The notes under the pieces: model-generated
Seen by the model: the letters and a program-made list of their open reading frames with translations, nothing else
Told to the model about the DNA's origin: nothing
Databases searched by the model: none
Assembly (NCBI RefSeq): GCF_002831645.1
Contig: NZ_CP025117.1
Location: 689,514 to 753,513, forward strand
Length of the DNA: 64,000 nucleotides
Direction of reading: 5' to 3'
Source: Olleya sp. Bg11-27
GTDB lineage: Bacteria > Bacteroidota > Bacteroidia > Flavobacteriales > Flavobacteriaceae
Shown: one piece after another, positions 1-64,000 of the stretch
How positions within the stretch are numbered: position 1 is the first letter of the stretch
Layout: the number at the start of each line of letters is the position of its first letter
Position numbers and translations under genes: made by a program

Positions 1-2231
1 AACACAGGAAACCTTCAAACAATAAGATTTCCAACCTTACAAATACAATTCTTAGTATTTTAAAAAAAGATAGAAACCAAAGCTTTAACTATAAGCAAAT
101 TGCTGCCAAATTAGGAGTCAATGACGCTAGTAGTAGAAATCAGATTATCAAACGATTAGCTAAGCTTAAAGCTAATGCCGAAATAGAAGAAGTAGATCGT
201 GGTAAATTTAAAGCGATTGCTAATAACGAATATCATACAGGAATTTTTGATGCTGCACAACGTGGTAACGGTTACGTTATTTGCGATGCTTTTGAGAATG
301 ATATATACATAGCCTCTAACAATGTTAATAAAGCATTGAATGGGGATGAAGTAGAATTATACGTTTATAAACGCAGAAAACAAGGGAAGCTCGAAGGTGA
401 GATTACTAATATTATCAAACGTGCTAAAACAGAATACGTTGGTATTATCCAAATACACGAAAAAAAGAATTTTGCTTTTGTAGTAGTGGATGGTAATAAA
501 ATGAAAACTGACATTTTTGTGCCTATTAACAAAACATTAAAAGCCGAAGATGGTGATAAAGTGGTTGTTACTATGGAAGAATGGCCAGATAAAGCAGATT
601 CTCCAAATGGGCGTGTGATTAAAGTTTTAGGAAAAGCAGGTGAACATAATACTGAAATTCATTCCATTTTAGCAGAATATGGTTTGCCATACGAGTTTCC
701 GGAAGACGTAGAAGCCTATGCTAATAACATTGATTTAAACATCCAGCCAGAAGAAATAGCAAAAAGACGCGACATGCGTAAAGATTTAACCTTTACGATT
801 GATCCAAGAGATGCTAAAGATTTTGATGATGCCTTATCATTTACCGTTTTAGACGATGGTTTATTTGAGATTGGGATCCATATTGCAGATGTATCGCATT
901 ACTTAAAAGAAGGTACCGTTTTAGATGACGAAGCCTATGAGCGTGCAACCTCTGTGTATTTGGTAGATCGTGTAGTGCCTATGTTACCAGAGATTTTATC
1001 AAACGGAGCATGTTCTTTACGTCCACATGAGGAAAAATATACTTTTTCTGCAGTGTTTAAAATAAATGATAAAGCCGAAATTAAAGACCAGTGGTTTGGA
1101 CGTACAGTAACGTACAGTGATGCACGTTTTGCTTATGAAGAAGCTCAGGCAATTATAGAAAATAATATTACGTTTAATAAAGCTGAAACTATTTCTAATC
1201 CAGAAAAGATAGATACTAGTATTCCTGCTGAAGTGTCCATAACGGATAAAGCGTATAATACAACACCAGAAATAGCACAGGCCGTTTTAAAATTAGACGA
1301 GTTGGCTAAAAAAATGCGTGGTAAACGTATGCAATCAGGAGCAATTAGTTTTGATAAAGTAGAGGTTAAATTTACTTTGGATGAAGCGGCTAATCCAATA
1401 GGCGTACATTTTAAAACAAGTAAAGATGCTAATAAGTTAATAGAAGAATTTATGCTTCTAGCTAACAAAAAAGTATCAGAATTTGTATCAAAAATGACAC
1501 CACCAAGGACATTTGTTTATCGTGTGCATGATGAGCCAGATGAAAGTAAACTAGCATCTTTACAAGGGGTAGCTGCTAGATTTGGTCATAAATTAGATTT
1601 TAAAAGTAAAGCAGGTGTTGCCGCCTCTTTAAACCAGTTATTATCTGATGTACAAGGTAAAAAGGAACAAAATTTAGTAGATACTTTAGCAATTAGAACC
1701 ATGTCTAAAGCAGAGTATACTACCAAAAATATAGGACATTACGGATTAGCATTTGGAGATTACTCTCATTTTACATCACCAATAAGACGTTATCCTGATG
1801 TGATGGCACACAGATTGTTACAACGTTATTTAGATGGTGGGAAGAGTGCTAATCAAGAGGAGTATGAAGAGAAGTGTAAACATTCTAGTAATATGGAATA
1901 TTTAGCGACTAAAGCGGAACGCGATTCGACTAAATACATGCAGATCCGATTTATGCAAGATCATCAAGATGAAGAATTTGTTGGTGTTATTTCTGGAGCT
2001 ACAGATTGGGGAATTTATATCGAAATTATCTCAAACAAATGTGAAGGTATGGTCCGAATTAGAGATGTAAAAGGTGATTATTACGAGTTTGATCAAGAAC
2101 AATATGCTATTATTGGTCGTGATACTAAGACCATGTATCAATTAGGGGACGAAGTGATTGTTAAAGTTAAAAATGCAGATTTAGTAAAACGCCATTTAGA
2201 TTTTGATTTAATAGGTAAATACGAAGGATAA
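1..2231 (+). CDS. rnr: Ribonuclease R, 5' end cut by window edge
   Basis: Processive 3'-5' exoribonuclease of the RNB family, acting on structured RNA in the cytoplasm. The reading frame is open from base 3, so the true start lies outside the window. The 742 visible residues are close to a full flavobacterial RNase R, so only a few N-terminal residues are likely missing. An N-terminal winged-helix-like segment (about bases 60-200) is followed by cold-shock/OB domains. The RNB catalytic motif DPRDAKDFDDA lies near bases 801-833 and HIADVSHYLKEGT near 880-915. A C-terminal S1 domain starts near base 1975 (EFVGVISGATDWGIYIEI). The TTG at 336 is internal and not a start. A terminator hairpin follows the stop. 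Recognition is firm. Confidence 0.96.
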   Translation, partial: HRKPSNNKISNLTNTILSILKKDRNQSFNYKQIAAKLGVNDASSRNQIIKRLAKLKANAEIEEVDRGKFKAIANNEYHTGIFDAAQRGNGYVICDAFENDIYIASNNVNKALNGDEVELYVYKRRKQGKLEGEITNIIKRAKTEYVGIIQIHEKKNFAFVVVDGNKMKTDIFVPINKTLKAEDGDKVVVTMEEWPDKADSPNGRVIKVLGKAGEHNTEIHSILAEYGLPYEFPEDVEAYANNIDLNIQPEEIAKRRDMRKDLTFTIDPRDAKDFDDALSFTVLDDGLFEIGIHIADVSHYLKEGTVLDDEAYERATSVYLVDRVVPMLPEILSNGACSLRPHEEKYTFSAVFKINDKAEIKDQWFGRTVTYSDARFAYEEAQAIIENNITFNKAETISNPEKIDTSIPAEVSITDKAYNTTPEIAQAVLKLDELAKKMRGKRMQSGAISFDKVEVKFTLDEAANPIGVHFKTSKDANKLIEEFMLLANKKVSEFVSKMTPPRTFVYRVHDEPDESKLASLQGVAARFGHKLDFKSKAGVAASLNQLLSDVQGKKEQNLVDTLAIRTMSKAEYTTKNIGHYGLAFGDYSHFTSPIRRYPDVMAHRLLQRYLDGGKSANQEEYEEKCKHSSNMEYLATKAERDSTKYMQIRFMQDHQDEEFVGVISGATDWGIYIEIISNKCEGMVRIRDVKGDYYEFDQEQYAIIGRDTKTMYQLGDEVIVKVKNADLVKRHLDFDLIGKYEG

Positions 2232-2259
2232 CAGTTTTATTAACAATAGTATAATATTA

Positions 2260-2301
2260 AAAATGCATCATTTACTTAATCGTTTTTGATGCATTTTTTT
2301 T
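2260..2301 (+). terminator. Rho-independent terminator after rnr
   Basis: The 11-base arms at 2260-2270 (aaaatgcatca) and 2287-2297 (tgatgcatttt) pair across a 16-base loop. The 3' arm runs into a T tract. It sits about 30 bases after the rnr stop. Confidence 0.8.
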
Positions 2302-2376
2302 TAGCTTAAAAGTTAATTTATGTTATTAACAGTATCTTTTTACTAAATTTAGCTATCAATACATAAAATAAAAAAA

Positions 2377-2685
2377 ATGATTTTAACAACAACAAACTCA
2401 ATAGAAGGTTTTAAAATATTGGAATACAAAGGGATAGTTACTGGTGTAAGTGTCAATGTAAGAAAAGCATCGTTTACTTTTAGAATGGATAAGTATTACG
2501 ATTCTATAAAAACAACAATTGACGAAGCTAAAGAAGACGCTTTTCAAGTATTATCTGATAACGCTAAAAAATTAAATGCTAATGCTGTTGTTGGAATTAA
2601 TTTGGATTTAGAAACTAACCCAAGTTTAGCAATGACAATGATATCATTAACAGGAACCGCTGTAATTGTGGTTGAGGATAAATAA
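2377..2685 (+). CDS. YbjQ/UPF0145 family protein
   Basis: Small cytosolic protein of 102 residues belonging to the YbjQ (UPF0145) family, sometimes labelled a heavy-metal-binding domain. The family forms pentameric rings and its function is not established. The family N-terminus MILTTTNSIEGFKILEYKG is visible, followed by GIVTG and, near the C-terminus, the strand pattern LNANAVVGINLDLET. The length matches stand-alone members. It lies alone between two terminators or gaps, with an A-rich leader directly before the ATG. A near-consensus TAAATTTA element lies about 30 bases upstream. Family assignment is good, but no biochemical role is claimed. Confidence 0.85.
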   Translation: MILTTTNSIEGFKILEYKGIVTGVSVNVRKASFTFRMDKYYDSIKTTIDEAKEDAFQVLSDNAKKLNANAVVGINLDLETNPSLAMTMISLTGTAVIVVEDK

Positions 2686-2746
2686 TTGTTAATAAGTGTA
2701 ACATTCCATAAAAAGAATGCTCTTTATTAAAACAAAACCTTTTAAG

Positions 2747-3424
2747 ATGAAAAATTTATTACTTGCAGTTTTCTTTTTAAGTACTACTTTTTTAGTAGCA
2801 CAGAATCCTATAAATAAAAATGTTGGAGATTTTAATGAAGTAAAAATCTTTGATTTAATTAAAGTTAGCCTGGTTAAATCTGACGAGAATAAAGTTATGA
2901 TTACTGGTGAAAGTGCTGATGATGTAGAAATTATTATAAAAAATAACTTACTTAAAGTACGTATGAAAATTGATCGTAGCTTTGACGGAACTAAAACATT
3001 TGTAGCTATACATTACACAGATATAAATCTTATTGATGCTAATGAAGGTTCAAAAGTGGTGGGGAACGAGTTGATCACACAAGACAGTATTGAGCTTCGT
3101 GCACAAGAAGGGGCGTCTATCATTGTTGGTTTAGATGTCGATAGAGTAACTGTAAGGGCTGTTTCTGGCGGAATTGTAGAAACTAGAGGTAAAGCCAAGT
3201 CTCAGGATATTACGCTTAATACAGGCGGTATTTACGAGGGACGTGATTTTGAAACTAAAAACACGACGGTTAAAGTAAGAGCTGCAGGAGAAGCAGAAGT
3301 AAAAGCAAGTAATTCTGTGGATGCACGTATTACTGCAGGTGGAACCATAGATATCTACGGAAACCCTAATACGGTTACCAAAAAACAAACTTTTGGTGGT
3401 AAGATTAGAGTAAGAGAGAATTAG
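2747..3424 (+). CDS. Secreted head-GIN domain (DUF2807) protein
   Basis: Predicted exported beta-helix protein of 225 residues. The ATG at 2747 is preferred over an in-frame ATG at 2717 because it gives a clean signal peptide (MKNLLLAVFFLSTTFLVAQ, cleavage after about residue 19). The remainder shows the repeating short beta strands of the DUF2807 head-GIN family, including 'VGDFNEVKIFDLIKVSLV' early and regularly spaced Gly/Asp turns later. Such proteins are common in Bacteroidota and are thought to sit at the cell surface or in the periplasm. No catalytic residues are evident. A bidirectional-type terminator follows. Confidence 0.8.
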   Translation: MKNLLLAVFFLSTTFLVAQNPINKNVGDFNEVKIFDLIKVSLVKSDENKVMITGESADDVEIIIKNNLLKVRMKIDRSFDGTKTFVAIHYTDINLIDANEGSKVVGNELITQDSIELRAQEGASIIVGLDVDRVTVRAVSGGIVETRGKAKSQDITLNTGGIYEGRDFETKNTTVKVRAAGEAEVKASNSVDARITAGGTIDIYGNPNTVTKKQTFGGKIRVREN

Positions 3425-3448
3425 TAAAATCTCATCGAGTATAAGTTC

Positions 3449-3482
3449 AAAAAAGCCTAAAAATATATTTGAGGCTTTTTTT
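3449..3482 (+). terminator. Terminator after the head-GIN gene
   Basis: Arms aaaaaagcct (3449-3458) and aggctttttt (3472-3481) form a 10-bp stem. The A tract on one side and T tract on the other mean it could work in both directions. Confidence 0.75.
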
Positions 3483-3551
3483 ATTTGTAGCTATAGTACT
3501 ATGTGTTAAGTAAATATTTTCTTTACTTTGTAATAAACTCAACTAAAATCA

Positions 3552-4229
3552 ATGTTCGACGATATACTTACAGCTATTCCTTTTGGTATTATTCTTTCTT
3601 TTACCGTAGGACCTGTTTTTTTCGTATTATTAGAAACTAGTGCCACTAAAGGGGCTAGAAGTGCATTAATCTTTGATGCTGGGGTTATTTTTGCCGATAT
3701 TTTATTTATTCTTGTTGCTTTCTTTAGTACTGAAAAACTGGTTGGTAAAATAGAAAATGATCCTAATTTTATCATTTTTGGTGGGGTGTTGTTAGTAGTC
3801 TACGGATTAATATCGTTTATAAAAACATCTAGATCGTTTCGATCTATAGTGAAAGAGTATCACAAAGTAGAAATTCAGAAAGATTACGGTAAACTTTTTA
3901 TAAAAGGGTTTCTACTAAACTTTATTAACATTGGTGTGTTACTAGGATGGTTAGGATTTATAGTTCTTGCTAATAAAATTACAACCTCAGAAAACGGAGT
4001 TATAGTGTTTATAACTACTATGATTGTATCTTATTTTGTAACAGATTTATTCAAAATTGTTGCTGCAAAACGTCTAAAAAATAAACTAACACCTAGATTA
4101 ATTTTTAAAACTAAAAAGATAATAGCTTTAGTTATTTTAGGATTTGGTATTTTAATATTAGCCCAAGGATTTTTTCCAGAAGAAAAAGAAAAGCTTAAAG
4201 AAAGATTTGAGCAGATTAATCCATTATAA
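3552..4229 (+). CDS. LysE/RhtB family amino-acid exporter
   Basis: Inner-membrane protein of 225 residues with about six hydrophobic segments, the size and shape of LysE/RhtB translocators, which export amino acids such as lysine, threonine or homoserine. The conserved N-terminal pattern 'FGIILSFTVGPVFFVLLETS' followed by 'KGARSAL..DAGVIFADILFI' is the family signature. The substrate cannot be inferred. The next gene starts 12 bases downstream, so the two are probably co-transcribed. The C-terminus is Lys/Glu-rich and probably cytoplasmic. Confidence 0.85.
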   Translation: MFDDILTAIPFGIILSFTVGPVFFVLLETSATKGARSALIFDAGVIFADILFILVAFFSTEKLVGKIENDPNFIIFGGVLLVVYGLISFIKTSRSFRSIVKEYHKVEIQKDYGKLFIKGFLLNFINIGVLLGWLGFIVLANKITTSENGVIVFITTMIVSYFVTDLFKIVAAKRLKNKLTPRLIFKTKKIIALVILGFGILILAQGFFPEEKEKLKERFEQINPL

Positions 4230-4241
4230 ATAGTTTATTTT

Positions 4242-4766
4242 TTGAATACTATACAATCTAAAACATTCGGATTATTACTTCGTGTTTGTATCTCGGTTTT
4301 ATTACTGGGGGCTTTGTTTAAAATAATGCATTGGCCTTATGGGACTATAGTAATGCTACTATCCATTTCTGGAATTTTAATATTGTATCCGCTTAGATTT
4401 TATTTTATTACAGAAAAATCGACTATGGATTATGTTAAATTAGCACTAGTCGTATTATGGTGTTTAAATTATTTAACTAAGGTATTTCACCTGTATCAAC
4501 TGCCTCTATTTTTTAATATTGTATTACTGCTACTGTTTATCTGGTGGTTTATTAACGAAGGCGGAACTGGACTTAGTTTTAGAAATATTAAGATTAAAGG
4601 TGTTTTAAAACTGTTTTATATTGCTATAGTAATTTTCGCTTTTGGTTGTATTGTATTGGGTGCTTTATTTAAAATCCAACATTGGCCTTACAGTAATTTA
4701 TTATTTGTGATAGGAGTGACGCTCACTTCAATTTTAGTGACTGTAGATCATTTTGTAAGAGCCTAA
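4242..4766 (+). CDS. Membrane protein with two GldL-like FKIxHWPY motifs
   Basis: Inner-membrane protein of 174 residues with five or six hydrophobic segments and a TTG start. The short motif LGALFKIMHWPYG (K27, H30) near the N-terminus recurs as LGALFKIQHWPYS (K144, H147) near the C-terminus. The same FKIxHWP motif occurs in the first transmembrane helix of GldL, the type IX secretion and gliding motor protein, where Lys and His are implicated in proton handling. The protein has no GldL cytoplasmic coiled-coil domain, so it is a GldL-related membrane protein and not GldL. It probably arose by internal duplication. It follows the LysE gene by 12 bases and precedes a GIY-YIG-like gene by 9. 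Function is unknown. Confidence 0.65.
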   Translation: MNTIQSKTFGLLLRVCISVLLLGALFKIMHWPYGTIVMLLSISGILILYPLRFYFITEKSTMDYVKLALVVLWCLNYLTKVFHLYQLPLFFNIVLLLLFIWWFINEGGTGLSFRNIKIKGVLKLFYIAIVIFAFGCIVLGALFKIQHWPYSNLLFVIGVTLTSILVTVDHFVRA

Positions 4767-4775
4767 CATAATAGC

Positions 4776-5126
4776 ATGGCTAAAACACAATATCATATTT
4801 ATGTCGTCGAGTTATCTAAAAAAGTATTCAGTCAGAATACTAAGTTTAGAATAGCTAATCCGCAATTTAATGGCGTTTTAGAGTGTTTATATGTTGGTAT
4901 GACTAGCAAAACACCTAAAGAACGATTTTTACAGCATAAAACAGGTTATATTAATAAAAAAGGACATAAACTATCGTCTAACATTGTTGAAAAATATGGC
5001 TCTTATCTAAGACCCAGCTTATATAATCACATTGGACCAATAAGTACTAGAGCAGAAGCTTTAAAAATGGAAGAAACTTTAGCTTTAGAGTTAAGACGAC
5101 AACGGTATGCGGTTTGGTTTAATTAA
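4776..5126 (+). CDS. Small GIY-YIG-like protein
   Basis: A 116-residue protein that resembles a single GIY-YIG endonuclease fold. 'IYV' (residues 8-10) would be the GIY strand, YVG (39-41) followed by MTSKTPKERF the YIG strand and helix with the conserved Arg at 50, and E99/E100 the metal-binding Glu. The first and second motifs are about 30 residues apart, wider than in compact UvrC-type domains. Nuclease activity is an inference. It lies 9 bases after the GldL-like gene and is the last gene before a gene-poor stretch. Structure prediction would settle the fold. Confidence 0.55.
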   Translation: MAKTQYHIYVVELSKKVFSQNTKFRIANPQFNGVLECLYVGMTSKTPKERFLQHKTGYINKKGHKLSSNIVEKYGSYLRPSLYNHIGPISTRAEALKMEETLALELRRQRYAVWFN

Positions 5127-5135
5127 TTACTAATA

Positions 5136-5163
5136 GTCATTGCCAGGGACGAAGCAATCTCAT
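5136..5163 (+). repeat. Degraded dispersed palindromic repeat fragment
   Basis: The bases read GTCATTGCCAGGGACGAAGC followed by AATCTCAT. This closely resembles the widespread bacterial dispersed repeat of the 'TCATTGCGAGGAACGAAGCAATCT' type, an intergenic palindromic element. It is identified by recall, not by a search. Confidence 0.5.
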
Positions 5164-5322
5164 ACTAATTATCTTTTATTGCGATACAAACTAATTAAAA
5201 TTGATATTGTTCCATAACATCAACAATTGCCACTTATAGCCCCATATTTCAACAATCAATGTTAAAAACTTTGAGAAAATTTAGGGTAAACTAGCTTTTT
5301 ATATGTTAGATTAATTACAATC

Positions 5323-5350
5323 TTTGCTGAGGAGCGGAGAGAGTCTCAAC
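5323..5350 (+). repeat. Second fragment of the same repeat type
   Basis: TTTGCTGAGGAGCGGAGAGA followed by GTCTCAAC resembles another variant of the same dispersed repeat ('attgcGAGGAGCGGAGcga...tCTCAAC') in the same orientation as the copy at 5136. It is more degraded, so confidence is lower. Confidence 0.35.
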
Positions 5351-5360
5351 TAGGTGCATA

Positions 5361-5393
5361 AATAAAAAAAGTCAAGAGGTACGAACTCTTGAC
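5361..5393 (-). terminator. Terminator for a leftward transcript over 5437-5520
   Basis: Arms GTCAAGAG (5371-5378) and CTCTTGAC (5386-5393) form a perfect 8-bp stem with a 7-base loop. The A tract at 5361-5370 becomes a U tract only on the minus strand, so the hairpin ends leftward RNA. The only leftward gene upstream (tRNA-Cys) already has its own terminator at 5724-5754. That suggests another minus-strand transcript starts in between. Confidence 0.6.
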
Positions 5394-5436
5394 TATTTTA
5401 ATCAGCTTAATTATTAATTTAAAACACACGCGACGT

Positions 5437-5520
5437 ATGTATTATACAATATTTCAACTGGTAATTTCTTTTGCCATGTTAGTAATGGCTATTTTAACTT
5501 ATTTTAAAAGAAAAAATTAA
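5437..5520 (+). CDS. 27-residue hydrophobic peptide, holin-like/type I toxin-like
   Basis: The frame encodes MYYTIFQLVISFAMLVMAIL followed by TYFKRKN and a stop. It has one transmembrane segment with a short polar N-terminus and a basic C-terminus. The pattern (aromatic start, 'ISFxMLVxAILTYxKxK') resembles small 'putative holin-like toxin' peptides and the TxpA/BsrG class of type I toxins, which insert into the inner membrane. A plus-strand hairpin follows 16 bases after the stop, and a leftward terminator and promoter bracket the frame on the other strand. The preceding bases are A-rich (aatttaaaacacac), as at other starts here. Being so short, it could be a chance frame, and toxicity is not shown. 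Confidence 0.45.
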   Translation: MYYTIFQLVISFAMLVMAILTYFKRKN

Positions 5521-5535
5521 AATTATTTTAACCTT

Positions 5536-5569
5536 AAAAGACGTGCTTTATGTACGTCTTTTATATTTT
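5536..5569 (+). terminator. Hairpin terminator after the small peptide frame
   Basis: AAAAGACGT (5536-5544) pairs perfectly with ACGTCTTTT (5554-5562) across a 9-base loop and is followed by T-rich sequence. A second 8-bp hairpin, TTTTGTAC (5566-5573) with GTACAAAA (5583-5590), follows directly. Confidence 0.6.
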
Positions 5570-5577
5570 GTACACTA

Positions 5578-5585
5578 CAAATGTA
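5578..5585 (-). promoter_or_regulatory. TAnnTTTG -7 element, minus strand
   Basis: TACATTTG on the minus strand, with TTA 18 bases upstream in place of the -33 TTG. It could drive an antisense RNA over 5437-5520. It overlaps the loop of the 5566-5590 hairpin. Confidence 0.35.
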
Positions 5586-5723
5586 CAAAATTTAAGTACA
5601 TTTTAAGTTTTTTTGTATCCACAGATTATTAACAATTTTTGTGGATCTTCATTTTAGTATGTTTGTTTAAGTAGTTATAATTTAAAATACTACCCCTTTA
5701 AATAATATTTAAAACAAGACATA

Positions 5724-5754
5724 AAAAAAAGCGCTACTTATAAAGTAACGCTTT
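5724..5754 (-). terminator. Terminator of the tRNA-Cys transcript
   Basis: Read on the minus strand, aaagcgttactt pairs with aagtagcgcttt with one mismatch and is followed by a long U tract (plus-strand A tract 5723-5730). It lies just after the tRNA 3' end. Confidence 0.8.
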
Positions 5755-5758
5755 CTTG

Positions 5759-5829
5759 AGGTGTCGAGCGGATTCGAACCGCTGTAGATGGTGTTGCAGA
5801 CCACTGCCTAGCCGCTCGGCCACGACACC
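5759..5829 (-). tRNA. tRNA-Cys (anticodon GCA)
   Basis: On the minus strand the acceptor arms GGTGTCG and CGACACC pair and the discriminator base is U, as usual for tRNA-Cys. The anticodon loop is CTGCAAC with anticodon GCA, closed by a 5-bp stem. The TPsiC arm GCGGTTCGAATCCGC is canonical. CCA is not encoded. A -7 promoter element lies 14 bases upstream and a strong terminator lies downstream. Confidence 0.95.
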
Positions 5830-5842
5830 CTTAATAGAACAG

Positions 5843-5850
5843 CAAATATA
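5843..5850 (-). promoter_or_regulatory. TAnnTTTG element for tRNA-Cys
   Basis: TATATTTG on the minus strand ends 14 bases before the mature tRNA 5' end. No TTG was found at the -33 position. Confidence 0.5.
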
Positions 5851-5879
5851 AAAATAATTACCGTTTTACCCTATTTCTG

Positions 5880-6242
5880 TTAGTTTTTTCTTTTTTCCGT
5901 CAATTCTATGGTAACCATCTGTACGTCACCACCAATTGGAGGATTTATTTTACTTACAGCCACTGTTGCTACAGTAATTAATTTGTCTTCTTTAAAAATA
6001 CGGTCTAAAATACGCTTAGCAACATGTTCTAAAAGTGCACTTGGTGTCGCCATTTCTTCAACAACAACTTTGTTTAAAAATACATAATCAACTGTATCTT
6101 CTAAGTTATCTGATGCTGTACTTTTCTGTAAGTCTGCTTTTACTTTTAAATTTACTAAGTATTCACTTCCTATAGCAGTTTCTTCTTTTAAACAACCATG
6201 ATGAGCAGTTACACGTATATTTTCAACTTTAATTATTCCCAT
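5880..6242 (-). CDS. folB: Dihydroneopterin aldolase
   Basis: Cytosolic enzyme of folate synthesis that converts 7,8-dihydroneopterin to 6-hydroxymethyl-dihydropterin and glycolaldehyde. At 120 residues it has the normal family length. The family start 'IIKVENIRVTAHHGCLKEET' is visible (typical form: GxxxxGCxxEE), as is the C-terminal substrate-binding segment 'VSKINPPIGGDVQMVTIELTEKR', whose KxxPPI is typical. It is divergent to glnS and upstream of tRNA-Cys on the same strand. A TAnnTTTG element lies about 19 bases before the start. Confidence 0.93.
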   Translation of the reverse strand: MGIIKVENIRVTAHHGCLKEETAIGSEYLVNLKVKADLQKSTASDNLEDTVDYVFLNKVVVEEMATPSALLEHVAKRILDRIFKEDKLITVATVAVSKINPPIGGDVQMVTIELTEKRKN

Positions 6243-6260
6243 TTTCTATAAAATTTTGAG

Positions 6261-6268
6261 CAAAAATA
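6261..6268 (-). promoter_or_regulatory. TAnnTTTG element for folB
   Basis: TATTTTTG on the minus strand, 19 bases from the folB ATG. It gives a short leader. No clear -33 TTG was seen. Confidence 0.45.
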
Positions 6269-6398
6269 CCTAAAATAGTACCTTACTAAATTTTTAAAGT
6301 GCGGTTAAATTCATTTCAGCTAAAAAATAACTAATTTTACAGCTTATAGTTAAATTGGTATTAGACCAATAATCTGTTAAAGTAAAGCACAAATACAT

Positions 6399-8408
6399 AT
6401 GTCTGAAGATAAAAAAGCACTTAATTTTTTAGAGCAAATAATAGAAGAAGATTTAACCAATGGTTTGGATCAGAACAACCTTCGTTTTAGATTTCCACCA
6501 GAACCTAATGGCTATTTACATATTGGTCATACTAAAGCTATAGGTATTAGTTTTGGTTTAGGTGAAAAATATAATGCTCCTGTTAACTTACGTTTTGACG
6601 ATACTAATCCGGCTAAAGAAGAGCAGGAGTATGTGGACGCTATTAAGGAAGATATTTCTTGGTTAGGTTATCAATGGGCAGAAGAACGCTACTCTTCAGA
6701 TTATTTTCAGATTTTATTTGATTGGGCAGTGCAGTTAATAAAAGATGGTAAAGCGTATGTAGATTCTCAATCTTCAAAAGCTATGGCAGAACAAAAAGGA
6801 ACACCAACACAACCAGGTGTTGATGGTCCTAACAGAGATAGATCTGTGGAAGAGAACTTAAACCTTTTTATGCGTATGAAAAATGGCGAGTTTGATGAAG
6901 GAGAACATATTTTACGTGCTAAAATAGACATGCAACATCCAAATATGTTAATGCGGGATCCATTAATGTATCGTATTTTAAAAAAAGCGCATCACAGGAC
7001 AGGAGACGATTGGTGTATTTATCCAATGTATGACTGGACACATGGTGAGAGTGATTATATCGAGCAAATTTCGCACAGTTTATGTTCACTAGAGTTTAAT
7101 CCACACAGAGAGCTTTACGATTGGTTTAAGGAGCAAGTGTATACTTATGGTAAAGACACGTATCCAATGCAACCTAAACAACGTGAGTTTGCACGTTTAA
7201 ACCTTAGTTACACGATAATGAGTAAGCGTAAGCTACTTAAATTGGTAGAAGAAGGTATTGTAAACGGTTGGGACGATCCACGTATGCCTACAATTTCTGG
7301 GTTACGTCGTCGTGGTTTTACACCAGACTCAATCAAAAAATTTATTGATACTGTTGGTGTAGCAAAACGTGATAATATTATTGATGTTGCGCTTTTAGAA
7401 TTTTGTATCCGTGAAGATTTAAATAAAAAAGCACCTCGTGTAATGGCGGTTTTAGAGCCATTAAAAGTGGTCATTACAAACTACCCGGAAGATAAAGAGG
7501 AATGGTTTGAAGCAGAAAATAATCAAGAAGATGAGTCTGCAGGGTTTAGAAAAGTGCCTTTTTCTAGAGAAATTTATATTGAAAAAGAAGATTTTAAAGA
7601 AGAAGCAAGTAGTCAATTTTTTAGACTAAAATTAGGTGGAGAAGTACGTCTTAAAAATGCCTACATTATTAAAGCAGATGGCGTTGTTAAAGATGCAGAT
7701 GGAAACGTTACCGAAGTACATTGTACCTATTCTGACGATACAGAACGCCGTATTAAAGGAACATTACATTGGGTAAGTATTAAACATGCAGTTAAAGCTG
7801 AGGTTAGAGAATACGATAGATTATTTTTAGACGAAGCACCAGATAGTCATGAGGATAAAGATTTTATGGAATTTATAAATCCTAAATCTTTAAAAATTAT
7901 TGAAGCATTTGTAGAGCCAAGTTTAACAGAATCTAAAGTAGGAGAGCAGTTTCAGTTTCAACGTTTAGGGTATTTTAATGTTGATAAAGATTCTAAAGCG
8001 GAAGCTTTAGTATTTAATAAAACAGTTGGTTTACGTGATAGTTGGGCAAAACAAAAGCCAAAAACAACCGCTCAGGATACCCAACAAAAACAACCACAAC
8101 AGAATAATAGACCGGCAATTGAACAAATTAAATCATATGGTAAAAAGTATGATAGAATGAAGCCAGAACAACAAGATAAGGCTAAAGCCGAAATACAAGC
8201 ACTAGCAAAAGAAGTGGCTTATCAAGATTTGGAACCTTTGTTTGGTACGTCTGTTAAAAAGACCGGAACACGTGTTATTACTATGATAACTTTAGGGGTC
8301 TTATTAGCGAACGGTTTAGATAAAAACCAGGCTATCGAGGACTTTATTAACAAAGCTTTAGAAGATAAAAACGAATTATTAGTTAACGAAGCTAAAGCAA
8401 TTATGTAA
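6399..8408 (+). CDS. glnS: Glutaminyl-tRNA synthetase with extra C-terminal tail
   Basis: Class Ib aminoacyl-tRNA synthetase that charges tRNA-Gln in the cytosol. The HIGH motif is in PNGYLHIGHTKAI (residues 37-48, HIGH at 41-44) and the KMSKS-equivalent is IMSKRKL near residue 273. The anticodon-binding beta-barrels occupy about residues 340-560. A Gln-rich linker (about 565-585) then leads to a helical tail of about 90 residues that resembles the GatB/YqeY tRNA-binding domain. At 669 residues it is longer than the E. coli enzyme because of this tail, which is known for some GlnRS lineages. A short inverted repeat (6354-6370) precedes the gene. Confidence 0.95.
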   Translation: MSEDKKALNFLEQIIEEDLTNGLDQNNLRFRFPPEPNGYLHIGHTKAIGISFGLGEKYNAPVNLRFDDTNPAKEEQEYVDAIKEDISWLGYQWAEERYSSDYFQILFDWAVQLIKDGKAYVDSQSSKAMAEQKGTPTQPGVDGPNRDRSVEENLNLFMRMKNGEFDEGEHILRAKIDMQHPNMLMRDPLMYRILKKAHHRTGDDWCIYPMYDWTHGESDYIEQISHSLCSLEFNPHRELYDWFKEQVYTYGKDTYPMQPKQREFARLNLSYTIMSKRKLLKLVEEGIVNGWDDPRMPTISGLRRRGFTPDSIKKFIDTVGVAKRDNIIDVALLEFCIREDLNKKAPRVMAVLEPLKVVITNYPEDKEEWFEAENNQEDESAGFRKVPFSREIYIEKEDFKEEASSQFFRLKLGGEVRLKNAYIIKADGVVKDADGNVTEVHCTYSDDTERRIKGTLHWVSIKHAVKAEVREYDRLFLDEAPDSHEDKDFMEFINPKSLKIIEAFVEPSLTESKVGEQFQFQRLGYFNVDKDSKAEALVFNKTVGLRDSWAKQKPKTTAQDTQQKQPQQNNRPAIEQIKSYGKKYDRMKPEQQDKAKAEIQALAKEVAYQDLEPLFGTSVKKTGTRVITMITLGVLLANGLDKNQAIEDFINKALEDKNELLVNEAKAIM

Positions 8409-8417
8409 TTATTTTTA

Positions 8418-8438
8418 AACCCTTTAAAGGGCGTTTTT
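8418..8438 (+). terminator. Weak terminator after glnS
   Basis: The self-complementary ccctttaaaggg (8420-8431) is followed by cgttttt. The stem is short and the loop would be tight, so function is uncertain. Confidence 0.35.
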
Positions 8439-8524
8439 ACATTAATAAACTGCTTTATTACATCTAAAACGATATCAAGTATATTCGGTTTTTCATTTAT
8501 AATGCGTACTAAAAAATATTTTTT

Positions 8525-11044
8525 ATGTTTGAGATTGTTATAATAGCAGTGTTTGTTTTTTTATTAATTATTTTTAATAAGTTAAAGTCTGGTTTTGTAG
8601 AATTACAAGAGAGTAATAAAACCTTAAATGATAATATTAAAGTCTTAAATTCTAAGATTAATGGACTTTCTAAATTGGTTTCTCAAGAAGAGTATAAAAC
8701 ACCATTTTATGAAGGAGAAACTGATATTGTAGCAGAATCAGAATCAGAACCAGAACTGGAGCCAGAAGTTCCAATGTATTCGGATCCTATACCAGAGGTT
8801 ATAGAAGAGGTTATTAAGGAAACGGAATCGGAAAAGGTTACTATATTAAGTACAGCAGATACAGTTAATAGTTATACTGCAGAACGTGATATAGCTTCAG
8901 AGTATGTTGTTAGTGAAAAAGAAGAAGAGGAAGAAGAAGAAGCGATTGTACAACCTCCAAAACAAGCCTTTTGGGAACGTTTTAAAGAAAAGAACCCTGA
9001 TTTAGAAAAGTTTATTGGCGAGAATTTAATTAATAAACTCGGTATTTTAATCCTTGTTTTAGGGATTAGCTACTTTGTAAAATTTGCTATTGATAAGGAC
9101 TGGATTAACGAGCCGGCTAGAGTTGGTATAGGCGTTTTATGTGGGACTTTAGTGATGTTTATTGCTAATAAATTACGTAAGAATTATGCCGCATTTAGCT
9201 CGGTTTTAGTAGCAGGAGCCATTGCTATTTTTTACTTTACCATTGCTATTGCTTTTCATGAATACAAACTTTTTGGTCAAGAAGTAGCGTTTGCTATTAT
9301 GGTTGTTATTACCATTTTTAGTTGTTTGGTATCCTTATCGTATAACAGAATGGAGTTAGCTGTTTTAGCACTAATTGGTGGTTTTGCAGTGCCTTTTATG
9401 ATCAGTACAGGATCAGGTAATTATGTCGTCCTTTTTACTTACATCATAATATTAAATATTGGGATAACGCTATTAGCTTTTTATAAAAAGTGGCGTTTGG
9501 TTAATACACTTGCATTTATTTTTACTATTGTGTTGTTTGGAGGTTGGTTTATAAAAGATAACCATAGCGAATCGCCTCATTATTTAGGGACACTTTTATT
9601 TGCATTTGCATTTTACTTGATATTTGTTGTAACAAACATTATAAATAATTTAAAAACTAAAGCTGTATTTACTAAAGGGCAATTAGTGATGTTGTTTGCT
9701 TCAACTGTATTCTTTTTTACCGTAGGTATGGTAACTCTAAATGATTATCATCCAGAATTTAGGGGATTATTTACTACTGGTTTGGCATTACTTAATTTAT
9801 TTTTCGCTTGGTTTTTATTCAAAAAATTTAAGCTTGATAAAGTTGCAGTGTATATGCTTATAGGTTTAACGCTAACGTTTATCACGCTAGCCATTCCTAT
9901 TCAGTTTCAAGGTAATTATATTACATTATTTTGGGCAGCAGAAGCAGTGTTATTAATGTGGTTAGCAAAAAAATCTAATATTGGTAGTTATCGCTTTGCT
10001 TCCGTAATAGTTCATGGATTATCTATTTTAAGTCTAGTTATAGATTGGAGTCAAAAATATCATGACGAGGCTGTTTTAAACATTGTATTTAATCCCATTT
10101 TTGGAACAGGAATTTTTGTTGTGGCAACAATAGTATTTGTGTACTTTTTACTTAAAAAAGAAACCGTACGTATTCCATTGTTACAGTTTGTATTTGATGC
10201 GGTTACATACCGTAAAATTGCTTTAATTTCTGGAGTGGTCTTGTTGTATATTGTAGGACTTTTTGAATCCTTTTTCCAAGCAGTATATCATATAGAGCAT
10301 TGGAATTCGGCTTTAGCAATACCTGCGGTGTATCATTTATTGTTTACGGCGGTAGTAGCATTTGTGTTATTCCTATCAAAAAAGGAATTCAATTTAAAAA
10401 TAGCCAATAGTATGGCATGTGTAAATATCATTCTTTTTGTGTTTGTATTCTTAGGTTTACCATTTTTGGAACATACCGAGTATATAGGAGGAGAAAGCAC
10501 TTATCAAATTGCATTTTATTTACATTATGTAATGTTAGCTTTAACATTGTTTTTTGCTGTATTGGTATACCGCTCTAATAAAAACAACGTTGTATTTAGC
10601 TTTTTTAAACACAAAGCCTTTATTTGGGTGGCAGCGTTTGTATTAATTTTTATGGCTAGTAGAGAAGTATTATTGCATGGCTTAAAACTACTTTTAGAAC
10701 CAATACAATCTCAAAACATAGCTGTGTATAGTGAGATTGCTATGACTACTGAAAAAATTGTTAAAACCTCATTTCCTGTGTTATGGGGAGTATTAGCATT
10801 TATATTCCTAATTTTAGGTATTAAAAAGCAAATTAAAAGTATTAGAATCATTGCTTTAGTACTTTTAGGAATTACTATTGTTAAGTTATTTACTTATGAT
10901 ATAAACAATATCTCTGAAACAGGTAAAATAATTGCCTTTATACTACTTGGCGTTTTAATCCTTATTATTTCATTTGTATATCAAAAGTTAAGAGTGCTAG
11001 TTATAGATGATACTAAAGACCCTATAAATGAAGATGAAGATTAA
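8525..11044 (+). CDS. DUF2339 polytopic membrane protein
   Basis: Large inner-membrane protein of 839 residues. A single N-terminal hydrophobic anchor (about residues 1-18) is followed by a short coiled-coil and a very acidic linker (about 60-150, Glu-rich runs). About twenty further hydrophobic helices run from residue 165 to the end. This layout, and the 'ENLINKLGILILVLGISYFVKFAID' segment at the start of the membrane region, are characteristic of DUF2339. Its biochemical role is unknown. The next gene overlaps it by 17 bases and encodes DUF3999; this pair commonly occurs together, so the two probably act as one complex. Confidence 0.85.
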   Translation: MFEIVIIAVFVFLLIIFNKLKSGFVELQESNKTLNDNIKVLNSKINGLSKLVSQEEYKTPFYEGETDIVAESESEPELEPEVPMYSDPIPEVIEEVIKETESEKVTILSTADTVNSYTAERDIASEYVVSEKEEEEEEEAIVQPPKQAFWERFKEKNPDLEKFIGENLINKLGILILVLGISYFVKFAIDKDWINEPARVGIGVLCGTLVMFIANKLRKNYAAFSSVLVAGAIAIFYFTIAIAFHEYKLFGQEVAFAIMVVITIFSCLVSLSYNRMELAVLALIGGFAVPFMISTGSGNYVVLFTYIIILNIGITLLAFYKKWRLVNTLAFIFTIVLFGGWFIKDNHSESPHYLGTLLFAFAFYLIFVVTNIINNLKTKAVFTKGQLVMLFASTVFFFTVGMVTLNDYHPEFRGLFTTGLALLNLFFAWFLFKKFKLDKVAVYMLIGLTLTFITLAIPIQFQGNYITLFWAAEAVLLMWLAKKSNIGSYRFASVIVHGLSILSLVIDWSQKYHDEAVLNIVFNPIFGTGIFVVATIVFVYFLLKKETVRIPLLQFVFDAVTYRKIALISGVVLLYIVGLFESFFQAVYHIEHWNSALAIPAVYHLLFTAVVAFVLFLSKKEFNLKIANSMACVNIILFVFVFLGLPFLEHTEYIGGESTYQIAFYLHYVMLALTLFFAVLVYRSNKNNVVFSFFKHKAFIWVAAFVLIFMASREVLLHGLKLLLEPIQSQNIAVYSEIAMTTEKIVKTSFPVLWGVLAFIFLILGIKKQIKSIRIIALVLLGITIVKLFTYDINNISETGKIIAFILLGVLILIISFVYQKLRVLVIDDTKDPINEDED

Positions 11045-12251
11045 ACTTTTATTGGCATTAGCATGTGTTAATGTAACGATTGCTCAAAATACAACAGGTG
11101 TTTTAGAGACTGTCGAGACTGATGGATTGTACGAAATACAATTACCAAATCAGATCCGTTCTTTTTCTAATAGAAATTTGAGTGATTTTAGAATATTAGA
11201 TGCTAAAGGGAAAGAAGTACCCTATTTTATTCGTGAAAAAAGTAGCCATTTAACAACCAGCGAATATGTGCCATTTGAGCTGGTTTCAAAAGAAACTTTA
11301 AAAGACACAAGCACTACTATTGTGTTTAATAACCCATTTAAAGTTATTGAGGATATTGTTTTCTCTATAGCCAACTATTCAGGATCTAAAAGTTTTAAAA
11401 TATCTGGGAGTAATGATGGTGTAGAATGGTTTGGAGTACTTAATTCTGGACGTTTATCTAATTTGGAGGGTACTAACAGTGTTAGTGTTGATAAAGCTAT
11501 TAGAGTGCCTAGTTGTAGTTATAAATATTTAAAAATAATAGTGAATGATGTTGGTTCTTTACCTATTAATATTTTAAAGATTGGTGGTTATGCTAATGCT
11601 ATTACTAATAGAGCATTGCAAAAGGTAAATACAGCATCAGTTACTACTGTCCAATTAAGTGAAGAGAAGACTACTCAAATTCATATTAAATTTAAGAATA
11701 AAGAGATTTTAAATCAAGTTGAATTTAATGTTTTAGCTCCAGACTATTTTAATCGTGATGTGATTATTTATAAGAAGGTAACGCGGGTTATAAAAAAGAA
11801 GGAAGAAACGTATAAGCAACGACTAGCTAGTTTTCAATTAAATTCCGATTCGCCAACCAATTTTAATATCCAAGAGATTTTTGAGAATGATATTTTTATT
11901 GAAATTGAAAATAAGGATAGTAACCATTTAGTGTTCGAGGGTATTAACTTTTTTCAAAAACCATTGTATGTTATTACAACTTTAAAAGCTAATGCTAGTT
12001 ATACTATAACAACAGGTAGTGACACTATCAAGGCACCAGAATATGATTTATCTTTTTTTAGACATAATATTTCTGAAAATTTACCGCGTGTACAAATTAA
12101 AAACGTTGTAAAACAAGACGCTGAGGAAGTAGCGAAACAAATCCCTTCGTTTTGGCAACAATCGTGGTTTATGTGGGCTTGTATTTCAATTACGGGTCTT
12201 TTTATTTTATTTTTCACCTCAAGTTTAGTGAAGGATTTAAAAAAAGATTAA
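11028..12251 (+). CDS. DUF3999 envelope protein
   Basis: Protein of 407 residues with an N-terminal signal peptide (MKMKIKLLLALACVNVTIAQ). A long beta-rich periplasmic part follows, then one C-terminal transmembrane helix (about residues 377-400) with a basic cytoplasmic tail. It matches the DUF3999 pattern, including 'YEIQLPNQIRSFSNRNLSDF' and 'VPYFIRE' near the N-terminus. Its start overlaps the end of the DUF2339 gene by 17 bases, so the two are translationally linked. The likely role is as a periplasmic partner of the DUF2339 protein. Function is not known. Confidence 0.75.
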   Translation: MKMKIKLLLALACVNVTIAQNTTGVLETVETDGLYEIQLPNQIRSFSNRNLSDFRILDAKGKEVPYFIREKSSHLTTSEYVPFELVSKETLKDTSTTIVFNNPFKVIEDIVFSIANYSGSKSFKISGSNDGVEWFGVLNSGRLSNLEGTNSVSVDKAIRVPSCSYKYLKIIVNDVGSLPINILKIGGYANAITNRALQKVNTASVTTVQLSEEKTTQIHIKFKNKEILNQVEFNVLAPDYFNRDVIIYKKVTRVIKKKEETYKQRLASFQLNSDSPTNFNIQEIFENDIFIEIENKDSNHLVFEGINFFQKPLYVITTLKANASYTITTGSDTIKAPEYDLSFFRHNISENLPRVQIKNVVKQDAEEVAKQIPSFWQQSWFMWACISITGLFILFFTSSLVKDLKKD

Positions 12252-12336
12252 CGGGTGTAAAATAAGTGTTACGTCCTACTAGAATGAAGTGTTTTTTGTG
12301 CTAATCTTAATATTAAATAGTTTTAAAATATAATAA

Positions 12337-13695
12337 ATGTTGAAACACTTAAAAGCACTAATTTTTCTTTTTTTTATTTGTATTCAATATACAAACGCAC
12401 AAGACTACCCTATCATTTCTGATATGGTAACAGATAATGGTGCTATTTTTAGTAATGAAGAGGCAGAATTATTACGACAAAAATTAGTGTCTTACGAGGT
12501 TAAATCTTCTCACGAAATTGTAGTGTTAACCATTCCAGGGTTAGATGGAGATAGTATTGAAAACTACGCGTATTATGTATTTAACGAAGAGGGTAATAAT
12601 TTTGGAAAAGAAGGTATTGATAATGGTATTTTAATATTAATTTCTCCAAATGATAGAAAGGTTAGGATAGAGGTTGGGGATGGTTTAGAACATATAATTA
12701 CAGATGCTTTTTCATCTAGAGTTATTAGGGAGGAACTAACACCTTTATTTAAACAAGGACGTTATTTTGAAGGTGTGGATGCGGCGACATCACAGCTTAT
12801 TAAATTAATAGACGATCCTATTTATGCTAACGATTTTGCTAATAGTATAGAAGCAGAGGCAGTGTCTACCAGTGATAAGTCTACAGATGGTGTTCATTTT
12901 ATAACTAAGTTAATAGCTTCATGTGTTTTGTTAATCTTCTATTTTTGGGTTGGTGTTTATGGTTATTATAAGTTAATAATTAAAAAAAGTTTCAAAACTT
13001 TTAAGCTTAAAATTTTATATAAAAATTATAAAAATAAATTTCTAATCTATACGGGTATTGCGTTATTGATTGTTAATAGTTTTTATGTGTTTTTTATGAA
13101 ACTATTTTTTGGTTTATTGTTAACAGGCTTTTTATCAATTTTTGTTTTTGTAGGCTATTTTGTATTATTGAAGTATGCCTTTACCAGAGCGATTCTTATT
13201 TTTAAAAGTCTATTTACGGGACAATTAGGTGTTTTTATTTATCTGTTTTATATCCCAACAACGCTATTTTTGTTTGTGGCAGGATTTTTATTTGGTTCTT
13301 TACCAATTGTAATGGGTTTCTTTTTTATGCTTAACCTTGTTTTTGGCGAAGATATCAATAGGTTTATGGCTAATGTAGAGTTTATTTACGTGTTATTCTT
13401 TTTCATATCTGTTATTATTCTTCTTCATTTTATAGCAGTATATTTTGCTATTTATCAGATTAAAGGCGAGTATAATAAGACTTTTGGGTTTTCATTTTTT
13501 AAACGTGATGCTAAGTTGCATGCCGAATTAAATCCGGGATATGCAAGAGGATACTCATCATCTGGATCTTCGAGTTATTCGTCGTCGTCATCGTCATATT
13601 CACGATCGTCGTCATCGTCTTCATCGTCTTCAAGTAGTAGTTATTCTGGAGGAGGAGGGCGCTCATCGGGAGGAGGCGCTAGCGGTAGTTGGTAA
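12337..13695 (+). CDS. TPM domain membrane protein with poly-Ser/Gly tail
   Basis: Protein of 452 residues with a signal peptide (to about residue 22, 'YTNAQ') and a TPM domain (about 25-155; 'SNEEAELLRQKLVSYEVKSS' and 'KVRIEVGDGLE'). Five or six hydrophobic segments (about 190-370) follow, then a C-terminal tail with long Ser runs ending in Gly-rich sequence and a final Trp. TPM proteins of this kind resemble the YgcG family and occur in photosystem repair and acid-phosphatase contexts. In bacteria they are membrane proteins with a TPM domain outside the membrane. It follows the DUF2339/DUF3999 pair by 85 bases. Confidence 0.8.
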   Translation: MLKHLKALIFLFFICIQYTNAQDYPIISDMVTDNGAIFSNEEAELLRQKLVSYEVKSSHEIVVLTIPGLDGDSIENYAYYVFNEEGNNFGKEGIDNGILILISPNDRKVRIEVGDGLEHIITDAFSSRVIREELTPLFKQGRYFEGVDAATSQLIKLIDDPIYANDFANSIEAEAVSTSDKSTDGVHFITKLIASCVLLIFYFWVGVYGYYKLIIKKSFKTFKLKILYKNYKNKFLIYTGIALLIVNSFYVFFMKLFFGLLLTGFLSIFVFVGYFVLLKYAFTRAILIFKSLFTGQLGVFIYLFYIPTTLFLFVAGFLFGSLPIVMGFFFMLNLVFGEDINRFMANVEFIYVLFFFISVIILLHFIAVYFAIYQIKGEYNKTFGFSFFKRDAKLHAELNPGYARGYSSSGSSSYSSSSSSYSRSSSSSSSSSSSSYSGGGGRSSGGGASGSW

Positions 13696-13791
13696 TTTTT
13701 GATTTCGGTTTTAAACCAATCGTTTAACTTTTGTAACATTTTATATTAATAGAGACTGATAGAGTAATAATCAATCTTTTTATTCACATAT

Positions 13792-14949
13792 TTGATTCAC
13801 TTTAAAATTTATAAATCGGTTTCAGAACTTCCTATGGCGTGGGATGGTTTACCGACGGGTGATGTCTTTTTAAAAACACCATTTTTAAAAGCCTTAGCAT
13901 TATCAGGGCCTGAAAACATAGAAACCAATTACGTGGCTATTTATAAAGACGATATACTGGCAGGAATAACTATTATTCAGCGTGTAGAGTTATATCTGGA
14001 TAACGTGTTTAGAAACACTTCCGACAAGGCTTTAAAACGGCTTACAAAGCGTGTAATAGCTAAAGTTGTAAAAGGGAATACTTTAATTGTGGGTAATTTG
14101 ATGCATACTGGACAGCATGGACTGTATTATAACTCTAAAATAATCTCACAAACGTCCTATTTAGAAACTATTTTTGAAGCTATTGATTTCTTAGCAATAG
14201 AGATTAAAAAGGCGTATAATAAAACGGTTAGGATGGTTTGTTTTAAGGATTATTTTGAAACAGATAGCATCCATTTAGAATCTGTATTTTTTATTAAAAA
14301 CCATTTGTATAAGGTCCAAGTGCAACCCAATATGTTATTAGATATTCCAAAGGAATGGGAGTCTATTAGCGATTATACTTCTGCTTTAACTAAAAAATAT
14401 CGAAGTCGTTATAAATCTGCACTTAAAAAAGCAGGTAATATTACTAAAAAAGAACTGAGTTTAGAGGCTATTGATAAAGGTTCTGAAACCATTTATAAAT
14501 TGTATAAAAATGTATCTGATAATGCTAAAGTGAATTCTTTTATATTAAACGACAGGCATTTTTACAATTTAAAAAAAGAACTTGGTGCTCAGTTTAAATT
14601 GTTTGGCTATTACTTACATGAAGAATTAGTGGGCTTTTACACACTAATTTTAAACGATAACCAATTAGAAACTTATTTTTTAGGATATAATCCAGAGTTT
14701 CAGTACAAACATCAATTGTATTTAAATATGTTATATGATATGTTAAGTTTTGGAATTGACAATAGTTTTAAAACTGTTGTTTATGCCCGTACTGCTATGG
14801 AAATTAAAAGCTCTGTAGGTGCAGTGCCTAAAACGATGCATATTTATATGAAACATACTAATCAATGGTTGTTAAATCCAGCGTTAAAATTTATTGTAAA
14901 AACGTTGACACCGATTAAAAAATGGGAAGAAAGACATCCGTTTAAATAA
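13792..14949 (+). CDS. FemAB/GNAT-like acyltransferase-fold protein
   Basis: A cytosolic protein of 385 residues with a TTG start. Its layout suggests a double GNAT fold as in peptidoglycan-bridge (FemAB-like) proteins or the GNAT_acetyltr_2/BioF2-like group. The clearest part is about residues 195-330, with a Lys/Arg-rich 'KKYRSRYKSALKKAG' helix and then 'FGYYLHEELVGFYTLILNDN' and 'ETYFLGYNPEFQYKHQLYLN'. The last two match the acyl-CoA-binding half of such folds. The substrate is unknown. It is preceded by a 96-base gap and followed by a small hypothetical gene. Confidence 0.6.
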   Translation: MIHFKIYKSVSELPMAWDGLPTGDVFLKTPFLKALALSGPENIETNYVAIYKDDILAGITIIQRVELYLDNVFRNTSDKALKRLTKRVIAKVVKGNTLIVGNLMHTGQHGLYYNSKIISQTSYLETIFEAIDFLAIEIKKAYNKTVRMVCFKDYFETDSIHLESVFFIKNHLYKVQVQPNMLLDIPKEWESISDYTSALTKKYRSRYKSALKKAGNITKKELSLEAIDKGSETIYKLYKNVSDNAKVNSFILNDRHFYNLKKELGAQFKLFGYYLHEELVGFYTLILNDNQLETYFLGYNPEFQYKHQLYLNMLYDMLSFGIDNSFKTVVYARTAMEIKSSVGAVPKTMHIYMKHTNQWLLNPALKFIVKTLTPIKKWEERHPFK

Positions 14950-15033
14950 TACTTTAATAAAGCTTTAGCAGTATTAATTTTGAGTCATCACGTGTTTAAG
15001 TTATATTATATCAATAATTTAAAACACATAAAG

Positions 15034-15243
15034 ATGACTACTACTCAACAATTATTGACTAAAATATCTCAAAAAACAATAGAGATAAAAACAAAACATC
15101 CAGAGTTACAAAAGTATCTTGACGAAACTAGAATTACCTTGCCACAAGGTGATACTCAATCTTCAGAAATAGACAATGACGCATTATCAAATTATTTAAA
15201 TAGTTTAAATTCTATGGTCCAAAAATATAAAGCTAACACATAA
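15034..15243 (+). CDS. Small hypothetical protein
   Basis: A 69-residue soluble protein starting MTTTQQLLTKISQKTIEIKT and continuing with a helical, charged sequence (PELQKYLDETRITLPQG). The ATG at 15034 is preferred to an in-frame TTG at 14980, whose extra residues look like untranslated leader. The family is not recognised. A strong terminator overlaps its stop codon, supporting it as the end of a transcript. Confidence 0.6.
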   Translation: MTTTQQLLTKISQKTIEIKTKHPELQKYLDETRITLPQGDTQSSEIDNDALSNYLNSLNSMVQKYKANT

Positions 15244-15275
15244 AAAAAGCCTCAAGATAACTTGAGGCTTTTTAA
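15242..15275. terminator. Bidirectional terminator
   Basis: AAAAAGCCTCAAG (15244-15256) and CTTGAGGCTTTTT (15261-15273) form a perfect 13-bp stem with loop ATAA. It separates convergent genes and has A and T tracts on both sides. Confidence 0.9.
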
Positions 15276-15292
15276 TTATTGTATCGTATTCA

Positions 15293-16222
15293 CTATTCGT
15301 TTCTCTTATTTAATTTTGCTTCTTTCATCGCTTCACCAATTTCATTACTTGCTGAAAAACTAGCAACCATGTCATTTAACATCTGGCTACCTGCTTGTGG
15401 AGAGTTTGGCATTAAAATTAAATTACTATTAGTATGTTGTCCAATAGCTTGTAACGTATCGTAATGTTGTGTAACAACTATTAAAGCAGACGCTTCTTGA
15501 CTGTTTATACCAACCTTATTTAAGACTTCTACAGACTCTTCAAGACCTCTAGCAATCTCGCGTCTTTGATCAGCAATACCTTGACCTTGCAAACGTTTAC
15601 TTTCTGCCTCAGCTTTTGCTTTTTCAACGATTAATATACGTTGTGCATCTCCTTCATATTGCGCGGCAGTTTTTTCTCTATCTGCAGCATTAATACGGTT
15701 CATTGCTTCTTTTACTTGTGCATCTGGATCGATATCTGTTACTAAGGTTTTGATGATATCATAACCGTAATCTTGCATCGCTTCGTTAAGTTCAGATTTT
15801 ACTGCAATCGCAACATCATCTTTACGTAAAAAGACATCATCAAGAATCATTTTAGGCACTTCTGCACGGACAACATCAAAGACATATGATGTAATTTGGT
15901 CGTGTGGATAATCTAATTTGTAATAAGCATCTTCTACTTTAGCTTTTATTACTTTGTATTGTACAGATACTTTAAGACGTACAAATACATCATCTTTAGT
16001 TTTAGTTTCAACAATAACATCTAATTGTTGAATTTTTAAACTCAAACGTCCAGAGATTTTATCGACTATAGGGACTTTAAATTGTAATCCGGATTGTCTA
16101 ATACTTTGAAATTTACCAAAGCGCTCTACAATAGCAGCAGTTTGCTGTTTGACGGTAAATATGGATGAAATTAAAATGATAAGTCCTAGGACTATGACTA
16201 CAATTAATACTGGATCTAGCAT
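15293..16222 (-). CDS. SPFH/Band 7 (stomatin-like) membrane protein
   Basis: A 309-residue protein with one N-terminal membrane anchor (about 5-25). A Band 7/SPFH domain follows ('VKQQTAAIVERFGKFQSIRQ' and 'LDVIVETKTKDDVFVRLKVS'), then an Ala/Glu/Lys-rich coiled coil (about 185-235, 'REKTAAQYEGDAQRILIVEK'). It is of the paraslipin/QmcA-like type, which forms oligomeric membrane scaffolds. There is no adjacent NfeD-type partner gene here. It is convergent with the preceding small gene and shares its bidirectional terminator. Confidence 0.9.
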   Translation of the reverse strand: MLDPVLIVVIVLGLIILISSIFTVKQQTAAIVERFGKFQSIRQSGLQFKVPIVDKISGRLSLKIQQLDVIVETKTKDDVFVRLKVSVQYKVIKAKVEDAYYKLDYPHDQITSYVFDVVRAEVPKMILDDVFLRKDDVAIAVKSELNEAMQDYGYDIIKTLVTDIDPDAQVKEAMNRINAADREKTAAQYEGDAQRILIVEKAKAEAESKRLQGQGIADQRREIARGLEESVEVLNKVGINSQEASALIVVTQHYDTLQAIGQHTNSNLILMPNSPQAGSQMLNDMVASFSASNEIGEAMKEAKLNKRNE

Positions 16223-16269
16223 GTGTTAATGGTTTTAATGGTTATTTAATTCTGTTTACTAAATTAAGT

Positions 16270-16277
16270 TATATTTG
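16270..16277 (+). promoter_or_regulatory. TAnnTTTG promoter element with overlapping inverted repeat
   Basis: TATATTTG lies 21 bases before the ATG at 16299. An inverted repeat TTGTGGA (16275-16281) and TCCACAA (16293-16299) overlaps the -7 element and the start codon, so it could be an operator or a leader hairpin. The -7 position places transcription start after the alternative TTG at 16275, ruling that start out. Confidence 0.55.
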
Positions 16278-16298
16278 TGGACAAAGCCTTTATCCACA

Positions 16299-16982
16299 AT
16301 GAAAAAACTACAATTCATCTTATTAGTAGCACTAACTATAGGTTTTGTTACAAAAAACTTTGCACAACATGCCTCTTATGAAATTAAAAATGGGTTTGCG
16401 TTAGGTGGTGGTATCACACAATTTGATATTATCACAGATAATTTTGATACCAAAAAAGGGGCGGGCTGGATAGCTAATATGACTGCTACTGTTGATATAC
16501 CCCACAAGTGGTTTAATGTTAGTTATAGTATGCAACTATCAGAAAATACGATAAGTACGACAGGCTTTGATTTTCCATTAGCAATTACTACAGAAGATGT
16601 TGAGTATAAAATATTTACTGCTCAAGTTCAGTTTTTGTGGCATGCTAAGCCATTTGGAACATCCAACTTTACTATTGATTTTTGTCCAATGTTGCAATAT
16701 AATAGTGATTTAGAGTTAAGTGATGATCAACAAGAAGACTTTATTTTAGCCGATTTTGATACGGTGTTTGCTAAAGAAGTGAAGGATTTAACTAATTTTA
16801 ATGTTAATGGTACTATTGGCGCTACTTTGGGTATTGGTTTTTTTAAAGTAAGAGCACAATATATTTATGGATTCACTAATATTTTAGGTGCTTTAAATGA
16901 CTCCGATTTTAATCAAACTTTAGGTAGAGATTTTAAAGGACATCAAAGTATGTTTGCCTTTACAGGTATGATTACATTTTAA
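16299..16982 (+). CDS. Probable outer-membrane beta-barrel protein
   Basis: Exported protein of 227 residues with a signal peptide MKKLQFILLVALTIGFVTKN and cleavage near FAQ. The mature part is built of alternating hydrophobic/polar strands with aromatic ends (for example 'FNVSYSMQLSEN' and 'FFKVRAQYIYGFTNILG'). It ends in a beta strand with a C-terminal Phe (MITF), typical for outer-membrane barrels inserted by BAM. The length suggests 8-10 strands. No specific family is recognised. Confidence 0.65.
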   Translation: MKKLQFILLVALTIGFVTKNFAQHASYEIKNGFALGGGITQFDIITDNFDTKKGAGWIANMTATVDIPHKWFNVSYSMQLSENTISTTGFDFPLAITTEDVEYKIFTAQVQFLWHAKPFGTSNFTIDFCPMLQYNSDLELSDDQQEDFILADFDTVFAKEVKDLTNFNVNGTIGATLGIGFFKVRAQYIYGFTNILGALNDSDFNQTLGRDFKGHQSMFAFTGMITF

Positions 16983-17050
16983 TAATGTGACTGAGGGCAG
17001 TGTTAGTTTTTTTTAAATGAAAGTATTGGTAAAAGAACAATAAAAGCTAT

Positions 17051-17084
17051 AAAAAAAGCCATCTACATTTAGATGGCTTTTTTG
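17051..17084. terminator. Bidirectional terminator before gltX
   Basis: aaaaaagccatct (17052-17064) and agatggctttttt (17071-17083) form a 13-bp stem with a 6-base loop between convergent genes. Confidence 0.9.
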
Positions 17085-17086
17085 TT

Positions 17087-18595
17087 TTATAACGTTTCGA
17101 TAAGTTTTTCGAGACGTGTTATACTTTCATTTTTTCCAATCATAAACATGATATCAAAAACGTCAGGTCCTTGTAAGGCACCAACTAATGCTAAACGTAA
17201 AGGCATCATAACCTTTCCAAAGCCAATGTCTTTAGCGGTTATCCAACCTTTTACTTCTTTTTGAAGCGTTTCTACTTCAAAATCTGTAATGTTAGAAACT
17301 ACTGCTAATACATCAGTCATTATGGACTTAGTATCTTCTTTAAATGCCTTTTTAGAGGCTTTTTCGTCATAACTTTTTGGAGCTACAAAAAAGTAACTAC
17401 TTAAATCCCAGAAATCATTTACAAAAGAGGCACGTTCTTTAACTAAGCCTACAACTAAAGCAATGTAATTAATATCTATTGCTGTTAATTCACTACGATT
17501 TTTTTGGAATGCTTCTGCTAAATCTTCATTAGACTGCTCTTGCATATAATGGTGATTAAACCATTTAATTTTATCTGGATCAAAACGTGCTCCTGCCTTA
17601 TTAACGCGGTCTAAATCAAAAGCAGCAACTAATTGCTCTAAGGTAAACATCTCTTGTTCTGTCCCTGGATTCCATCCTAGAAAGGCTAAAAAGTTAATGA
17701 CTGCATCTGCAAAATAACCTTCCTCTTTATAACCTTTTGCAGTATCTCCAAACTCAGGATTCCATTCTAATGGAAACACTGGGAAGCCTAATTTATCACC
17801 ATCACGTTTACTTAATTTTCCTTTACCTGTTGGTTTTAAAATTAATGGTAGATGTGCAAATTCGGGTTGATCCCAACCAAAAGCCTTGTATAATTGATAG
17901 TGTAAAGCTAAGCTAGGTAACCATTCTTCTCCACGGATAACATGAGTGATTTCCATTAAATGGTCATCAACAATATTAGCTAAGTGATAGGTTGGCATAC
18001 CATCCGACTTAAATAACACTTTGTCATCTAAGACGTTAGTATCAATTTTTATATCACCACGTATAATATCTTTTAAGCGTAATGTTTCGTCTTGTGGACT
18101 TTTAAATCTAATCACAAAATCATCGCCTGCCGTTAATTTAGCACTAACCTCGTCTGTACTAAGTGATAAAGAATTGCTTAATTTTAATCGGTTATGCCAA
18201 TTGTAAATAAACGTTTTGCCTTTAGATTCATGATCTGTTCTGTGATAATCTAGCTCTTCAGACGTGTCAAAAGCGTAGTAAGCATTGCCGCTAGCTATTA
18301 ATTGCTCTGCATATTGTTTGTATAAGTCTTTACGTTCGCTTTGCCTGTAGGGTCCAAATTTTTCATTTTTACCTGGGCCTTCATCAAAAGGAATATTACA
18401 CCAATTTAGGGCATCTACTATATATTGTTCTGCACCTTCAACGTAACGGTTTTGGTCTGTATCTTCAATACGTAATACAAAAGTACCGTTATGCTTTTTT
18501 GCAAATAGATAGTTAAAAAGCGCTGTACGTACGCCTCCAATATGTAAAGGTCCAGTTGGACTTGGTGCAAAACGCACTCTGACTTGTTTTGACAT
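17087..18595 (-). CDS. gltX: Glutamyl-tRNA synthetase
   Basis: Class Ib synthetase charging tRNA-Glu, 502 residues. The HIGH-type motif is PSPTGPLHIGGVRTALFN (from residue 11) and the KMSKS-type motif is KLSKRDGDK (about residue 258). A helical anticodon-binding C-terminus follows, as in other bacterial GluRS. Because glnS is also present in the window, this GluRS is presumably discriminating. It has its own promoter (TTG, spacer, TATCTTTG) and shares a bidirectional terminator with the barrel gene. Confidence 0.96.
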   Translation of the reverse strand: MSKQVRVRFAPSPTGPLHIGGVRTALFNYLFAKKHNGTFVLRIEDTDQNRYVEGAEQYIVDALNWCNIPFDEGPGKNEKFGPYRQSERKDLYKQYAEQLIASGNAYYAFDTSEELDYHRTDHESKGKTFIYNWHNRLKLSNSLSLSTDEVSAKLTAGDDFVIRFKSPQDETLRLKDIIRGDIKIDTNVLDDKVLFKSDGMPTYHLANIVDDHLMEITHVIRGEEWLPSLALHYQLYKAFGWDQPEFAHLPLILKPTGKGKLSKRDGDKLGFPVFPLEWNPEFGDTAKGYKEEGYFADAVINFLAFLGWNPGTEQEMFTLEQLVAAFDLDRVNKAGARFDPDKIKWFNHHYMQEQSNEDLAEAFQKNRSELTAIDINYIALVVGLVKERASFVNDFWDLSSYFFVAPKSYDEKASKKAFKEDTKSIMTDVLAVVSNITDFEVETLQKEVKGWITAKDIGFGKVMMPLRLALVGALQGPDVFDIMFMIGKNESITRLEKLIETL

Positions 18596-18682
18596 CTTAT
18601 ATTATAAAAATTAGCACTTTAACATACCATGTTTAAGTGACATATAAATTGTAATCCTAAACGTGTTTCAGGATATAGATTG

Positions 18683-18710
18683 CAAAGATAGAATAGAGTA
18701 GTAGAAACAA
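18683..18710 (-). promoter_or_regulatory. Promoter of gltX (TTG-N17-TATCTTTG)
   Basis: On the minus strand TTG (plus-strand 18708-18710) and TATCTTTG (plus-strand 18683-18690) are 17 bases apart. This is a full match to the Bacteroidota -33/-7 consensus. The gltX start is about 87 bases downstream. Confidence 0.65.
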
Positions 18711-18844
18711 CAAAGAAATAATAAAGAACAATTAAATACGCGGCATAATTTCTGCGAAAGCAAATATCTTTAACATTAACTTATATTCCAATGTATTTAA
18801 GTGTAAAAATAAAATAGTATTTTAGTCAGTTAAATACCAATTAT

Positions 18845-21800
18845 TTGAATAACTTTAATAATATACAGTCCAAATTAGAACAATTTATTAGAAAATATTA
18901 CACTAATGAATTGATAAAAGGTGTCATTTTGTTTTTTAGTATTGGACTGCTGTACTTTCTTTTTACTTTGTTGATAGAACACTTTTTATGGCTGAATTCT
19001 TCTGCTAGAACGCTCTTGTTTTGGTTGTTTGTAGCAGTAGAATTAGCACTTTTTGTTAAATTTATTGTCTTTCCATTGGCTAAGTTATTCAAACTTCAAA
19101 AGGGGATTGGCTATAAAGAGGCATCAACAATAATTGGTAATCATTTTCCGGAAGTAAGTGATAAATTATTAAATGTATTACAACTTAAAGAGGAAGCAAA
19201 TACATCAGAGTTGCTTTTAGCAAGTATTGATCAAAAGTCCAAAGCGCTGGATCCTATTCCGTTTAAATTAGCCGTTAACTTTAAACAAAATATTAAATAT
19301 TTAAAATATGCTGCTATTCCTGTAGTAATATTAATTATTTCTGCTATTTCGGGTAAAATGAATTGGTTTAGCGACAGCTACGAGCGTGTGGTTAATTATC
19401 AAACGGCTTATGAGGCACCGGCGCCTTTTACGTTTTTTGTGTTGAATGAAGACTTACAGACGACAGAGAATAAAGAATTTAGGTTATTAGTAACGACTGA
19501 AGGAGATGTAATACCAGAAGAGGCGCAAATTACTTTTAACAACGAAACTTATTTTTTGCAACAACGCGAAACGGGAAGTTTTGAATATGTTTTCGAACAG
19601 CCAAGCCAAGAGATTACGTTTACATTAGCGGCTAATGGTGTGACCTCTAAACCGTATACCTTAAAGGTTGTTGAGGTACCAACATTACTTAGTTTTAATA
19701 TGGTTTTAAATTATCCAGGGTACACCAATAAGCGGGATGAAATTTTGAAAGGGATAGGTAATGCGACAGTTCCGCAAGGAACAAAAGTGACATGGGAGTT
19801 AAAGACTAGGGCTACAAATCGGGTAGACTTAATAAGCTTGGATACAATAGCATTTGTAGGCTCTAAAATGGGTGTATTTAGTGCAACTAAACCCATTTTT
19901 AATAATTTTGATTATAATATTAGTACCAGCAATAAAGCGCTAAAAAATTATGAGAATTTGTCTTATAATATTCAAGTGATTAAAGATCAGTATCCGGAGC
20001 TTACTTTGGTGTCTAAAATGGATAGTTTGGACAAACAATCGTTATATTTTAAAGGACAGGTTAGTGATGATTATGGTTTGAGTAAACTACAATTAGTGTA
20101 TTATCCTAGCGGTAATGAAGCGGAAAAGAAGGTCATGACGATTCCGGTGGCTAAAGCTAATTTTGATCAGTTTATAATTGCTTTTCCTAATACGCTAGTA
20201 ATTGAAGAAGGGCTGTCGTACGATTTGTTTTTTCAGGTATTTGATAATGATGCTGTTAGTAAAAATAAGAGTACTAAAAGTGAAGTATTTACCTATAGGA
20301 AGCGAACGCAAGATGAAGAGGAACAAAAACAATTGCAAGAACAGAGCGAAACGATACAGAATTTAAATAAATCCTTAGAGACGTTTGATAAGCAACAAAA
20401 AGAATTGCAAGAATTGTCTAAAACTCAAAAAGAAAAATCTGAACTAAACTTTAATGATAAGAAAAAATTCGAAAATTTTCTGAAACGTCAAAAAGAACAA
20501 GATCAGATGATGAAACAGTTTAACAAAAAGTTGAAAGATAATTTAGAGGAATTTCAAAAGGATAAAGAGGAAAATGACGCATTTAAAGAGGATTTAAAGG
20601 AGCGTTTAAAAGATAATGAAGAACAACTTAAGAAACATGAGAAACTGCTTAAGGAGTTAGAAGAATTACGTGAAAAATTTAGTAAAGAAAAATTTTCGAA
20701 GAAGTTAGATAATTTGGCAAAGAAGGCTAAAAGTCAGAAGCGAAGTTTAGAGCAGTTAGTCGAGTTGACTAAACGGTATTATGTGACCAAAAAAATGGAG
20801 AAGATTGGTGACGACTTGGACAAATTGGCAAAGGAGCAAGATAAACTTGCTAATTCTAAAACGGAAGAGAATACAAAAGATAAACAGGATGATATCAATA
20901 AAAAGTTTGAAGCACTTCAGGAGCAATTAAAACAATTGGAAAAGGATAATAATGATTTGAAAAAACCAATGGATGTGCCGCGAAATGAAAATAATGAAGA
21001 AAATATTAAAAGTGAACAACAAGACGCTAGTGAAGATTTAAAAAGTAAAGAAGAATCGCAAGACCAGAAGGAGAAAAAACAGAAACAAGAATCTGCTAAG
21101 AAGAAACAGAAAAGTGCTGCTCAAAAAATGAAAAAAATGAGTATGAGTATGCAGATGCAAATGTCTGGAGCAGCCCAGGATCAGTTGGAAGAGGATATTG
21201 CAATGTTGCGTCAAATACTCGATAATTTGGTTGTTTTTTCAATGGATCAAGAAAGCTTAATGAATAAGTTTAAGGGTATTGAAATTAATCATAACGAATA
21301 TGCTACTTATTTAAAAAAACAAAAGGAGCTCCGTACACATTTTGAACATGTCGATGATAGCTTGTTTGCAATATCAATGCGACAGCCAAAATTTTCTGAA
21401 GATATTTATAGAGAGATTAACGAAGTTTATTTTTATATAGATAAATCGCTTGAAGAGTTTTCGGAAAATGGAATTTATCAAGGCGTGTCTTCTCAGCAAT
21501 ATGTTTTAACTGGAGCTAATAATTTAGCTGATTTTTTGAGTGATGCGTTAGATAATTTGCAAAACCAAAGTGGTATGCCTATGCCTGGTCAAGGTGAAGG
21601 AGGTATGCCTATGCCGGATATTATTATTAGTCAAGAGGAATTGACTAAAAAAATGGAAAAAGGGATGAAGAAGGGAGAAGAAGGAGAGAAAGGTAAAGAA
21701 GGCGAAAAAGGTAAAGAAGGAGAGAAAGGAAGTGAAGGAGAAGATGAAGGTGAGGGAAAGAATGGTAAAAATGGAAAGGATGGTAAATCTGGTAAAGGTG

Positions 21801-22276
21801 AGCAGAATGGTGAAGGTGAAGATGGAGATCAAAATGGGACGGAAGGGTTTAGTGAAGATGTAAATGGTGAGCTGTTTAAAATTTACCAAGAACAACAGAT
21901 GTTACGTCAGGCGCTTGAACAACGTCTAGAAAAAGAAGGATTGGGAGAGAGTAGAGAAGCAAGACAATTGTTAAGAGATATGGAAGAGGTGGAGATGGAT
22001 TTGATAAATAATGGTTTTACGAATCAAACATTAAGTAAAATGAAAAATTTACAACATCAATTGTTAAAGTTAGAAAATGCGGCTTTGGAACAAGGTCAAG
22101 AACAAAAACGTGAATCTCAAACTAATTCTAAACAATTTAAGAATACGACGACTAATCAATTGGATAAAGCAAAACAATATTTTAACACCACAGAAATATT
22201 GAATAAGCAAACATTACCTTTGCAAGAATTATATAAACAAAAAGCACAACAGTACTTTAAACAGAAAAATGATTAG
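18845..22276 (+). CDS. DUF4175 giant membrane/coiled-coil protein
   Basis: Membrane protein of 1143 residues with a TTG start. Two hydrophobic segments near the N-terminus (about 25-45, 55-75) and one near 150-170 precede a beta-rich periplasmic region (about 190-480). A very long charged coiled coil (about 490-780) follows, with Met/Gln-rich sequence ('MSMSMQMQM'), a low-complexity Gly/Glu/Lys stretch (about 930-1000) and a helical C-terminus. This is the DUF4175 pattern seen in Bacteroidota. Function is unknown; the size suggests an envelope scaffold. ybeY overlaps its end by 8 bases, so the two are probably co-transcribed. Confidence 0.85.
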   Translation: MNNFNNIQSKLEQFIRKYYTNELIKGVILFFSIGLLYFLFTLLIEHFLWLNSSARTLLFWLFVAVELALFVKFIVFPLAKLFKLQKGIGYKEASTIIGNHFPEVSDKLLNVLQLKEEANTSELLLASIDQKSKALDPIPFKLAVNFKQNIKYLKYAAIPVVILIISAISGKMNWFSDSYERVVNYQTAYEAPAPFTFFVLNEDLQTTENKEFRLLVTTEGDVIPEEAQITFNNETYFLQQRETGSFEYVFEQPSQEITFTLAANGVTSKPYTLKVVEVPTLLSFNMVLNYPGYTNKRDEILKGIGNATVPQGTKVTWELKTRATNRVDLISLDTIAFVGSKMGVFSATKPIFNNFDYNISTSNKALKNYENLSYNIQVIKDQYPELTLVSKMDSLDKQSLYFKGQVSDDYGLSKLQLVYYPSGNEAEKKVMTIPVAKANFDQFIIAFPNTLVIEEGLSYDLFFQVFDNDAVSKNKSTKSEVFTYRKRTQDEEEQKQLQEQSETIQNLNKSLETFDKQQKELQELSKTQKEKSELNFNDKKKFENFLKRQKEQDQMMKQFNKKLKDNLEEFQKDKEENDAFKEDLKERLKDNEEQLKKHEKLLKELEELREKFSKEKFSKKLDNLAKKAKSQKRSLEQLVELTKRYYVTKKMEKIGDDLDKLAKEQDKLANSKTEENTKDKQDDINKKFEALQEQLKQLEKDNNDLKKPMDVPRNENNEENIKSEQQDASEDLKSKEESQDQKEKKQKQESAKKKQKSAAQKMKKMSMSMQMQMSGAAQDQLEEDIAMLRQILDNLVVFSMDQESLMNKFKGIEINHNEYATYLKKQKELRTHFEHVDDSLFAISMRQPKFSEDIYREINEVYFYIDKSLEEFSENGIYQGVSSQQYVLTGANNLADFLSDALDNLQNQSGMPMPGQGEGGMPMPDIIISQEELTKKMEKGMKKGEEGEKGKEGEKGKEGEKGSEGEDEGEGKNGKNGKDGKSGKGEQNGEGEDGDQNGTEGFSEDVNGELFKIYQEQQMLRQALEQRLEKEGLGESREARQLLRDMEEVEMDLINNGFTNQTLSKMKNLQHQLLKLENAALEQGQEQKRESQTNSKQFKNTTTNQLDKAKQYFNTTEILNKQTLPLQELYKQKAQQYFKQKND

Positions 22277-22685
22277 TTTTAATTACGAAATCGATTTTAA
22301 GGGTCTAGAAGACACTAAAATCTCTAAATGGATATCTACTATAATAAATAAGGAAAACTGCAAGGAGGACGAGATAAACTATGTGTTTTGTGACGACGAT
22401 TATTTGCATAAATTAAATGTAGAGTTTTTACAGCACGATACTTTGACCGATGTTATTAGTTTTGATTACTCAGTAGGAAAAACGCTACAGGGCGATATTT
22501 TTATTTCTATTGAGCGAGTGGAAGATAATGCCAAAGATTTTGAGGTGGAATTTGTGGACGAGTTACATCGTGTAATCATTCATGGTATTTTGCATTATTG
22601 TGGTTACAAAGATAAAACAGAAGCTGACGCTACTTTAATGCGTAGCAAAGAAAATGAGGCTCTAGAAATATTGAAAGCCATGTAG
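22269..22685 (+). CDS. ybeY: Endoribonuclease YbeY (16S rRNA maturation)
   Basis: Metal-dependent endoribonuclease for 16S rRNA 3'-end processing and ribosome quality control; 138 residues. The signature is HGILHYCGYKDK with H105 and H109 as the first two metal ligands. In E. coli-type YbeY the motif ends GYDH, giving a third His; here it reads GYKD, so D115 probably takes that place. The same form is, as far as I recall, general in Bacteroidota. 'HDTLTDVISFDY' is the conserved core strand. It overlaps DUF4175 by 8 bases. Confidence 0.92.
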   Translation: MISFNYEIDFKGLEDTKISKWISTIINKENCKEDEINYVFCDDDYLHKLNVEFLQHDTLTDVISFDYSVGKTLQGDIFISIERVEDNAKDFEVEFVDELHRVIIHGILHYCGYKDKTEADATLMRSKENEALEILKAM

Positions 22686-22733
22686 TTTGGTTTTTTGTTT
22701 TTTGGGATTCAATTTTTAAATAAAAAAGAAAAC

Positions 22734-22747
22734 GTTCCACGTGGAAC
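22734..22747. promoter_or_regulatory. parS-like palindrome 1
   Basis: GTTCCACGTGGAAC is a perfect 14-base palindrome, the same as the core of chromosomal ParB-binding parS sites (TGTTCCACGTGGAACA-type). It lies between ybeY and mnmG. Confidence 0.75.
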
Positions 22748-22824
22748 AATAATTAAAAATCATACTTGAGTAAAGGGGTGTTCAGATTTTCTGTTCAGCT
22801 TAGAGGTTGGGTAAAACAAATATT

Positions 22825-24696
22825 ATGTTTAACGAAGTTTACGATGTGATTGTAGTTGGTGCTGGTCACGCAGGAAGTGAGGCGGCAGCGTCAGCTGCTA
22901 ATATGGGAAGCAAGACTTTGCTTATTACTATGAATTTACAAAACATCGCACAGATGTCTTGTAACCCTGCGATGGGAGGAATAGCGAAAGGACAAATTGT
23001 TAGAGAGATTGATGCGCTTGGAGGTTATTCTGGAATTGTGAGTGATACTTCTGCGATTCAATTTAAGATGTTGAATAAATCTAAGGGACCTGCAATGTGG
23101 AGTCCAAGAGTGCAAAGTGATAGAATGCGTTTTGCAGAAGATTGGCGTTTGATTTTAGAACAAACAAAAAATCTTGATTTTTATCAAGAAATGGTTTCTG
23201 GGTTAATTGTTGAGAATGGAAAAGTTTGTGGGGTAACAACGTCTCTTGGTGTTAAGATTAGATCAAAATCTGTAGTACTTACAAATGGAACTTTTTTGAA
23301 TGGTCTTATTCATATAGGTGATAAAAATTTTGGTGGAGGTAGAGCAGGTGAAAGAGCGGCAACTGGAATTACTGAGCAGTTGGTTAATTTAGGTTTTGAA
23401 TCTGGTAGAATGAAAACAGGGACACCGCCAAGAGTAGATGGTCGATCTTTGGATTTCTCAAAAATGGTAGAACAACCTGGTGATGTTAATCCGGAAAAGT
23501 TTTCGTTTTTGGATACTACAAAACCATTAACGCATCAGCGTTCTTGTCACATGTCATATACAAGTGAAAAGGTTCATGATTTACTTCGTGAGGGATTTGA
23601 TCGCTCACCAATGTTTAATGGTAGAATTAAAAGTTTAGGTCCAAGATATTGTCCTTCTATTGAAGATAAGATAAATCGTTTTGCGGATAAGAACAGACAT
23701 CAATTATTCGTTGAACCAGAAGGATGGAATACTGTAGAATATTATATAAATGGTTTTTCTACATCGCTCCCAGAAGATGTTCAATTTAAAGCATTACGTT
23801 CTGTGGTTGGATTTGAAAATGTGAAATTTTTCAGACCAGGTTATGCAATCGAATATGATTATTTTCCACCGACGCAATTAAAACATACTTTAGAAACTAA
23901 GTTGATTGACGGCTTGTTTTTTGCAGGTCAAATTAATGGAACTACTGGATATGAAGAGGCGGCTTCTCAAGGTTTAATGGCGGGTATTAATGCGGCCTTG
24001 AAAGTTCAGGAACGCGATCCTTTTATTCTTAAAAGAGATGAAGCATATATCGGAGTATTGGTTGATGATTTAATTACGAAGGGAACAGAAGAGCCGTATC
24101 GTATGTTTACGTCGAGAGCAGAATACAGAACATTATTGCGCCAGGATAATGCCGATATTAGATTAACGCCAAAAGGTTTTGATTTAGGTTTGGCGTCAGA
24201 AAAACGGCTACGTCGCATGGAGGTGAAGCATAATGCCGCAGAGAAATTTGTTCAGTTTTTTAGAGATACTAGTGTGACTCCAGAGGAGATTAATCCCGCT
24301 TTGGAAGCTAAAGGTTCGGCTGCGATTAGACAACAAGATAAGATGTTTAAAATGTTTGCAAGACCTAATGTGACGATAGAGGATATGAAGGAGGTGTCTT
24401 CTGTTTCGAGGTATATTGAAGATCATAATCTGGATAATGAGATCATTGAGCAAACAGAAATTCAGGTTAAGTATTCGGGGTATATTGCTAAGGAAAAGAG
24501 TAATGCGGATAAGTTAACACGTCTAGAAAATATTAAGATACCTGAAGGTTTTGATTACTCTAAATTGCAATCTATGAGTTTTGAAGCAAGGGAAAAGCTG
24601 GGTAAAATACAACCGGTAACTATATCTCAGGCCTCAAGAATTAGCGGAGTTTCACCTTCTGATATTTCCGTTTTATTAGTGTATATGGGAAGATAG
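22825..24696 (+). CDS. mnmG: tRNA uridine 5-carboxymethylaminomethyl modification enzyme MnmG
   Basis: FAD-dependent enzyme (also called GidA) that, with MnmE, modifies U34 of certain tRNAs; cytosolic. The ATG at 22825 gives the usual family start MFNEVYDVIVVGAGHAGSEA with the FAD-binding GAGHAG at about residues 12-17, so the TTG at 22807 is unlikely. Other family motifs are 'MSCNPAMGGIAKGQIVREID', 'RGPAMWSPR' in the form KGPAMWSPR, 'YCPSIEDKI' and 'GQINGTTGYEEAASQGL'. The length of 623 residues is normal. It is flanked by parS-like palindromes on both sides; gidA often lies near the replication origin in other phyla. Confidence 0.97.
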   Translation: MFNEVYDVIVVGAGHAGSEAAASAANMGSKTLLITMNLQNIAQMSCNPAMGGIAKGQIVREIDALGGYSGIVSDTSAIQFKMLNKSKGPAMWSPRVQSDRMRFAEDWRLILEQTKNLDFYQEMVSGLIVENGKVCGVTTSLGVKIRSKSVVLTNGTFLNGLIHIGDKNFGGGRAGERAATGITEQLVNLGFESGRMKTGTPPRVDGRSLDFSKMVEQPGDVNPEKFSFLDTTKPLTHQRSCHMSYTSEKVHDLLREGFDRSPMFNGRIKSLGPRYCPSIEDKINRFADKNRHQLFVEPEGWNTVEYYINGFSTSLPEDVQFKALRSVVGFENVKFFRPGYAIEYDYFPPTQLKHTLETKLIDGLFFAGQINGTTGYEEAASQGLMAGINAALKVQERDPFILKRDEAYIGVLVDDLITKGTEEPYRMFTSRAEYRTLLRQDNADIRLTPKGFDLGLASEKRLRRMEVKHNAAEKFVQFFRDTSVTPEEINPALEAKGSAAIRQQDKMFKMFARPNVTIEDMKEVSSVSRYIEDHNLDNEIIEQTEIQVKYSGYIAKEKSNADKLTRLENIKIPEGFDYSKLQSMSFEAREKLGKIQPVTISQASRISGVSPSDISVLLVYMGR

Positions 24697-24707
24697 ATTT
24701 AAGTTTT

Positions 24708-24739
24708 AAAGGGAACGTTCCACGTGGAACGTTCCCTTT
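24708..24739. terminator. mnmG terminator made of a 32-base perfect palindrome
   Basis: Every base from 24708 to 24739 pairs with its mirror position: AAAGGGAACGTTCCAC on one side, GTGGAACGTTCCCTTT on the other. The 3' side continues in T's, so the RNA could form a terminator. The parS-like core lies exactly in the centre. Confidence 0.7.
24717..24730. promoter_or_regulatory. parS-like palindrome 2
   Basis: GTTCCACGTGGAAC, identical to site 1, in the centre of the larger palindrome after mnmG. Confidence 0.75.
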
Positions 24740-25858
24740 TATTTTGTCTATTGTTTAGAAATGGTGTTGAATGTCGGGTTTGTATTTAGTGAGTATTGAA
24801 AGTTTAGTTTGTTTAATTAGGTCGTTTGTTTTGTCTATTTGGACTTTTTATTGTTCTTTTTTTTAAGGCTTATTTAGCTTTTTATTGGTATGACTTCTTT
24901 TCTTTTTATGAGTGTTATTTCTTTTTGTAGGCGTTTAAATATTCTTTTTTTAAAGTTTATGATGAAGGATTAAAATGAGATTTGGAACGTTGTTTAGGTC
25001 TTTTTTTTAGTGTAATTATATCTAATTTACTTTATTTTGATGTCGTTTGTATAAGCCTTTTGTTTTGTTTTTAAGAGTTTTTTTTATTTCATCGAGATGG
25101 AATATATGGTTTTTTTGAAGCTGTTTTCGATTGAGTTTGTCTGTTTTTTGTTGGTTTTTTTCGTTTATGTTTTTAAGAAAAGTGTCTTAATAGAGGTTAG
25201 AATATTTAAATTGCTATGTTTTATTTACCTTATAATGGTCAATTAATTACCTTGATTTAGTATTTTTTGAACTAGAATAGCCGTAGTTTTTTAGTGTTTT
25301 GTGTTCTTTTTTTAAGTGTTTATAGTCTGTTATTATGCTTTTATTTTATCTAAAATGGTTTAATAGAGTAGGAGGAAGTCGATATTTTGAGGTTTATTTT
25401 GGTCGTTTATTTTGATTTTTATCTCGTATTACAGCAAATTATAAGGATGAATTATTACTTTTTTTACGTTTATACGGTAGGTATAGTGATGCGGTTTTCG
25501 GTTAAATCGGCGCTGTAAATTGTTTTTATAAAGGCTATTTGTTCCTTTTTGTTGAGTATATTTTGATTGTTGTGTCGTTAATTGTGTTGCTTGTAATTTA
25601 AAATAACGTTGTGTATTTGCTAGTGTCGTGTGTTCTTGGGGCAATATTTTTGTGTTGTTTGAGGTTGAAAAGGGGTGAATTAGGCGCTTTATTGGTTTAG
25701 AAATAGGGTTAAATAATGACTTGTTTAGTATTCTAAATTGGTATAATCGTCTTGTTTTAGTTATGCTTTAACGCCTAGTATAGATATTTTTTTATTGATT
25801 TCAGCGGTGGTTGACTTGAATTGATGGGTATTAGTGTTTCTTAATTTATGGATTTTAG

Positions 25859-25874
25859 TGTTCCTCTTGGAACA
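25859..25874. promoter_or_regulatory. parS-like site 3 (variant)
   Basis: TGTTCCTCTTGGAACA. The outer arms TGTTCC/GGAACA are intact, and the centre CACGTG is changed to TCTTGG-type sequence. It is the most diverged copy of the series and may bind weakly or not at all. Confidence 0.5.
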
Positions 25875-26087
25875 TTTTGGCTCTGTTTGTAGTTGTAAAG
25901 TGAATATATTATGATTTATTAGCCCTTAAAAGTCCTAGAACATGTGCTGTTTTGTAGTATTAAATGCTTGTGGTAAGTGTATTTTTTGGTTTTATTTATT
26001 CAGTTTTTATATGTTTTTTCTGTTGATTAGAGTGTAAATAGTTTAGTATAACATGGGATATAACGCTGGTTATTCTTCCTGTTTTAG

Positions 26088-26103
26088 TGTTCCTCGTGGA
26101 ACA
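26088..26103. promoter_or_regulatory. parS-like site 4 (variant)
   Basis: TGTTCCTCGTGGAACA differs from the perfect palindrome at one central base (A to T). It marks the start of the first long repeat. Confidence 0.65.
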
Positions 26104-26531
26104 ATTTGCTTTTATTTAATGTGTAAAGGAGTGGTAAGAACGTTTTTTTAGAGTTTTTTTCTGCTTATAGAAGGCTTGTTTAACTGTTTAAAGTTCTTTA
26201 AAGAGTGTGTTTATCGTGTTATTTGTGTCTTTATTTAGATGCTTTTTTAGTATTAGAGTATAAATACAGAGGTTTATTATAAATTAAAAGTTAAGATTAT
26301 TGGCGTATTGGGCTCTTTTATCATGGGGTAATCGTTCACTAAGTAGTTTTGTAATGACATATTTAAAGGGTTTAGTTAGCCGTAAGTCGTCTTATAAACG
26401 TCTTTTTTGATTGGTTTATATGACGGAAGTCTTAAGTTTAAATTCAAATTAAGATGTTTTTTTTAGGGTAATGTATACTAATAGTAGGTGGTTGTATGTG
26501 AAAAGAGAGTTGTTTATTTGTGGTTTTTTTG
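26088..26531 (+). repeat. Long tandem repeat unit A (444 bp)
   Basis: It begins with parS-like site 4 and is followed directly by unit B. Shared exact words keep a constant offset of 444: ttatttaatgtgtaaag (26112-26128 and 26556-26572), agtagttttgtaa (26342-26354 and 26786-26798) and cttataaacgtcttttttg (26391-26409 and 26835-26853). The units are imperfect copies with many substitutions between these blocks. Confidence 0.8.
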
Positions 26532-26547
26532 TGTTCCTCGTGGAACA
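26532..26547. promoter_or_regulatory. parS-like site 5 (variant)
   Basis: TGTTCCTCGTGGAACA, identical to site 4, 444 bases downstream of it, at the head of repeat unit B. Confidence 0.65.
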
Positions 26548-26970
26548 ATGGTGTGTTATTTAATGTGTAAAGAGTGGGTAAAAAGCTTTTTTGAGATTAT
26601 TTTTGGCTTCCAGAAGGTTTTTTTAGCTGTTTGAAGTTTTATAAAGAATGTGTTTATCTACTGGTTTGTGTCTTTATGTAGTTGCTTTTTTTAGTATTAT
26701 AGGGTAAATACAGAGGTGTATAATTAGTTAAAAGCAAAGCGTGTTGCTGGATAGCGCGCTGTTATGATAGGGTAATCGTGCACTTAGTAGTTTTGTAAAG
26801 ACATATTTAAAGGTTTTATTGAGGTGTAAGTAGTCTTATAAACGTCTTTTTTGTTAGTTTACATGGTATAAATCTTTAGTTTAAATTGAAATTAAGATGT
26901 TTTTTAGGTTAGTTAATACTATTAATAAGTGGGTGCATGTGAAAATAGAGTTGTTTATTTGGGGTTCTAA
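26532..26970 (+). repeat. Long tandem repeat unit B (439 bp)
   Basis: Imperfect copy of unit A, lying directly after it and 5 bases shorter. Besides the blocks given for unit A, both share 'gtaaatacagaggt'-like and 'aaattaagatgttttt' words. Both end in a 'gagttgtttatttg' word just before the next parS-like site. Confidence 0.8.
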
Positions 26971-26986
26971 TGTTCCTCGTGGAACA
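26971..26986. promoter_or_regulatory. parS-like site 6 (variant)
   Basis: TGTTCCTCGTGGAACA, identical to sites 4 and 5, closing the tandem array 48 bases before the methyltransferase start. Confidence 0.65.
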
Positions 26987-27033
26987 ATGAGTCGTTATTA
27001 AAATAAAAAAAAGTATAAATAAGCTACCTTTTT

Positions 27034-27924
27034 TTGGGTAAGCTATCTAAAATAGTATTGATTGTGGTAAGTGAAAATGGTAAAAAAGTGTTGTTTAAAG
27101 TAAAGGATCACTCTGTTTCTGGTGAAGAATTTCATTTGTTAGAACATAAAAAGTATGGCTATTTGAAGACAATCCCTAAACCGCCATTGGGTAAATTAGG
27201 TGAATATTATCAAACAGAAGACTATATTTCTCATACAGATTCTAGAAGAAACTTGTTTGAAATGGTGTATCATGCTATCCGAAAGGTGTCTTTAAAGCGT
27301 AAACTAAACCTGATTAATTCGTTCGAATTAGAGGGCAAAACGCTATTAGATTTTGGATCTGGGACTGGTGATTTCCTTAAAACTGTTCAAAGTAATGGTT
27401 GGAATGTTTCGGGAATTGAACCAAATGAGGCGGCTAGAGGTATAGCGAATAGTAAAACTAATGGTTCTGTTTTTGAATCAAAGCAACTAAATACGTTTGA
27501 AAAAAAGAGTTTTGATGTGATTACCTTGTGGCATGTACTAGAACATGTTCCAGATTTAGAAGAAAAGATAGCTGTTCTTAAGTCGTTACTTAAGCCAAAT
27601 GGGGTGTTATTAATTGCTGTTCCTAACTATAAAAGTTACGACGCAGAGCATTATAAACAGTATTGGGCAGCGTATGATGTACCAAGACATTTATGGCATT
27701 TTGATCAAAAATCAATTTCAAATCTGTTTTATAGTATTAGTATGTCGGTTAAAAAAACGATACCTATGGTTTTTGATTCGTATTATGTGAGTCTTTTATC
27801 TGAAAAGTATAAATCGGGAGGCCTGACTATTTTTAGAGCATTTAGGATTGGATTTGTCTCAAATCGTAAAGCAAAGGCTTCAGGAGAGTATTCTTCATTG
27901 ATTTATGTGCTAAAAAATAGCTAA
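27034..27924 (+). CDS. Class I SAM-dependent methyltransferase
   Basis: A soluble protein of up to 296 residues. The SAM-binding motif I is LLDFGSGTGDFL (about residues 108-119), followed by the acidic 'GIEPNEAA' and 'FDVITLWHVLEHVPD' typical of Methyltransf_11/23-like enzymes. The 'SGEEFHLLEH...YYQTEDYISHTDSRRNLFEMVYHA' N-terminus is seen in flavobacterial homologues next to mnmG. No cysteine is present, so there is no N-terminal zinc ribbon. The start is uncertain: no in-frame ATG occurs before residue 77. TTG 27034, GTG 27064 and GTG 27088 are all possible, and the last would start MLFKVKDHSVSGEE. The substrate is unknown. Confidence 0.8.
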   Translation: MGKLSKIVLIVVSENGKKVLFKVKDHSVSGEEFHLLEHKKYGYLKTIPKPPLGKLGEYYQTEDYISHTDSRRNLFEMVYHAIRKVSLKRKLNLINSFELEGKTLLDFGSGTGDFLKTVQSNGWNVSGIEPNEAARGIANSKTNGSVFESKQLNTFEKKSFDVITLWHVLEHVPDLEEKIAVLKSLLKPNGVLLIAVPNYKSYDAEHYKQYWAAYDVPRHLWHFDQKSISNLFYSISMSVKKTIPMVFDSYYVSLLSEKYKSGGLTIFRAFRIGFVSNRKAKASGEYSSLIYVLKNS

Positions 27925-28122
27925 AAATAGATTTAAGAAATGTAGTTAAATGATAAGTCTGTATAATGTGTAATCATATTAAGTTTTTCTAAAACACGCT
28001 TAAAAGGCTTTATTTGATGTCGTTTTTGATAGGGTTTGCTTATAATCTGTATAATTTGCCATAAGAATTACTTATTTATCATAAAATCTTTAAAAAAGAT
28101 TAATTCAGTTTAGTTAATTATT

Positions 28123-28130
28123 TACATTTG
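28123..28130 (+). promoter_or_regulatory. TAnnTTTG element for the OmpH-like gene
   Basis: TACATTTG lies 23 bases before the ATG at 28154, with an A-rich leader between. No TTG was found at the -33 position. Confidence 0.5.
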
Positions 28131-28153
28131 CTCAAATTCATAAAAAATAAAAA

Positions 28154-28666
28154 ATGAAAAAAATATTTGGTTTACTATTAGTTGTGTCTGTTTTTACTTC
28201 TTGTCAAAAACAAAAAATTGCTTTTATTGATAATGGAGAAGTGATAAACAAGATTCAAGAAAAATTAGATTTAGAAGAGAGTTACAAAAAGACTCTAGAT
28301 AAGTTTAATGCTAGAAGAGATAGTTTAGGAAAAGATTTTCAAATGGAAGCGCAAAAATTTCAAATGGAAGCACAAAGTATGCCAGCTCAAAAAGCTCAAG
28401 CTAAGTATGACGAGTTAGGTCAAAAGCAACAAATGTTGCAACAAAGACTTCAGGCGGAGCAACAGCAAATTTCAGAACCTTTTCAAAAAGATATGGATTC
28501 TTTAATTTCTAAGGTAAAAACGTATGTAAACGACTATGGTAAAAACAATGGTTATGATTATATATTAGGTACAAGTGACGCTAGTCCTTCTGTTTTATTT
28601 GGTAAGAAAGAGAATGATATTTCTACTACTATAATTGAAGGTTTAAATGCTTCTTATAAGAAATAG
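28154..28666 (+). CDS. OmpH/Skp family lipoprotein
   Basis: Periplasmic protein of 170 residues. The lipoprotein signal peptide ends in TSC with the lipidated Cys at position 17 (MKKIFGLLLVVSVFTSC). The family start 'KIAFIDNGEVINKIQEK' is followed by a long Gln/Lys/Glu-rich coiled-coil region (about 45-125) and a compact C-terminal 'NGYDYILGTSDASPSVLFG' segment. It fits the Skp/OmpH chaperone family, which holds unfolded outer-membrane proteins in the periplasm. A lipidated form is common in Bacteroidota. A strong terminator follows. Confidence 0.9.
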   Translation: MKKIFGLLLVVSVFTSCQKQKIAFIDNGEVINKIQEKLDLEESYKKTLDKFNARRDSLGKDFQMEAQKFQMEAQSMPAQKAQAKYDELGQKQQMLQQRLQAEQQQISEPFQKDMDSLISKVKTYVNDYGKNNGYDYILGTSDASPSVLFGKKENDISTTIIEGLNASYKK

Positions 28667-28689
28667 AAATTTAATATAATAGTTTAAGG

Positions 28690-28723
28690 AAAGGCGATTA
28701 ACGACAGTTAATCGCCTTTTTTG
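28690..28723 (+). terminator. Terminator after the OmpH-like gene
   Basis: AAAGGCGATTAAC (28690-28702) and GTTAATCGCCTTT (28707-28719) form a perfect 13-bp stem with loop GACA, followed by T's. Confidence 0.92.
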
Positions 28724-28791
28724 TGTTATAATAGTCTAAATGTCAACATATTTACTTTTAATACTTCTATTAATTATGTTCAATTTATATT

Positions 28792-30610
28792 ATGAAAAGC
28801 TTATTATCGCCTTGTGTTTTTGGTTTTTCTACTTTTTCCTTTTGTGATGCTCAAGAAGCTATTTCTTTTAAGATGCAAAAAGCGTTTTATATTAATGGGG
28901 AGGCTATGGCTATTGGAAATAAAATACTAAGTAAAGACGCCCGAAAACCTTACAATGATAATGTGTTAGCTAATGATGATATCGACATGGTATATATTGA
29001 TATCGACGATGATAATAAAACATTTTATCTAGTTTTCGTCTTTTCAATTACCTAAAAATTATAAGAAAATAGCTTATGCAGTGTTATGTTGGTCAGCGAT
29101 TTATAGCTATATAAAAGGCACAAGATGAGAGGGAAATACTCAGTATTATGTTCAGGGGCATCGGCAAAGAAATCGAAATATTATTAGTAAAATTAAGCTT
29201 AAGTTGCCTAGTGATAGTTATCAAAATAGTATTAGGAAAATCCTGTTTGATGGTGCCAATTGGCCTATGTTTACTTTGAATTCTCCGTAAGCATGTTATG
29301 CAGATGTAACGGAATATTTATGGGGCGTTAAGTCTTTAAATGGTGTGTATACTATTGCTAATATTAATGCTACAGAAGGATTTGTGTTTGGTGGTAGTGC
29401 AGGTGGTTGGATGTTATATACGAAACGGATGCTAAGTTCTCTAAATACATATCAATCGTTAACGGTTTTACACATGTTGGGAGCGCTCCCGTTAGTATTA
29501 GTTTAAAAGGGTTTAAAACTCCAGAAATGCGAAAGACTAGTACGGATTTAAGTTTGGTTGTATTGGAAGGAAACTCTGGGGTAACCTTTGACCAGTGTGT
29601 AATTGCTAGCTCTAAACTCCAAAAAGTTTGGACACTCAAGAGTCAAAATAGAGCACATAATAATTTTTTAATAGTCAAATTTCAACAGCTCATAAAAGCG
29701 TCATTAGCTAGTTTTCTAGTAGTAGAAATACGTTAGGATCTGATATTGCTTCAGTAACTGTGCCAAATAATAAACCGGCTATAATAACTAATGTGGCTTA
29801 ACAAGTAGACCTTATATTCAATACAAAACAAGACCGATTTTCTTGTTTTTTACTGCATTTAAGTCAACAATTGGCACCTCGTTTTTTAATGAAATAGTTG
29901 GTAGATTACCTGAAAATGCTGTGGTTGATACTTCTGAACCCGGGAAACTTCTTATTGCTATATACACATCCATAAAAGGCGATAATAAGAAAACAGTTAT
30001 ACGCGAAACTTTGTTTAGTCAGCATTTAAAAGTGATGCCTACTAGTACTCGTAAACGGAGATTGGAGAGTATATCTACACTGGCTAGTAAGCTCATAAAA
30101 GTGGTTGTTAAAGTGGATTCTATCTCGGGGCCAGTAGTTTTAAATAAACTTAAAATTGGGGCTCAAACTACTGATAAAGAAAACATTAATTTTGAATTAG
30201 AAATTAAATCAGCACCAATATTTATGACAGAAAGCGTGTCTGAATGGGAGGTTTATATTAGTTTCAATACATATGTTAAAGCTTTAAAGTTATAGGACAA
30301 CACTATTGAAACGCAAGCTTTTAAATTGGTTTTGGAAAAAAATACAGCCCAAATTGAAGGTGTTATAAAATGATATTATGTGATTAATAAATTTTTTTAT
30401 AAAGCTAGAAATGCAATGGCATGGCAACAAGATCTCAAAGACAGCGGTTATCAAAGCTCTATTTTAATTAATGACGAGCAAGAGTTGTTTTACGTTTATG
30501 TGTTTCACTCGGAAATTTTTTATGAGGTTTATAGACAACATAAAGAGCTTGTTTTAGACCCTGTTTTTAAAGAGAGTTGGGTGTTTAAAGTAAATATGAT
30601 TAAGTATTAG
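28792..30610 (+). pseudogene. Decayed paralogue of the secreted SPOR-like protein gene at 33251
   Basis: Translated pieces in several frames align in order with the intact protein encoded at 33251-34825. 'AFYINGEAMAIGNKILSKDA' matches '[20 protein letters not shown]', 'KKIAYAVLCWSAIYSYIKG' matches '[19 protein letters not shown]', and 'GSAGGWMLY' matches 'GSAGGWMMY'. 'TLGSDIASVTVPNN' matches '[14 protein letters not shown]', and the end 'ESWVFKVNM' matches 'DTWVLKANL'. The frame is broken by a frameshift near 29020-29035, stops at 29126-29128 (TGA) and 29288-29290 (TAA), a frameshift near 29415 and more after 29690. The start still has a signal-peptide-like sequence. At least three reading shifts and several stops make a functional product very unlikely. 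Confidence 0.85.
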
Positions 30611-30611
30611 G

Positions 30612-31007
30612 TTACTTTAGTAAGTACAACGCAATAATGGTTGGTATGAAGTATATAACAATGGTCCTTGCACCATCATAATCTTTAGCTACGCGCTGCC
30701 CAAATAATAATAAAAGTAACACAATCGCGCTTAAAATAGACGAATAGTATCCAAAGACGGTAGTATTGTCTACTATAATAGTATAAATTCCAATGATCGC
30801 TAATACTCCGGCAATAGTTTCTAGTACAAATATAATAGCAACATTTAAAGGCACCATATTAGCCATAAATGTTTTTGAAAAATGAGCTTTTAACCATGTA
30901 ATATTACCGTTCCAATCTAATGCTTTATCCAATCCTGACTGTAAAAAAGTGATGGCTAAAAACGCTAATAATATTATTTGGGTAATGTTGTTTAAAAGAT
31001 TGTCCAT
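30612..31007 (-). CDS. DoxX-like four-helix membrane protein
   Basis: A 131-residue inner-membrane protein with four hydrophobic helices. The first contains 'LAFLAITFLQSGLDKALDWN' and is followed by 'WLKAHFSKTFMANMVPLNVA', which fits the DoxX/DoxD-like (SURF4-type) family. Function in bacteria is unclear; some relatives take part in quinone-linked redox reactions. It is downstream of the lipid-kinase gene's start region but has its own promoter element. It ends one base after the pseudogene's end on the opposite strand. Confidence 0.65.
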   Translation of the reverse strand: MDNLLNNITQIILLAFLAITFLQSGLDKALDWNGNITWLKAHFSKTFMANMVPLNVAIIFVLETIAGVLAIIGIYTIIVDNTTVFGYYSSILSAIVLLLLLFGQRVAKDYDGARTIVIYFIPTIIALYLLK

Positions 31008-31024
31008 AGTCGTAATTTTTTATT

Positions 31025-31058
31025 CAAAGGTATTAAATTATAAATGACAGCTTAACAA
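31025..31058 (-). promoter_or_regulatory. Promoter of the DoxX-like gene
   Basis: On the minus strand TTG (plus-strand 31056-31058) and TACCTTTG (plus-strand 31025-31032) are 23 bases apart. It slightly overlaps the end of the neighbouring gene. Confidence 0.45.
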
Positions 31059-31969
31059 TAAAAACGAATCGCTTTTGGGTGCATGGAGACATTCATGTCC
31101 TTTGTTTCTATTTGCTCACCATCGGCCTGACTGTTAGGTGCTTGTTGGTTAAAGCTAAGTTGTAAATGGTTAGTTTTATAGGTTTCTATTTTTTTATGAA
31201 ACACAATATTACCATTAAAAAGACTAATTATATTTTTTACAATATCCCACTTAGTAAAACCAGTAGCTATAGATATATCAAATAGTCCATCTTTTGGATT
31301 TGGTTGTTTTGTAAGTTGCATACCAGAACCTGTATATTTACAAATACCTAACTGAATCATGAAGCAAGAGTCGTATGATTTGGATTTTAAATCTAGTGTT
31401 ACTGTAGTCTTAAATAGTTTAAAAAGGAATAAGGCTTTTAAAGCGCCAAATATATAGGTGAATTTGCCAAATGTTCTATTATTGTTAACGATGTTAACAA
31501 CTAAACCATCAAAACCAATACCGCAGAGATTTATAAAATAGGTGTTGGGTAAATCGGGTTTTAAATACGTGAGGCAGCCAACATCTTGAGTGTCGGTTGT
31601 TCCGTTAATTATGGTCTGTAATGCCTTGGTTGGGTGTTTAGGAATGTTATGAGTTTTTATCCAATCATTTCCAGTACCTATGGCTATAACGCCGAATGTA
31701 ATGTCTTTGGAGTCTACCAAATTTTGACTAAAAACACCTGTAATAAATTTGTTTAAGGTGCCATCGCCACCAATAATTATAAAGTGCTTAAATCCTTTTT
31801 TTAAGGCCGTTTTAGTTAGCTCAATTTCATGATTGATATGAGTGGTAAATCCAAATTCAATAGTGTAGTTTTGATGTAATTTAGGGTGTATGTTTTTCCA
31901 GATTTTTTTGCCTTTTCCATTACCTGATACGGGATTAATAATGACAAAAAACGCTTTTTTTGTAGACAT
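31052..31969 (-). CDS. Diacylglycerol kinase family (YegS/LCB5-type) lipid kinase
   Basis: A soluble or membrane-associated lipid kinase of 305 residues. It starts 'AFFVIINPVSGNGKGKKIW', the NPxSG nucleotide-binding element, followed by 'IIGGDGTLNKFITGV' (the GGDGT motif) and 'GVIAIGTGNDWIK'. The C-terminus has 'QADGEQIE', the family's metal and substrate loop. Members phosphorylate diacylglycerol, sphingoid bases or related lipids, and the substrate cannot be told from sequence. It follows holB by one base, so the two form one minus-strand transcript. Confidence 0.9.
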   Translation of the reverse strand: MSTKKAFFVIINPVSGNGKGKKIWKNIHPKLHQNYTIEFGFTTHINHEIELTKTALKKGFKHFIIIGGDGTLNKFITGVFSQNLVDSKDITFGVIAIGTGNDWIKTHNIPKHPTKALQTIINGTTDTQDVGCLTYLKPDLPNTYFINLCGIGFDGLVVNIVNNNRTFGKFTYIFGALKALFLFKLFKTTVTLDLKSKSYDSCFMIQLGICKYTGSGMQLTKQPNPKDGLFDISIATGFTKWDIVKNIISLFNGNIVFHKKIETYKTNHLQLSFNQQAPNSQADGEQIETKDMNVSMHPKAIRFYC

Positions 31970-31970
31970 T

Positions 31971-33125
31971 TTAATCCTGTTTCGCGTGAAGCAATCGTGT
32001 TAGCTTTATACTTAAATCAGTTAGAATAATTTTCGAATTCCCGTTTCGTTCAATATGGTAAATGGCATCATTTAATTCGTTAGAAATATCCATGATGTTG
32101 TTATTATGAACAAAAGGAGCAAATTTAGAAAGGTCAAAACCTTTACTTTTTGTTTCAAAATAGACGAGTTCTTCTGCGCCATAATTAAGTAACATGGCTT
32201 GTCTGAAAAAATCTAAACAAAAATTTAGAAATTGTTTCTGTGTTTCTCGTCCTGTTTTAGCAATATCCTCACTCCAACCAATTAAATCGTGGATAGCTGC
32301 TTTGTTCCCTTTGGCTTTAAAAGCGGCGCGAATCCAGAATATAAACCATTGCTCGAACTGATCGTCTTCTGTGTCGTGAAAAACTAAATCGCAAGCTTTA
32401 TTATAATTCCCATTGGCTTGATGCGCAATTTTTGTTGCTGTAGCTTCATCAAGTTTAAACTGTTTTGTGATCCCTGCTTTAATATCATTTTCTGCCAATG
32501 GTGGAAAATGTATAATTTGACAACGCGATCTAATAGTATTAATTATTTGCTCTTCATCTTCCGCAATTAAGATAAAAACGGTGTTATTTGGTGGTTCTTC
32601 AATAAGCTTCAGCAATTTGTTTGCTGCTTGCGTATTCATTTTTTCTGCCATCCAAATCAGCATGATTTTATAACCACCTTCGTAAGATTTTAAGCTTAAG
32701 GCTTTAACAATGTCTAAAGCTTCGTCAACACCAATTTGGCCCTGTTTGTTATCTACGCCTAGAAGTTTGTACCAATCAAATAAGTTACCGTACGGTTGTT
32801 CTTTTAACAACTGCCTCCATTCTTCTAAAAAAGCAGAAGATACAGGGTGCTTTTTGACCTTATCTGTGGTTGTAACTGGAAAAGCAAAATGCAAGTCTGG
32901 ATGAGAAAAATTATTGAATTTAGTGTTACAAACGGCATTCTCTCCGGCGTTTTCTCCACTGGTATTTTTACACAAAACGTATTGTGCGTAGGCAATGGCC
33001 ATGGGCAATGTACCCGAACCTTCAGGACCAACAAATAGTTGAGCGTGTGGTATACGACCATTGTCTGCACTTATAGTTAAGTGTTTTTTAATATGATTTA
33101 ATCCTAAAATATCACTAAAAAGCAT
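31971..33125 (-). CDS. holB: DNA polymerase III clamp-loader subunit delta'
   Basis: A 384-residue AAA+ family protein of the clamp loader that opens the sliding clamp during replication. The P-loop position reads VGPEGSGTLPMAIAY, with Thr in place of the essential Lys, so it probably does not hydrolyse ATP. This is usual for delta' subunits. The sensor-1/arginine-finger region 'NTIRSRCQIIHFPPL' is intact (SRC motif). The C-terminal helical domain covers about residues 240-384. It is divergent to the secreted-protein gene at 33251. Confidence 0.9.
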   Translation of the reverse strand: MLFSDILGLNHIKKHLTISADNGRIPHAQLFVGPEGSGTLPMAIAYAQYVLCKNTSGENAGENAVCNTKFNNFSHPDLHFAFPVTTTDKVKKHPVSSAFLEEWRQLLKEQPYGNLFDWYKLLGVDNKQGQIGVDEALDIVKALSLKSYEGGYKIMLIWMAEKMNTQAANKLLKLIEEPPNNTVFILIAEDEEQIINTIRSRCQIIHFPPLAENDIKAGITKQFKLDEATATKIAHQANGNYNKACDLVFHDTEDDQFEQWFIFWIRAAFKAKGNKAAIHDLIGWSEDIAKTGRETQKQFLNFCLDFFRQAMLLNYGAEELVYFETKSKGFDLSKFAPFVHNNNIMDISNELNDAIYHIERNGNSKIILTDLSIKLTRLLHAKQD

Positions 33126-33129
33126 GGGG

Positions 33130-33137
33130 CAAATATA
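33130..33137 (-). promoter_or_regulatory. TAnnTTTG element abutting holB
   Basis: TATATTTG on the minus strand ends only 4 bases before the holB ATG. If used, the mRNA would be leaderless or nearly so. Confidence 0.45.
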
Positions 33138-33214
33138 GTAGTCTTGGTAATTAAAAACTATTTTTATTACAGATTGATTTTAGGCGTAAAATATATAGTA
33201 TCGTTGTATTTGTA

Positions 33215-33222
33215 TATATTTG
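33215..33222 (+). promoter_or_regulatory. TAnnTTTG element for the gene at 33251
   Basis: TATATTTG lies 28 bases before the ATG, within the 125-base gap between divergent genes. A clear -33 TTG at proper spacing was not found. Confidence 0.45.
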
Positions 33223-33250
33223 AAAAATATTAATAGTTTTAATTTTTAAA

Positions 33251-34825
33251 ATGAAAAGTATATTTAGGTTACTATTTTTTGTAATAGGTTTAAGTCTTGT
33301 TAATGCACAAGAAATTGCAACTACAGATGCTACAACGCCTGATGGTGTTGGTTTTAAATCTAAAAACGAATTTTATATTTTTGGAGACGCTGTTGTTATA
33401 GGTAATAATATTTTAAGCAAGGATGATAAGAAAGCTTTTAATGTTTTACAAGTTAATAATGATGACACAAAAATGCGTTATGTTGACATTGACAGGGATC
33501 CCACGACTTTTAGTTCTAGCCAAGCAGCATTAAAATTACCTTCAGATTTCAAAAAAATAGTGTATGCGGGATTATATTGGTCAGCAACATATGCTTATGA
33601 AAAAGGATCGCGTAAACAACAAAAAGGGAATTATGTGTATAAGGGTAGTGGCGCAAGATCTAAAATAGTTAATCAGATTAAATTTAGTCTACCAAACCAA
33701 GAGTATCAGGATATTACTGGAGAAGTTATTTATGATGGTTTAGGTAGCCCAACTCATCTTATAAATTCACCTTATGTTTGTTATGCAGATGTGACTAAAC
33801 TTTTAAAAGAAGCAGAAGTTAAATCTGGTGCCTATACGGTGGCTAACATAAAAGCGACTCAAGGCTATTTATCTGGTGGTAGCGCTGGAGGTTGGATGAT
33901 GTACGTCGTGTACCAATCACCAACAGATAATCCAAAATACATATCTACATATCATGGGTTTGCTTTGGTTAATAAAGAAGAACCTTTAGATATTACCTTT
34001 GAAAACTTTAAGTCTGTAGAAAAAGGAGATGTAAAAACGTCGGTTGTCGTTTCTGTTTTAGAAGGAGATTCAGATTTGAGAGGAGACGAGTTTGCAATCA
34101 TTAAACAACGTGATGGAAGTTTTCAATCGTTGAGTAATGGAGCACGTTTTCAACAAAATTTTTTCAATAGTTCTATTACAAATAATAGCATTAAAAATAG
34201 AGATAGATTACCAAATAGTGAAAACACATTTGGTTTTGATATTGCTAAATTAGATATCCCAAATTATAACAATACTATAATTAATAATAGTACAAGTGAG
34301 ACCACATTACGTCTAAAAACAGAAGCAGATAGATTTTACCTGTATTTTACAGCTTTTCAGACGGAAATAGAACAAACTTATTTTGATGATATCATTCAGG
34401 ACAATAATCCAAATGCAAGTGTGACAGCATATGTGTCTCCAGAGATAGTTAGAGCACAGCCAGAATCAGATCCAAGTTATAATACAAAAGAAAAACGTAA
34501 AGCTTATAAGTATACCAAAAGAAGCTTAAACTCTAAGGCCTTTAAGTATTTAAAGAATAAGAAATCAGCTGCTATAGCGGGTATTGAGGGAGGATATTAT
34601 GTTATAAGTGGCGTTTTTTCGGAGTCTCTTAGAGCAGATAAGTGGACTACTAAATTAATTGAAAATGGATTGGATGCTAACGCTTTTATAAATCCAAAAA
34701 ATAATTGGAACTATATTTATTTACTTAGAAGCGATACCGCTGAAGAGGCATTTGAGTTAACAGAAGAATTAAAAACAAATTATAGATATAGAGATACTTG
34801 GGTTTTAAAAGCAAACCTAGACTAA
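33251..34825 (+). CDS. Secreted protein with YAGLYW-type domain and SPOR-like C-terminus
   Basis: Exported protein of 524 residues with a signal peptide ([20 protein letters not shown]). The central part carries '[20 protein letters not shown]' and '[11 protein letters not shown]' with '[13 protein letters not shown]'. This beta-sandwich pattern occurs near the N-terminus of large flavobacterial surface proteins sent through the type IX secretion system. The last 75 residues ('[20 protein letters not shown]' and '[14 protein letters not shown]') resemble a SPOR domain, which binds denuded peptidoglycan glycans. It has no T9SS sorting domain. A decayed paralogue lies at 28792-30610. The biological role is unknown; periplasmic or surface attachment is inferred. 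Confidence 0.65.
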
Positions 34826-34841
34826 ACACATACTAAAACAG

Positions 34842-36029
34842 ATGAAGACACTTAACGATTTTAATTTTAAAAATAAAAAAGCTTTAATTCGTGTAGATTT
34901 TAATGTCCCTTTAGATGGGGATTTTAAAGTTACAGATGCGACTAGAATAGAAGCTGCAAAACCAACAATTATAAAGATTTTGGAAGATGGAGGAAGCTGT
35001 ATTTTAATGTCTCATTTAGGAAGGCCTAAAGGCGTGCAAGATCAATTTTCTTTAAGACACATAGCTAACAAAGTAGAAGATATTATTGGTGTAGAAACTG
35101 AGTTTGTATCTGATTGTGTTGGTGAAGAGGCAGAGAAGGCTGCAGCAAACCTAGAACCAGGTAAAATCTTGATTTTAGAAAACCTACGTTTTCATGAAGA
35201 AGAAACTAAAGGAGATGTCGCTTTCGCGGAAAAATTGTCCAAATTAGGAGATATTTACGTTAATGATGCATTTGGAACGGCACACAGAGCACACGCTTCT
35301 ACAACCGTAATTGCACAGTTTTTTCCAGAAAAAAAATGCTTTGGTTATTTATTAGAAAAAGAAATAAAGAGTATTGATAAGGTAATGAAAACAGGAGAAA
35401 AACCAGTTTTAGCTGTACTTGGTGGTGCTAAAGTATCTTCTAAAATTACTATAATTGAAAATATTTTAGACAAAGTAGATCACTTAATTATTGGTGGTGG
35501 TATGACGTTTACTTTTATTAAGGCACAAGGCGGAAGTGTTGGAGATTCTATTTGTGAAGATGACAAAATGGAACTAGCATTAGATATTTTAAAGCAAGCA
35601 AAAGCTAAAAACGTACAAATACACCTTCCAGTGGATGTACTAGCGGCAAATGCATTTAGTAACGACGCAGAAACCCAAGTTATGGATGTGACTAAAATAC
35701 CAGAGGGATGGCAAGGTTTGGATGCCGGTCCAAAATCTATTCAAATGTTTCATGATGTCGTGCTACAATGTAAAACGATACTTTGGAATGGACCTTTAGG
35801 TGTTTTTGAAATGGAGACCTTTGCAAAAGGAACAATCGCTTTAGGAGACGCTATTGCAGAAGCAACTAAAAATGGGGCGTTTTCTTTAGTTGGTGGAGGT
35901 GACTCTGTTGCTGCTGTAAAACAGTTTGGATTTGAACACAAAGTTAGCTACGTAAGTACAGGTGGTGGGGCAATGTTAGAAAGCTTAGAAGGAAAAACAC
36001 TTCCAGGTATTGCAGCTATTTTAGAATAA
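34842..36029 (+). CDS. pgk: Phosphoglycerate kinase
   Basis: Glycolytic enzyme, 395 residues, transferring phosphate between 1,3-bisphosphoglycerate and ADP. The family signature RVDFNVPL (residues 17-24) is present, with 'SHLGRPKG', 'ENLRFHEEE', '[13 protein letters not shown]' and '[11 protein letters not shown]'. Near the end lie the nucleotide-binding segments '[10 protein letters not shown]' and '[11 protein letters not shown]'. The length is normal. It begins 16 bases after the SPOR-like gene and may be transcribed with it. It is followed by mltD-like, DUF4837 and other envelope genes. Confidence 0.97.
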
Positions 36030-36069
36030 TAGTTGACATTTAAACGTTTTGTCAATAAATAACAAGTAA

Positions 36070-37656
36070 ATGCATCAAGTTAAAATATATACTACTGTCT
36101 TGTCAATGATTTTTGGATTAAGTTTTGGTTTAGCCCAGGATACGATCCAACAAACTAGATTAAGGCAGGATCAATTAGAACAAGGACAAGATTATGTTAT
36201 CGATACTATAATCGATGGTCAAGCCTATTTTAAAAAGACGGTTAAACCTATTGATTTAGTCGAGCTTCCAAAGGTCTTACAGGACCATGAGTTTGCTGCC
36301 GATATAGATAAAAAGTGGATGGAAGAGTTGTATAGTAACACGCTATATGACACCATTTATAGAGATGTTTCCGGATTAAAATACCATGCAGTGGACTATC
36401 CAGAGTTAACAACAGACACTTTAAAAGCAAGGCTTCAGCGTTTAAATGCTAGAACACCTTTTAATGTAGAATATAACCCTGGTTTAGAAAGTGTAATTAA
36501 ATCTTTTTTAAAAAACCGTCATAATTCTTTTGAACGTTTAATGGGACTAAGTAATTACTACTTTCCTATGTTTGAACGTGAGTTAGATAACTATGATATT
36601 CCGTTAGAAATGAAATATCTTGCGATAGTAGAGTCGGCTTTAAAACCACGGGCACGCTCTAGAGTTGGGGCAACAGGTTTATGGCAATTTATGTTCGCCA
36701 CAGGAAAAGAATATGGCTTAGATGTTAGTAGTTATGTGGATGAACGTAGCGACCCTATAAAGGCAACCATTGCGGCATCACAATACTTATCTAAACTGTA
36801 TAAATTATTTGGGGATTGGGATTTAGCGTTAGCCGCTTATAACTCAGGACCTGGTAACGTAAGTAAGGCTATTAGACGCTCTGGAGGTTATCAGAATTAT
36901 TGGAATATTAGACCAAATTTGCCACGTGAAACAGCAGGTTATGTTCCTGCATTTTTAGCAACAATGTACATTTTTGAATATGCTAAGGAGCATGGATTTG
37001 TGCAGCACAGACCTGAGTTTCATTTGATAGAAACGGATACCATCCATGTGAAGCAAATGATTACTCTAGATCAGGTGTCAGAGTATACAGGTGTGGAGGT
37101 TGAGACACTTCAGTTTTTAAACCCAGCGTACAAATTAGATGTTATTCCTTTTATTGAAGGTAAAAATTACACCTTACGCTTACCTAGAAGTATTATGGGG
37201 GCTTTTGTTAACAACGAAGACCAATTATATGCTCAGGCTAAAGCCGAACTGGATAAACGTGAAAAACCATTACCTCAGTTCCAAGATTCAGAGACTAAAA
37301 CAAGGTATAGAGTGCAACAGGGCGATTATCTAGGTAAGATTGCTAGAAAATTTGGTGTTAGGGTTAGTCAAATTAAACAATGGAATGGCTTACGTAGTAA
37401 TAACTTAAAAATTGGACAACGATTAACTATTTATCCTAGAAATGGGGTGCCAGTAAGTCGATCAAAAGGCTCAGCTTCATCAAGAAAAAGTACTAAGCCA
37501 GTAAATGGAAAGCGTTACACAGTACAACAAGGTGATAGTCTTTGGAGTATTTCTCAAAAGTTTACAGGAGTTTCTGTTCAAAATATTAGAGATTGGAACG
37601 ATATTAGTGGCACTAGATTGAAACCTGGAATGAAATTAATCGTTTCTAGAGGATAA
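36070..37656 (+). CDS. MltD-like lytic transglycosylase with two LysM domains
   Basis: Periplasmic enzyme of 528 residues that cleaves peptidoglycan glycan strands. It has a signal peptide (to about residue 22, GLAQ) and a 90-residue N-terminal segment. The family-1 SLT domain covers about 155-290 with catalytic Glu at about 188 in 'AIVESALKPRARSRVGATG', then 'GLWQFM' and 'LAAYNSGPGNVSKAIRR'. Two LysM domains bind the glycan: about residues 417-462 ('TRYRVQQGDYLGKIARKFGV') and 482-527 ('KRYTVQQGDSLWSISQKFTG'). The gene sits 40 bases after pgk. Confidence 0.93.
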   Translation: MHQVKIYTTVLSMIFGLSFGLAQDTIQQTRLRQDQLEQGQDYVIDTIIDGQAYFKKTVKPIDLVELPKVLQDHEFAADIDKKWMEELYSNTLYDTIYRDVSGLKYHAVDYPELTTDTLKARLQRLNARTPFNVEYNPGLESVIKSFLKNRHNSFERLMGLSNYYFPMFERELDNYDIPLEMKYLAIVESALKPRARSRVGATGLWQFMFATGKEYGLDVSSYVDERSDPIKATIAASQYLSKLYKLFGDWDLALAAYNSGPGNVSKAIRRSGGYQNYWNIRPNLPRETAGYVPAFLATMYIFEYAKEHGFVQHRPEFHLIETDTIHVKQMITLDQVSEYTGVEVETLQFLNPAYKLDVIPFIEGKNYTLRLPRSIMGAFVNNEDQLYAQAKAELDKREKPLPQFQDSETKTRYRVQQGDYLGKIARKFGVRVSQIKQWNGLRSNNLKIGQRLTIYPRNGVPVSRSKGSASSRKSTKPVNGKRYTVQQGDSLWSISQKFTGVSVQNIRDWNDISGTRLKPGMKLIVSRG

Positions 37657-37681
37657 TTATTTTCTTAAATTTTATATTAAA

Positions 37682-38662
37682 ATGAAAAAAATCGCTGTAT
37701 TATTTTTATTGTTAGGCACAGTTTTATCGTGTAATGAAGGATCAAAGGGTAATCAACGTTTGATTCCTAAATCGTCAGGAAACTTATACAATGTTAATGT
37801 TGTTATAGATAACGAACTTTGGAAAGGGAGAGTGGGTGATGTGGTAAGAGATGTTTTGACGACAGTTGTATTAGGTTTGCCACAACCTGAACCTATGTTT
37901 GATATTAATCAAATGCCACCACAAGTGTTTTCTGGTTTTGCGGCGCAAAACAGGATTGTTTTAAAAATAGAGAAAAGTGAGGAGGCTGGGTTTGAAATAG
38001 CTACGGATGCGTTTGCTAGACCTCAGAAACTAATAATTGTAAAAGGACAAGATAACAATCAAATTATTGAGCTTGTAGAAGCGAATAAGGATAAAATATT
38101 GGAAACCTTTAAAAACCAGGAGATCGAGGCACGTCAAAGCTTAACTAGTAAATCACCTCATGTTAATAATAATATAGAGAAGGTGTTAGGCGTAAAGCTT
38201 AAGTTTCCATCTGTGTATAGAATAGCAAAAGAGGATAGTACTTTCTTTTGGGTTAGAAAAAACTTAACAACAGGAACTAATAACTTTATGGTGTATCAAA
38301 TTCCCTTAAACGCTATAGATAAGGAAGGAGACATCATCCAACAAGTTATCAGGATCAGAGATAGTATTGGTGAAAAATATGTACCAGGACCACTTGATGG
38401 TTCTTATATGAAGACTGAAGAGGCGTATACACCTTTTATGATCAATACTATCGTAGATAATAAACCAACTTATGAAGTGAGAGGAACTTGGGATATTAAA
38501 GGAACTTTTAACGCAGGACCTTTTTTAAATTTTATGGTAGAGGATAAAATGAATAACCGTTATATCGTTTTAGAAGGCTTTACGTTTGCACCATCAGTAG
38601 GGAAACGTAATTATGTTTTAGAGTTGGAGTCTATCATTAAGTCTTTAAGCGTTAATAAATAA
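37682..38662 (+). CDS. DUF4837 lipoprotein
   Basis: Lipoprotein of 326 residues; the lipobox ends VLSC with Cys at 17 (MKKIAVLFLLLGTVLSC). The rest is a soluble periplasmic domain with the DUF4837 signatures 'NVVIDNELWKGRVGDVVRD' and 'PGPLDGSYMKTEEAY', as well as 'VRGTWDIKG'. The family is restricted to Bacteroidota and has no known function. It is 25 bases after the mltD-like gene and likely in the same operon. A bidirectional terminator separates it from tatA. Confidence 0.85.
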   Translation: MKKIAVLFLLLGTVLSCNEGSKGNQRLIPKSSGNLYNVNVVIDNELWKGRVGDVVRDVLTTVVLGLPQPEPMFDINQMPPQVFSGFAAQNRIVLKIEKSEEAGFEIATDAFARPQKLIIVKGQDNNQIIELVEANKDKILETFKNQEIEARQSLTSKSPHVNNNIEKVLGVKLKFPSVYRIAKEDSTFFWVRKNLTTGTNNFMVYQIPLNAIDKEGDIIQQVIRIRDSIGEKYVPGPLDGSYMKTEEAYTPFMINTIVDNKPTYEVRGTWDIKGTFNAGPFLNFMVEDKMNNRYIVLEGFTFAPSVGKRNYVLELESIIKSLSVNK

Positions 38663-38684
38663 TTAAAAAAATTACAAGCAAAAA

Positions 38685-38716
38685 AAAACCAATGCTACTA
38701 TGCATTGGTTTTTTTA
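38685..38716. terminator. Bidirectional terminator between DUF4837 and tatA
   Basis: AACCAATGC (38687-38695) and GCATTGGTT (38702-38710) form a perfect stem with a 6-base loop, bordered by an A tract and a T tract. Confidence 0.9.
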
Positions 38717-38734
38717 TATAATAAAGTAAAATAA

Positions 38735-38914
38735 TTACTTTTTATCTTCGTTTTCTTCTTCTTTACTAGCGTCTTTAAACTCTTTAATACCGCTACCTAG
38801 ACCACGCATTAATTCAGGGATTTTCTTTCCTCCAAATAATAATAAGACTAAAACCACTACTATTGCGATTTGCCAAGGTCCAACCATTCCTAAAAATATA
38901 CTTGCTGAAATCAT
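38735..38914 (-). CDS. tatA: Sec-independent protein translocase TatA
   Basis: A 59-residue protein. It has an N-terminal hydrophobic helix (MISASIFLGMVGPWQIAIVV continuing in VLVLLLFGG), then the conserved FGGKKIPELMRGLGSGIKEF hinge and amphipathic helix, and a short charged Glu/Lys tail. This is the classic TatA/E architecture. TatA forms the pore-forming part of the twin-arginine pathway that exports folded proteins. No tatC is nearby. It is below the usual 60-residue cut-off and easy to overlook. It has a TAnnTTTG element 18 bases upstream. Confidence 0.92.
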   Translation of the reverse strand: MISASIFLGMVGPWQIAIVVVLVLLLFGGKKIPELMRGLGSGIKEFKDASKEEENEDKK

Positions 38915-38932
38915 AACTTAAAATTTAGACCA

Positions 38933-38940
38933 CAAAGTTA
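38933..38940 (-). promoter_or_regulatory. TAnnTTTG element for tatA
   Basis: TAACTTTG on the minus strand, 18 bases before the tatA ATG. Confidence 0.5.
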
Positions 38941-38993
38941 ATAATTAAACTTTAATAATAGCGTTAAAAGACTAACTTTAGGTTAACCTAAAG

Positions 38994-39022
38994 TTGTGAG
39001 CGCAATTTTTTATTTACTTTTG
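38994..39022 (+). promoter_or_regulatory. Promoter of the M23 peptidase gene (TTG-N18-TACTTTTG)
   Basis: TTG at 38994-38996 and TACTTTTG at 39015-39022 are separated by 18 bases, a full consensus match. The ATG at 39031 is only 8 bases after the -7 element, so the transcript would have at most a few leader bases. Confidence 0.7.
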
Positions 39023-39030
39023 TTTTTAAT

Positions 39031-39900
39031 ATGGAAACACCCGAAAAAAAATCTAAAAAAATTAAGAAGAAGTTACTGCATAGGTATCGTTTGATTATTT
39101 TGAATGAAGATACTTTTGAAGAACGATTATCTCTTAATTTGACGCGTCTTAACGTGTTTGTTCTAGGGACATTATTTGCAATATTATTAATAATGTTCAC
39201 TACTGTTTTGATTGCATTTACGCCATTAAAAGAATATATTCCAGGATACTCTTCTACATCACTTAAAAAGAAAGCGGTCCAATTAAATTTTAAAACGGAT
39301 TCTTTACAGCGCGTCATTGATTTAAACGACAAATATTTCACTTCAATTAAGCAAGTATTAAAGGGCGAAATCAGTACTGTTCAATTTAATAAAGATTCTA
39401 TTATTCAAGCAGCAAAACTGGAAGCTAGTCAAGTCGATTTAAATCCAATACGGGAAGATTCGTTATTACGTCAAAAAGTAGATAAAGAGGATAAGTACAA
39501 TTTATTTGAAACAGCAAAGTCTAGAGCTAGTTTTGTCCTGTTTCCACCTGCAAATGGTACTATTAGTGAAAATTATAATAGTAAAACAAGACATTATGCT
39601 GTGGATATTGTTTTAGCAGATGAGACGCCAATAAAGGCAACAGCAGATGGTACTGTGATTTTTGCGGAATGGACAGCACAGACAGGCTTTGTTATTATTT
39701 TAGAACATAGTTATGGATTGATCTCGGTGTACAAGCATAATGCTTCATTAAATAAAAGCCAAGGGGATTTAGTCAAGGCGGGAGAGGTTATTGCTGCTTC
39801 AGGAAATACGGGAGAATTAACGACAGGGCCACATTTACATTTTGAGTTATGGAGCGATGGCTATTCAGTAAACCCAACTAATTTTATAGATTTTAAATAA
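39031..39900 (+). CDS. M23 family metallopeptidase (LytM-type)
   Basis: A 289-residue inner-membrane-anchored peptidoglycan endopeptidase. A basic N-terminus is followed by one transmembrane helix (about residues 41-63), a coiled-coil spacer (about 75-150) and a C-terminal peptidase M23 domain (about 165-285). The zinc ligands are visible as H188 and D192 in RHYAVDIV and the HxH of GPHLHFELW (H268, H270). The intact ligand set suggests an active enzyme. Its stop overlaps the next ATG by one base, linking it to the GH3 gene. Confidence 0.92.
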   Translation: METPEKKSKKIKKKLLHRYRLIILNEDTFEERLSLNLTRLNVFVLGTLFAILLIMFTTVLIAFTPLKEYIPGYSSTSLKKKAVQLNFKTDSLQRVIDLNDKYFTSIKQVLKGEISTVQFNKDSIIQAAKLEASQVDLNPIREDSLLRQKVDKEDKYNLFETAKSRASFVLFPPANGTISENYNSKTRHYAVDIVLADETPIKATADGTVIFAEWTAQTGFVIILEHSYGLISVYKHNASLNKSQGDLVKAGEVIAASGNTGELTTGPHLHFELWSDGYSVNPTNFIDFK

Positions 39901-41402
39901 TGTTTTCACTAAAATCAGCTTTAGCAAAACCGTTTGCCAAACGCGTATATAAGAAAACCCAGAAATGGGCCAATAACCCAATAGAAACACAAGACAACGT
40001 TTTTAAACATTTAATAAGCGAGGCGACAGGGACTGCTTTTGGTGTTGATCATGATTTTGTTAGTATTAATAACTATCATGATTTTGTAAAACGGGTTCCA
40101 ATTAGAGATTATGAAGCTTTAAAACCTTATGTTGACCGTGTGGTTGCAGGAGAAGAAAATATTCTTTGGAAAGGGAAGCCATTGTATTTTGCAAAAACGT
40201 CTGGGACAACTTCTGGCGCAAAATATATTCCGTTAACCAAAGAGAGTATGCCTAATCATGTTAATGCTGCAAAAAATGCAATATTGCTATATATTCATGA
40301 GACTGGAAATGCAAAATTTGTAGATGGTAAAATGATTTTCCTACAAGGTAGTCCGGTTTTAAAAGAGCAAAACGGAGTCCAACTAGGGCGTTTGTCTGGT
40401 ATTGTAGCTCATTTTGTTCCAAAGTATCTTCAAAAAAACAGAATGCCTTCTTGGGAAACTAATTGTATTGAAGATTGGGAAACCAAAGTAGATGCTATTG
40501 TAGAAGAGACTGTAAACGAAGACATGTCTATAATTTCTGGTATTCCTTCGTGGGTGCAAATGTATTTTGAAAAATTGCAACAAAAGACAGGAAAAAAGGT
40601 AGGTGATATTTTTAAAAATTTCAACTTATTTATTTTTGGAGGTGTAAATTATGAACCTTACAGAGCTAAATTCGAGAATTTAATAGGTCGAAAGGTAGAT
40701 AGTATAGAGTTGTATCCAGCAAGCGAAGGTTTTTTTGCTTTTCAAGATAGGCAAGATACCAAAGGGATGTTATTACAATTAGATTCTGGTATGTTTTACG
40801 AGTTTGTAAAGGCGGACGAGTTTTTTGATGATAATCCTAAACGAATTATGATTAAAGATGTTGAGGTTGGTGTAAATTATGTTATGATTATTTCCACTAA
40901 TGCTGGACTTTGGGGGTATAATCTAGGTGACACGGTTATGTTTACAGATACCAAACCCTACAGAGTTATTGTGTCTGGACGTATCAAGCATTTTATTTCT
41001 GCCTTTGGAGAACATGTCATTGGGAAAGAGGTGGAGCAAGCTATGAAGGATGCTACGGAAGATTCTGAAGTCAGAATTAATGAGTTTACTGTCGCACCAC
41101 AAATTAGCCCTGAATCGGGATTGCCCTATCATGAATGGTTTATTGAATTTGAAAACGAACCTCAAGATATTTCCGCTTTAGCGAAAAAAATAGATGAATC
41201 TCTACAGAATCAGAATAGTTATTATTTAGATTTGTTAACAGGAAAAGTTTTACAACCTTTAAAAATTACGAGAGTTGAAAAAAATGGATTTCAAAATTAT
41301 ATGAAATCAATAGGGAAATTAGGAGGTCAAAACAAAATACCACGTTTAGCTAATGACCGAAAAATAGCGGAGGCTTTAAAAGCTCATATTGTAGCTAAAT
41401 AA
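39900..41402 (+). CDS. GH3-family acyl-adenylate protein
   Basis: A 500-residue protein of the GH3 auxin-responsive promoter family. The plant enzymes adenylate carboxylic acids and conjugate them to amino acids; the bacterial role is unknown. The ATP-binding motif is visible as FAKTSGTTSGAKYIPLT (about residues 98-114), followed by 'YPASEGFFAFQ' and, later, 'YNLGDTVMFT' and 'SGRIKHFISAFGEHV', all of which match the ANL/GH3 pattern. The length is typical. It overlaps the M23 gene by one base and is followed by the nucleoside-phosphorylase-like gene. Confidence 0.88.
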   Translation: MFSLKSALAKPFAKRVYKKTQKWANNPIETQDNVFKHLISEATGTAFGVDHDFVSINNYHDFVKRVPIRDYEALKPYVDRVVAGEENILWKGKPLYFAKTSGTTSGAKYIPLTKESMPNHVNAAKNAILLYIHETGNAKFVDGKMIFLQGSPVLKEQNGVQLGRLSGIVAHFVPKYLQKNRMPSWETNCIEDWETKVDAIVEETVNEDMSIISGIPSWVQMYFEKLQQKTGKKVGDIFKNFNLFIFGGVNYEPYRAKFENLIGRKVDSIELYPASEGFFAFQDRQDTKGMLLQLDSGMFYEFVKADEFFDDNPKRIMIKDVEVGVNYVMIISTNAGLWGYNLGDTVMFTDTKPYRVIVSGRIKHFISAFGEHVIGKEVEQAMKDATEDSEVRINEFTVAPQISPESGLPYHEWFIEFENEPQDISALAKKIDESLQNQNSYYLDLLTGKVLQPLKITRVEKNGFQNYMKSIGKLGGQNKIPRLANDRKIAEALKAHIVAK

Positions 41403-41405
41403 TTA

Positions 41406-41413
41406 TATATTTG
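41406..41413 (+). promoter_or_regulatory. TAnnTTTG element for the gene at 41432
   Basis: TATATTTG lies 18 bases before the ATG at 41432. A TTG at 41389-41391 is only 14 bases upstream, shorter than usual. The element overlaps the alternative TTG start at 41411, which makes that start unlikely. Confidence 0.5.
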
Positions 41414-41431
41414 TCAATTAAAGAGACCAGA

Positions 41432-43123
41432 ATGAGTAGTATGATTAAGAAACATGAAAGAACGAGAGCGCAAGAAAGTTCAAATGCAATAGAACGCATG
41501 TATATAACTATGCGTCATTTATTTAATAGAGGCTTTTATAAACCAATGGGTGTTTCGGGAGAGACACTTCGTGAGGCATTGTTAGTATTAAGGCCCGAAA
41601 TTTACGGATCAATAGCAGACGAAAAAGCAGAATTAGAAGGTTTACTTTACGTAATAGACAGGTTACCTCATGGTATTGAAGAGTGTCGTTTTATTAACTT
41701 AACAAGTGATGAAGGATATAAAGATTCTCATTTTGAACCAATAATTCCACCAAAACGTAGACGTAATTGCTATCGTATTGATGACGAGCAAATGAATATT
41801 GAGATTACTAGAGGACGTTCTGAAATTTACGATATATTAACGCATTTAACCTTTTTATTTGTTGAGTCTCATAAAATTAGTAAGCGTGTGCTTATTGACG
41901 AAAATGGAGCGACTACTAGAGATTGGCAAAAATTAGAAGCGGCAGTTTTAACCAAGAAAAAACTAACGCAAAAAGAACGTGAAATAGCAATTACACATAC
42001 AGCAAATATATTAGGGCGTACGTTTAAAGAATTGTCGACCGTTTATAACGTATTTGCATTACCAAGTAAACCAGAACGGTTATTACATATTGTTTATTGG
42101 TTAGGTAAATTAGCGATTGAAGAAGTGGTTAGTAATAATAAACGTACTGTAACTTTTAGTCCTGTTCTGAGAGAGCGTTTGGGACATCATATTCATGGTG
42201 AAATGTGGTCGAATACAATAAAAGAAACTTTGAAAAATGAAGGACTTTTAGAAAGGCCAATACACATAATTAGTGCCAATTTACATAGTGTGATGAACAC
42301 CTTGTACGCGCCAATAGCGTTAAAAGCAGAAACAGCTAAAACGGAAATTTTTAAAGTTTACGAGGCATTAAGTCAAAGTGATAACAAAGCGTTACGTAAT
42401 AAGGTTACTCTAAAAGCAGAACAACAAGGAATGATCTTTATTAAAGATACTTCTGGAACTAATATTGACGTTCAAATCTTTGATACATCTAAAATAGATT
42501 TGTCTAAAACCGATTTAAATTTACCAAAGCAAGATAAAGATAAGGAAGCACCTGTATTGTTTGTAATGGATTATGCGTTTGGAGAACAAGCTTACGAAAC
42601 GATAGACGAGTTTTTAAAGCCTTTTAGTGAAGGCGAAAGCAAAACACATCTAAATGTAGAGTCTATCTCAATAATGGGTAAAGCAGGTATCTTAGAAGGA
42701 GGTAAAGGGGATATTATGATTCCTTCTGCACATATTTTTGAAGGGACAGCAGATAACTATCCTTTTAAAAATGAATTAAGCAAAACTGATTTAGAAGGGC
42801 AAGGTGTGGCAGTTTATGAAGGGGCAATGATTTCTGTTTTAGGAACGTCACTTCAAAATAAAGACATTTTGAAATTCTTTTATAATTCCACATGGAATGT
42901 TATTGGTTTGGAGATGGAAGGTGCACACTATCAAAAGGCAATACAAGCAGCATCTAAAGTTAGAGGTAGTATAAGGCCAGATGTAAAAGTAAGATATGCG
43001 TATTACGCTAGTGATAATCCACTTGAAACAGGAGGAACATTAGCTTCAGGAGGTTTAGGGACGTCAGGTGTCAAACCAACCTACTTAATAACTAGAAAAA
43101 TATTACAACAAATATTCAATTAA
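41432..43123 (+). CDS. Nucleoside-phosphorylase-fold protein, AMP-nucleosidase-like (possibly DUF6909)
   Basis: A cytosolic protein of 563 residues. The C-terminal part (about 360-563) looks like the nucleoside phosphorylase/AMP nucleosidase fold: 'FVMDYAFGEQAYETIDEFL', 'SISIMGKAGILEGGKGDIM' and the typical E-M-E-G motif at 494-497 (GLEMEGAHYQKA). The N-terminal part (about 1-350) is unlike E. coli AMP nucleosidase. I recall similar proteins carrying the label DUF6909 in Flavobacteria. A hydrolase or phosphorylase acting on a nucleotide is an inference. The ATG at 41432 is chosen because the -7 element overlaps the TTG at 41411. Confidence 0.6.
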   Translation: MSSMIKKHERTRAQESSNAIERMYITMRHLFNRGFYKPMGVSGETLREALLVLRPEIYGSIADEKAELEGLLYVIDRLPHGIEECRFINLTSDEGYKDSHFEPIIPPKRRRNCYRIDDEQMNIEITRGRSEIYDILTHLTFLFVESHKISKRVLIDENGATTRDWQKLEAAVLTKKKLTQKEREIAITHTANILGRTFKELSTVYNVFALPSKPERLLHIVYWLGKLAIEEVVSNNKRTVTFSPVLRERLGHHIHGEMWSNTIKETLKNEGLLERPIHIISANLHSVMNTLYAPIALKAETAKTEIFKVYEALSQSDNKALRNKVTLKAEQQGMIFIKDTSGTNIDVQIFDTSKIDLSKTDLNLPKQDKDKEAPVLFVMDYAFGEQAYETIDEFLKPFSEGESKTHLNVESISIMGKAGILEGGKGDIMIPSAHIFEGTADNYPFKNELSKTDLEGQGVAVYEGAMISVLGTSLQNKDILKFFYNSTWNVIGLEMEGAHYQKAIQAASKVRGSIRPDVKVRYAYYASDNPLETGGTLASGGLGTSGVKPTYLITRKILQQIFN

Positions 43124-43138
43124 TAATTAGATTAAATA

Positions 43139-44215
43139 ATGAGTCAAGAATTACCTAAAAAAAATAACGATAATAAGTCAGAAGAGATCGATTTATTAGT
43201 CCTTTTTAACCTAATAGGGAATGCTTTTGGTAAAGTGTATTCTTTTTTTGAGAGTATTGTAAAAACGCTGTATAAACTATTGATTTCAATTTTACTACAT
43301 TTCTTTAGGTCAGCTAAATGGTATGCCATTGGATTGGTTTTGAGTTTTGTTATGGGGTATGTCTTAGATGAATACTCAGATAAACAGTATGGTGCTAATA
43401 TGTTTATTAATACAAATTTTAATTCTACTAGACAGGTTTATGAAAATATTAGAAATCTAAATCAATTGGCGTCCATTGATAAGGATAGTAAGGAGATTGC
43501 CAAACAATTAAAACTAACAGAAGAGGAAGCGAGTCATATTAAAGGTTTTTTTATAGAGCCTGATGTCGATCAGAATATACAATTAAAAATGTATAATGAG
43601 TTTAGATCTGGCTTGGATTCTGTTGGAGCTTCACAATCTAATTTTAAAGATTATGTAGATGGACTGAAAAAATATAATTTTGGTAGTCATAAAATAGGAG
43701 TACTATCAACAAATAAGAATATTTACAAAAACTTGAAGACCAATTTTGTTGATTTTATAAGAGAAAACCCTTATTTGGATTCTTTGAAACAAACTAATTT
43801 AGCTAATTTAAGATCTAGGATTAAAGATATTACGACTCAAGAAGAAATCTTAGATTCGTTAAAAAACAGCTACTTAGCTATTCGTATAAAGGAGTCTGAG
43901 AAGTCTGTTAGCGATGGTGGTGGTAATGGAACAAATTTGTATATGGGTAACGCGCAGTCCAATGAATTGTTGGTTGATGAATCTAAAATCACTAACCTTT
44001 TATACGTCTTGGCTTCCGAAAAAACGGAATTAGAAAACGAATTTTATCTAAAACAGAATGTAATTGATGTAGTCTCTAATTTTCCTGTATCTGGATATGA
44101 TATATCAGTATGGACCGATTATAAAAAGTATACCTTTCCTATTGCTTGTTTTATTTTAATATTTATTATGCTAAACGGACTGCAGTTGAGTCGTTTTTTG
44201 AAAGCACAAAAGTAG
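43139..44215 (+). CDS. Wzz-like polysaccharide chain-length/co-polymerase-type protein
   Basis: A 358-residue protein with one transmembrane helix near residues 60-80 ('WYAIGLVLSFVMGYVLDEYS'), a long extracytoplasmic helical domain and a second helix near the C-terminus (about 330-352). The layout and position, directly before polysaccharide genes, suit a Wzz-type regulator of O-antigen or capsule chain length. An N-terminal 'IDLLVLFNLIGNAFGKVYSF' stretch replaces the usual short Wzz leader. It has no tyrosine-kinase domain. It follows the 41432 gene by 15 bases. Confidence 0.7.
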   Translation: MSQELPKKNNDNKSEEIDLLVLFNLIGNAFGKVYSFFESIVKTLYKLLISILLHFFRSAKWYAIGLVLSFVMGYVLDEYSDKQYGANMFINTNFNSTRQVYENIRNLNQLASIDKDSKEIAKQLKLTEEEASHIKGFFIEPDVDQNIQLKMYNEFRSGLDSVGASQSNFKDYVDGLKKYNFGSHKIGVLSTNKNIYKNLKTNFVDFIRENPYLDSLKQTNLANLRSRIKDITTQEEILDSLKNSYLAIRIKESEKSVSDGGGNGTNLYMGNAQSNELLVDESKITNLLYVLASEKTELENEFYLKQNVIDVVSNFPVSGYDISVWTDYKKYTFPIACFILIFIMLNGLQLSRFLKAQK

Positions 44216-44537
44216 TAATATATTTGCTTAATTAAGGTGTTATATGGTATTGGTCGATTAGCTTGATTAAACAGTTGTGGTTAGTTGGTTATCTAGTTTA
44301 GTTAACAAAAATCAAGATTATTTGTTGGCTAATAGTATCTGCTGTAAGATATAATATGTAGCGTTTTTTTTGTTATCCATTAAAACAAGAAGATTTGATT
44401 GTTTTGTCTCCAGTTTTATATTTAAAACTTAGTTATTAATAAGAGGATGCTGTAGCGATAAAAAAAATGTTTAGTTATAAAAATAATTGATTTGTTCTAT
44501 AGATTAGTCCGTTAAGATCAGATAAGCCTATAAATTT
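44216..44537. other. Intergenic gap before the polysaccharide genes
   Basis: A 322-base gap. No gene, terminator hairpin or consensus TAnnTTTG promoter was recognised. It probably holds the promoter of the sugar-nucleotide genes, but no clear element was found. Confidence 0.4.
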
Positions 44538-45548
44538 ATGTATTCAGAAAAATATCACGACCAAGACTTGTTAAGTTTTTCCTTTTTAATAACGGGGGGA
44601 GCGGGTTTTATAGGTTCTAATCTTGTGGAATATTTGCTTAAGAACAAGGTTAAAAAAGTTGTTGTGCTAGATAATTTGGAGACAGGAAATCTACAAAATC
44701 TAATAGAATTTGAAAATTGTAGTAATTTTACTTTTATTAAAGGAGATATTACAAATTTAGAAACGTGCAAACACGTTATGAATAATGTGGATTATGTTTT
44801 GCATCAGGCGGCTTTGGGCTCTGTGCCAAGATCTATAGATAATCCAATTGCCTCTAATAATGCTAATATTAATGGTTTTTTAAACGTCTTGGTAGCAGCA
44901 AAAGAATCTAAAACAGTTAAAAGAGTGATTTATGCAGCATCGTCTAGTACTTATGGGGATAGTGAAAGTTTACCCAAGGTGGAAGATTGTATAGGTAAAC
45001 CATTATCTCCTTATGCAGTAACAAAGTATGTCAATGAATTGTATGCAGATGTCTTTTATAAAACTTATGGTTTAGAAACAATAGGATTGAGATATTTTAA
45101 TGTTTTTGGACCTAAACAAGATCCAAATGGGGCGTACGCGGCTGTAATCCCTAAGTTTATTAATCAAATATTAGAAAATCAAACGATCACCATTAATGGA
45201 GACGGTGAGCATTCTCGAGATTTTACTTTTGTTGAAAATGTCGTTCAAGCAAATATTAAAGCCGCTTTAACGACTAATGTAAAAGCTGTAAATGAAGTTT
45301 ATAATATTGGATGTGGTGATCAGATTAGTTTGAATCAACTGACTGATACGATTATTGAGAACTTAAAACAGGTAAATTTTGATAGTGTTAATCAAATCCA
45401 ATATAAAGACGCTAGACTTGGTGATGTTAAACACTCGTTAGCTGATATTTCAAAAGCTAAGAATATTTTGAATTACAATCCGAGATACAAATTTATAGAT
45501 GGGATAACTAGAACCTCTTTATGGTTTTATAATCAAAAAAATAAATGA
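44538..45548 (+). CDS. wbpP: UDP-N-acetylglucosamine 4-epimerase (WbpP/TviC type)
   Basis: Short-chain dehydrogenase-fold enzyme of 336 residues interconverting UDP-GlcNAc and UDP-GalNAc. The NAD-binding motif ITGGAGFIGSNLVEYLL lies near residues 18-34. The catalytic Tyr/Lys pair is in 'SPYAVTKYVNELYADVF', and 'ALGSVPRSIDNPI' together with 'RYFNVFGPKQDPNGAYAAVI' are strong WbpP-type signatures. A short N-terminal extension precedes the fold. The stop overlaps the next start by 4 bases (ATGA), so the pair acts together to supply UDP-GalNAc-derived uronate. Confidence 0.88.
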   Translation: MYSEKYHDQDLLSFSFLITGGAGFIGSNLVEYLLKNKVKKVVVLDNLETGNLQNLIEFENCSNFTFIKGDITNLETCKHVMNNVDYVLHQAALGSVPRSIDNPIASNNANINGFLNVLVAAKESKTVKRVIYAASSSTYGDSESLPKVEDCIGKPLSPYAVTKYVNELYADVFYKTYGLETIGLRYFNVFGPKQDPNGAYAAVIPKFINQILENQTITINGDGEHSRDFTFVENVVQANIKAALTTNVKAVNEVYNIGCGDQISLNQLTDTIIENLKQVNFDSVNQIQYKDARLGDVKHSLADISKAKNILNYNPRYKFIDGITRTSLWFYNQKNK

Positions 45549-46798
45549 AAGATAGTATAGTAATAGTTGGTCTGGGTTATGTAGGTTTACCTTTGGCTAT
45601 AGAGTTTTCTAGAGAATTTGAAGTTATTGGTTTTGATATAAATAATTGCCGAATACTAGAGCTTCAAGATAATATAGATCGCACTCTGGAAGTGTCTTCG
45701 GAAGTTTTAAAGGCATCAAAAAAATTAGTCTTTACTAATAAAACAGAAGACATTATAAACGCTAATATATACATAGTAACGGTTCCAACGCCGATTACTA
45801 AGCATAAATCTCCGGATTTGCAACCATTGATTAAAGCTAGTAAAACTATAGGTAAGGTCTTATCAAAAGGTGATATTGTTATTTATGAATCTACCGTTTT
45901 TCCCGGCTGTACCGAGGAAGTCTGTGCTCCTATTCTAGAACAAGAAAGTGGACTCAAATTTAATCAGGATTTTTTCTGTGGTTATTCACCAGAGCGTATT
46001 AATCCAGGTGATAAAATTCATACCATTAGTAAAATAATAAAAGTTACTTCAGGTAGTACTCCAGAGATAGCTACAAAAGTAGATGAGCTTTATAAAACTA
46101 TAATTACCGCGGGTACACATAAGACAAGTTCTATAAAAGTAGCAGAAGCCGCTAAAGTTATAGAAAATACCCAGCGGGATTTAAATATTGCATTTATTAA
46201 TGAGCTGTCTATTATTTTTGATAAATTAAGTATTGATACAACGCAAGTGTTAGCTGCAGCAGGAACAAAATGGAATTTCTTGCCATTTACACCAGGCTTA
46301 GTGGGCGGGCATTGTATAGGTGTAGATCCTTATTATTTAACCCATAAGGCAGAATCTGTTGGATATTACCCCGAGGTAATATTAGCGGGACGAAGAATAA
46401 ATTCTAATATGGGGATTTTTGTGGCTAATAAATTGATAAAATTATTAGCTTTAAATGGAAACGAAATAAAAAATGCAGAAGTACTTGTTATGGGAATAAC
46501 TTTTAAAGAAAATTGTCCAGATATTAGAAATACAGGTGTAATAAATGTTGTTAATGAACTGACTGAATTTGGATTAAAAGTAGACGTCTATGATTCTTTT
46601 GCAAATAAAGAAGAGGTTAAAAAAGAATACAATATAGATTTAATTCCATCTATTACTGCTAAGTATAAAGCCATCGTATTGGCAGTAAAGCATGATAGTT
46701 TTAAAGCTCTAGATTGGGATAAAATAGTATCTAAAGATACTATAGTATTTGATTTGAAAGGATTTTTACCTGAAAGATTAGTGTCTGCACGTTTGTAA
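45545..46798 (+). CDS. wbpO: UDP-N-acetyl sugar 6-dehydrogenase (WbpO/TviB type)
   Basis: NAD-dependent nucleotide-sugar dehydrogenase of 417 residues that oxidises the C6 hydroxyl to a carboxylate. GLGYVGLPLAIEFSREF (about residues 8-24) is the NAD-binding start. 'CGYSPERINPGDKIHT' is typical of the UDP-GlcNAc/GalNAc dehydrogenase branch, and the catalytic Cys lies in 'GGHCIGVDPYYLTHKA' (about residue 258). The C-terminal UDP-binding domain starts with 'VMGITFKENCPDIRNT'. It forms an ATGA overlap with the epimerase, so the product is probably UDP-GalNAcA. Confidence 0.88.
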   Translation: MKDSIVIVGLGYVGLPLAIEFSREFEVIGFDINNCRILELQDNIDRTLEVSSEVLKASKKLVFTNKTEDIINANIYIVTVPTPITKHKSPDLQPLIKASKTIGKVLSKGDIVIYESTVFPGCTEEVCAPILEQESGLKFNQDFFCGYSPERINPGDKIHTISKIIKVTSGSTPEIATKVDELYKTIITAGTHKTSSIKVAEAAKVIENTQRDLNIAFINELSIIFDKLSIDTTQVLAAAGTKWNFLPFTPGLVGGHCIGVDPYYLTHKAESVGYYPEVILAGRRINSNMGIFVANKLIKLLALNGNEIKNAEVLVMGITFKENCPDIRNTGVINVVNELTEFGLKVDVYDSFANKEEVKKEYNIDLIPSITAKYKAIVLAVKHDSFKALDWDKIVSKDTIVFDLKGFLPERLVSARL

Positions 46799-47048
46799 TA
46801 CCTAATAGAAACTTAACCAACGTCAATTAACTGTATCTATTAAAATCAACGATAAAAAAACAACTTTAATCGGTAAAATACTTATTTAGTGAATACTAAA
46901 ACACAAAAAGCTTTATAAAAAGACTATTTTTGTTAATAGTTGTTTAGTATAGGCTGCAATTATCTTTATTGTTATTTTAAGGGTAATTAGGTAGTGTAAA
47001 AGGCTTAATCGAAATAAAATAGATTTAATTTAAAACAATATATAAAAT

Positions 47049-48101
47049 ATGACTAATCGTACCTTTTTAGTGACAGGAGGAGCAGGATTTATAGGGTCCC
47101 ATGTCGTTAGATTATTTGTAAAAAAATATCCAAACTATAAAATAGTTAATTTAGATGCTTTAACATATGCAGGTAATTTAGAAAATCTAACAGATATAGA
47201 GGATGCTCCAAATTATACATTCATAAAAGGTGATATTACAAACGAGGACTTTATTAATGCACTTTTCAAAGAGCATAAATTTGATAATGTAATACATTTA
47301 GCTGCAGAATCTCATGTAGATAGATCGATTAAAGATCCATTAGCGTTTGTAAGAACAAATGTTATTGGGACAATGATTTTGTTAAATGCGTTTAAAGCAC
47401 TTTGGAAGGATAATTTCAATGATAAATTATTCTATCATATCAGTACAGATGAAGTTTATGGTTCTCTAGGAGAAATGGGTTTGTTTGAAGAAACAACAGC
47501 TTACGACCCAAACTCACCATATTCAGCTTCAAAAGCAAGTTCAGATCACTTTGTAAGAGCATATGGAGAAACTTATGGAATGCCGTATGTTATAACAAAT
47601 TGTTCTAATAATTATGGTCAAAACCAGTTCCCGGAAAAATTGATTCCTTTATTTATTAATAATATAATAAATAATAAGCCTTTGCCGGTTTATGGAGACG
47701 GTAACTATACTAGAGACTGGTTATATGTAATAGATCATGCTATTGCTATCGATTTAGTGTTTCATAAAGGTAAGCAAGGAGATACTTATAATATTGGAGG
47801 TTTTAACGAGTGGAAAAATATTGACTTAGTAAAACTACTTTGTCAGCAAATGGATGTTGCATTAGGCAGAGATAAAGGATCTTCTGAAAAATTAATAACG
47901 TATGTTAAAGATCGTCCAGGACATGATTTAAGATATGCTATTGATGCCACAAAAATCAATAAAGAGCTAGGTTGGAAACCTTCTGTAACCTTTGAGCAAG
48001 GCTTAAAAATTACTATAGATTGGTATTTAAATAATGAAAATTGGTTAAATAGTGTTACAAGTGGATCATACCAAGCGTATTACAAAAAACAATATAGCTA
48101 A
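47049..48101 (+). CDS. rfbB: dTDP-glucose 4,6-dehydratase
   Basis: Second step of dTDP-L-rhamnose synthesis; 350 residues, extended SDR fold. VTGGAGFIGSHVVRLFV binds NAD (about residues 8-24). The active-site region 'HISTDEVYGSLGEMGLFEE' carries the DE pair typical of RmlB, and YSASKASSDH has the catalytic Tyr/Lys. It starts a set with rfbA, rfbC and rfbD. The gap before it is 250 bases long, with a single unpaired TATTTTTG at 46925-46932 and no clear -33 box. Confidence 0.95.
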   Translation: MTNRTFLVTGGAGFIGSHVVRLFVKKYPNYKIVNLDALTYAGNLENLTDIEDAPNYTFIKGDITNEDFINALFKEHKFDNVIHLAAESHVDRSIKDPLAFVRTNVIGTMILLNAFKALWKDNFNDKLFYHISTDEVYGSLGEMGLFEETTAYDPNSPYSASKASSDHFVRAYGETYGMPYVITNCSNNYGQNQFPEKLIPLFINNIINNKPLPVYGDGNYTRDWLYVIDHAIAIDLVFHKGKQGDTYNIGGFNEWKNIDLVKLLCQQMDVALGRDKGSSEKLITYVKDRPGHDLRYAIDATKINKELGWKPSVTFEQGLKITIDWYLNNENWLNSVTSGSYQAYYKKQYS

Positions 48102-48123
48102 TAATTAATACAGAAACATGAAA

Positions 48124-48170
48124 CTTCCATAACAAGAGTTCGATACTTAAGAGAATGACTATTATGGAAG
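48124..48170. repeat. Inverted repeat between rfbB and rfbA
   Basis: CTTCCATAA (48124-48132) and TTATGGAAG (48162-48170) are perfect 9-base inverted arms with a 29-base loop. No T tract follows. It may be an mRNA stem that protects rfbB or affects rfbA translation. Confidence 0.4.
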
Positions 48171-48207
48171 CTACAAGTGACCAATAAAAAACAAATAAGT
48201 TCGACAC

Positions 48208-49071
48208 ATGAAAGGAATAATACTAGCAGGAGGTTCTGGTACAAGACTTCACCCATTGACACTCGCCGTAAGTAAGCAATTAATGCCTATTTATGATAAA
48301 CCAATGATCTATTACCCACTATCCACTTTAATGTGGTCTGGAATTAAAGATATTCTTATCATATCTACACCTCACGATTTACCATTATTCGAACAACTTT
48401 TAGGTGACGGAAAAAAGTTTGGATGTAATTTTGAATACGCAGTTCAAGAAGAACCAAATGGGTTAGCTGAGGCTTTTGTTATTGGAGCAGATTTTATTGG
48501 TGATGATAAAGTTGCGCTTATTTTAGGAGATAATATATTTTATGGATCTGGATTAGCAGAATTACTGCAAGCTAATAACGAGCCAGAAGGAGGTATTATT
48601 TATGCATACCATGTGCATGATCCAGAGCGTTACGGTGTTGCAGAATTTGATAAAGAAGGTAAGGTGATTTCTATTGAAGAAAAACCCGAAAAACCAAAGT
48701 CAAATTACGCCGTTCCTGGGATTTATTTTTACGATAATTCTGTTGTAGAAATCGCAAAAAACATAACACCTAGTCATAGAGGAGAATTAGAAATTACAGA
48801 TGTAAATAAAGAGTATTTAAAGCAAGGTAAACTAAAAGTTAGCGTATTAGATAAAGGAACAGCGTGGTTAGACACCGGGACCTTTAATTCGCTTATGCAA
48901 GCATCACAGTTTGTTCAAGTAATTGAAGAAAGACAAGGTCTTAAAATTGGAGCTATTGAAGAGGTCGCTTATAGTATGGGTTATATTAATAAGGCCGAAT
49001 TTAACACATTAATTCAACCCTTAATCAAAAGTGGTTATGGTAAACATTTGTTAAGCATTTTAGAAAAATAA
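48208..49071 (+). CDS. rfbA: Glucose-1-phosphate thymidylyltransferase
   Basis: First step of dTDP-rhamnose synthesis, joining glucose-1-phosphate and dTTP; 287 residues. The nucleotidyltransferase signature [20 protein letters not shown] sits at the N-terminus (residues 3-22). '[19 protein letters not shown]' and '[11 protein letters not shown]' are family motifs of RmlA, and the length is normal. The stop is followed one base later by rfbC. Confidence 0.96.
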
Positions 49072-49072
49072 T

Positions 49073-49618
49073 ATGAAGGCAACAGAAACCAAATTAGAAG
49101 GCTGTTTTGTTTTAGAACCAACTATTTTTGAAGATAAAAGAGGTTATTTTTTCGAAAGTTTTAATCAAGAAAAATTTAATTCTTTAATTAATAAACAGGT
49201 AGATTTTGTTCAGGACAATGAGTCTTTTTCTTCCAAAGGAGTTTTAAGAGGGTTACATTACCAAGTTGGTGAATACGCACAAGCAAAACTAGTACGAGTA
49301 ATTAAAGGGAAAGTTCTTGACGTAGCAGTAGATGTAAGAGCTAATTCGAAAACTTTTGGACAACATGTAGCTGTTGAATTATCTGAAGATAACAAGAAGC
49401 AACTATTTGTACCAAGAGGATTTGCACATGGTTTTATTGTGTTAAGTGACACAGCTATTTTTTCATATAAATGTGATAACCTTTACAACAAAGCTTCAGA
49501 AGGAGGTATAATATATAATGACCCAAAACTAAATATAGATTGGCAATTGCCTGAAAAAAAATTACTTGTATCAGAAAAAGATGTGATTTTACCAACTTTA
49601 GACAAAGCTAGACTATGA
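49073..49618 (+). CDS. rfbC: dTDP-4-dehydrorhamnose 3,5-epimerase
   Basis: Cupin-fold epimerase of 181 residues. 'FEDKRGYFFESFNQEKF' and 'QDNESFSSKGVLRGLHYQVG' carry the substrate-binding and catalytic His of RmlC, and 'FVPRGFAHGFIVLSD' is the second signature. It starts one base after rfbA and overlaps rfbD by 4 bases (ATGA). Confidence 0.95.
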   Translation: MKATETKLEGCFVLEPTIFEDKRGYFFESFNQEKFNSLINKQVDFVQDNESFSSKGVLRGLHYQVGEYAQAKLVRVIKGKVLDVAVDVRANSKTFGQHVAVELSEDNKKQLFVPRGFAHGFIVLSDTAIFSYKCDNLYNKASEGGIIYNDPKLNIDWQLPEKKLLVSEKDVILPTLDKARL

Positions 49619-50472
49619 TTAATATCTTGGTAACAGGAGGAAACGGACAATTAGCAACGTGTATAAAAGATATAGAGTCTAATCATTCTAATTTAAACTT
49701 TATATACGCAAATTCAGAACAATTAAATATTGCAGATTTTAGTGCTGTACAACAGTTTTTTAATGACCAATCTATTCATTATTGCATAAATTGTGCAGCA
49801 TATACAGCAGTAGATAAAGCCGAAAGTAATCAAGAAAAGGCAAAAAAGGTAAATGTACTCGGCTCAAAAAACCTTGCTATAGTTTGTGCAGAAAAAAAAG
49901 CGACTCTAATTCAAGTATCTACAGACTTTGTTTTTAATGGAGAAAAATCTTTTGCATATACAGAAACAGACGCAACAAATCCAACAGGAGTTTATGGTGC
50001 AACAAAATTGGAAGGAGAACTCGAAGTTGCTAAAAATATAGAACAACATTTTATAATAAGAACCTCTTGGCTATATTCTGAAAATGGTAATAACTTCATG
50101 AAAACCATGATAAATTTATCTCAAGACAGGGACCTATTAAATATCGTTGCAGATCAAATAGGAACACCGACCTATGCAACAGATTTAGCGCAAGCTATTT
50201 TAAAAATCATAACAACAAATAACACACAATACGGCGTCTACCATTATAGTAATGAAGGGGTTGCAAGTTGGTATGATTTTGCAAAAGCTATTTTTGAGGA
50301 AAGTAACATTTATATTAAAGTATTACCAATACAATCGGAAGCATATCCAACTCCAGCTAAAAGACCGCATTTTAGCGTGTTAGATAAAACGAAAATAAAA
50401 ACGAATCTTCAAATTGAAATTCCATATTGGAGAGACAGTTTAAAAATAGCATTAGCAAATAGTTATGAATAA
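49615..50472 (+). CDS. rfbD: dTDP-4-dehydrorhamnose reductase
   Basis: Final step to dTDP-L-rhamnose; 285 residues. 'ILVTGGNGQLATCIKDI' binds NADPH, 'NCAAYTAVDKAESNQEKA' is the RmlD signature, and 'YGATKLEGE' has the catalytic Tyr/Lys. It overlaps rfbC by 4 bases and cysQ by 8, tying rhamnose and sulfate genes into one transcript. Confidence 0.95.
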   Translation: MINILVTGGNGQLATCIKDIESNHSNLNFIYANSEQLNIADFSAVQQFFNDQSIHYCINCAAYTAVDKAESNQEKAKKVNVLGSKNLAIVCAEKKATLIQVSTDFVFNGEKSFAYTETDATNPTGVYGATKLEGELEVAKNIEQHFIIRTSWLYSENGNNFMKTMINLSQDRDLLNIVADQIGTPTYATDLAQAILKIITTNNTQYGVYHYSNEGVASWYDFAKAIFEESNIYIKVLPIQSEAYPTPAKRPHFSVLDKTKIKTNLQIEIPYWRDSLKIALANSYE

Positions 50473-51259
50473 AGATTTAGAAGTAGCTATAAAAGCTAGT
50501 TTAGAGGCAGGAAAAGTGATCATGGAAGTATATGATACTCCTTTTGATGTAGAAATAAAAGACGATAAATCTCCTTTAACCGAAGCAGACAAAAAAGCGA
50601 ATGATATTATAAACTCTTATCTAGTAAATACGGAGTTTCCAATTATTAGCGAAGAGAATAAACAAACAGATTATGCTACAAGAAAAAAATGGACTACTTG
50701 CTGGGTGGTAGATCCGGTAGATGGCACAAAAGAATTTATAAAACGTAACGGAGAGTTTACCGTTAACATTGCATTAGTAACAAACGGTAAACCACAATTA
50801 GGCGTTATTTATGTACCAGCAACAAAAACAATTTATGTTGCAGATGTAACTAAAGAAGATGCTTTTAAAGCAGGCTTAGATTCTCATGATGCTTCGCTAG
50901 AAGAAGTAATGCAAGCTGCTGTAAAACTACAACCAAAATCATCAGGATCAAACCCTGTGCAAGTTGTTGGTAGTCGTTCACATATGAGTCAAGAAACATT
51001 AGATTTTGTAGAGTCTATTAAAAAAGAAGGAAAAGAAGTGGAAGTAGTTTCCAAAGGAAGTTCCTTAAAATTCTGTTTGGTAGCGGAAGGAAACGCTGAT
51101 GTATATCCTAGATTTGCACCTACTATGGAATGGGATACTGCCGCAGGACAAGCAATTTGTAATGCTGTTGGTATTGATGTTATTTCACAAGAAACCAACC
51201 AATCTCTTTTATATAATAAAGAAAATCTATTAAACCCCTGGTTTTTAGTAAGTAAGTAA
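50465..51259 (+). CDS. cysQ: 3'(2'),5'-bisphosphate nucleotidase CysQ
   Basis: Removes the 3'-phosphate of PAP, the by-product of PAPS-dependent sulfate transfer; 264 residues, inositol-monophosphatase-like fold. The metal-binding motif 'WVVDPVDGTKEFIKRNGEF' (about residues 80-98) and the C-terminal 'MEWDTAAGQAICNAVG' are intact. It overlaps rfbD by 8 bases and the DUF2061 gene by one, at the head of the sulfate-activation genes. This role fits a locus that makes and uses PAPS. Confidence 0.95.
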   Translation: MNKDLEVAIKASLEAGKVIMEVYDTPFDVEIKDDKSPLTEADKKANDIINSYLVNTEFPIISEENKQTDYATRKKWTTCWVVDPVDGTKEFIKRNGEFTVNIALVTNGKPQLGVIYVPATKTIYVADVTKEDAFKAGLDSHDASLEEVMQAAVKLQPKSSGSNPVQVVGSRSHMSQETLDFVESIKKEGKEVEVVSKGSSLKFCLVAEGNADVYPRFAPTMEWDTAAGQAICNAVGIDVISQETNQSLLYNKENLLNPWFLVSK

Positions 51260-51687
51260 TGGCAGATATATCTTACAAAAGACATATAGCCAAAACGATT
51301 ACCTGGAGGATTATAGGTACTATAGATACTATTATTCTATCTTGGATTATCTCTGGAGACCCTTTTACAGGCCTTAAAATAGGTTTTGCTGAGGTGATAA
51401 CTAAAATGACTTTATACTACCTTCATGAGCGTGTTTGGTTTAAAATAAACCTATCTAAAGAAGGAGAAGTTTTAGAAAGCAGAAAACGCCACATAGCAAA
51501 AACAGTAACCTGGCGTGTTATAGGTACTATGGATACTATGTTGCTAGCTTGGCTAATTTCAGGCGATCCGTTAATGGGATTAAAAATAGGTTTTGCAGAA
51601 GTCATAACTAAAATGCTATTATATTATTTGCACGAAAGAGCATGGTATAAAATAAACTTTGGACTAACTAAAAGAAATAAATCATAA
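51259..51687 (+). CDS. Membrane protein with two tandem DUF2061 domains
   Basis: A 142-residue protein made of two nearly identical halves, each with the DUF2061 pattern. The first is 'KRHIAKTITWRIIGTIDTII' continuing through 'SGDPFTGLKIGFAEVITKM' and 'YYLHERVW'; the second is 'KRHIAKTVTWRVIGTMDTML' through 'SGDPLMGLKIGFAEVITKM' and 'YYLHERAW'. Each half has two short hydrophobic helices. DUF2061 proteins often sit near sulfate-assimilation genes; here it lies between cysQ and cysC. A membrane role with sulfate or adenylylsulfate is plausible but unproven. Confidence 0.85.
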   Translation: MADISYKRHIAKTITWRIIGTIDTIILSWIISGDPFTGLKIGFAEVITKMTLYYLHERVWFKINLSKEGEVLESRKRHIAKTVTWRVIGTMDTMLLAWLISGDPLMGLKIGFAEVITKMLLYYLHERAWYKINFGLTKRNKS

Positions 51688-51731
51688 AACTTATAGTTTA
51701 TTATAAGTGTATTAAAAACTAGACAGGTCAA

Positions 51732-52325
51732 ATGAAAGAAAATATTATTCCTCACAATTATCAAGTCTCAAAAGTAGATCGGCAGAAAAAAAATAAACAC
51801 AAGTCTTTCTTAATGTGGTTTACTGGACTTTCCGGATCAGGAAAATCTACCATAGCAAACGTAGTCGAACAAGAATTGTTTAAATTAGGAATTAAAACAT
51901 ATACGCTTGACGGTGATAATATAAGAAGGGGGATAAATAAAGACTTAACATTTTCACCAGAGGACAGAACTGAAAATATTAGACGTTTGGCAGAAATAGC
52001 TAATTTAATGCTTGATGCAGGTTTGGTAACATTAGCAGCATTTGTATCTCCTTACAAAAAAGATAGAGAGAATATTAAAAATACCGTTAAAGGTGTTAAC
52101 TTTGTTGAAGTTTACATTAATACTAGTATTGAAGAGTGTGAACGTAGAGACGTTAAAGGTTTATACAAAAAAGCGAGAGCTGGAGAAATAAAAAACATGA
52201 CAGGGATATCTGCTCCTTATGAGGAACCTGAAAACCCTGATATAGAAATTAAAACCGAAGAAAAAACGGTTGAAGAAGCAGTTCAGGAAATCTTGAACTA
52301 CATAAAACCTAAATTAAACCTATAG
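51732..52325 (+). CDS. cysC: Adenylylsulfate kinase
   Basis: Phosphorylates APS to PAPS, the universal sulfate donor; 197 residues. The P-loop is GLSGSGKST (residues 32-40), and 'TLDGDNIRRGINKDLTFSPE' and 'DAGLVTLAAFVSPYKKDREN' are APS-kinase signatures. It has about 25 extra residues before the fold, as in many stand-alone CysC. It ends 2 bases before cysD. Confidence 0.96.
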   Translation: MKENIIPHNYQVSKVDRQKKNKHKSFLMWFTGLSGSGKSTIANVVEQELFKLGIKTYTLDGDNIRRGINKDLTFSPEDRTENIRRLAEIANLMLDAGLVTLAAFVSPYKKDRENIKNTVKGVNFVEVYINTSIEECERRDVKGLYKKARAGEIKNMTGISAPYEEPENPDIEIKTEEKTVEEAVQEILNYIKPKLNL

Positions 52326-52327
52326 AA

Positions 52328-53233
52328 ATGAGTAAATATTACTTAAATTATTTAGATGAATTAGAAAGTGAAGCAATCTTCGTTTTGCGAGAAGTTTGGG
52401 CACAATTTGAGAATCCAGTAATCATGTTTTCTGGAGGAAAGGATTCTATTTTAATAACGCATTTGGCTAGAAAAGCATTTTATCCAGCTAAAATACCATT
52501 TCCATTAATGCACGTAGATACAGGACATAACTTTCCTGAAACGATTCAATTTAGAGATGATATCATTAAAGAATTGGGTGTAGAGCTTATTGTAGGTTCT
52601 GTTCAAGATTCTATTGATGAAGGTCGTGTGGCTGAAGAAAAAGGTAAAAACGCCACTCGTAATGCATTACAAATAACAACACTTTTAGATGCTATTGAAG
52701 CAAATAAAGTAGATTGTGCCATTGGTGGAGGAAGAAGAGATGAAGAAAAAGCAAGAGCAAAAGAACGTTTCTTTTCACATAGAGATGATTTTGGGCAATG
52801 GGATCCTAAAAACCAAAGACCAGAATTATGGAATATCTTCAATGGTAAACATTTTGAAGGGGAACATTTTAGAGCATTCCCTATTAGTAACTGGACAGAA
52901 ATGGATGTTTGGAACTATATAAAAAGAGAAAACATAGCAATACCTTCCTTATATTTTGCGCATGAGCGTGAAGTAGTACGTAGACAAGGAACTTGGATTC
53001 CTAATTCCGAGTTTTTAATACTAGAAGAGCATGAAGAGGTAGTAACTAAAAAAATACGTTTTAGAACCTTAGGAGATATCACAATTACCGGAGGAGATGA
53101 ATCGGAAGCAGATACTTTAGAGAAAATTGCTACGGAAGTTGCAGGAATGCGAAATACAGAAAGAGGAAACAGAAGTGATGATAAGCGTTCTGAATCTGCG
53201 ATGGAAGACAGAAAACGTCAAGGATACTTTTAA
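52328..53233 (+). CDS. cysD: Sulfate adenylyltransferase subunit 2
   Basis: The catalytic subunit of ATP sulfurylase, which makes APS from sulfate and ATP; 301 residues. The PP-loop is FSGGKDSI (residues 34-41), with 'HVDTGHNFPETIQFRDD' and 'CAIGGGRRDEEKARAKER' as family motifs. It follows cysC by 2 bases. Its GTPase partner cysN is not adjacent as usual but 2.9 kb downstream, past two acyltransferase-type genes. Confidence 0.96.
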   Translation: MSKYYLNYLDELESEAIFVLREVWAQFENPVIMFSGGKDSILITHLARKAFYPAKIPFPLMHVDTGHNFPETIQFRDDIIKELGVELIVGSVQDSIDEGRVAEEKGKNATRNALQITTLLDAIEANKVDCAIGGGRRDEEKARAKERFFSHRDDFGQWDPKNQRPELWNIFNGKHFEGEHFRAFPISNWTEMDVWNYIKRENIAIPSLYFAHEREVVRRQGTWIPNSEFLILEEHEEVVTKKIRFRTLGDITITGGDESEADTLEKIATEVAGMRNTERGNRSDDKRSESAMEDRKRQGYF

Positions 53234-53259
53234 TAGACACCCCGATTTACTAATTACTT

Positions 53260-54729
53260 ATGCTGTTTAATTCATTAGACTTTGCTTTATTTTTTCCTGT
53301 AGTTTTTGTTCTGTATTGGCTTGTTGCTAAAAATAGAAACTATAGAAATATACTTTTACTTGTTTCTAGTTACGTGTTTTACGGCTGGTGGGATTGGAGG
53401 TTTCTACTATTAATAGCTTTTAGTTCGTTGGTTGATTTTTTAATTGGTCAAAAAATTTATAATACGGATAACAAGAAAAAGCAAAAGCAATATTTGCTAG
53501 TCAGTCTTGTTATTAATTTAGGTTTCTTAGTCTATTTTAAATACACGAACTTTTTTATAGACACTTTTGTAGAATCCTTTAGGTTATTTGGTACTGAGTT
53601 AGAAGTTTCTACGCTAAATATCATTTTACCAGTTGGAATTAGCTTTTACACCTTTCAAACGCTTAGTTACACGATAGATATTTACAGGAAACAACTAGAG
53701 CCTACTAAAGATTGGCTTGCTTTTTTCTCGTTTGTGTCTTTTTTTCCGCAGCTAGTTGCAGGACCTATTGAGAGAGCATCGCATTTATTACCTCAATTTT
53801 ATAGAACTTACAAGTTTAATTATAATCAAGTGAAATCTGGATTATTATTAATGGCTTTTGGGTTGTTTAAAAAGATGGTTATAGCAGATCGAGCCGCTCT
53901 TTATGTGAATGAAGTTTATAATAATCCAGGGAATTACGAAGGTGTAGAAACCATCATAGCTACTGTTTTGTTTGCTTTTCAAATTTATTGTGATTTCTCA
54001 GGGTATTCTGATATTGCCATTGGAGCAGCAAGAACAATGGGCTTTGACTTAATGAGAAACTTTGATAGCCCTTATTTTTCTAAATCTATTACAGAGTTCT
54101 GGAGACGCTGGCATATATCTTTATCCACATGGTTTAGAGATTATGTATACATCCCATTAGGAGGAAGCAGAAAGGGTAAATATAGAACTTATGCTAACTT
54201 ATTTATTATCTTTTTAGTTAGCGGGTTATGGCATGGAGCCGCCATGACTTTTGTGATTTGGGGAGTAATTCATGGTGTAATAATTGTCTTTGAGAAAGCG
54301 ACTTATAAAATGCGAACTAAGATATGCAATACCTTAGGTTTGTCTGCTAATACCTTTGCAAATAAATTGTTTTTTGTAATCATTACCTTTGTCATTGTAG
54401 ATTTTGCATGGTTGTTTTTTAGAGCAAATTCATTTGCAGACGCATCTATAATTACTCAAAATATATTTAACAACAATTTTTATGAATTATTTGGTACTGA
54501 CTTATATCTTATTGGTTTAAAGGACAATGAGTTTTTAGTATTAATGGTAAGTATTGTTGTTTTGATTTGTTTTGAATTAAATCACAAAAAAGGGAATATG
54601 GTTATTTGGTTAGGTAAGCAATCTACTATTTTACGTTGGTCAACATATCTTGCAATAGTTGTTGTTATTACAATTTTTGGTGTATATGGAGACGATAGTG
54701 TTTCAGAATTTCTTTATTTTCAATTTTAG
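53260..54729 (+). CDS. MBOAT O-acyltransferase (AlgI-like)
   Basis: A polytopic inner-membrane protein of 489 residues with about 11-12 hydrophobic helices. The catalytic His is in 'SGLWHGAAMTFVIWGVIHG' (about residue 325). The MBOAT hallmark 'GYSDIAIGAARTMGFDLMRN' and 'FWRRWHISLSTWFRDYVYIP' are present, and the sequence starts with the AlgI-like MLFNSLDFALFFPVVFVLYW. It passes an acyl (often acetyl) group across the membrane to polysaccharide. It is immediately followed by its likely partner. Confidence 0.9.
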   Translation: MLFNSLDFALFFPVVFVLYWLVAKNRNYRNILLLVSSYVFYGWWDWRFLLLIAFSSLVDFLIGQKIYNTDNKKKQKQYLLVSLVINLGFLVYFKYTNFFIDTFVESFRLFGTELEVSTLNIILPVGISFYTFQTLSYTIDIYRKQLEPTKDWLAFFSFVSFFPQLVAGPIERASHLLPQFYRTYKFNYNQVKSGLLLMAFGLFKKMVIADRAALYVNEVYNNPGNYEGVETIIATVLFAFQIYCDFSGYSDIAIGAARTMGFDLMRNFDSPYFSKSITEFWRRWHISLSTWFRDYVYIPLGGSRKGKYRTYANLFIIFLVSGLWHGAAMTFVIWGVIHGVIIVFEKATYKMRTKICNTLGLSANTFANKLFFVIITFVIVDFAWLFFRANSFADASIITQNIFNNNFYELFGTDLYLIGLKDNEFLVLMVSIVVLICFELNHKKGNMVIWLGKQSTILRWSTYLAIVVVITIFGVYGDDSVSEFLYFQF

Positions 54730-54735
54730 TTTGTT

Positions 54736-56160
54736 ATGAAAAATATATTGAAACTATATTATAAAAGTTTGATTTTTGCTGTTTTAGTCATAGGTCTATT
54801 TTCTATACTAAACCCAATATTTGTTAAGGATACAATTTGGGAAAACTTTTATAACCAAGAAAAAAACTCTGTAGATGTTTTAATCTTAGGAAATTCTCAT
54901 GCTAATTTGGGGTTAGATTTAAATATTATTAATGCAAAACTTAAGGCTAAAACCGTTTCTCTAGCAACAAAAGGGCAAAATATCTATCAAGCTTATTATT
55001 GTGCTCTTGAGGCATATAATTACCAAATACCAGAAATATTAATTATTGAAAACTTTCTGTTTTATGAAAGGTTAACGTTAGATAAATTTATTAACCAAGA
55101 CGCTTCTTTAGGGGATTATAAAAAAAGATACCTTTCATTTGATGGTAAAAAAATGGGAAAAGCTAAAATTCAGGAAGCTAATAGGTATTTTAAAACACCA
55201 TTGATTCAAAATATATTTCCAGTGATTCAGAAGCACAATGATTGGACAAAAATAGATGAAATAAAACAGAGGCTTTATAATACTACTAACAACCAGATAA
55301 GCAATACAACCATTTTAAATAAAAACAAAGTTCAAGAATACAAACAAACTCAAAAGTTTGATTTAATGAAATTTAATGTCTTGCCAGATGAAGAAAAATA
55401 TTTAGATAGTATTGTAGATTTGGCCTTAAAAAAAGGAACTAAACACATTATCTTTCTAACTATTCCGTTTTATAATGAATATAGAAATAAGATAGACTAT
55501 TCATCTCTAGAAAAGCCTTTATTAGCATATGCTAATAAACAGTCAAAAATATCATATCTTGACTTGAATCAGGTTTTTCCCGATTTAAATTACACGTATT
55601 TTTCTAATGATAATGTTGGGTATAATCAACATCTAAACTATAAAGGAGCTATAAAAACAAGTCAATATGTTTCTGATTATATTACGAAAAATTATAATTT
55701 TGAATTAAATAATAGTTTCAAAGAAATTCCTGAATATTATTTATATAATGAAATAAAAAGGGATTCGTTGGAAAACGGAAATAGAATCCTTGGTAATATG
55801 GAGCGGTTAAATGGAGCAAAACAGGCAAAATACATTATTAAACAGGGAGAGTCACCATTAGTGTTACAAGGATGGATGGCGATAGAAAACCAAGAATCAA
55901 AAAGAAGTGAAATGTTTATTGGACTTAAAAGTGACAATAACAATATATATGTATCTAAATTAAAAAAGAGTAATATTAAAGTCAGGAAAGACGTTTCTAA
56001 GTTCTTTAAAAAAGAAAATATTTACGACAACTCAGGTTTTAAAATAAATATAAACAGTTTATTGCTTGAAAAAGGAAACTATGAAGTCTTTATGATAATT
56101 AGAAATTCAGAAGGTGAAGTATTAGTGAGAAACTCAAAGAAACGAATAGAAATAATATAA
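54736..56160 (+). CDS. SGNH-type partner of the MBOAT acyltransferase
   Basis: A 474-residue protein with an N-terminal membrane anchor (about residues 8-28, 'LIFAVLVIGLFSILNPIFV') and an extracytoplasmic domain. 'VDVLILGNSHANLGLDLNII' (about residues 46-65) is the GxSxxxxG-type start of an SGNH/AlgX-like fold, and 'HIIFLTIPFYNEYRN' and 'LNQVFPDLNYTYFSNDN' are compatible with it. The last 110 residues form a separate beta-rich domain. Such proteins usually work with the preceding MBOAT to acylate polysaccharide. It starts 6 bases after it and ends 5 before cysN. Confidence 0.65.
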   Translation: MKNILKLYYKSLIFAVLVIGLFSILNPIFVKDTIWENFYNQEKNSVDVLILGNSHANLGLDLNIINAKLKAKTVSLATKGQNIYQAYYCALEAYNYQIPEILIIENFLFYERLTLDKFINQDASLGDYKKRYLSFDGKKMGKAKIQEANRYFKTPLIQNIFPVIQKHNDWTKIDEIKQRLYNTTNNQISNTTILNKNKVQEYKQTQKFDLMKFNVLPDEEKYLDSIVDLALKKGTKHIIFLTIPFYNEYRNKIDYSSLEKPLLAYANKQSKISYLDLNQVFPDLNYTYFSNDNVGYNQHLNYKGAIKTSQYVSDYITKNYNFELNNSFKEIPEYYLYNEIKRDSLENGNRILGNMERLNGAKQAKYIIKQGESPLVLQGWMAIENQESKRSEMFIGLKSDNNNIYVSKLKKSNIKVRKDVSKFFKKENIYDNSGFKININSLLLEKGNYEVFMIIRNSEGEVLVRNSKKRIEII

Positions 56161-56165
56161 GAACA

Positions 56166-57419
56166 ATGTTAGACAATAATCAATTATTACGTTTTACAAC
56201 AGCAGGAAGTGTAGATGATGGAAAAAGCACCTTAATTGGTCGTTTATTATATGATTCAAAATCTATATTTGAAGACCAATTAGAAGCTATTACAAATACA
56301 AGTAAAAAGAAAGGTCACGAAGGTGTCGATTTAGCTTTGTTTACAGACGGTTTACGTGATGAGCGTGAGCAAGGGATTACTATAGACGTTGCTTACAGAT
56401 ATTTTACAACACCCAAACGTAAGTTTATTATAGCAGATACTCCTGGGCATATTCAATATACTCGTAATATGGTTACAGGAGCATCTACAGCAAACGTTGC
56501 AACTATTTTAATAGATGCAAGACACGGTGTAATAGAACAAACAAAAAGACACGCGTTTATCGCATCTTTATTACAAATACCACACATTATTGTTTGTGTT
56601 AACAAAATGGATTTGGTTGATTATTCGGAAGAAGTTTACAATAACATTGTAACTCAATTCGAAGACATTTCGTCAAAAATGTTAGTTACTGATGTACGTT
56701 TTATTCCAATGAGTGCCTTAGATGGAGATAATGTAGTTTATAAATCTAAGAATATGCCTTGGTTTCAAGGCGCTCCAATGTTACATACCTTAGAGACAAT
56801 GCACATTAGTAGTGATATTAATAAAGTGGACGCCCGTTTTCCTGTACAAACCGTACTAAGACCGCAAAGCGAAGGTTTTATTGATTATAGAGGGTATGCA
56901 GGACGTGTAGCAAGTGGTGTTTTTAGAAAAGGAGATGACGTAACAGTAATGCCATCCGGGTTTACTTCTAAAATTAAAACCATTGATACTATAGATAAAG
57001 AATTGGAGGAAGCTTATGCACCAATGTCGGTTTCTATTACACTAGAAGATGATATTGATATTAGTCGTGGAGATATGATTGTGCGTTCTAACAATAAACC
57101 AGAAGCTGTACAAGATATTGAAGTGATGTTATGTTGGTTAAATAACGCTGCAGCAAAACCAAGAACTAAGTACACTATAAAGCATACTTCAAACGATCAA
57201 AAAGCAATGATTAAAGAAGTGATTTACAAATACAATATCAATACTCTAGATCGTATTACTGACGATAAAGAAATGAATATGAATGATATTTGTAAAGTTA
57301 AAATACGTACGACTAAACCATTAATGGTGGATACGTACAGAGAAAACAGAACTACCGGAAGTATTATTCTTGTGGATGATGCTACCAACGAAACTGTTGC
57401 AGCAGGAATGATTGTTTAA
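56166..57419 (+). CDS. cysN: Sulfate adenylyltransferase subunit 1 (GTPase)
   Basis: Regulatory GTPase of ATP sulfurylase; 417 residues, EF-Tu-like. The G1 motif is in 'AGSVDDGKSTLIGRLLYDSK' (about residues 13-32), the G3 motif in 'DTPGHIQYTRNMVTG' and the G4 motif in 'CVNKMDLVDY'. It has no fused APS-kinase domain, consistent with a separate cysC upstream. It follows the SGNH gene by 5 bases. With CysD it makes APS for CysC. Confidence 0.96.
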   Translation: MLDNNQLLRFTTAGSVDDGKSTLIGRLLYDSKSIFEDQLEAITNTSKKKGHEGVDLALFTDGLRDEREQGITIDVAYRYFTTPKRKFIIADTPGHIQYTRNMVTGASTANVATILIDARHGVIEQTKRHAFIASLLQIPHIIVCVNKMDLVDYSEEVYNNIVTQFEDISSKMLVTDVRFIPMSALDGDNVVYKSKNMPWFQGAPMLHTLETMHISSDINKVDARFPVQTVLRPQSEGFIDYRGYAGRVASGVFRKGDDVTVMPSGFTSKIKTIDTIDKELEEAYAPMSVSITLEDDIDISRGDMIVRSNNKPEAVQDIEVMLCWLNNAAAKPRTKYTIKHTSNDQKAMIKEVIYKYNINTLDRITDDKEMNMNDICKVKIRTTKPLMVDTYRENRTTGSIILVDDATNETVAAGMIV

Positions 57420-57437
57420 TAATAAAAAAATAAAATA

Positions 57438-57989
57438 ATGAAAAAAATACTATTAGGAGCATTTTTAGCCTGTATGTTAGGGACTAATTTTAGTTGTAAA
57501 AAAGCTTCACAAAAAAAAGAGGATATTAAAGAAATTATAGTTGAAGAAACAATTGACGAGTCTGTTTTTAAGGTTGTTCTAGATGTTATTATTAATAATG
57601 ACGAAAAATTTCAAATGTATTATTTAGAACATGGTGATACTAAATGGAATCAAAAAAAGAGAATTCCGAAATTAGTAAAAGGAAACACACAACCGCAATT
57701 AGTTGAGTTTAATATTCCAGAAAAAATATTCCCTTCTAAATTATTATTTGATTTTGGAGAAAATAAAACAGAAGAAAACATTACTATAAATTCGGTTTCA
57801 TTGTCTTATGAAGATTTTAAGTTAAATCTTACACCACAAGAGTTTTATGCGTTCTTTACTCCAAACAAGTATATCAAATATAATAAAGAAACAGGGGTTA
57901 TGAATTGTATATCAGTAGATGGTAAATATGATCCACATTTTAAATCTCGTCCAGTATTTGATAAAAAATTAGAATTAGAAGAAAGATAG
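57438..57989 (+). CDS. Small lipoprotein of unknown function
   Basis: A 183-residue protein with a hydrophobic signal peptide (MKKILLGAFLACMLGTNFSC) and a probable lipidated Cys at residue 20. A Lys/Glu-rich linker and a soluble beta-rich domain follow ('FKVVLDVIINNDEKFQMYYL', 'PSKLLFDFGENKTEENI'). I do not recognise the family. It sits 18 bases after cysN in the polysaccharide operon. Confidence 0.6.
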   Translation: MKKILLGAFLACMLGTNFSCKKASQKKEDIKEIIVEETIDESVFKVVLDVIINNDEKFQMYYLEHGDTKWNQKKRIPKLVKGNTQPQLVEFNIPEKIFPSKLLFDFGENKTEENITINSVSLSYEDFKLNLTPQEFYAFFTPNKYIKYNKETGVMNCISVDGKYDPHFKSRPVFDKKLELEER

Positions 57990-58041
57990 AACTTACTTAT
58001 AAGTACCTTACATCAATCGTAGTATCTAAATACAGAGTGAA

Positions 58042-59340
58042 ATGAATTTCAAAACAGTATTAAAAAAAAAATTTGAAGGCGAGTTTGCTAAAAAAACGCT
58101 GTTTTCATTTTTGCTTAAATTTTTTGGTCTTGGTTTAAGTTATTTTTTTACTCTTTTAATATCAAGGTTTTATGGTGCAGAGGTTGTTGGTCGCTTTTCT
58201 TTAACTTTTACAATATTAAATTTGTTTGCACTTTTTTTTGCTTTAGGTATTCCAGATACCATGGTGAAAATTATTGCGGACAGCAACTACAAACAGCAGT
58301 TTGATTTAAAAAAAACAGCCCTAAGAGCTATACTTATATCAAGTGTTATTGGAGCAATTGTACTTTTTTTATCAGCAAAATCAATCGCATTATTTTATAC
58401 CGACAGTGTTTTGTATGATTATTTATTGATTGCAGCAGCAGCATTGGTTCCGTTGGTTATTTTGCGTTATAATTTTGAAATATTAAGAGGGAGAAATGAA
58501 ATTGTAAAATTTGGTTTTTTGTCTCATATAATTCCTTATTTGATTTCAGTTTTAGCAATTTTATTTGTGTTTTTTGTTTTTGAAGAAAAAAACGGATTAC
58601 AAACTATTAAAGTTTATTTTTTGGGTACAGTAATTGCTTTTATATTAAGTATTTTTTTGACAAAGCATAAGGAAGAAATTAAACGAAAAGCATTTCCTTT
58701 AAAAAAAATGATGAATTATTCGCTACCAATGCTAGCCACAAGTTCTTTTATTTTTTTAATGGGATGGACAGACACTCTAATGCTTGGGTATTATAATGAT
58801 AAAGCTGATGTTGGTATTTATAGTGTAGTTATTAAAGTAGCACGAATAGCTATAATTGTGCTAACTTCTGTTAATCTTGTTTTAGCTCCAAAAATTTCGG
58901 AATTATATAGCAAATCCGAGCATGATAAAATGAAAGAGCTTATAAGAAAGGCTACAAAAATTATTTTTATAACTACCGCACCTATGGTAGGACTTATTTT
59001 AATAGCAAATAAATTTGTTTTGGGTCTTTTTGGTGATGAGTTTATTATAGGTAGTACTGCATTAATAGTAATTATGTTGGCTCAACTTTTCAATGCCATG
59101 ACAGGTAGCGTTGGACAGGTTATGAATATGACAGGCAATCATAAAAAACTTAGAGACTTTACTATAATTAGCGTTATTTTAAATATTGTTTTAAATTTAA
59201 TATTAATTCCTTTATATGGTATTTTAGGAGCAGCAATTGCTACAGCAGCTAGTAGTGTTGTTATTAATATAATTTCGGTTATTTTTGTAAAAAGAAGATT
59301 GGGGATTATTACTTATATATCTCCGTTTAATTCCAAATAG
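58042..59340 (+). CDS. Wzx-like polysaccharide flippase
   Basis: Inner-membrane protein of 432 residues with about 12 hydrophobic helices and the MVF/Wzx (RfbX) pattern: '[20 protein letters not shown]' and '[20 protein letters not shown]' near the N-terminus, '[20 protein letters not shown]' in the middle. Its role would be to flip lipid-linked repeat units across the inner membrane. It follows the small lipoprotein by 52 bases and is followed by a hexapeptide acyltransferase. Confidence 0.88.
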
Positions 59341-59342
59341 AC

Positions 59343-59903
59343 ATGAACGTATTACTTTATAAAATCTATTTTAAAATTAAAGATAAGATAACTACATCCT
59401 GGTTTTTATTAAAATATAATGGGATGGTCAAAAAACAAGGAAAAATTAGCATTGGCTCAAATGTTAAAATAACTCCTTTTTTGTGGCGAGATTCTAAATT
59501 ACTTATTAGCCTTAATAATAACTCGATTAAATCGAATGTTCTTATTCAAGGTTCTGGAAAATTAACATTGGGTGAAAACTCCTTTATTGGACAGTTTTCG
59601 GTTATTGGAGTAAATGACTCTATAACAATAGGTGAAAATGTTATGATAGCACAAAGTGTTTCAATAAGAGATACAGATCATGCTTTTTCTAATATAGATA
59701 AACCAATGCTATTTCAGGGTATAACCACAGCCCCTGTTGTTATTGAAGACAATGTATGGTTAGGACACGGCGTAGTAGTCACAAAAGGCGTTACAATAGG
59801 TTCTGGCGCTATAGTAGGTGCTAATTCAGTAGTTACAAAAGATGTGCCTAAAATGGCAATTGTTGGAGGTGTACCAGCACGATTAATTAAAATGAGAACA
59901 TAA
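59343..59903 (+). CDS. Hexapeptide-repeat acyltransferase
   Basis: A 186-residue left-handed beta-helix protein. The repeats run from about residue 62 to 170 ('[20 protein letters not shown]', '[20 protein letters not shown]'). The catalytic His is in 'RDTDHAFSN', and '[20 protein letters not shown]' and '[19 protein letters not shown]' form the acetyl-CoA-binding end. It is a WcaF/MaA-type O-acetyltransferase of sugars. It starts 2 bases after the flippase and overlaps the sulfotransferase by one base. Confidence 0.9.
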
Positions 59904-60784
59904 TGACACATAAATTTGATTTTTTCTGTATAGGAGCTCAAAAATCAGGGACAACATCTCTACATGATATCTTATTACAGAATCCAAATACCGGTCTGCC
60001 AATAAATAAAGAAACCCACTTTTTCTCTCATGATGACTTGTACACAGGAAATCTAGACGAGTATTTTAAAATGTTTAATGACGATTTAAATGAAAAAGAG
60101 GTTGTTGGCGAAATTGATCCAGAATACCTGTGTTCAGAAAAAGCACCAGAAAGAATTCTTAAACATTTTGGAACCGATTTAAAATTCATTGTTATTTTAA
60201 GAAATCCGTATGACAGAGCTTTTTCTCAGTATTTGATGAGTAAACGAAGAGGTTTTGAAGATTTAGAGTTTGAAGAAGCTATAGAAAAAGAAGCATCACG
60301 TACCAAAGATGATTTTGGTGAGTTATATTTTAGCTATAAAACAAGAAGCTTGTACACAAAGCAAATTAATAAGTATTTTAAGTTTTTCAATCCATCTAAT
60401 TTTTTGTTTATTCGTTTTGAAGACGATTTTATTGCTAATAAACAAGCCACTATAAATAAGGTAAATGATTTTCTGGGTTTAGAGCCTTTTAGCTACGATT
60501 TAAGTATTCAGAGCAATGTGGCTTCAACTCCTAAAAGTAAATGGATTAGAGACTTTGTAAACAAGCCTAATGTTATTAGAAAAATAGGAAAAAAAATTAT
60601 TGCTTCGCCGCAAATTAGAAAAAATATTATTAGCAAAATAGATCATCTAAACAGAAAGAAGATAACGTATAATACCAATGTAGATCTTAAAGATAAGCTT
60701 ACTAAGTCTGTGTTTTTAGAAGATATAAAAGCTTTAGAAAGTTTAATAAATCTAGATTTATCTTCATGGTACAAGAAAGAGTAG
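59903..60784 (+). CDS. PAPS-dependent sulfotransferase
   Basis: A 293-residue cytosolic sulfotransferase. The 5'-phosphosulfate-binding loop is GAQKSGTTSLHDIL (residues 11-24) and the 3'-phosphate-binding motif is 'VILRNPYDRAFSQYLMSK' (about residues 97-114). 'FDFFCIGAQKSGTT' is the usual start. This is the only enzyme in the window that uses PAPS, made by CysDN and CysC encoded upstream. Its acceptor is probably a sugar in the lipid-linked repeat unit. It overlaps the next glycosyltransferase by 19 bases. Confidence 0.9.
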   Translation: MTHKFDFFCIGAQKSGTTSLHDILLQNPNTGLPINKETHFFSHDDLYTGNLDEYFKMFNDDLNEKEVVGEIDPEYLCSEKAPERILKHFGTDLKFIVILRNPYDRAFSQYLMSKRRGFEDLEFEEAIEKEASRTKDDFGELYFSYKTRSLYTKQINKYFKFFNPSNFLFIRFEDDFIANKQATINKVNDFLGLEPFSYDLSIQSNVASTPKSKWIRDFVNKPNVIRKIGKKIIASPQIRKNIISKIDHLNRKKITYNTNVDLKDKLTKSVFLEDIKALESLINLDLSSWYKKE

Positions 60785-61755
60785 GGATAGTTACAGTTAC
60801 TTATGGAAATAGAGAGGCTTATTTTTCAAAACTAATTGCGTCTGCTTTAAAACACCGCAATGTTGCAAAAATTGTTGTGGTTTCTAATGGTGTTGAACAA
60901 GAAAGCAGCGATCGTTTAAACAAATTACAAGAAGCAAATAAAACAAAACTTATAGTACATGATTTAGGCTATAATTCTGGATCTGCTAAAGGTTTTAAAG
61001 AAGGGATATTAAGAGTTTTAGAAGAAGATGTAGATTTTGTGTGGCTTTTAGATGACGATAACCTACCTAAAGATAATGCATTAGAAGTGCTATTAAAGTC
61101 TTGGGATGGTTTTAATAAAGATACAACGAAACCACTTTCGTTATTATCTTACAGACCACAAAGAAAGATATACAAGGATGCTATTTCGCAGCATAATCCG
61201 TATTTAATGCTGGGTACTGAAAATTCTTTTTTAGGATTTAATATTGTAGATAAACTGAATAAGCCTAAAACAAATAAACGAGAAAATGTAGATTCTGGTC
61301 TAGTTGCAGTGGCACCTTACGGAGGCATGTTTTTCCATAAGGATACTATTAGTAAAATAGGACTTCCTAATGAACACTTTTTTCTTTATGCAGATGATCA
61401 CGAGTTCTCTTATAGAATAACAAAAAATGATGGTAAAATAATTTTAGTTTTAGATAGTGAATTAGAGGATTTAGAAACTTCCTTTCACTTAAAAAAACCT
61501 AAAAAAATTCTGCACACAAGATATTTTTCAACCGATTCCAAAAACGCAATTTATTACTCTGTACGTAACAATGTGTTTTTTGAAAAAAACTTTGTCAATA
61601 ACAGGTTCATTTACTTCTTAAACAAGTTAAGTTACATTTTTATCTTATTTTTGGCAATGATTTTTAATCCAAGTCACTTTTGGAAGTTTCCTATAATATT
61701 AAGAGCAATACTATCTTCTAGTAAACACTTTAAAACAAATGATAAAATTAAATAA
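60766..61755 (+). CDS. Family 2 glycosyltransferase
   Basis: A 329-residue glycosyltransferase with a GT-A fold. 'VGIVTVTYGNREAYFSKLIA' (from residue 6) and the DxD-type 'VWLLDDDNLPKDNALEVLL' (about residue 91) are clear. 'GGMFFHKDTISKIGLP' and 'LYADDHEFSYRI' resemble galactofuranosyl/rhamnosyl transferases (GlfT/WbbL-like). A hydrophobic helix near the C-terminus suggests membrane association. The donor cannot be given. It overlaps the neighbours on both sides. Confidence 0.85.
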   Translation: MVQERVGIVTVTYGNREAYFSKLIASALKHRNVAKIVVVSNGVEQESSDRLNKLQEANKTKLIVHDLGYNSGSAKGFKEGILRVLEEDVDFVWLLDDDNLPKDNALEVLLKSWDGFNKDTTKPLSLLSYRPQRKIYKDAISQHNPYLMLGTENSFLGFNIVDKLNKPKTNKRENVDSGLVAVAPYGGMFFHKDTISKIGLPNEHFFLYADDHEFSYRITKNDGKIILVLDSELEDLETSFHLKKPKKILHTRYFSTDSKNAIYYSVRNNVFFEKNFVNNRFIYFLNKLSYIFILFLAMIFNPSHFWKFPIILRAILSSSKHFKTNDKIK

Positions 61756-62941
61756 GTTATACTTAGGTGTTTTTTTATTAATTATAGCTTTTTGTTTTTT
61801 AATAGGAGGTTTTAGTCAATTTTTTATTGGTATACCAAACACTGTATTTACTTATGGGATTATGGGACTCTTTCTTATGTTTTATTGCATTTACGTTTTA
61901 ATCAAGAAAAAGATTATTGTGGATAAAACAGTATTGCTTTTTTTTCTTTTTTTTCTACTCATTATTCTCAGTGCTATTATAAATCAAACAAATTTTATAA
62001 AAACACTTATTTATTTAATTTTTGTGTTTGTGCCCATAGGAAGCTATCTCTTTTTTAAAATAAATCAAAAAGAAAGCTATATTTCTTCAAGAACTATTAG
62101 TAAAATATATTTATTTATAGCTTGTTTACAATTACCAGTTATTTTAATACAAAATTTCGGATATGATTTTCTAATTAGGTTTAATAACAGTAGCCAAGCT
62201 ATTGCTTCGTTTGACTTTATGTTCGGGACTTTTTTTTTAAAAGCCGATCATGCTTTAGGTTTCTTTTTACTGCTAAACATCTTTAATATTTTTGAAAACA
62301 ACATCAACAATAATATTACCAAAAGGCCCAAATTAATTGTTTTCTATCTATCTTTAACCATATTTATTGCAGAATCAAATGTTACAAAACTATTACTAAT
62401 TTTATTTTTTGGTTATTTAATTTATAAATCTTTCCCAAAAAAAATAAAAATATTTGGTGTTTTAATTGTTATAATATTAATGCCTTTTGTGTATTCACAA
62501 GCAAAAAAAATAAAAGCTTTTGAAAGTGAAATTTACTTTTTTCATCAAGAATATAATTCTAAAAAATCATTTTTAAACTATAAAAGAGGTATTGCCAAAC
62601 GGCCTCAAGTGGTTATAACCTATGCAACCACGTTACCATTAAGAATAGTAGGAAAAGGACCATATTCATATTTTAATATATTAAAAAGGGAATTTACAGC
62701 AACAAAACATTTTTCGCAATTAATATGGGCTTATGCAGATTTGGGTATTATAGGACTTATTCTATTAATATTACTTTTATATTTGCTCGTAAATAGTTTT
62801 AACTTAGACAAAGGTGTTAAAATAATTCTATTTGGTGTTATCCTTGTTTATGCTTTTATGACCACTATTTTTTCGGATTTAGCAATAATGATAACCCTAA
62901 CTAGCTTATTACAAAATAATAACAAGATTAAACAAGAATGA
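61739..62941 (+). CDS. Wzy-like O-antigen polymerase/ligase
   Basis: A polytopic membrane protein of 400 residues with about 10-12 hydrophobic helices and a larger extracytoplasmic loop between about residues 250 and 320. This is the usual shape of Wzy/WaaL-type proteins, which lack strong sequence motifs. The O-antigen ligase-like segment 'LWAYADLGIIGLILLILLLY' (in the form 'IWAYADLG') lies near the C-terminus. It overlaps the GT2 gene by 17 bases and the next gene by 4. Whether it polymerises or ligates cannot be told. Confidence 0.75.
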   Translation: MIKLNKLYLGVFLLIIAFCFLIGGFSQFFIGIPNTVFTYGIMGLFLMFYCIYVLIKKKIIVDKTVLLFFLFFLLIILSAIINQTNFIKTLIYLIFVFVPIGSYLFFKINQKESYISSRTISKIYLFIACLQLPVILIQNFGYDFLIRFNNSSQAIASFDFMFGTFFLKADHALGFFLLLNIFNIFENNINNNITKRPKLIVFYLSLTIFIAESNVTKLLLILFFGYLIYKSFPKKIKIFGVLIVIILMPFVYSQAKKIKAFESEIYFFHQEYNSKKSFLNYKRGIAKRPQVVITYATTLPLRIVGKGPYSYFNILKREFTATKHFSQLIWAYADLGIIGLILLILLLYLLVNSFNLDKGVKIILFGVILVYAFMTTIFSDLAIMITLTSLLQNNNKIKQE

Positions 62942-64000
62942 ATATACTTATAGTACCTTTTCACGATTGGAGAAAAATTCTTCTTGAAGGATTTAGAACT
63001 AGAGATGCACATTTTATAGAGCATTTAAATGAAAATAGTGCAGATGTAAAAGTGGTTATTAATAGACCTACAACACTAGTCGAAATCTTACTTAAAAGAA
63101 AACCAAATTTAATAAAAGGAAAGGTTGTTTATTCAAAAGCAAACTTTAAACTTTATGAAGTTAGCAAGAATTTTTATGTAATAGATTTTGTATCCAATGA
63201 TATTTTTGGTCAAGTGCTTAACGGTTATAAGTGGTTTATTTCACAGTATGAAAATCCAAAATATATAAACTTCATTAAAGAGTCTTTAAATAAATTAGGG
63301 ATTAATGAAGATTACTTTTTACTTAATCAAAACATATTTGCGAGTAAATTATCTAAATCCTTAAATCCTAAAAAATCTGTTTTTGATGCTTGGGATAACT
63401 TTGCAAAGTTTAATGTCTATTCAAAAATTAAAGAAGAGATTTTTTCTGCCTATAAAGAATATGCTAAGATCTGTGATTTCTGGATTACAAATTCCAATGA
63501 TAATATTAGAGATTTTTCAAAAGTATATCAACCTAAAGAGCTTGTACTAATTAAAAATGGTGTGGATGTTTCTAGATTTGCTCTTGATAAACAATCAGAA
63601 ATTCCTGACGATATGAAAAATATACCGAGGCCAATTGTTGGTTTTGGCGGAAAAATCACTCATCTTCTAGATGTTGATTTATTAAATGAAACGATGAAAC
63701 AAACTAAAAATACTTCCTTTGTTTTTGTAGGTCAGGTTTTAGATAAACAAGTGTTTAATAGTATTTTAAAATTAGATAACTTTTATTATTTAGGAGATAA
63801 ACACTACGAAGTATATCCAAACTATGTAAAAAACTTTGATATCTGTATAGTGCCTTACGTTGTTGACGAAGACAAGAAATCTGGGGCAAACTCCATTAAA
63901 GTTTACGAGTATTTAGCAACTACAAAAAAAGTGATTGGTACAGACTCTAATGGCTTAGAAGAATTAAAAGAACATTTATATATAATTCATAATGCCGAAG
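62938..64000 (+). CDS. GT-B type glycosyltransferase, 3' end cut by window edge
   Basis: Starts at ATG 62938, overlapping the polymerase stop by 4 bases (ATGA), and stays open to the window end (354 visible codons). 'MNILIVPFHDWRKILLEGFR' starts it, 'LVLIKNGVDVSRF' marks the inter-domain junction of a GT-B fold, and 'IVPYVVDEDKKSGANSIKVY' with 'EYLATTKKVIGTD' is the donor-sugar-binding region of GT4-like enzymes. The overall look is of a TuaH-like glycosyltransferase. The locus continues beyond the window. Confidence 0.85.
   Translation, partial: MNILIVPFHDWRKILLEGFRTRDAHFIEHLNENSADVKVVINRPTTLVEILLKRKPNLIKGKVVYSKANFKLYEVSKNFYVIDFVSNDIFGQVLNGYKWFISQYENPKYINFIKESLNKLGINEDYFLLNQNIFASKLSKSLNPKKSVFDAWDNFAKFNVYSKIKEEIFSAYKEYAKICDFWITNSNDNIRDFSKVYQPKELVLIKNGVDVSRFALDKQSEIPDDMKNIPRPIVGFGGKITHLLDVDLLNETMKQTKNTSFVFVGQVLDKQVFNSILKLDNFYYLGDKHYEVYPNYVKNFDICIVPYVVDEDKKSGANSIKVYEYLATTKKVIGTDSNGLEELKEHLYIIHNAE

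Follow-up and report, generated by a model that had tools for sequence, protein, structure and literature searches.

A parS-like core downstream of mnmG in Olleya sp. Bg11-27 is probably shared with the stem of an intrinsic terminator

Results

Genes and features at the mnmG locus

The window, that is, the whole stretch of 64,000 nucleotides analyzed here, corresponds to G000:C1:689514-753513, where G000 is the genome of Olleya sp. Bg11-27 itself. Feature coordinates are those of the window, and locations in kb or Mb refer to the genome. The following features surround mnmG.

22269 to 22685, + strand: ybeY
22734 to 22747, no strand: second exact parS-like core, the upstream 'U' site, located between ybeY and mnmG and lacking hairpin arms; used as an internal control
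22807 to 24696, + strand: mnmG (gidA; Pfam GIDA, E 2.3e-162)
24708 to 24739, + strand: 32-base perfect palindrome, a terminator-like RNA hairpin of 14 pairs with the loop ACGU
24708 to 24716, + strand: left outer arm, AAAGGGAAC
24717 to 24730, no strand: 14-base parS-like core GTTCCACGTGGAAC, the downstream 'D' site, in the apical part of the hairpin
24731 to 24739, + strand: right outer arm, GTTCCCTTT
24737 to 24746, + strand: T-rich tail TTTTATTTTG, overlapping the end of the right arm
27034 to 27924, + strand: SAM-dependent methyltransferase gene, the next gene downstream, on the same strand as mnmG

The listed start of mnmG is the TTG at 22807, and the gene may in truth begin at the in-frame ATG at 22825. 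In six of the nine genus members, the distance from mnmG to the methyltransferase gene, counted to the matched region and including small unmatched starts, is at most about 110 nt; it is about 0.8 kb in G004 and 2.3 kb in the window genome and its sister G005. In a further genus member, G006 (75% complete), no mnmG and no core were found, and this genome is not counted with the nine.

A perfect palindrome after mnmG forms a terminator-like hairpin

An earlier reading of the sequence alone had described all 32 bases as one perfect palindrome with a 14-base parS-like core at its center and a T tract outside. The inverted-repeat check agrees in each respect: the arms (24708-24723 and 24724-24739) are 16 nt each, 100% complementary and separated by a 0-nt spacer; GTTCCACGTGGAAC lies at 24717-24730; and the tail TTTTATTTTG is present, broken by one A when counted from the last Ts of the arm. 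The palindrome lies 11 nt and the core 20 nt from the mnmG stop codon.

As RNA, the stem consists of 14 pairs, including 7 G-C pairs, and closes on a 4-nt loop. The folding energy of the 71-nt segment 24690-24760 is -28.9 kcal/mol, compared with a shuffled mean of -10.6 (z -6.3; reached in 0 of 200 shuffles). The site at 24708-24739 is also among the terminator-like sites of a consensus scan, which records 14 pairs and a T-rich tail for it; the same scan found 12 such sites in 15 kb against 6.5 expected, so the listing alone is little proof. Arms of this length are rare by chance, however: when the left and right flanks of the 141 downstream sites from outside the genus were swapped, 5 of 19,740 combinations gave at least 9 perfect outer pairs. 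Flank swapping was used as the main control rather than simple shuffles because the latter destroy the parS core. The features of an intrinsic terminator found here are a stable stem with G-C pairs, a T tract directly 3' of it, and compensatory changes in relatives, which are described below. A known Rfam RNA was rejected as the identity of the hairpin, as no Rfam match at E 0.1 or better was obtained over 22200-28200.

Elsewhere in the window, a symmetric terminator-like hairpin at 17052-17083 was called on both strands between the convergent ORFs 16275-16982 (+) and 17087-18595 (-), and is a candidate two-way terminator.

The cores flanking mnmG, the ParB gene and the skew-derived origin

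The 14-base palindromic core GTTNCACGTGNAAC is exact at both 24717-24730 and 22734-22747. The 14-mer GTTCCACGTGGAAC has only 2 exact copies in the 4.31 Mb single-contig genome, one on either side of mnmG. Three more copies with one mismatch all lie in the gap after mnmG, and the 2 exact and 3 one-mismatch copies fall within 4.3 kb. At the 24708-24739 site, C...G stands in place of the outermost T...A of the 16-base parS consensus. Compared with TGTTTCACGTGAAACA, the D site has 2 mismatches if positions 5 and 12 are left free and 4 otherwise; the parS search described in the excerpt of PMC10197239 used TGTTTCACGTGAAACA and tolerated 2 mismatches. A C at position -1 was also found at 15 of the 141 other downstream sites and 18 of the 174 other upstream sites. 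We call the core at 24717-24730 parS-like by its letters, since the label reflects sequence and not ParB binding.

A single ParB_N protein is encoded in the genome; its gene, at 3.82 Mb, immediately follows a ParA-like ORF. The protein matches solved ParB structures (E 3.2e-54) and exceeds the cut-off of the general ParB model TIGR00180 (NCBIfam); its lowest NCBIfam E-value is to a nucleoid-occlusion model, but that match is below the model's cut-off. The ParA-like protein has NCBIfam matches only below the cut-offs of the models. There is one DnaA, at 2.29 Mb.

In 20 sampled places and the window, the GC skew is negative up to 652 kb and positive from 690 kb. Within the stretch from 640 to 753 kb, the cumulative skew reaches its minimum near 676 kb; its course between about 657 and 690 kb is unclear. 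As judged from this minimum, the pair of cores flanking mnmG lies some 36-38 kb from the skew-derived origin. An origin directly at the palindrome was rejected, as the skew change lies upstream of it and dnaA is distant. In gut bacteria, according to the excerpt of PMC10197239, most detected parS sites were clustered and the origin did not always coincide with dnaA. The skew-derived origin region here, G000:C1:657000-690000, lies upstream of the window, far from dnaA and the ParB gene, and a loose cluster of four one-mismatch DnaA boxes was observed at 688.6-689.2 kb.

The core and mnmG are paired across relatives

The sample of mnmG loci with flanks combined 93 stretches from relatives, 80 loci that were the best of at least 589, and the window, giving 174 loci, of which 171 remained after 3 duplicates were dropped. 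The sample is mostly Flavobacteriales, and a few loci carry other labels. Presence was counted in 163 loci (8 of the 171 had an incomplete mnmG or flanks), the 150 nt after mnmG were scanned for hairpins in 168 loci (3 of the 171 excluded), and flank statistics used 183 upstream sites, 1 of 184 having been excluded for its position at a locus end.

The core GTTNCACGTGNAAC is present in 87 of 99 genomes, the window genome included, mostly in two copies, which among the matches listed are mostly 1.9-2.4 kb apart. In the 163 complete loci, the U site was found in 143, the D site in 142, both in 131 and neither in 9. The downstream core most often starts between -1 and 21 nt from the mnmG stop codon. 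In G073, G082, G084 and G089, the G of the mnmG stop TAG is itself the first base of the core.

The link between parS and mnmG has exceptions, since G032, from the same family, carries three cores within 1.7 kb at G032:C1:997144-998780, about 280 kb from its mnmG at 1277 kb. Other arrangements were also observed. In L201 (Flavobacterium sp. MC2016-06), six parS-like cores lie within about 230 bases upstream of mnmG, about 2.8-3.1 kb before its stop codon, and one of the six has 12 outer pairs and a T tract. Three members of one genus, G067, G080 and G091, have two upstream cores and none downstream in the stretch examined; the nearer upstream core lies inside a terminator-like hairpin, most clearly in G091.

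These distributions bear on the possibility that the resemblance to parS is a coincidence and the hairpin an ordinary terminator. Being palindromes, terminators might occasionally match GTTCCACGTGGAAC, but the core occurs at this place after mnmG in many genera without terminator arms, and the only two exact copies in the genome both lie beside mnmG. With so few copies, and with the same place kept across genera, a chance resemblance was rejected as extremely improbable.

Within the genus, the core is fixed and the arms change together

A terminator-like hairpin passes through the downstream core in all nine genus genomes with mnmG, and a T-rich stretch directly adjoins the stem in each of them, with longer T runs in several congeners than in the window genome. 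Seven of the nine have at least 9 perfect outer pairs; in the sisters G007 and G008, the arms are imperfect, with only 9 uninterrupted pairs, and a bulge is needed for more. The 14-base core is unchanged in all nine, whereas the surrounding arms turn over: they read AAAGGG/CCCTTT in G000 and G005, AACAG/CTGTT in G001, AAGCG/CGCTT in G003, and AAGGGCT/AGCCCTT in G004. The outer six arm bases covary between left and right across the genus, and the inner AAC is nearly fixed (8 of 9).

At outer positions 4-9, 48 of 54 cells pair when each genome keeps its own arms, compared with a permuted mean of 28.5, and none of 20,000 permutations reached this value. On the alignment, two-sided changes are seen in 15 cells, a count reached in 0 of 500 shuffles and no higher than 8 in slid controls; the covariation score is 0.321 against 0.105 (0 of 500 shuffles). 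Two of the five measures are weaker. The number of pairs with a two-sided change is 5, which 18 of 500 shuffles equalled or exceeded, and the number of further pair types is 12, for which the figure is 21 of 500. When arms were swapped within the genus, 2 of 72 combinations gave 9 perfect pairs; G000 and G005 share their arms. The nine sequences are related, so these figures reflect few independent events.

The upstream parS of the same nine genomes served as the internal control. There, a mean of 2.89 of 9 outer positions pair, compared with 2.88 after swapping. Since the upstream site shows no such pairing, the arms appear to serve the hairpin after the gene and not ParB loading, and the arms were rejected as a part of ParB recognition because the upstream sites lack complementary arms. 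The compensatory outer-arm changes in the genus support, by comparison, that the hairpin has been selected as a hairpin.

The same comparison weighs on the alternative that the long palindrome is maintained for its role as DNA, where it would be a ParB site of higher affinity or one that forms a cruciform, with the RNA hairpin incidental. A palindrome without a spacer could extrude as a cruciform, and the AACGTTCC...GGAACGTT part hardly varies within the genus. Against this, the upstream parS of the same genomes is without complementary arms, most of each arm lies outside the 16-bp site, the arm letters vary freely provided that pairing holds, and the T tract sits on the gene-downstream side. 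We consider this alternative very unlikely.

Hairpins on parS outside the genus

The sequence-only reading had named conservation of the outer arms in relatives as a check, and retention of the core alone as an outcome that would speak against dual use. The answer is split. Within the genus, all nine keep a hairpin; beyond it, fewer than 5 perfect outer pairs are present at 129 of the 141 downstream sites, so the core can do without the arms. The palindrome of other genera mostly stops at or just past the core.

The remaining 12 of these 141 sites, with at least 5 perfect outer pairs, compare with 0.9% from swapped flanks, or about 1.3 sites. At 4 of the 141 (G047, G025, L197 and L253), the downstream stem has at least 12 pairs and a T tract, compared with 0.13 expected from swapped flanks; for at least 9 pairs and a T tract, the figures are 8 and 1.2. 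L197 and L253 are not claimed as terminators because their T tracts are poor to the eye. The excess is weaker at upstream sites, G091 included: 2 of 174 have at least 12 pairs (0.25 expected) and 6 have at least 9 (2.3 expected).

In a tree of 167 MnmG proteins, the nine genus genomes form one clade with a support of 1.0. The single nearest neighbor of each of G047, G025, L197 and L253 lies outside the hand list of hairpin loci, and for this reason hairpins on parS probably arose several times.

By the criteria used here, 119 of 168 loci have no terminator-like hairpin in the 150 nt after mnmG, so termination there is handled otherwise or transcription continues; simple shuffles predict 3.6 loci with any such hairpin. 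This frequent absence would fit the view that the hairpin of Olleya is mainly a stabilizer of the mRNA 3' end or a processing barrier, with the real termination being Rho-dependent or located further downstream. Terminators and stabilizing 3' hairpins look alike, and the T tract here is interrupted. We nevertheless regard this explanation as unlikely, given that a T-rich stretch lies directly at the stem in nine of nine genus members and that the next + strand terminator-like site in the scan is only at 26088.

The 2.3-kb gap contains variant sites

The region between the hairpin and the methyltransferase gene has the following features.

24740 to 27033: gap without ORFs of 80 aa or more, holding four variant sites; 2.3 kb, 47% T on the + strand, GC skew +0.47
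25859 to 25874, + strand: TGTTCCTCTTGGAACA, a one-mismatch copy of the gap motif, which is intact in the sister G005
26088 to 26103, + strand: parS-like variant TGTTCCTCGTGGAACA
26532 to 26547, + strand: parS-like variant TGTTCCTCGTGGAACA
26971 to 26986, + strand: parS-like variant TGTTCCTCGTGGAACA

The four motifs share a single orientation and are spaced by 229, 444 and 439 bases; the gap contains a 444-base tandem repeat with 80% matches. Between the window genome and G005, the gap is 89.4% identical, and the four motifs differ at 1 of 64 positions. The motifs are thus better conserved than the gap (binomial P 0.007, with positions treated as independent), although one unchanged copy would mean little because 24% of all 16-base windows in the gap show no difference. 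The exact 14-base gap variant is absent in 96 of 99 genomes and present only in the two sisters and in G064. In the latter, which belongs to another family, it lies 1 nt after mnmG, in the usual place of the downstream parS. The gap variants may be weak or special ParB sites.

The presence of four such variants in the window species and its sister, together with the loss of the outermost consensus bases at the downstream site, would be expected if the terminator is real and the downstream parS is vestigial for segregation, its role having moved to the upstream site and the gap variants. This is quite unlikely, as the 14-base core is intact in nine of nine genus members despite the turnover of the arms.

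Discussion

In summary, we consider it likely that a chromosomal parS, one of a conserved pair flanking mnmG near the skew-derived origin, has been exapted in this genus to form the apical stem of the intrinsic mnmG terminator. The sequence-only reading had proposed that one DNA segment both ends mnmG transcription and loads ParB. Comparison upholds the coincidence of a parS-like core and a selected hairpin, on the basis of the conserved place by mnmG, the ParB gene, the compensatory arms and the T-rich tails in nine of nine members, and dual use of the same DNA is in this sense well supported; as for the activities themselves, we infer that ParB binds and loads at the core and that transcription actually terminates at the hairpin.

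ParB is expected to load at parS and then to slide away as a clamp. At the DNA level, the core would be bound by ParB, which would load as a clamp and then slide off. At the RNA level, the core and the outer arms would form the 14-pair hairpin, and RNA polymerase would be released immediately after parS, which would keep mnmG apart from the methyltransferase gene that follows in the same direction. A terminator could arise easily at such a site. parS would offer a ready palindrome with three G-C pairs in a five-pair stem, a few bases past the stop codon, in DNA with a G+C content of about one third. Given this palindrome, its G-C pairs, its place near the stop codon and the A+T-rich genome, a few complementary bases outside parS and a T tract would suffice.

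The sequence-only reading had also suggested that transcription and ParB binding could interfere with each other; nothing found in this analysis supports such interference. The two uses could meet during transcription. RNA polymerase would have to cross the whole core before the hairpin forms, and brief collisions between ParB and RNA polymerase are conceivable. From the geometry of terminators, the footprint of the paused polymerase would cover the right part of the site. According to the excerpt of PMC10681803, ParB-DNA clusters were no roadblock to RNA polymerase in vitro, and about 20% lower velocity with more long pauses was seen only at 200 nM ParB. For parS of plasmid F, the excerpt of PMC6238139 reports that rifampicin left the surrounding ParB binding unchanged, and adds that promoter-bound or stalled polymerase might hinder ParB binding. 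Taken together, these reports on other ParB proteins point to mild effects of interference at most. Since the reported effects are mild, the two uses are presumably simply compatible and not mutually regulating. A regulated switch, in which ParB on the core, or clamps loading there, would slow RNA polymerase before the hairpin or at the T tract and alter the share of transcripts that end, coupling expression of mnmG or the methyltransferase gene to the state of the partition complex, is accordingly given a very slight probability.

The locus offers one stretch of DNA on which two selections can be separated by comparison, a fixed core, presumed to reflect protein binding, and changing complementary arms that reflect RNA folding. 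It illustrates that terminators can be built on existing protein-binding palindromes. A second site 2 kb away carries the core but no arms, so the locus would also allow a clean study of whether ParB loading is affected when RNA polymerase terminates at a centromere. The two parS sites beside mnmG further point to a likely segregation center in this bacterial group; one search of the open-licence literature found no paper on parS sites and ParB in Flavobacterium.

Among known systems, the chromosomal parS sites of ParABS share with this locus the 14-base GTTNCACGTGNAAC core, the clustering near a skew-derived origin and the single ParB gene. The Olleya core differs from them in being embedded in a terminator-like hairpin with covarying arms and in the change of the outermost T...A to C...G. 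Chromosomal parS sites were reportedly surveyed by Livny et al. in 2007.

In the stability module of plasmid RA3, as described in the excerpt of PMC7414963, a terminator after orf11 is followed by parS. A demonstrated Rho-independent terminator thus lies close to a partition site there too, but the excerpt describes the terminator and parS as separate elements and not as one palindrome, and the system is the KorB system of a plasmid. In P. aeruginosa, parS3 and parS4 lie upstream of genes whose expression is repressed by ParB binding (excerpt of PMC7022226); these are likewise intergenic parS sites that bear on the expression of a neighboring gene, but they act upstream of genes through repression and not at a terminator. 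A parS inside a terminator was not described in the matches listed from the open-licence literature, as far as their excerpts go, which is not proof of absence.

With intrinsic (Rho-independent) terminators, the Olleya hairpin shares a G-C stem soon after the stop codon, a T-rich tail and compensatory changes between species. It differs from them in that the apical half of its stem is apparently held fixed by a second constraint, acting at the DNA level.

Follow-up and report, generated by a model that had tools for sequence, protein, structure and literature searches.

Bacterial centromere sites are normally regarded as isolated 16-bp words, and in ParABS systems each parS loads ParB-CTP clamps that slide along the adjacent DNA. 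The closest described counterparts of the locus considered here are the chromosomal parS clusters near oriC, such as parS1-4 of Pseudomonas aeruginosa and those of Bacillus subtilis, which have in common with it a TGTTCCACGTGGAACA-type 16-bp palindrome, a position within a few kb of DNA near the origin, and one chromosomal ParB with ParA beside it. To our knowledge these clusters consist of separate single sites rather than of repeats. Among eukaryotic centromeres, alpha satellite is arranged in higher-order repeats and carries CENP-B boxes in some of its monomers. Bacteria commonly have their parS sites in tight clusters, which is believed to help prevent SMC collisions (PMC8357415), and the sopC locus of the F plasmid consists of about ten functional 43-bp repeats (PMC7205306).

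We have analysed a window of 64,000 nucleotides corresponding to positions 689514-753513 of the single 4.31-Mb contig (the chromosome) of Olleya sp. Bg11-27; positions given below are those of the window unless stated otherwise. The window contains a real, lineage-specific and probably nested tandem expansion of parS DNA, in which the kind of system (ParABS) is known and the architecture is new. Among the genomes searched, the array is present only in this species and its sister (genome G005), and a limited search of the open literature found no account of long nested tandem repeats making up a parS array on a chromosome.

The parS cluster and its genomic setting

All six convincing parS sites of the 4.31-Mb chromosome fall within 4.3 kb (Table 1), and no convincing site was found outside this cluster, the genome-wide matches there all having two mismatches and being scattered and non-palindromic. 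Within the window there are 13 strand-matches with three or fewer mismatches, as compared with 0.27 expected by chance. Judged from the letters, the six sites have the 16-bp palindrome close to TGTTCCACGTGGAACA that marks chromosomal parS, from which the ancestral pair departs at one or two end bases and the array sites at one core base, or at two in the case of 25859. The variant TGTTCCTCGTGGAACA has a T at position 7 (referred to below as T7), an asymmetric change common to the array sites that breaks the CACGTG core.

Table 1. Positions of the parS sites, repeat units and neighbouring genes in the window
Feature	Position	Strand	Remarks
parS 1, CGTTCCACGTGGAACA	22733..22748		between ybeY and mnmG, 5' of mnmG; ancestral family site
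mnmG (gidA)	22807..24696	+	Pfam GIDA 2.3e-162; between the family's two ancestral parS sites
Non-coding expansion, 2337 bp	24697..27033		between mnmG and the methyltransferase gene; + strand T/G-rich
parS 2, CGTTCCACGTGGAACG	24716-24731	+	mnmG 3' end; within a 32-bp perfect palindrome (24708..24739), then T-rich DNA
Monomer M1, ~228 bp	25631..25858	+	head read as decayed parS, TGTTCTTGGGGCAATA (11/16)
Monomer O, 229 bp	25859..26087	+	in-register match to A1
Array parS with one change, TGTTCCTCTTGGAACA	25859	+	heads monomer O; G005 counterpart is TGTTCCTCGTGGAACA
Unit A, 444 bp	26088..26531	+	parS-headed; about two monomers, A1 (26088-~26315) and A2 (~26316-26531)
Array parS, exact TGTTCCTCGTGGAACA	26088-26103	+	heads unit A
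Unit B, 439 bp	26532..26970	+	parS-headed
Array parS, exact TGTTCCTCGTGGAACA	26532-26547	+	heads unit B
Closing parS, exact TGTTCCTCGTGGAACA	26971..26986	+	ends the array
Methyltransferase gene	27034..27924	+	Pfam Methyltransf_23 2e-28; next after mnmG in relatives examined (synteny)

The two parS sites that flank mnmG are an ancestral pair found throughout Flavobacteriaceae, with a parS located 5' of mnmG in all 23 of the other relatives that were oriented. The DNA at parS 2 can form a hairpin of 14 stem pairs followed by a T tail (-23.1 kcal/mol), which resembles an intrinsic terminator, and this mnmG-end parS seems to double as the predicted intrinsic transcription terminator of mnmG. The outer stem has compensatory changes across nine genus members (16 both-side changes, with none of 500 shuffles as high), and it is missing at the mnmG-end parS in most lineages outside the genus. 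Elsewhere in the neighbourhood, an adjacent DUF4175 protein has its closest named genomes in Tamlana, Algibacter and Marixanthotalea (57-63% identity), followed by Polaribacter (42-44%), and sub-threshold Rfam matches (STnc250, L20 leader) at 28637-28729, at the end of and after an OmpH-like gene, are probably due to chance.

The cluster is origin-proximal by the position of the GC-skew minimum, from which oriC is placed approximately. Sampled over 40 stretches of 20 kb each and over the window, the skew is negative until about 689 kb of the chromosome and mostly positive from the window to about 2.9 Mb; in a contiguous stretch the cumulative minimum is at 676.3 kb, about 13 kb to the left of the window, and in the sampled sequence the parS cluster is situated approximately 36-40 kb to the right of this minimum. 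The dnaA gene is at 2.286 Mb, far from the cluster; in gut bacteria including Bacteroidetes dnaA need not mark the origin, whereas parS clusters do (PMC10197239).

The genome encodes one ParB above the curated cut-off, in which ParB_N and HTH_ParB domains are recognised. Directly upstream of its gene is that of a ParA-type ATPase (AAA_31); the pair is ordinary and is located at approximately 3.818 Mb, about 1.2 Mb from the array round the circle. No change in the HTH region of ParB sets the two array species apart from other species, and we rejected co-evolution of ParB with T7, as the seven diagnostic positions are outside the HTH region and mostly in the C-terminal part. The T7 16-mer is absent from all 396 other family genomes sampled, a sample that does not include G005, and three Polaribacter genomes have only two parS-like sites each, one of which has the T7 form, in either orientation. 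The same core change is found, along with a second mismatch, in parS7-9 of P. aeruginosa, to which ParB binds in EMSA less well than to the perfect palindromes, and in that species the integrity of the CACGTG core matters for ParB affinity (PMC4368675). Taken with the use of this form in Polaribacter, the binding of parS7-9 suggests by analogy that T7 is probably a weaker but usable ParB site. As one high-affinity oriC-proximal site suffices in P. aeruginosa, the extra array sites may nevertheless do little.

SMC_prok_B gives no match at the cut-off in this genome, and the usual benefit of condensin loading therefore cannot be assumed. A study of two Bacteroidetes likewise reports no recognised condensin (PMC10197239). 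Weak SMC-type matches are given by an open frame of 1129 aa at chromosomal positions 3574847-3577354 (G000:C1, locus L155), which might be a divergent SMC-like or SbcC-like protein.

Tandem units and probably nested monomers

The preliminary description of this DNA proposed two long tandem repeats of 444 and 439 bp, each headed by a parS-like site, and both alignment and TRF show this array. Units A and B are 79.9% identical over 438 columns, with a score of 447 as compared with a maximum of 45 in 200 dinucleotide shuffles, so that chance similarity of T-rich DNA fails as an explanation, and TRF reports an array at 26081-26989 with a period of 444, 2.1 copies and 80% matches. The third site that was said to close the array is present at 26971, and the region is non-coding as described, with no open reading frame of at least 80 aa within 24697-27033 and no credible Pfam match beyond chance in six read-through frames.

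The same description saw conserved blocks amid drifted sequence, for which we find no support outside parS. In a four-way alignment of units A and B from the two species, the variable columns outside parS are unclustered (p = 0.19), and the longest invariant run there is 14 columns (expected mean 12.9, p = 0.34). Of all 16-column windows only the parS is free of variable columns, of which the other windows have 5.3 on average; at the background rate, 16 columns would all be invariant with a probability of 0.0014.

Beneath the 444-bp repeat there is a shorter period. When identity in the spacer is plotted against lag, the highest peak in both species is at 443-444, and the next distinct period is 228, again in both (z 5.1 and 4.5), where the largest z at any lag in 100 shuffles of each species is 4.4 and 4.3. 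To compare the monomers, all parS-like heads were masked and only bases common to both species were used. Under these conditions M1 and O are similar in register (z 5.4, 0 of 3000 shuffles), as are O and A1 (z 4.7, 1 of 3000), and out-of-register controls for both pairs are near zero. Of the second halves, B2 matches O at 4 of 3000 shuffles and A2 at 226 of 3000, while the halves inside a unit match only weakly (A1-A2 291 and B1-B2 257 of 3000). Besides the intact sites, the best parS-like word of the spacer in both species is the one at 25631 (TGTTTCTCGGGTAATA, 12/16, in G005), exactly 228 bp before the next site and hence in exact register, and we take it to be a parS that has decayed.

At least three monomers of ~228 bp are shown by these comparisons of sequence. 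It is likely that the 444-bp unit is a dimer of such monomers, and the evidence for the second half of unit A as a monomer is suggestive. Because the unit is about two monomers long, the 444-bp repeat would be the youngest layer of a nested array. The 229-bp piece before unit A had been taken for an older, shortened unit; an older copy it is, although not a shortened 444-bp unit, as it aligns in register with the neighbour upstream of it and also with the opening ~228 bp of unit A, and is thus a monomer. A lattice reaching further to the left was considered, as the distance from 24716 to 25859 is 1143 bp, or 5 x 228.6, but 24733-25402 is not convincingly related to the monomers and the relation of 25403-25630 to them is weak, and we do not claim this extension.

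Distribution among relatives and divergence of the spacer

The sister genome G005 has the same four array sites, at spacings of 229, 444 and 441, and the mnmG genes of the two genomes form a pair with a support of 1.000. Measured to the tblastn start of the methyltransferase gene, the gap after mnmG is 2368 bp here and 2374 bp in G005, as compared with 51-231 bp in most relatives, 815 bp in G004 and 801 bp in G010; in the other genus members examined it is 51-131 bp, G004 excepted. The relatives contain no gene in this gap of which the units could be remnants. As the array is present in two sister species and the gap is short in other members of the genus, the array most likely arose in the common ancestor of the two. 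Units A and B are 90-92% identical to their orthologues in G005 and 74-80% identical to the neighbouring unit; the A/B duplication is therefore older than the separation of the two species, and the units show no sign of having been homogenised.

Two sites flanking mnmG are the norm among relatives. A search with a degenerate parS word in 70 sampled genera gave exactly two matches in 49, one match in 1 and three matches in 18, several of these last including one distant, non-canonical match, and five only in this genome and in G093. Sites numbering 3-5 are carried by G093, G012, G035, G057, G112 and G044, which belong to other genera. In the first five of these, for which the extent of the repeat was determined, independent arrays of the 444-bp type were considered and rejected, as the repeated DNA round parS is only ~20-60 bp. 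In G093 (L147, 6598-10438) and G012 (L148, 10195-13184) there are four or five sites round mnmG and after the methyltransferase gene, the extra ones being independent gains with a repeated flank of only ~20-35 bp. The 815-bp spacer of G004 was also considered as a pre-duplication unit and rejected, the profile match being not significant (E 0.17). This spacer (L050), which follows mnmG, is non-coding and without an extra parS, and contains a short unit-like stretch, TAAATACAG with its neighbours, that is likewise not significant.

Between the two species the spacer has diverged by 0.08-0.12, and the gene-wide dS of 0.34-1.2 is above this. Purifying selection on the whole spacer, as the comparison of 11% with gene-wide dS might indicate, was rejected, because third-position and four-fold divergence falls similarly in the flanking gene ends (8/33 four-fold sites at the mnmG end, 1/24 and 8/28 at the methyltransferase start). 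The low divergence of the spacer is thus local and not proof of constraint, and it comes perhaps from interspecies recombination. Third-position divergence from G005 (L046) dips over a stretch that runs from the mnmG end two thirds of the way into the methyltransferase gene, with another dip at ~18500-19000, and these dips look like patches of such recombination.

The composition of the spacer (GC skew 0.46, AT skew -0.30) resembles that of the four-fold sites of the adjacent + strand genes (T 288, A 202, G 130, C 36), which have T and G in excess in the same direction, and is therefore explained by strand-biased mutation. The simplest reading is of a neutral background in which parS is held by selection, although weakly, with one site dead and one damaged; selection on single sites would be weak, given the second core change at 25859 and the decay of the M1 site.

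Interpretation and comparison with known systems

We propose that one part of the chromosome's own ParABS centromere has probably been expanded to give the array, with extra ParB loading sites coming about by parS-bounded duplication and with birth and decay of parS. In this scheme, where we infer the binding of ParB to T7, the recombination mechanism and the benefit, the common ancestor of the two species would have gained an additional, T7 parS downstream of mnmG, and recombination between neighbouring parS copies would have duplicated the intervening DNA, giving the ~228-bp monomers first and the 444-bp block latest. Recombination between parS-centred homologies is the simplest mechanism, as there is a parS at either end of every unit, and n units would be bounded by n+1 sites because the duplication took the DNA between two sites. 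The single chromosomal ParB would most likely bind the array sites, load as a CTP clamp and slide along the gene-free spacer. Besides the ancestral two there would then be as many as four further loading sites, all within 4.3 kb of DNA near the origin, and the partition complex may be larger or more robust for it; individual extra sites would be dispensable and decay, with a subset kept.

A largely neutral array is a serious rival, although we think it an unlikely one. Here parS palindromes and their flanks would have seeded duplications in a permissive gap, and the extra sites would bind weakly or inconsequentially and be drifting away. The decay of one site and damage to another are as this predicts, and the spacer is near the neutral expectation of its strand in composition and similar to or below nearby four-fold sites in divergence. 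It accounts less well for the sites at 26088, 26532 and 26971, which are identical in both species while in the surrounding DNA the species differ by ~8-10% and the units by ~20-26%.

We consider it very improbable that the units are tandem non-coding RNA genes or a leader RNA of the methyltransferase gene, with parS present by inheritance. A long non-coding repeat upstream of a co-directional gene would suit such a role, as would the weak terminator-like hairpin at site 26088, but the fold energies of the four units on both strands are like those of shuffles (z -1.84 to +0.21), no Bacteroidota-type promoter is found in the spacer of this genome where 2.3 are expected by chance, a sigma-70 scan is at chance level, and the spacer has no Rfam match. 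There is equally little to recommend the remnant of an inserted gene or mobile element, given the Pfam result above, the absence of matches in plasmid or phage collections, and a match elsewhere in the genome of only ~40 bp; the points in its favour are that the spacer is a 2.3-kb insertion relative to most relatives, and that no source was found for its first ~900 bp (24740-25630).

Returning to the proposed expansion of the ParABS centromere, the description of the locus as a satellite-like centromere array stands insofar as it is a parS-headed, tandem, non-coding array near the origin, although it is not free-standing and expands the ordinary mnmG-flanking pair. A further reading, which we hold to be doubtful, is that this is a chromosome with a satellite-style centromere, in which ~228-bp monomers form a dimer whose duplication gave a higher-order repeat, every other monomer has retained its ParB site and the rest have lost theirs, and turnover is by birth and death as in the centromeric satellites of eukaryotes. 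In nature parS has here been multiplied by tandem duplication, probably nested, within one genus whose close relatives keep the two-site state. This offers a before-and-after comparison for the effect of parS number on a chromosome without a recognised SMC condensin, and a small, datable model for the beginnings of repeat-type centromeres.

The locus differs from known chromosomal parS clusters in that four of the six sites share an asymmetric core change and belong to DNA that is tandemly duplicated over long units (228/444 bp). With sopC it shares head-to-tail repeats having one ParB-family site each (SopB in sopC, here by sequence). However, sopC-type loci are on a plasmid beside their own partition genes, with ~43-bp units and a ParB and site of another family, whereas the present array is chromosomal and its 228/444-bp units are diverged and partly decayed. 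The likeness to eukaryotic satellites is one of analogy only, as there are a handful of monomers here, no homology, and sequence-specific loading of ParB as opposed to epigenetic CENP-A. What the two would have in common is that monomers are, here probably, found inside a larger duplicated block and that a protein-binding site is kept in some and lost in others, and, given the likely nesting of ~228-bp monomers beneath the 444-bp repeat, the comparison fits better than was first claimed.
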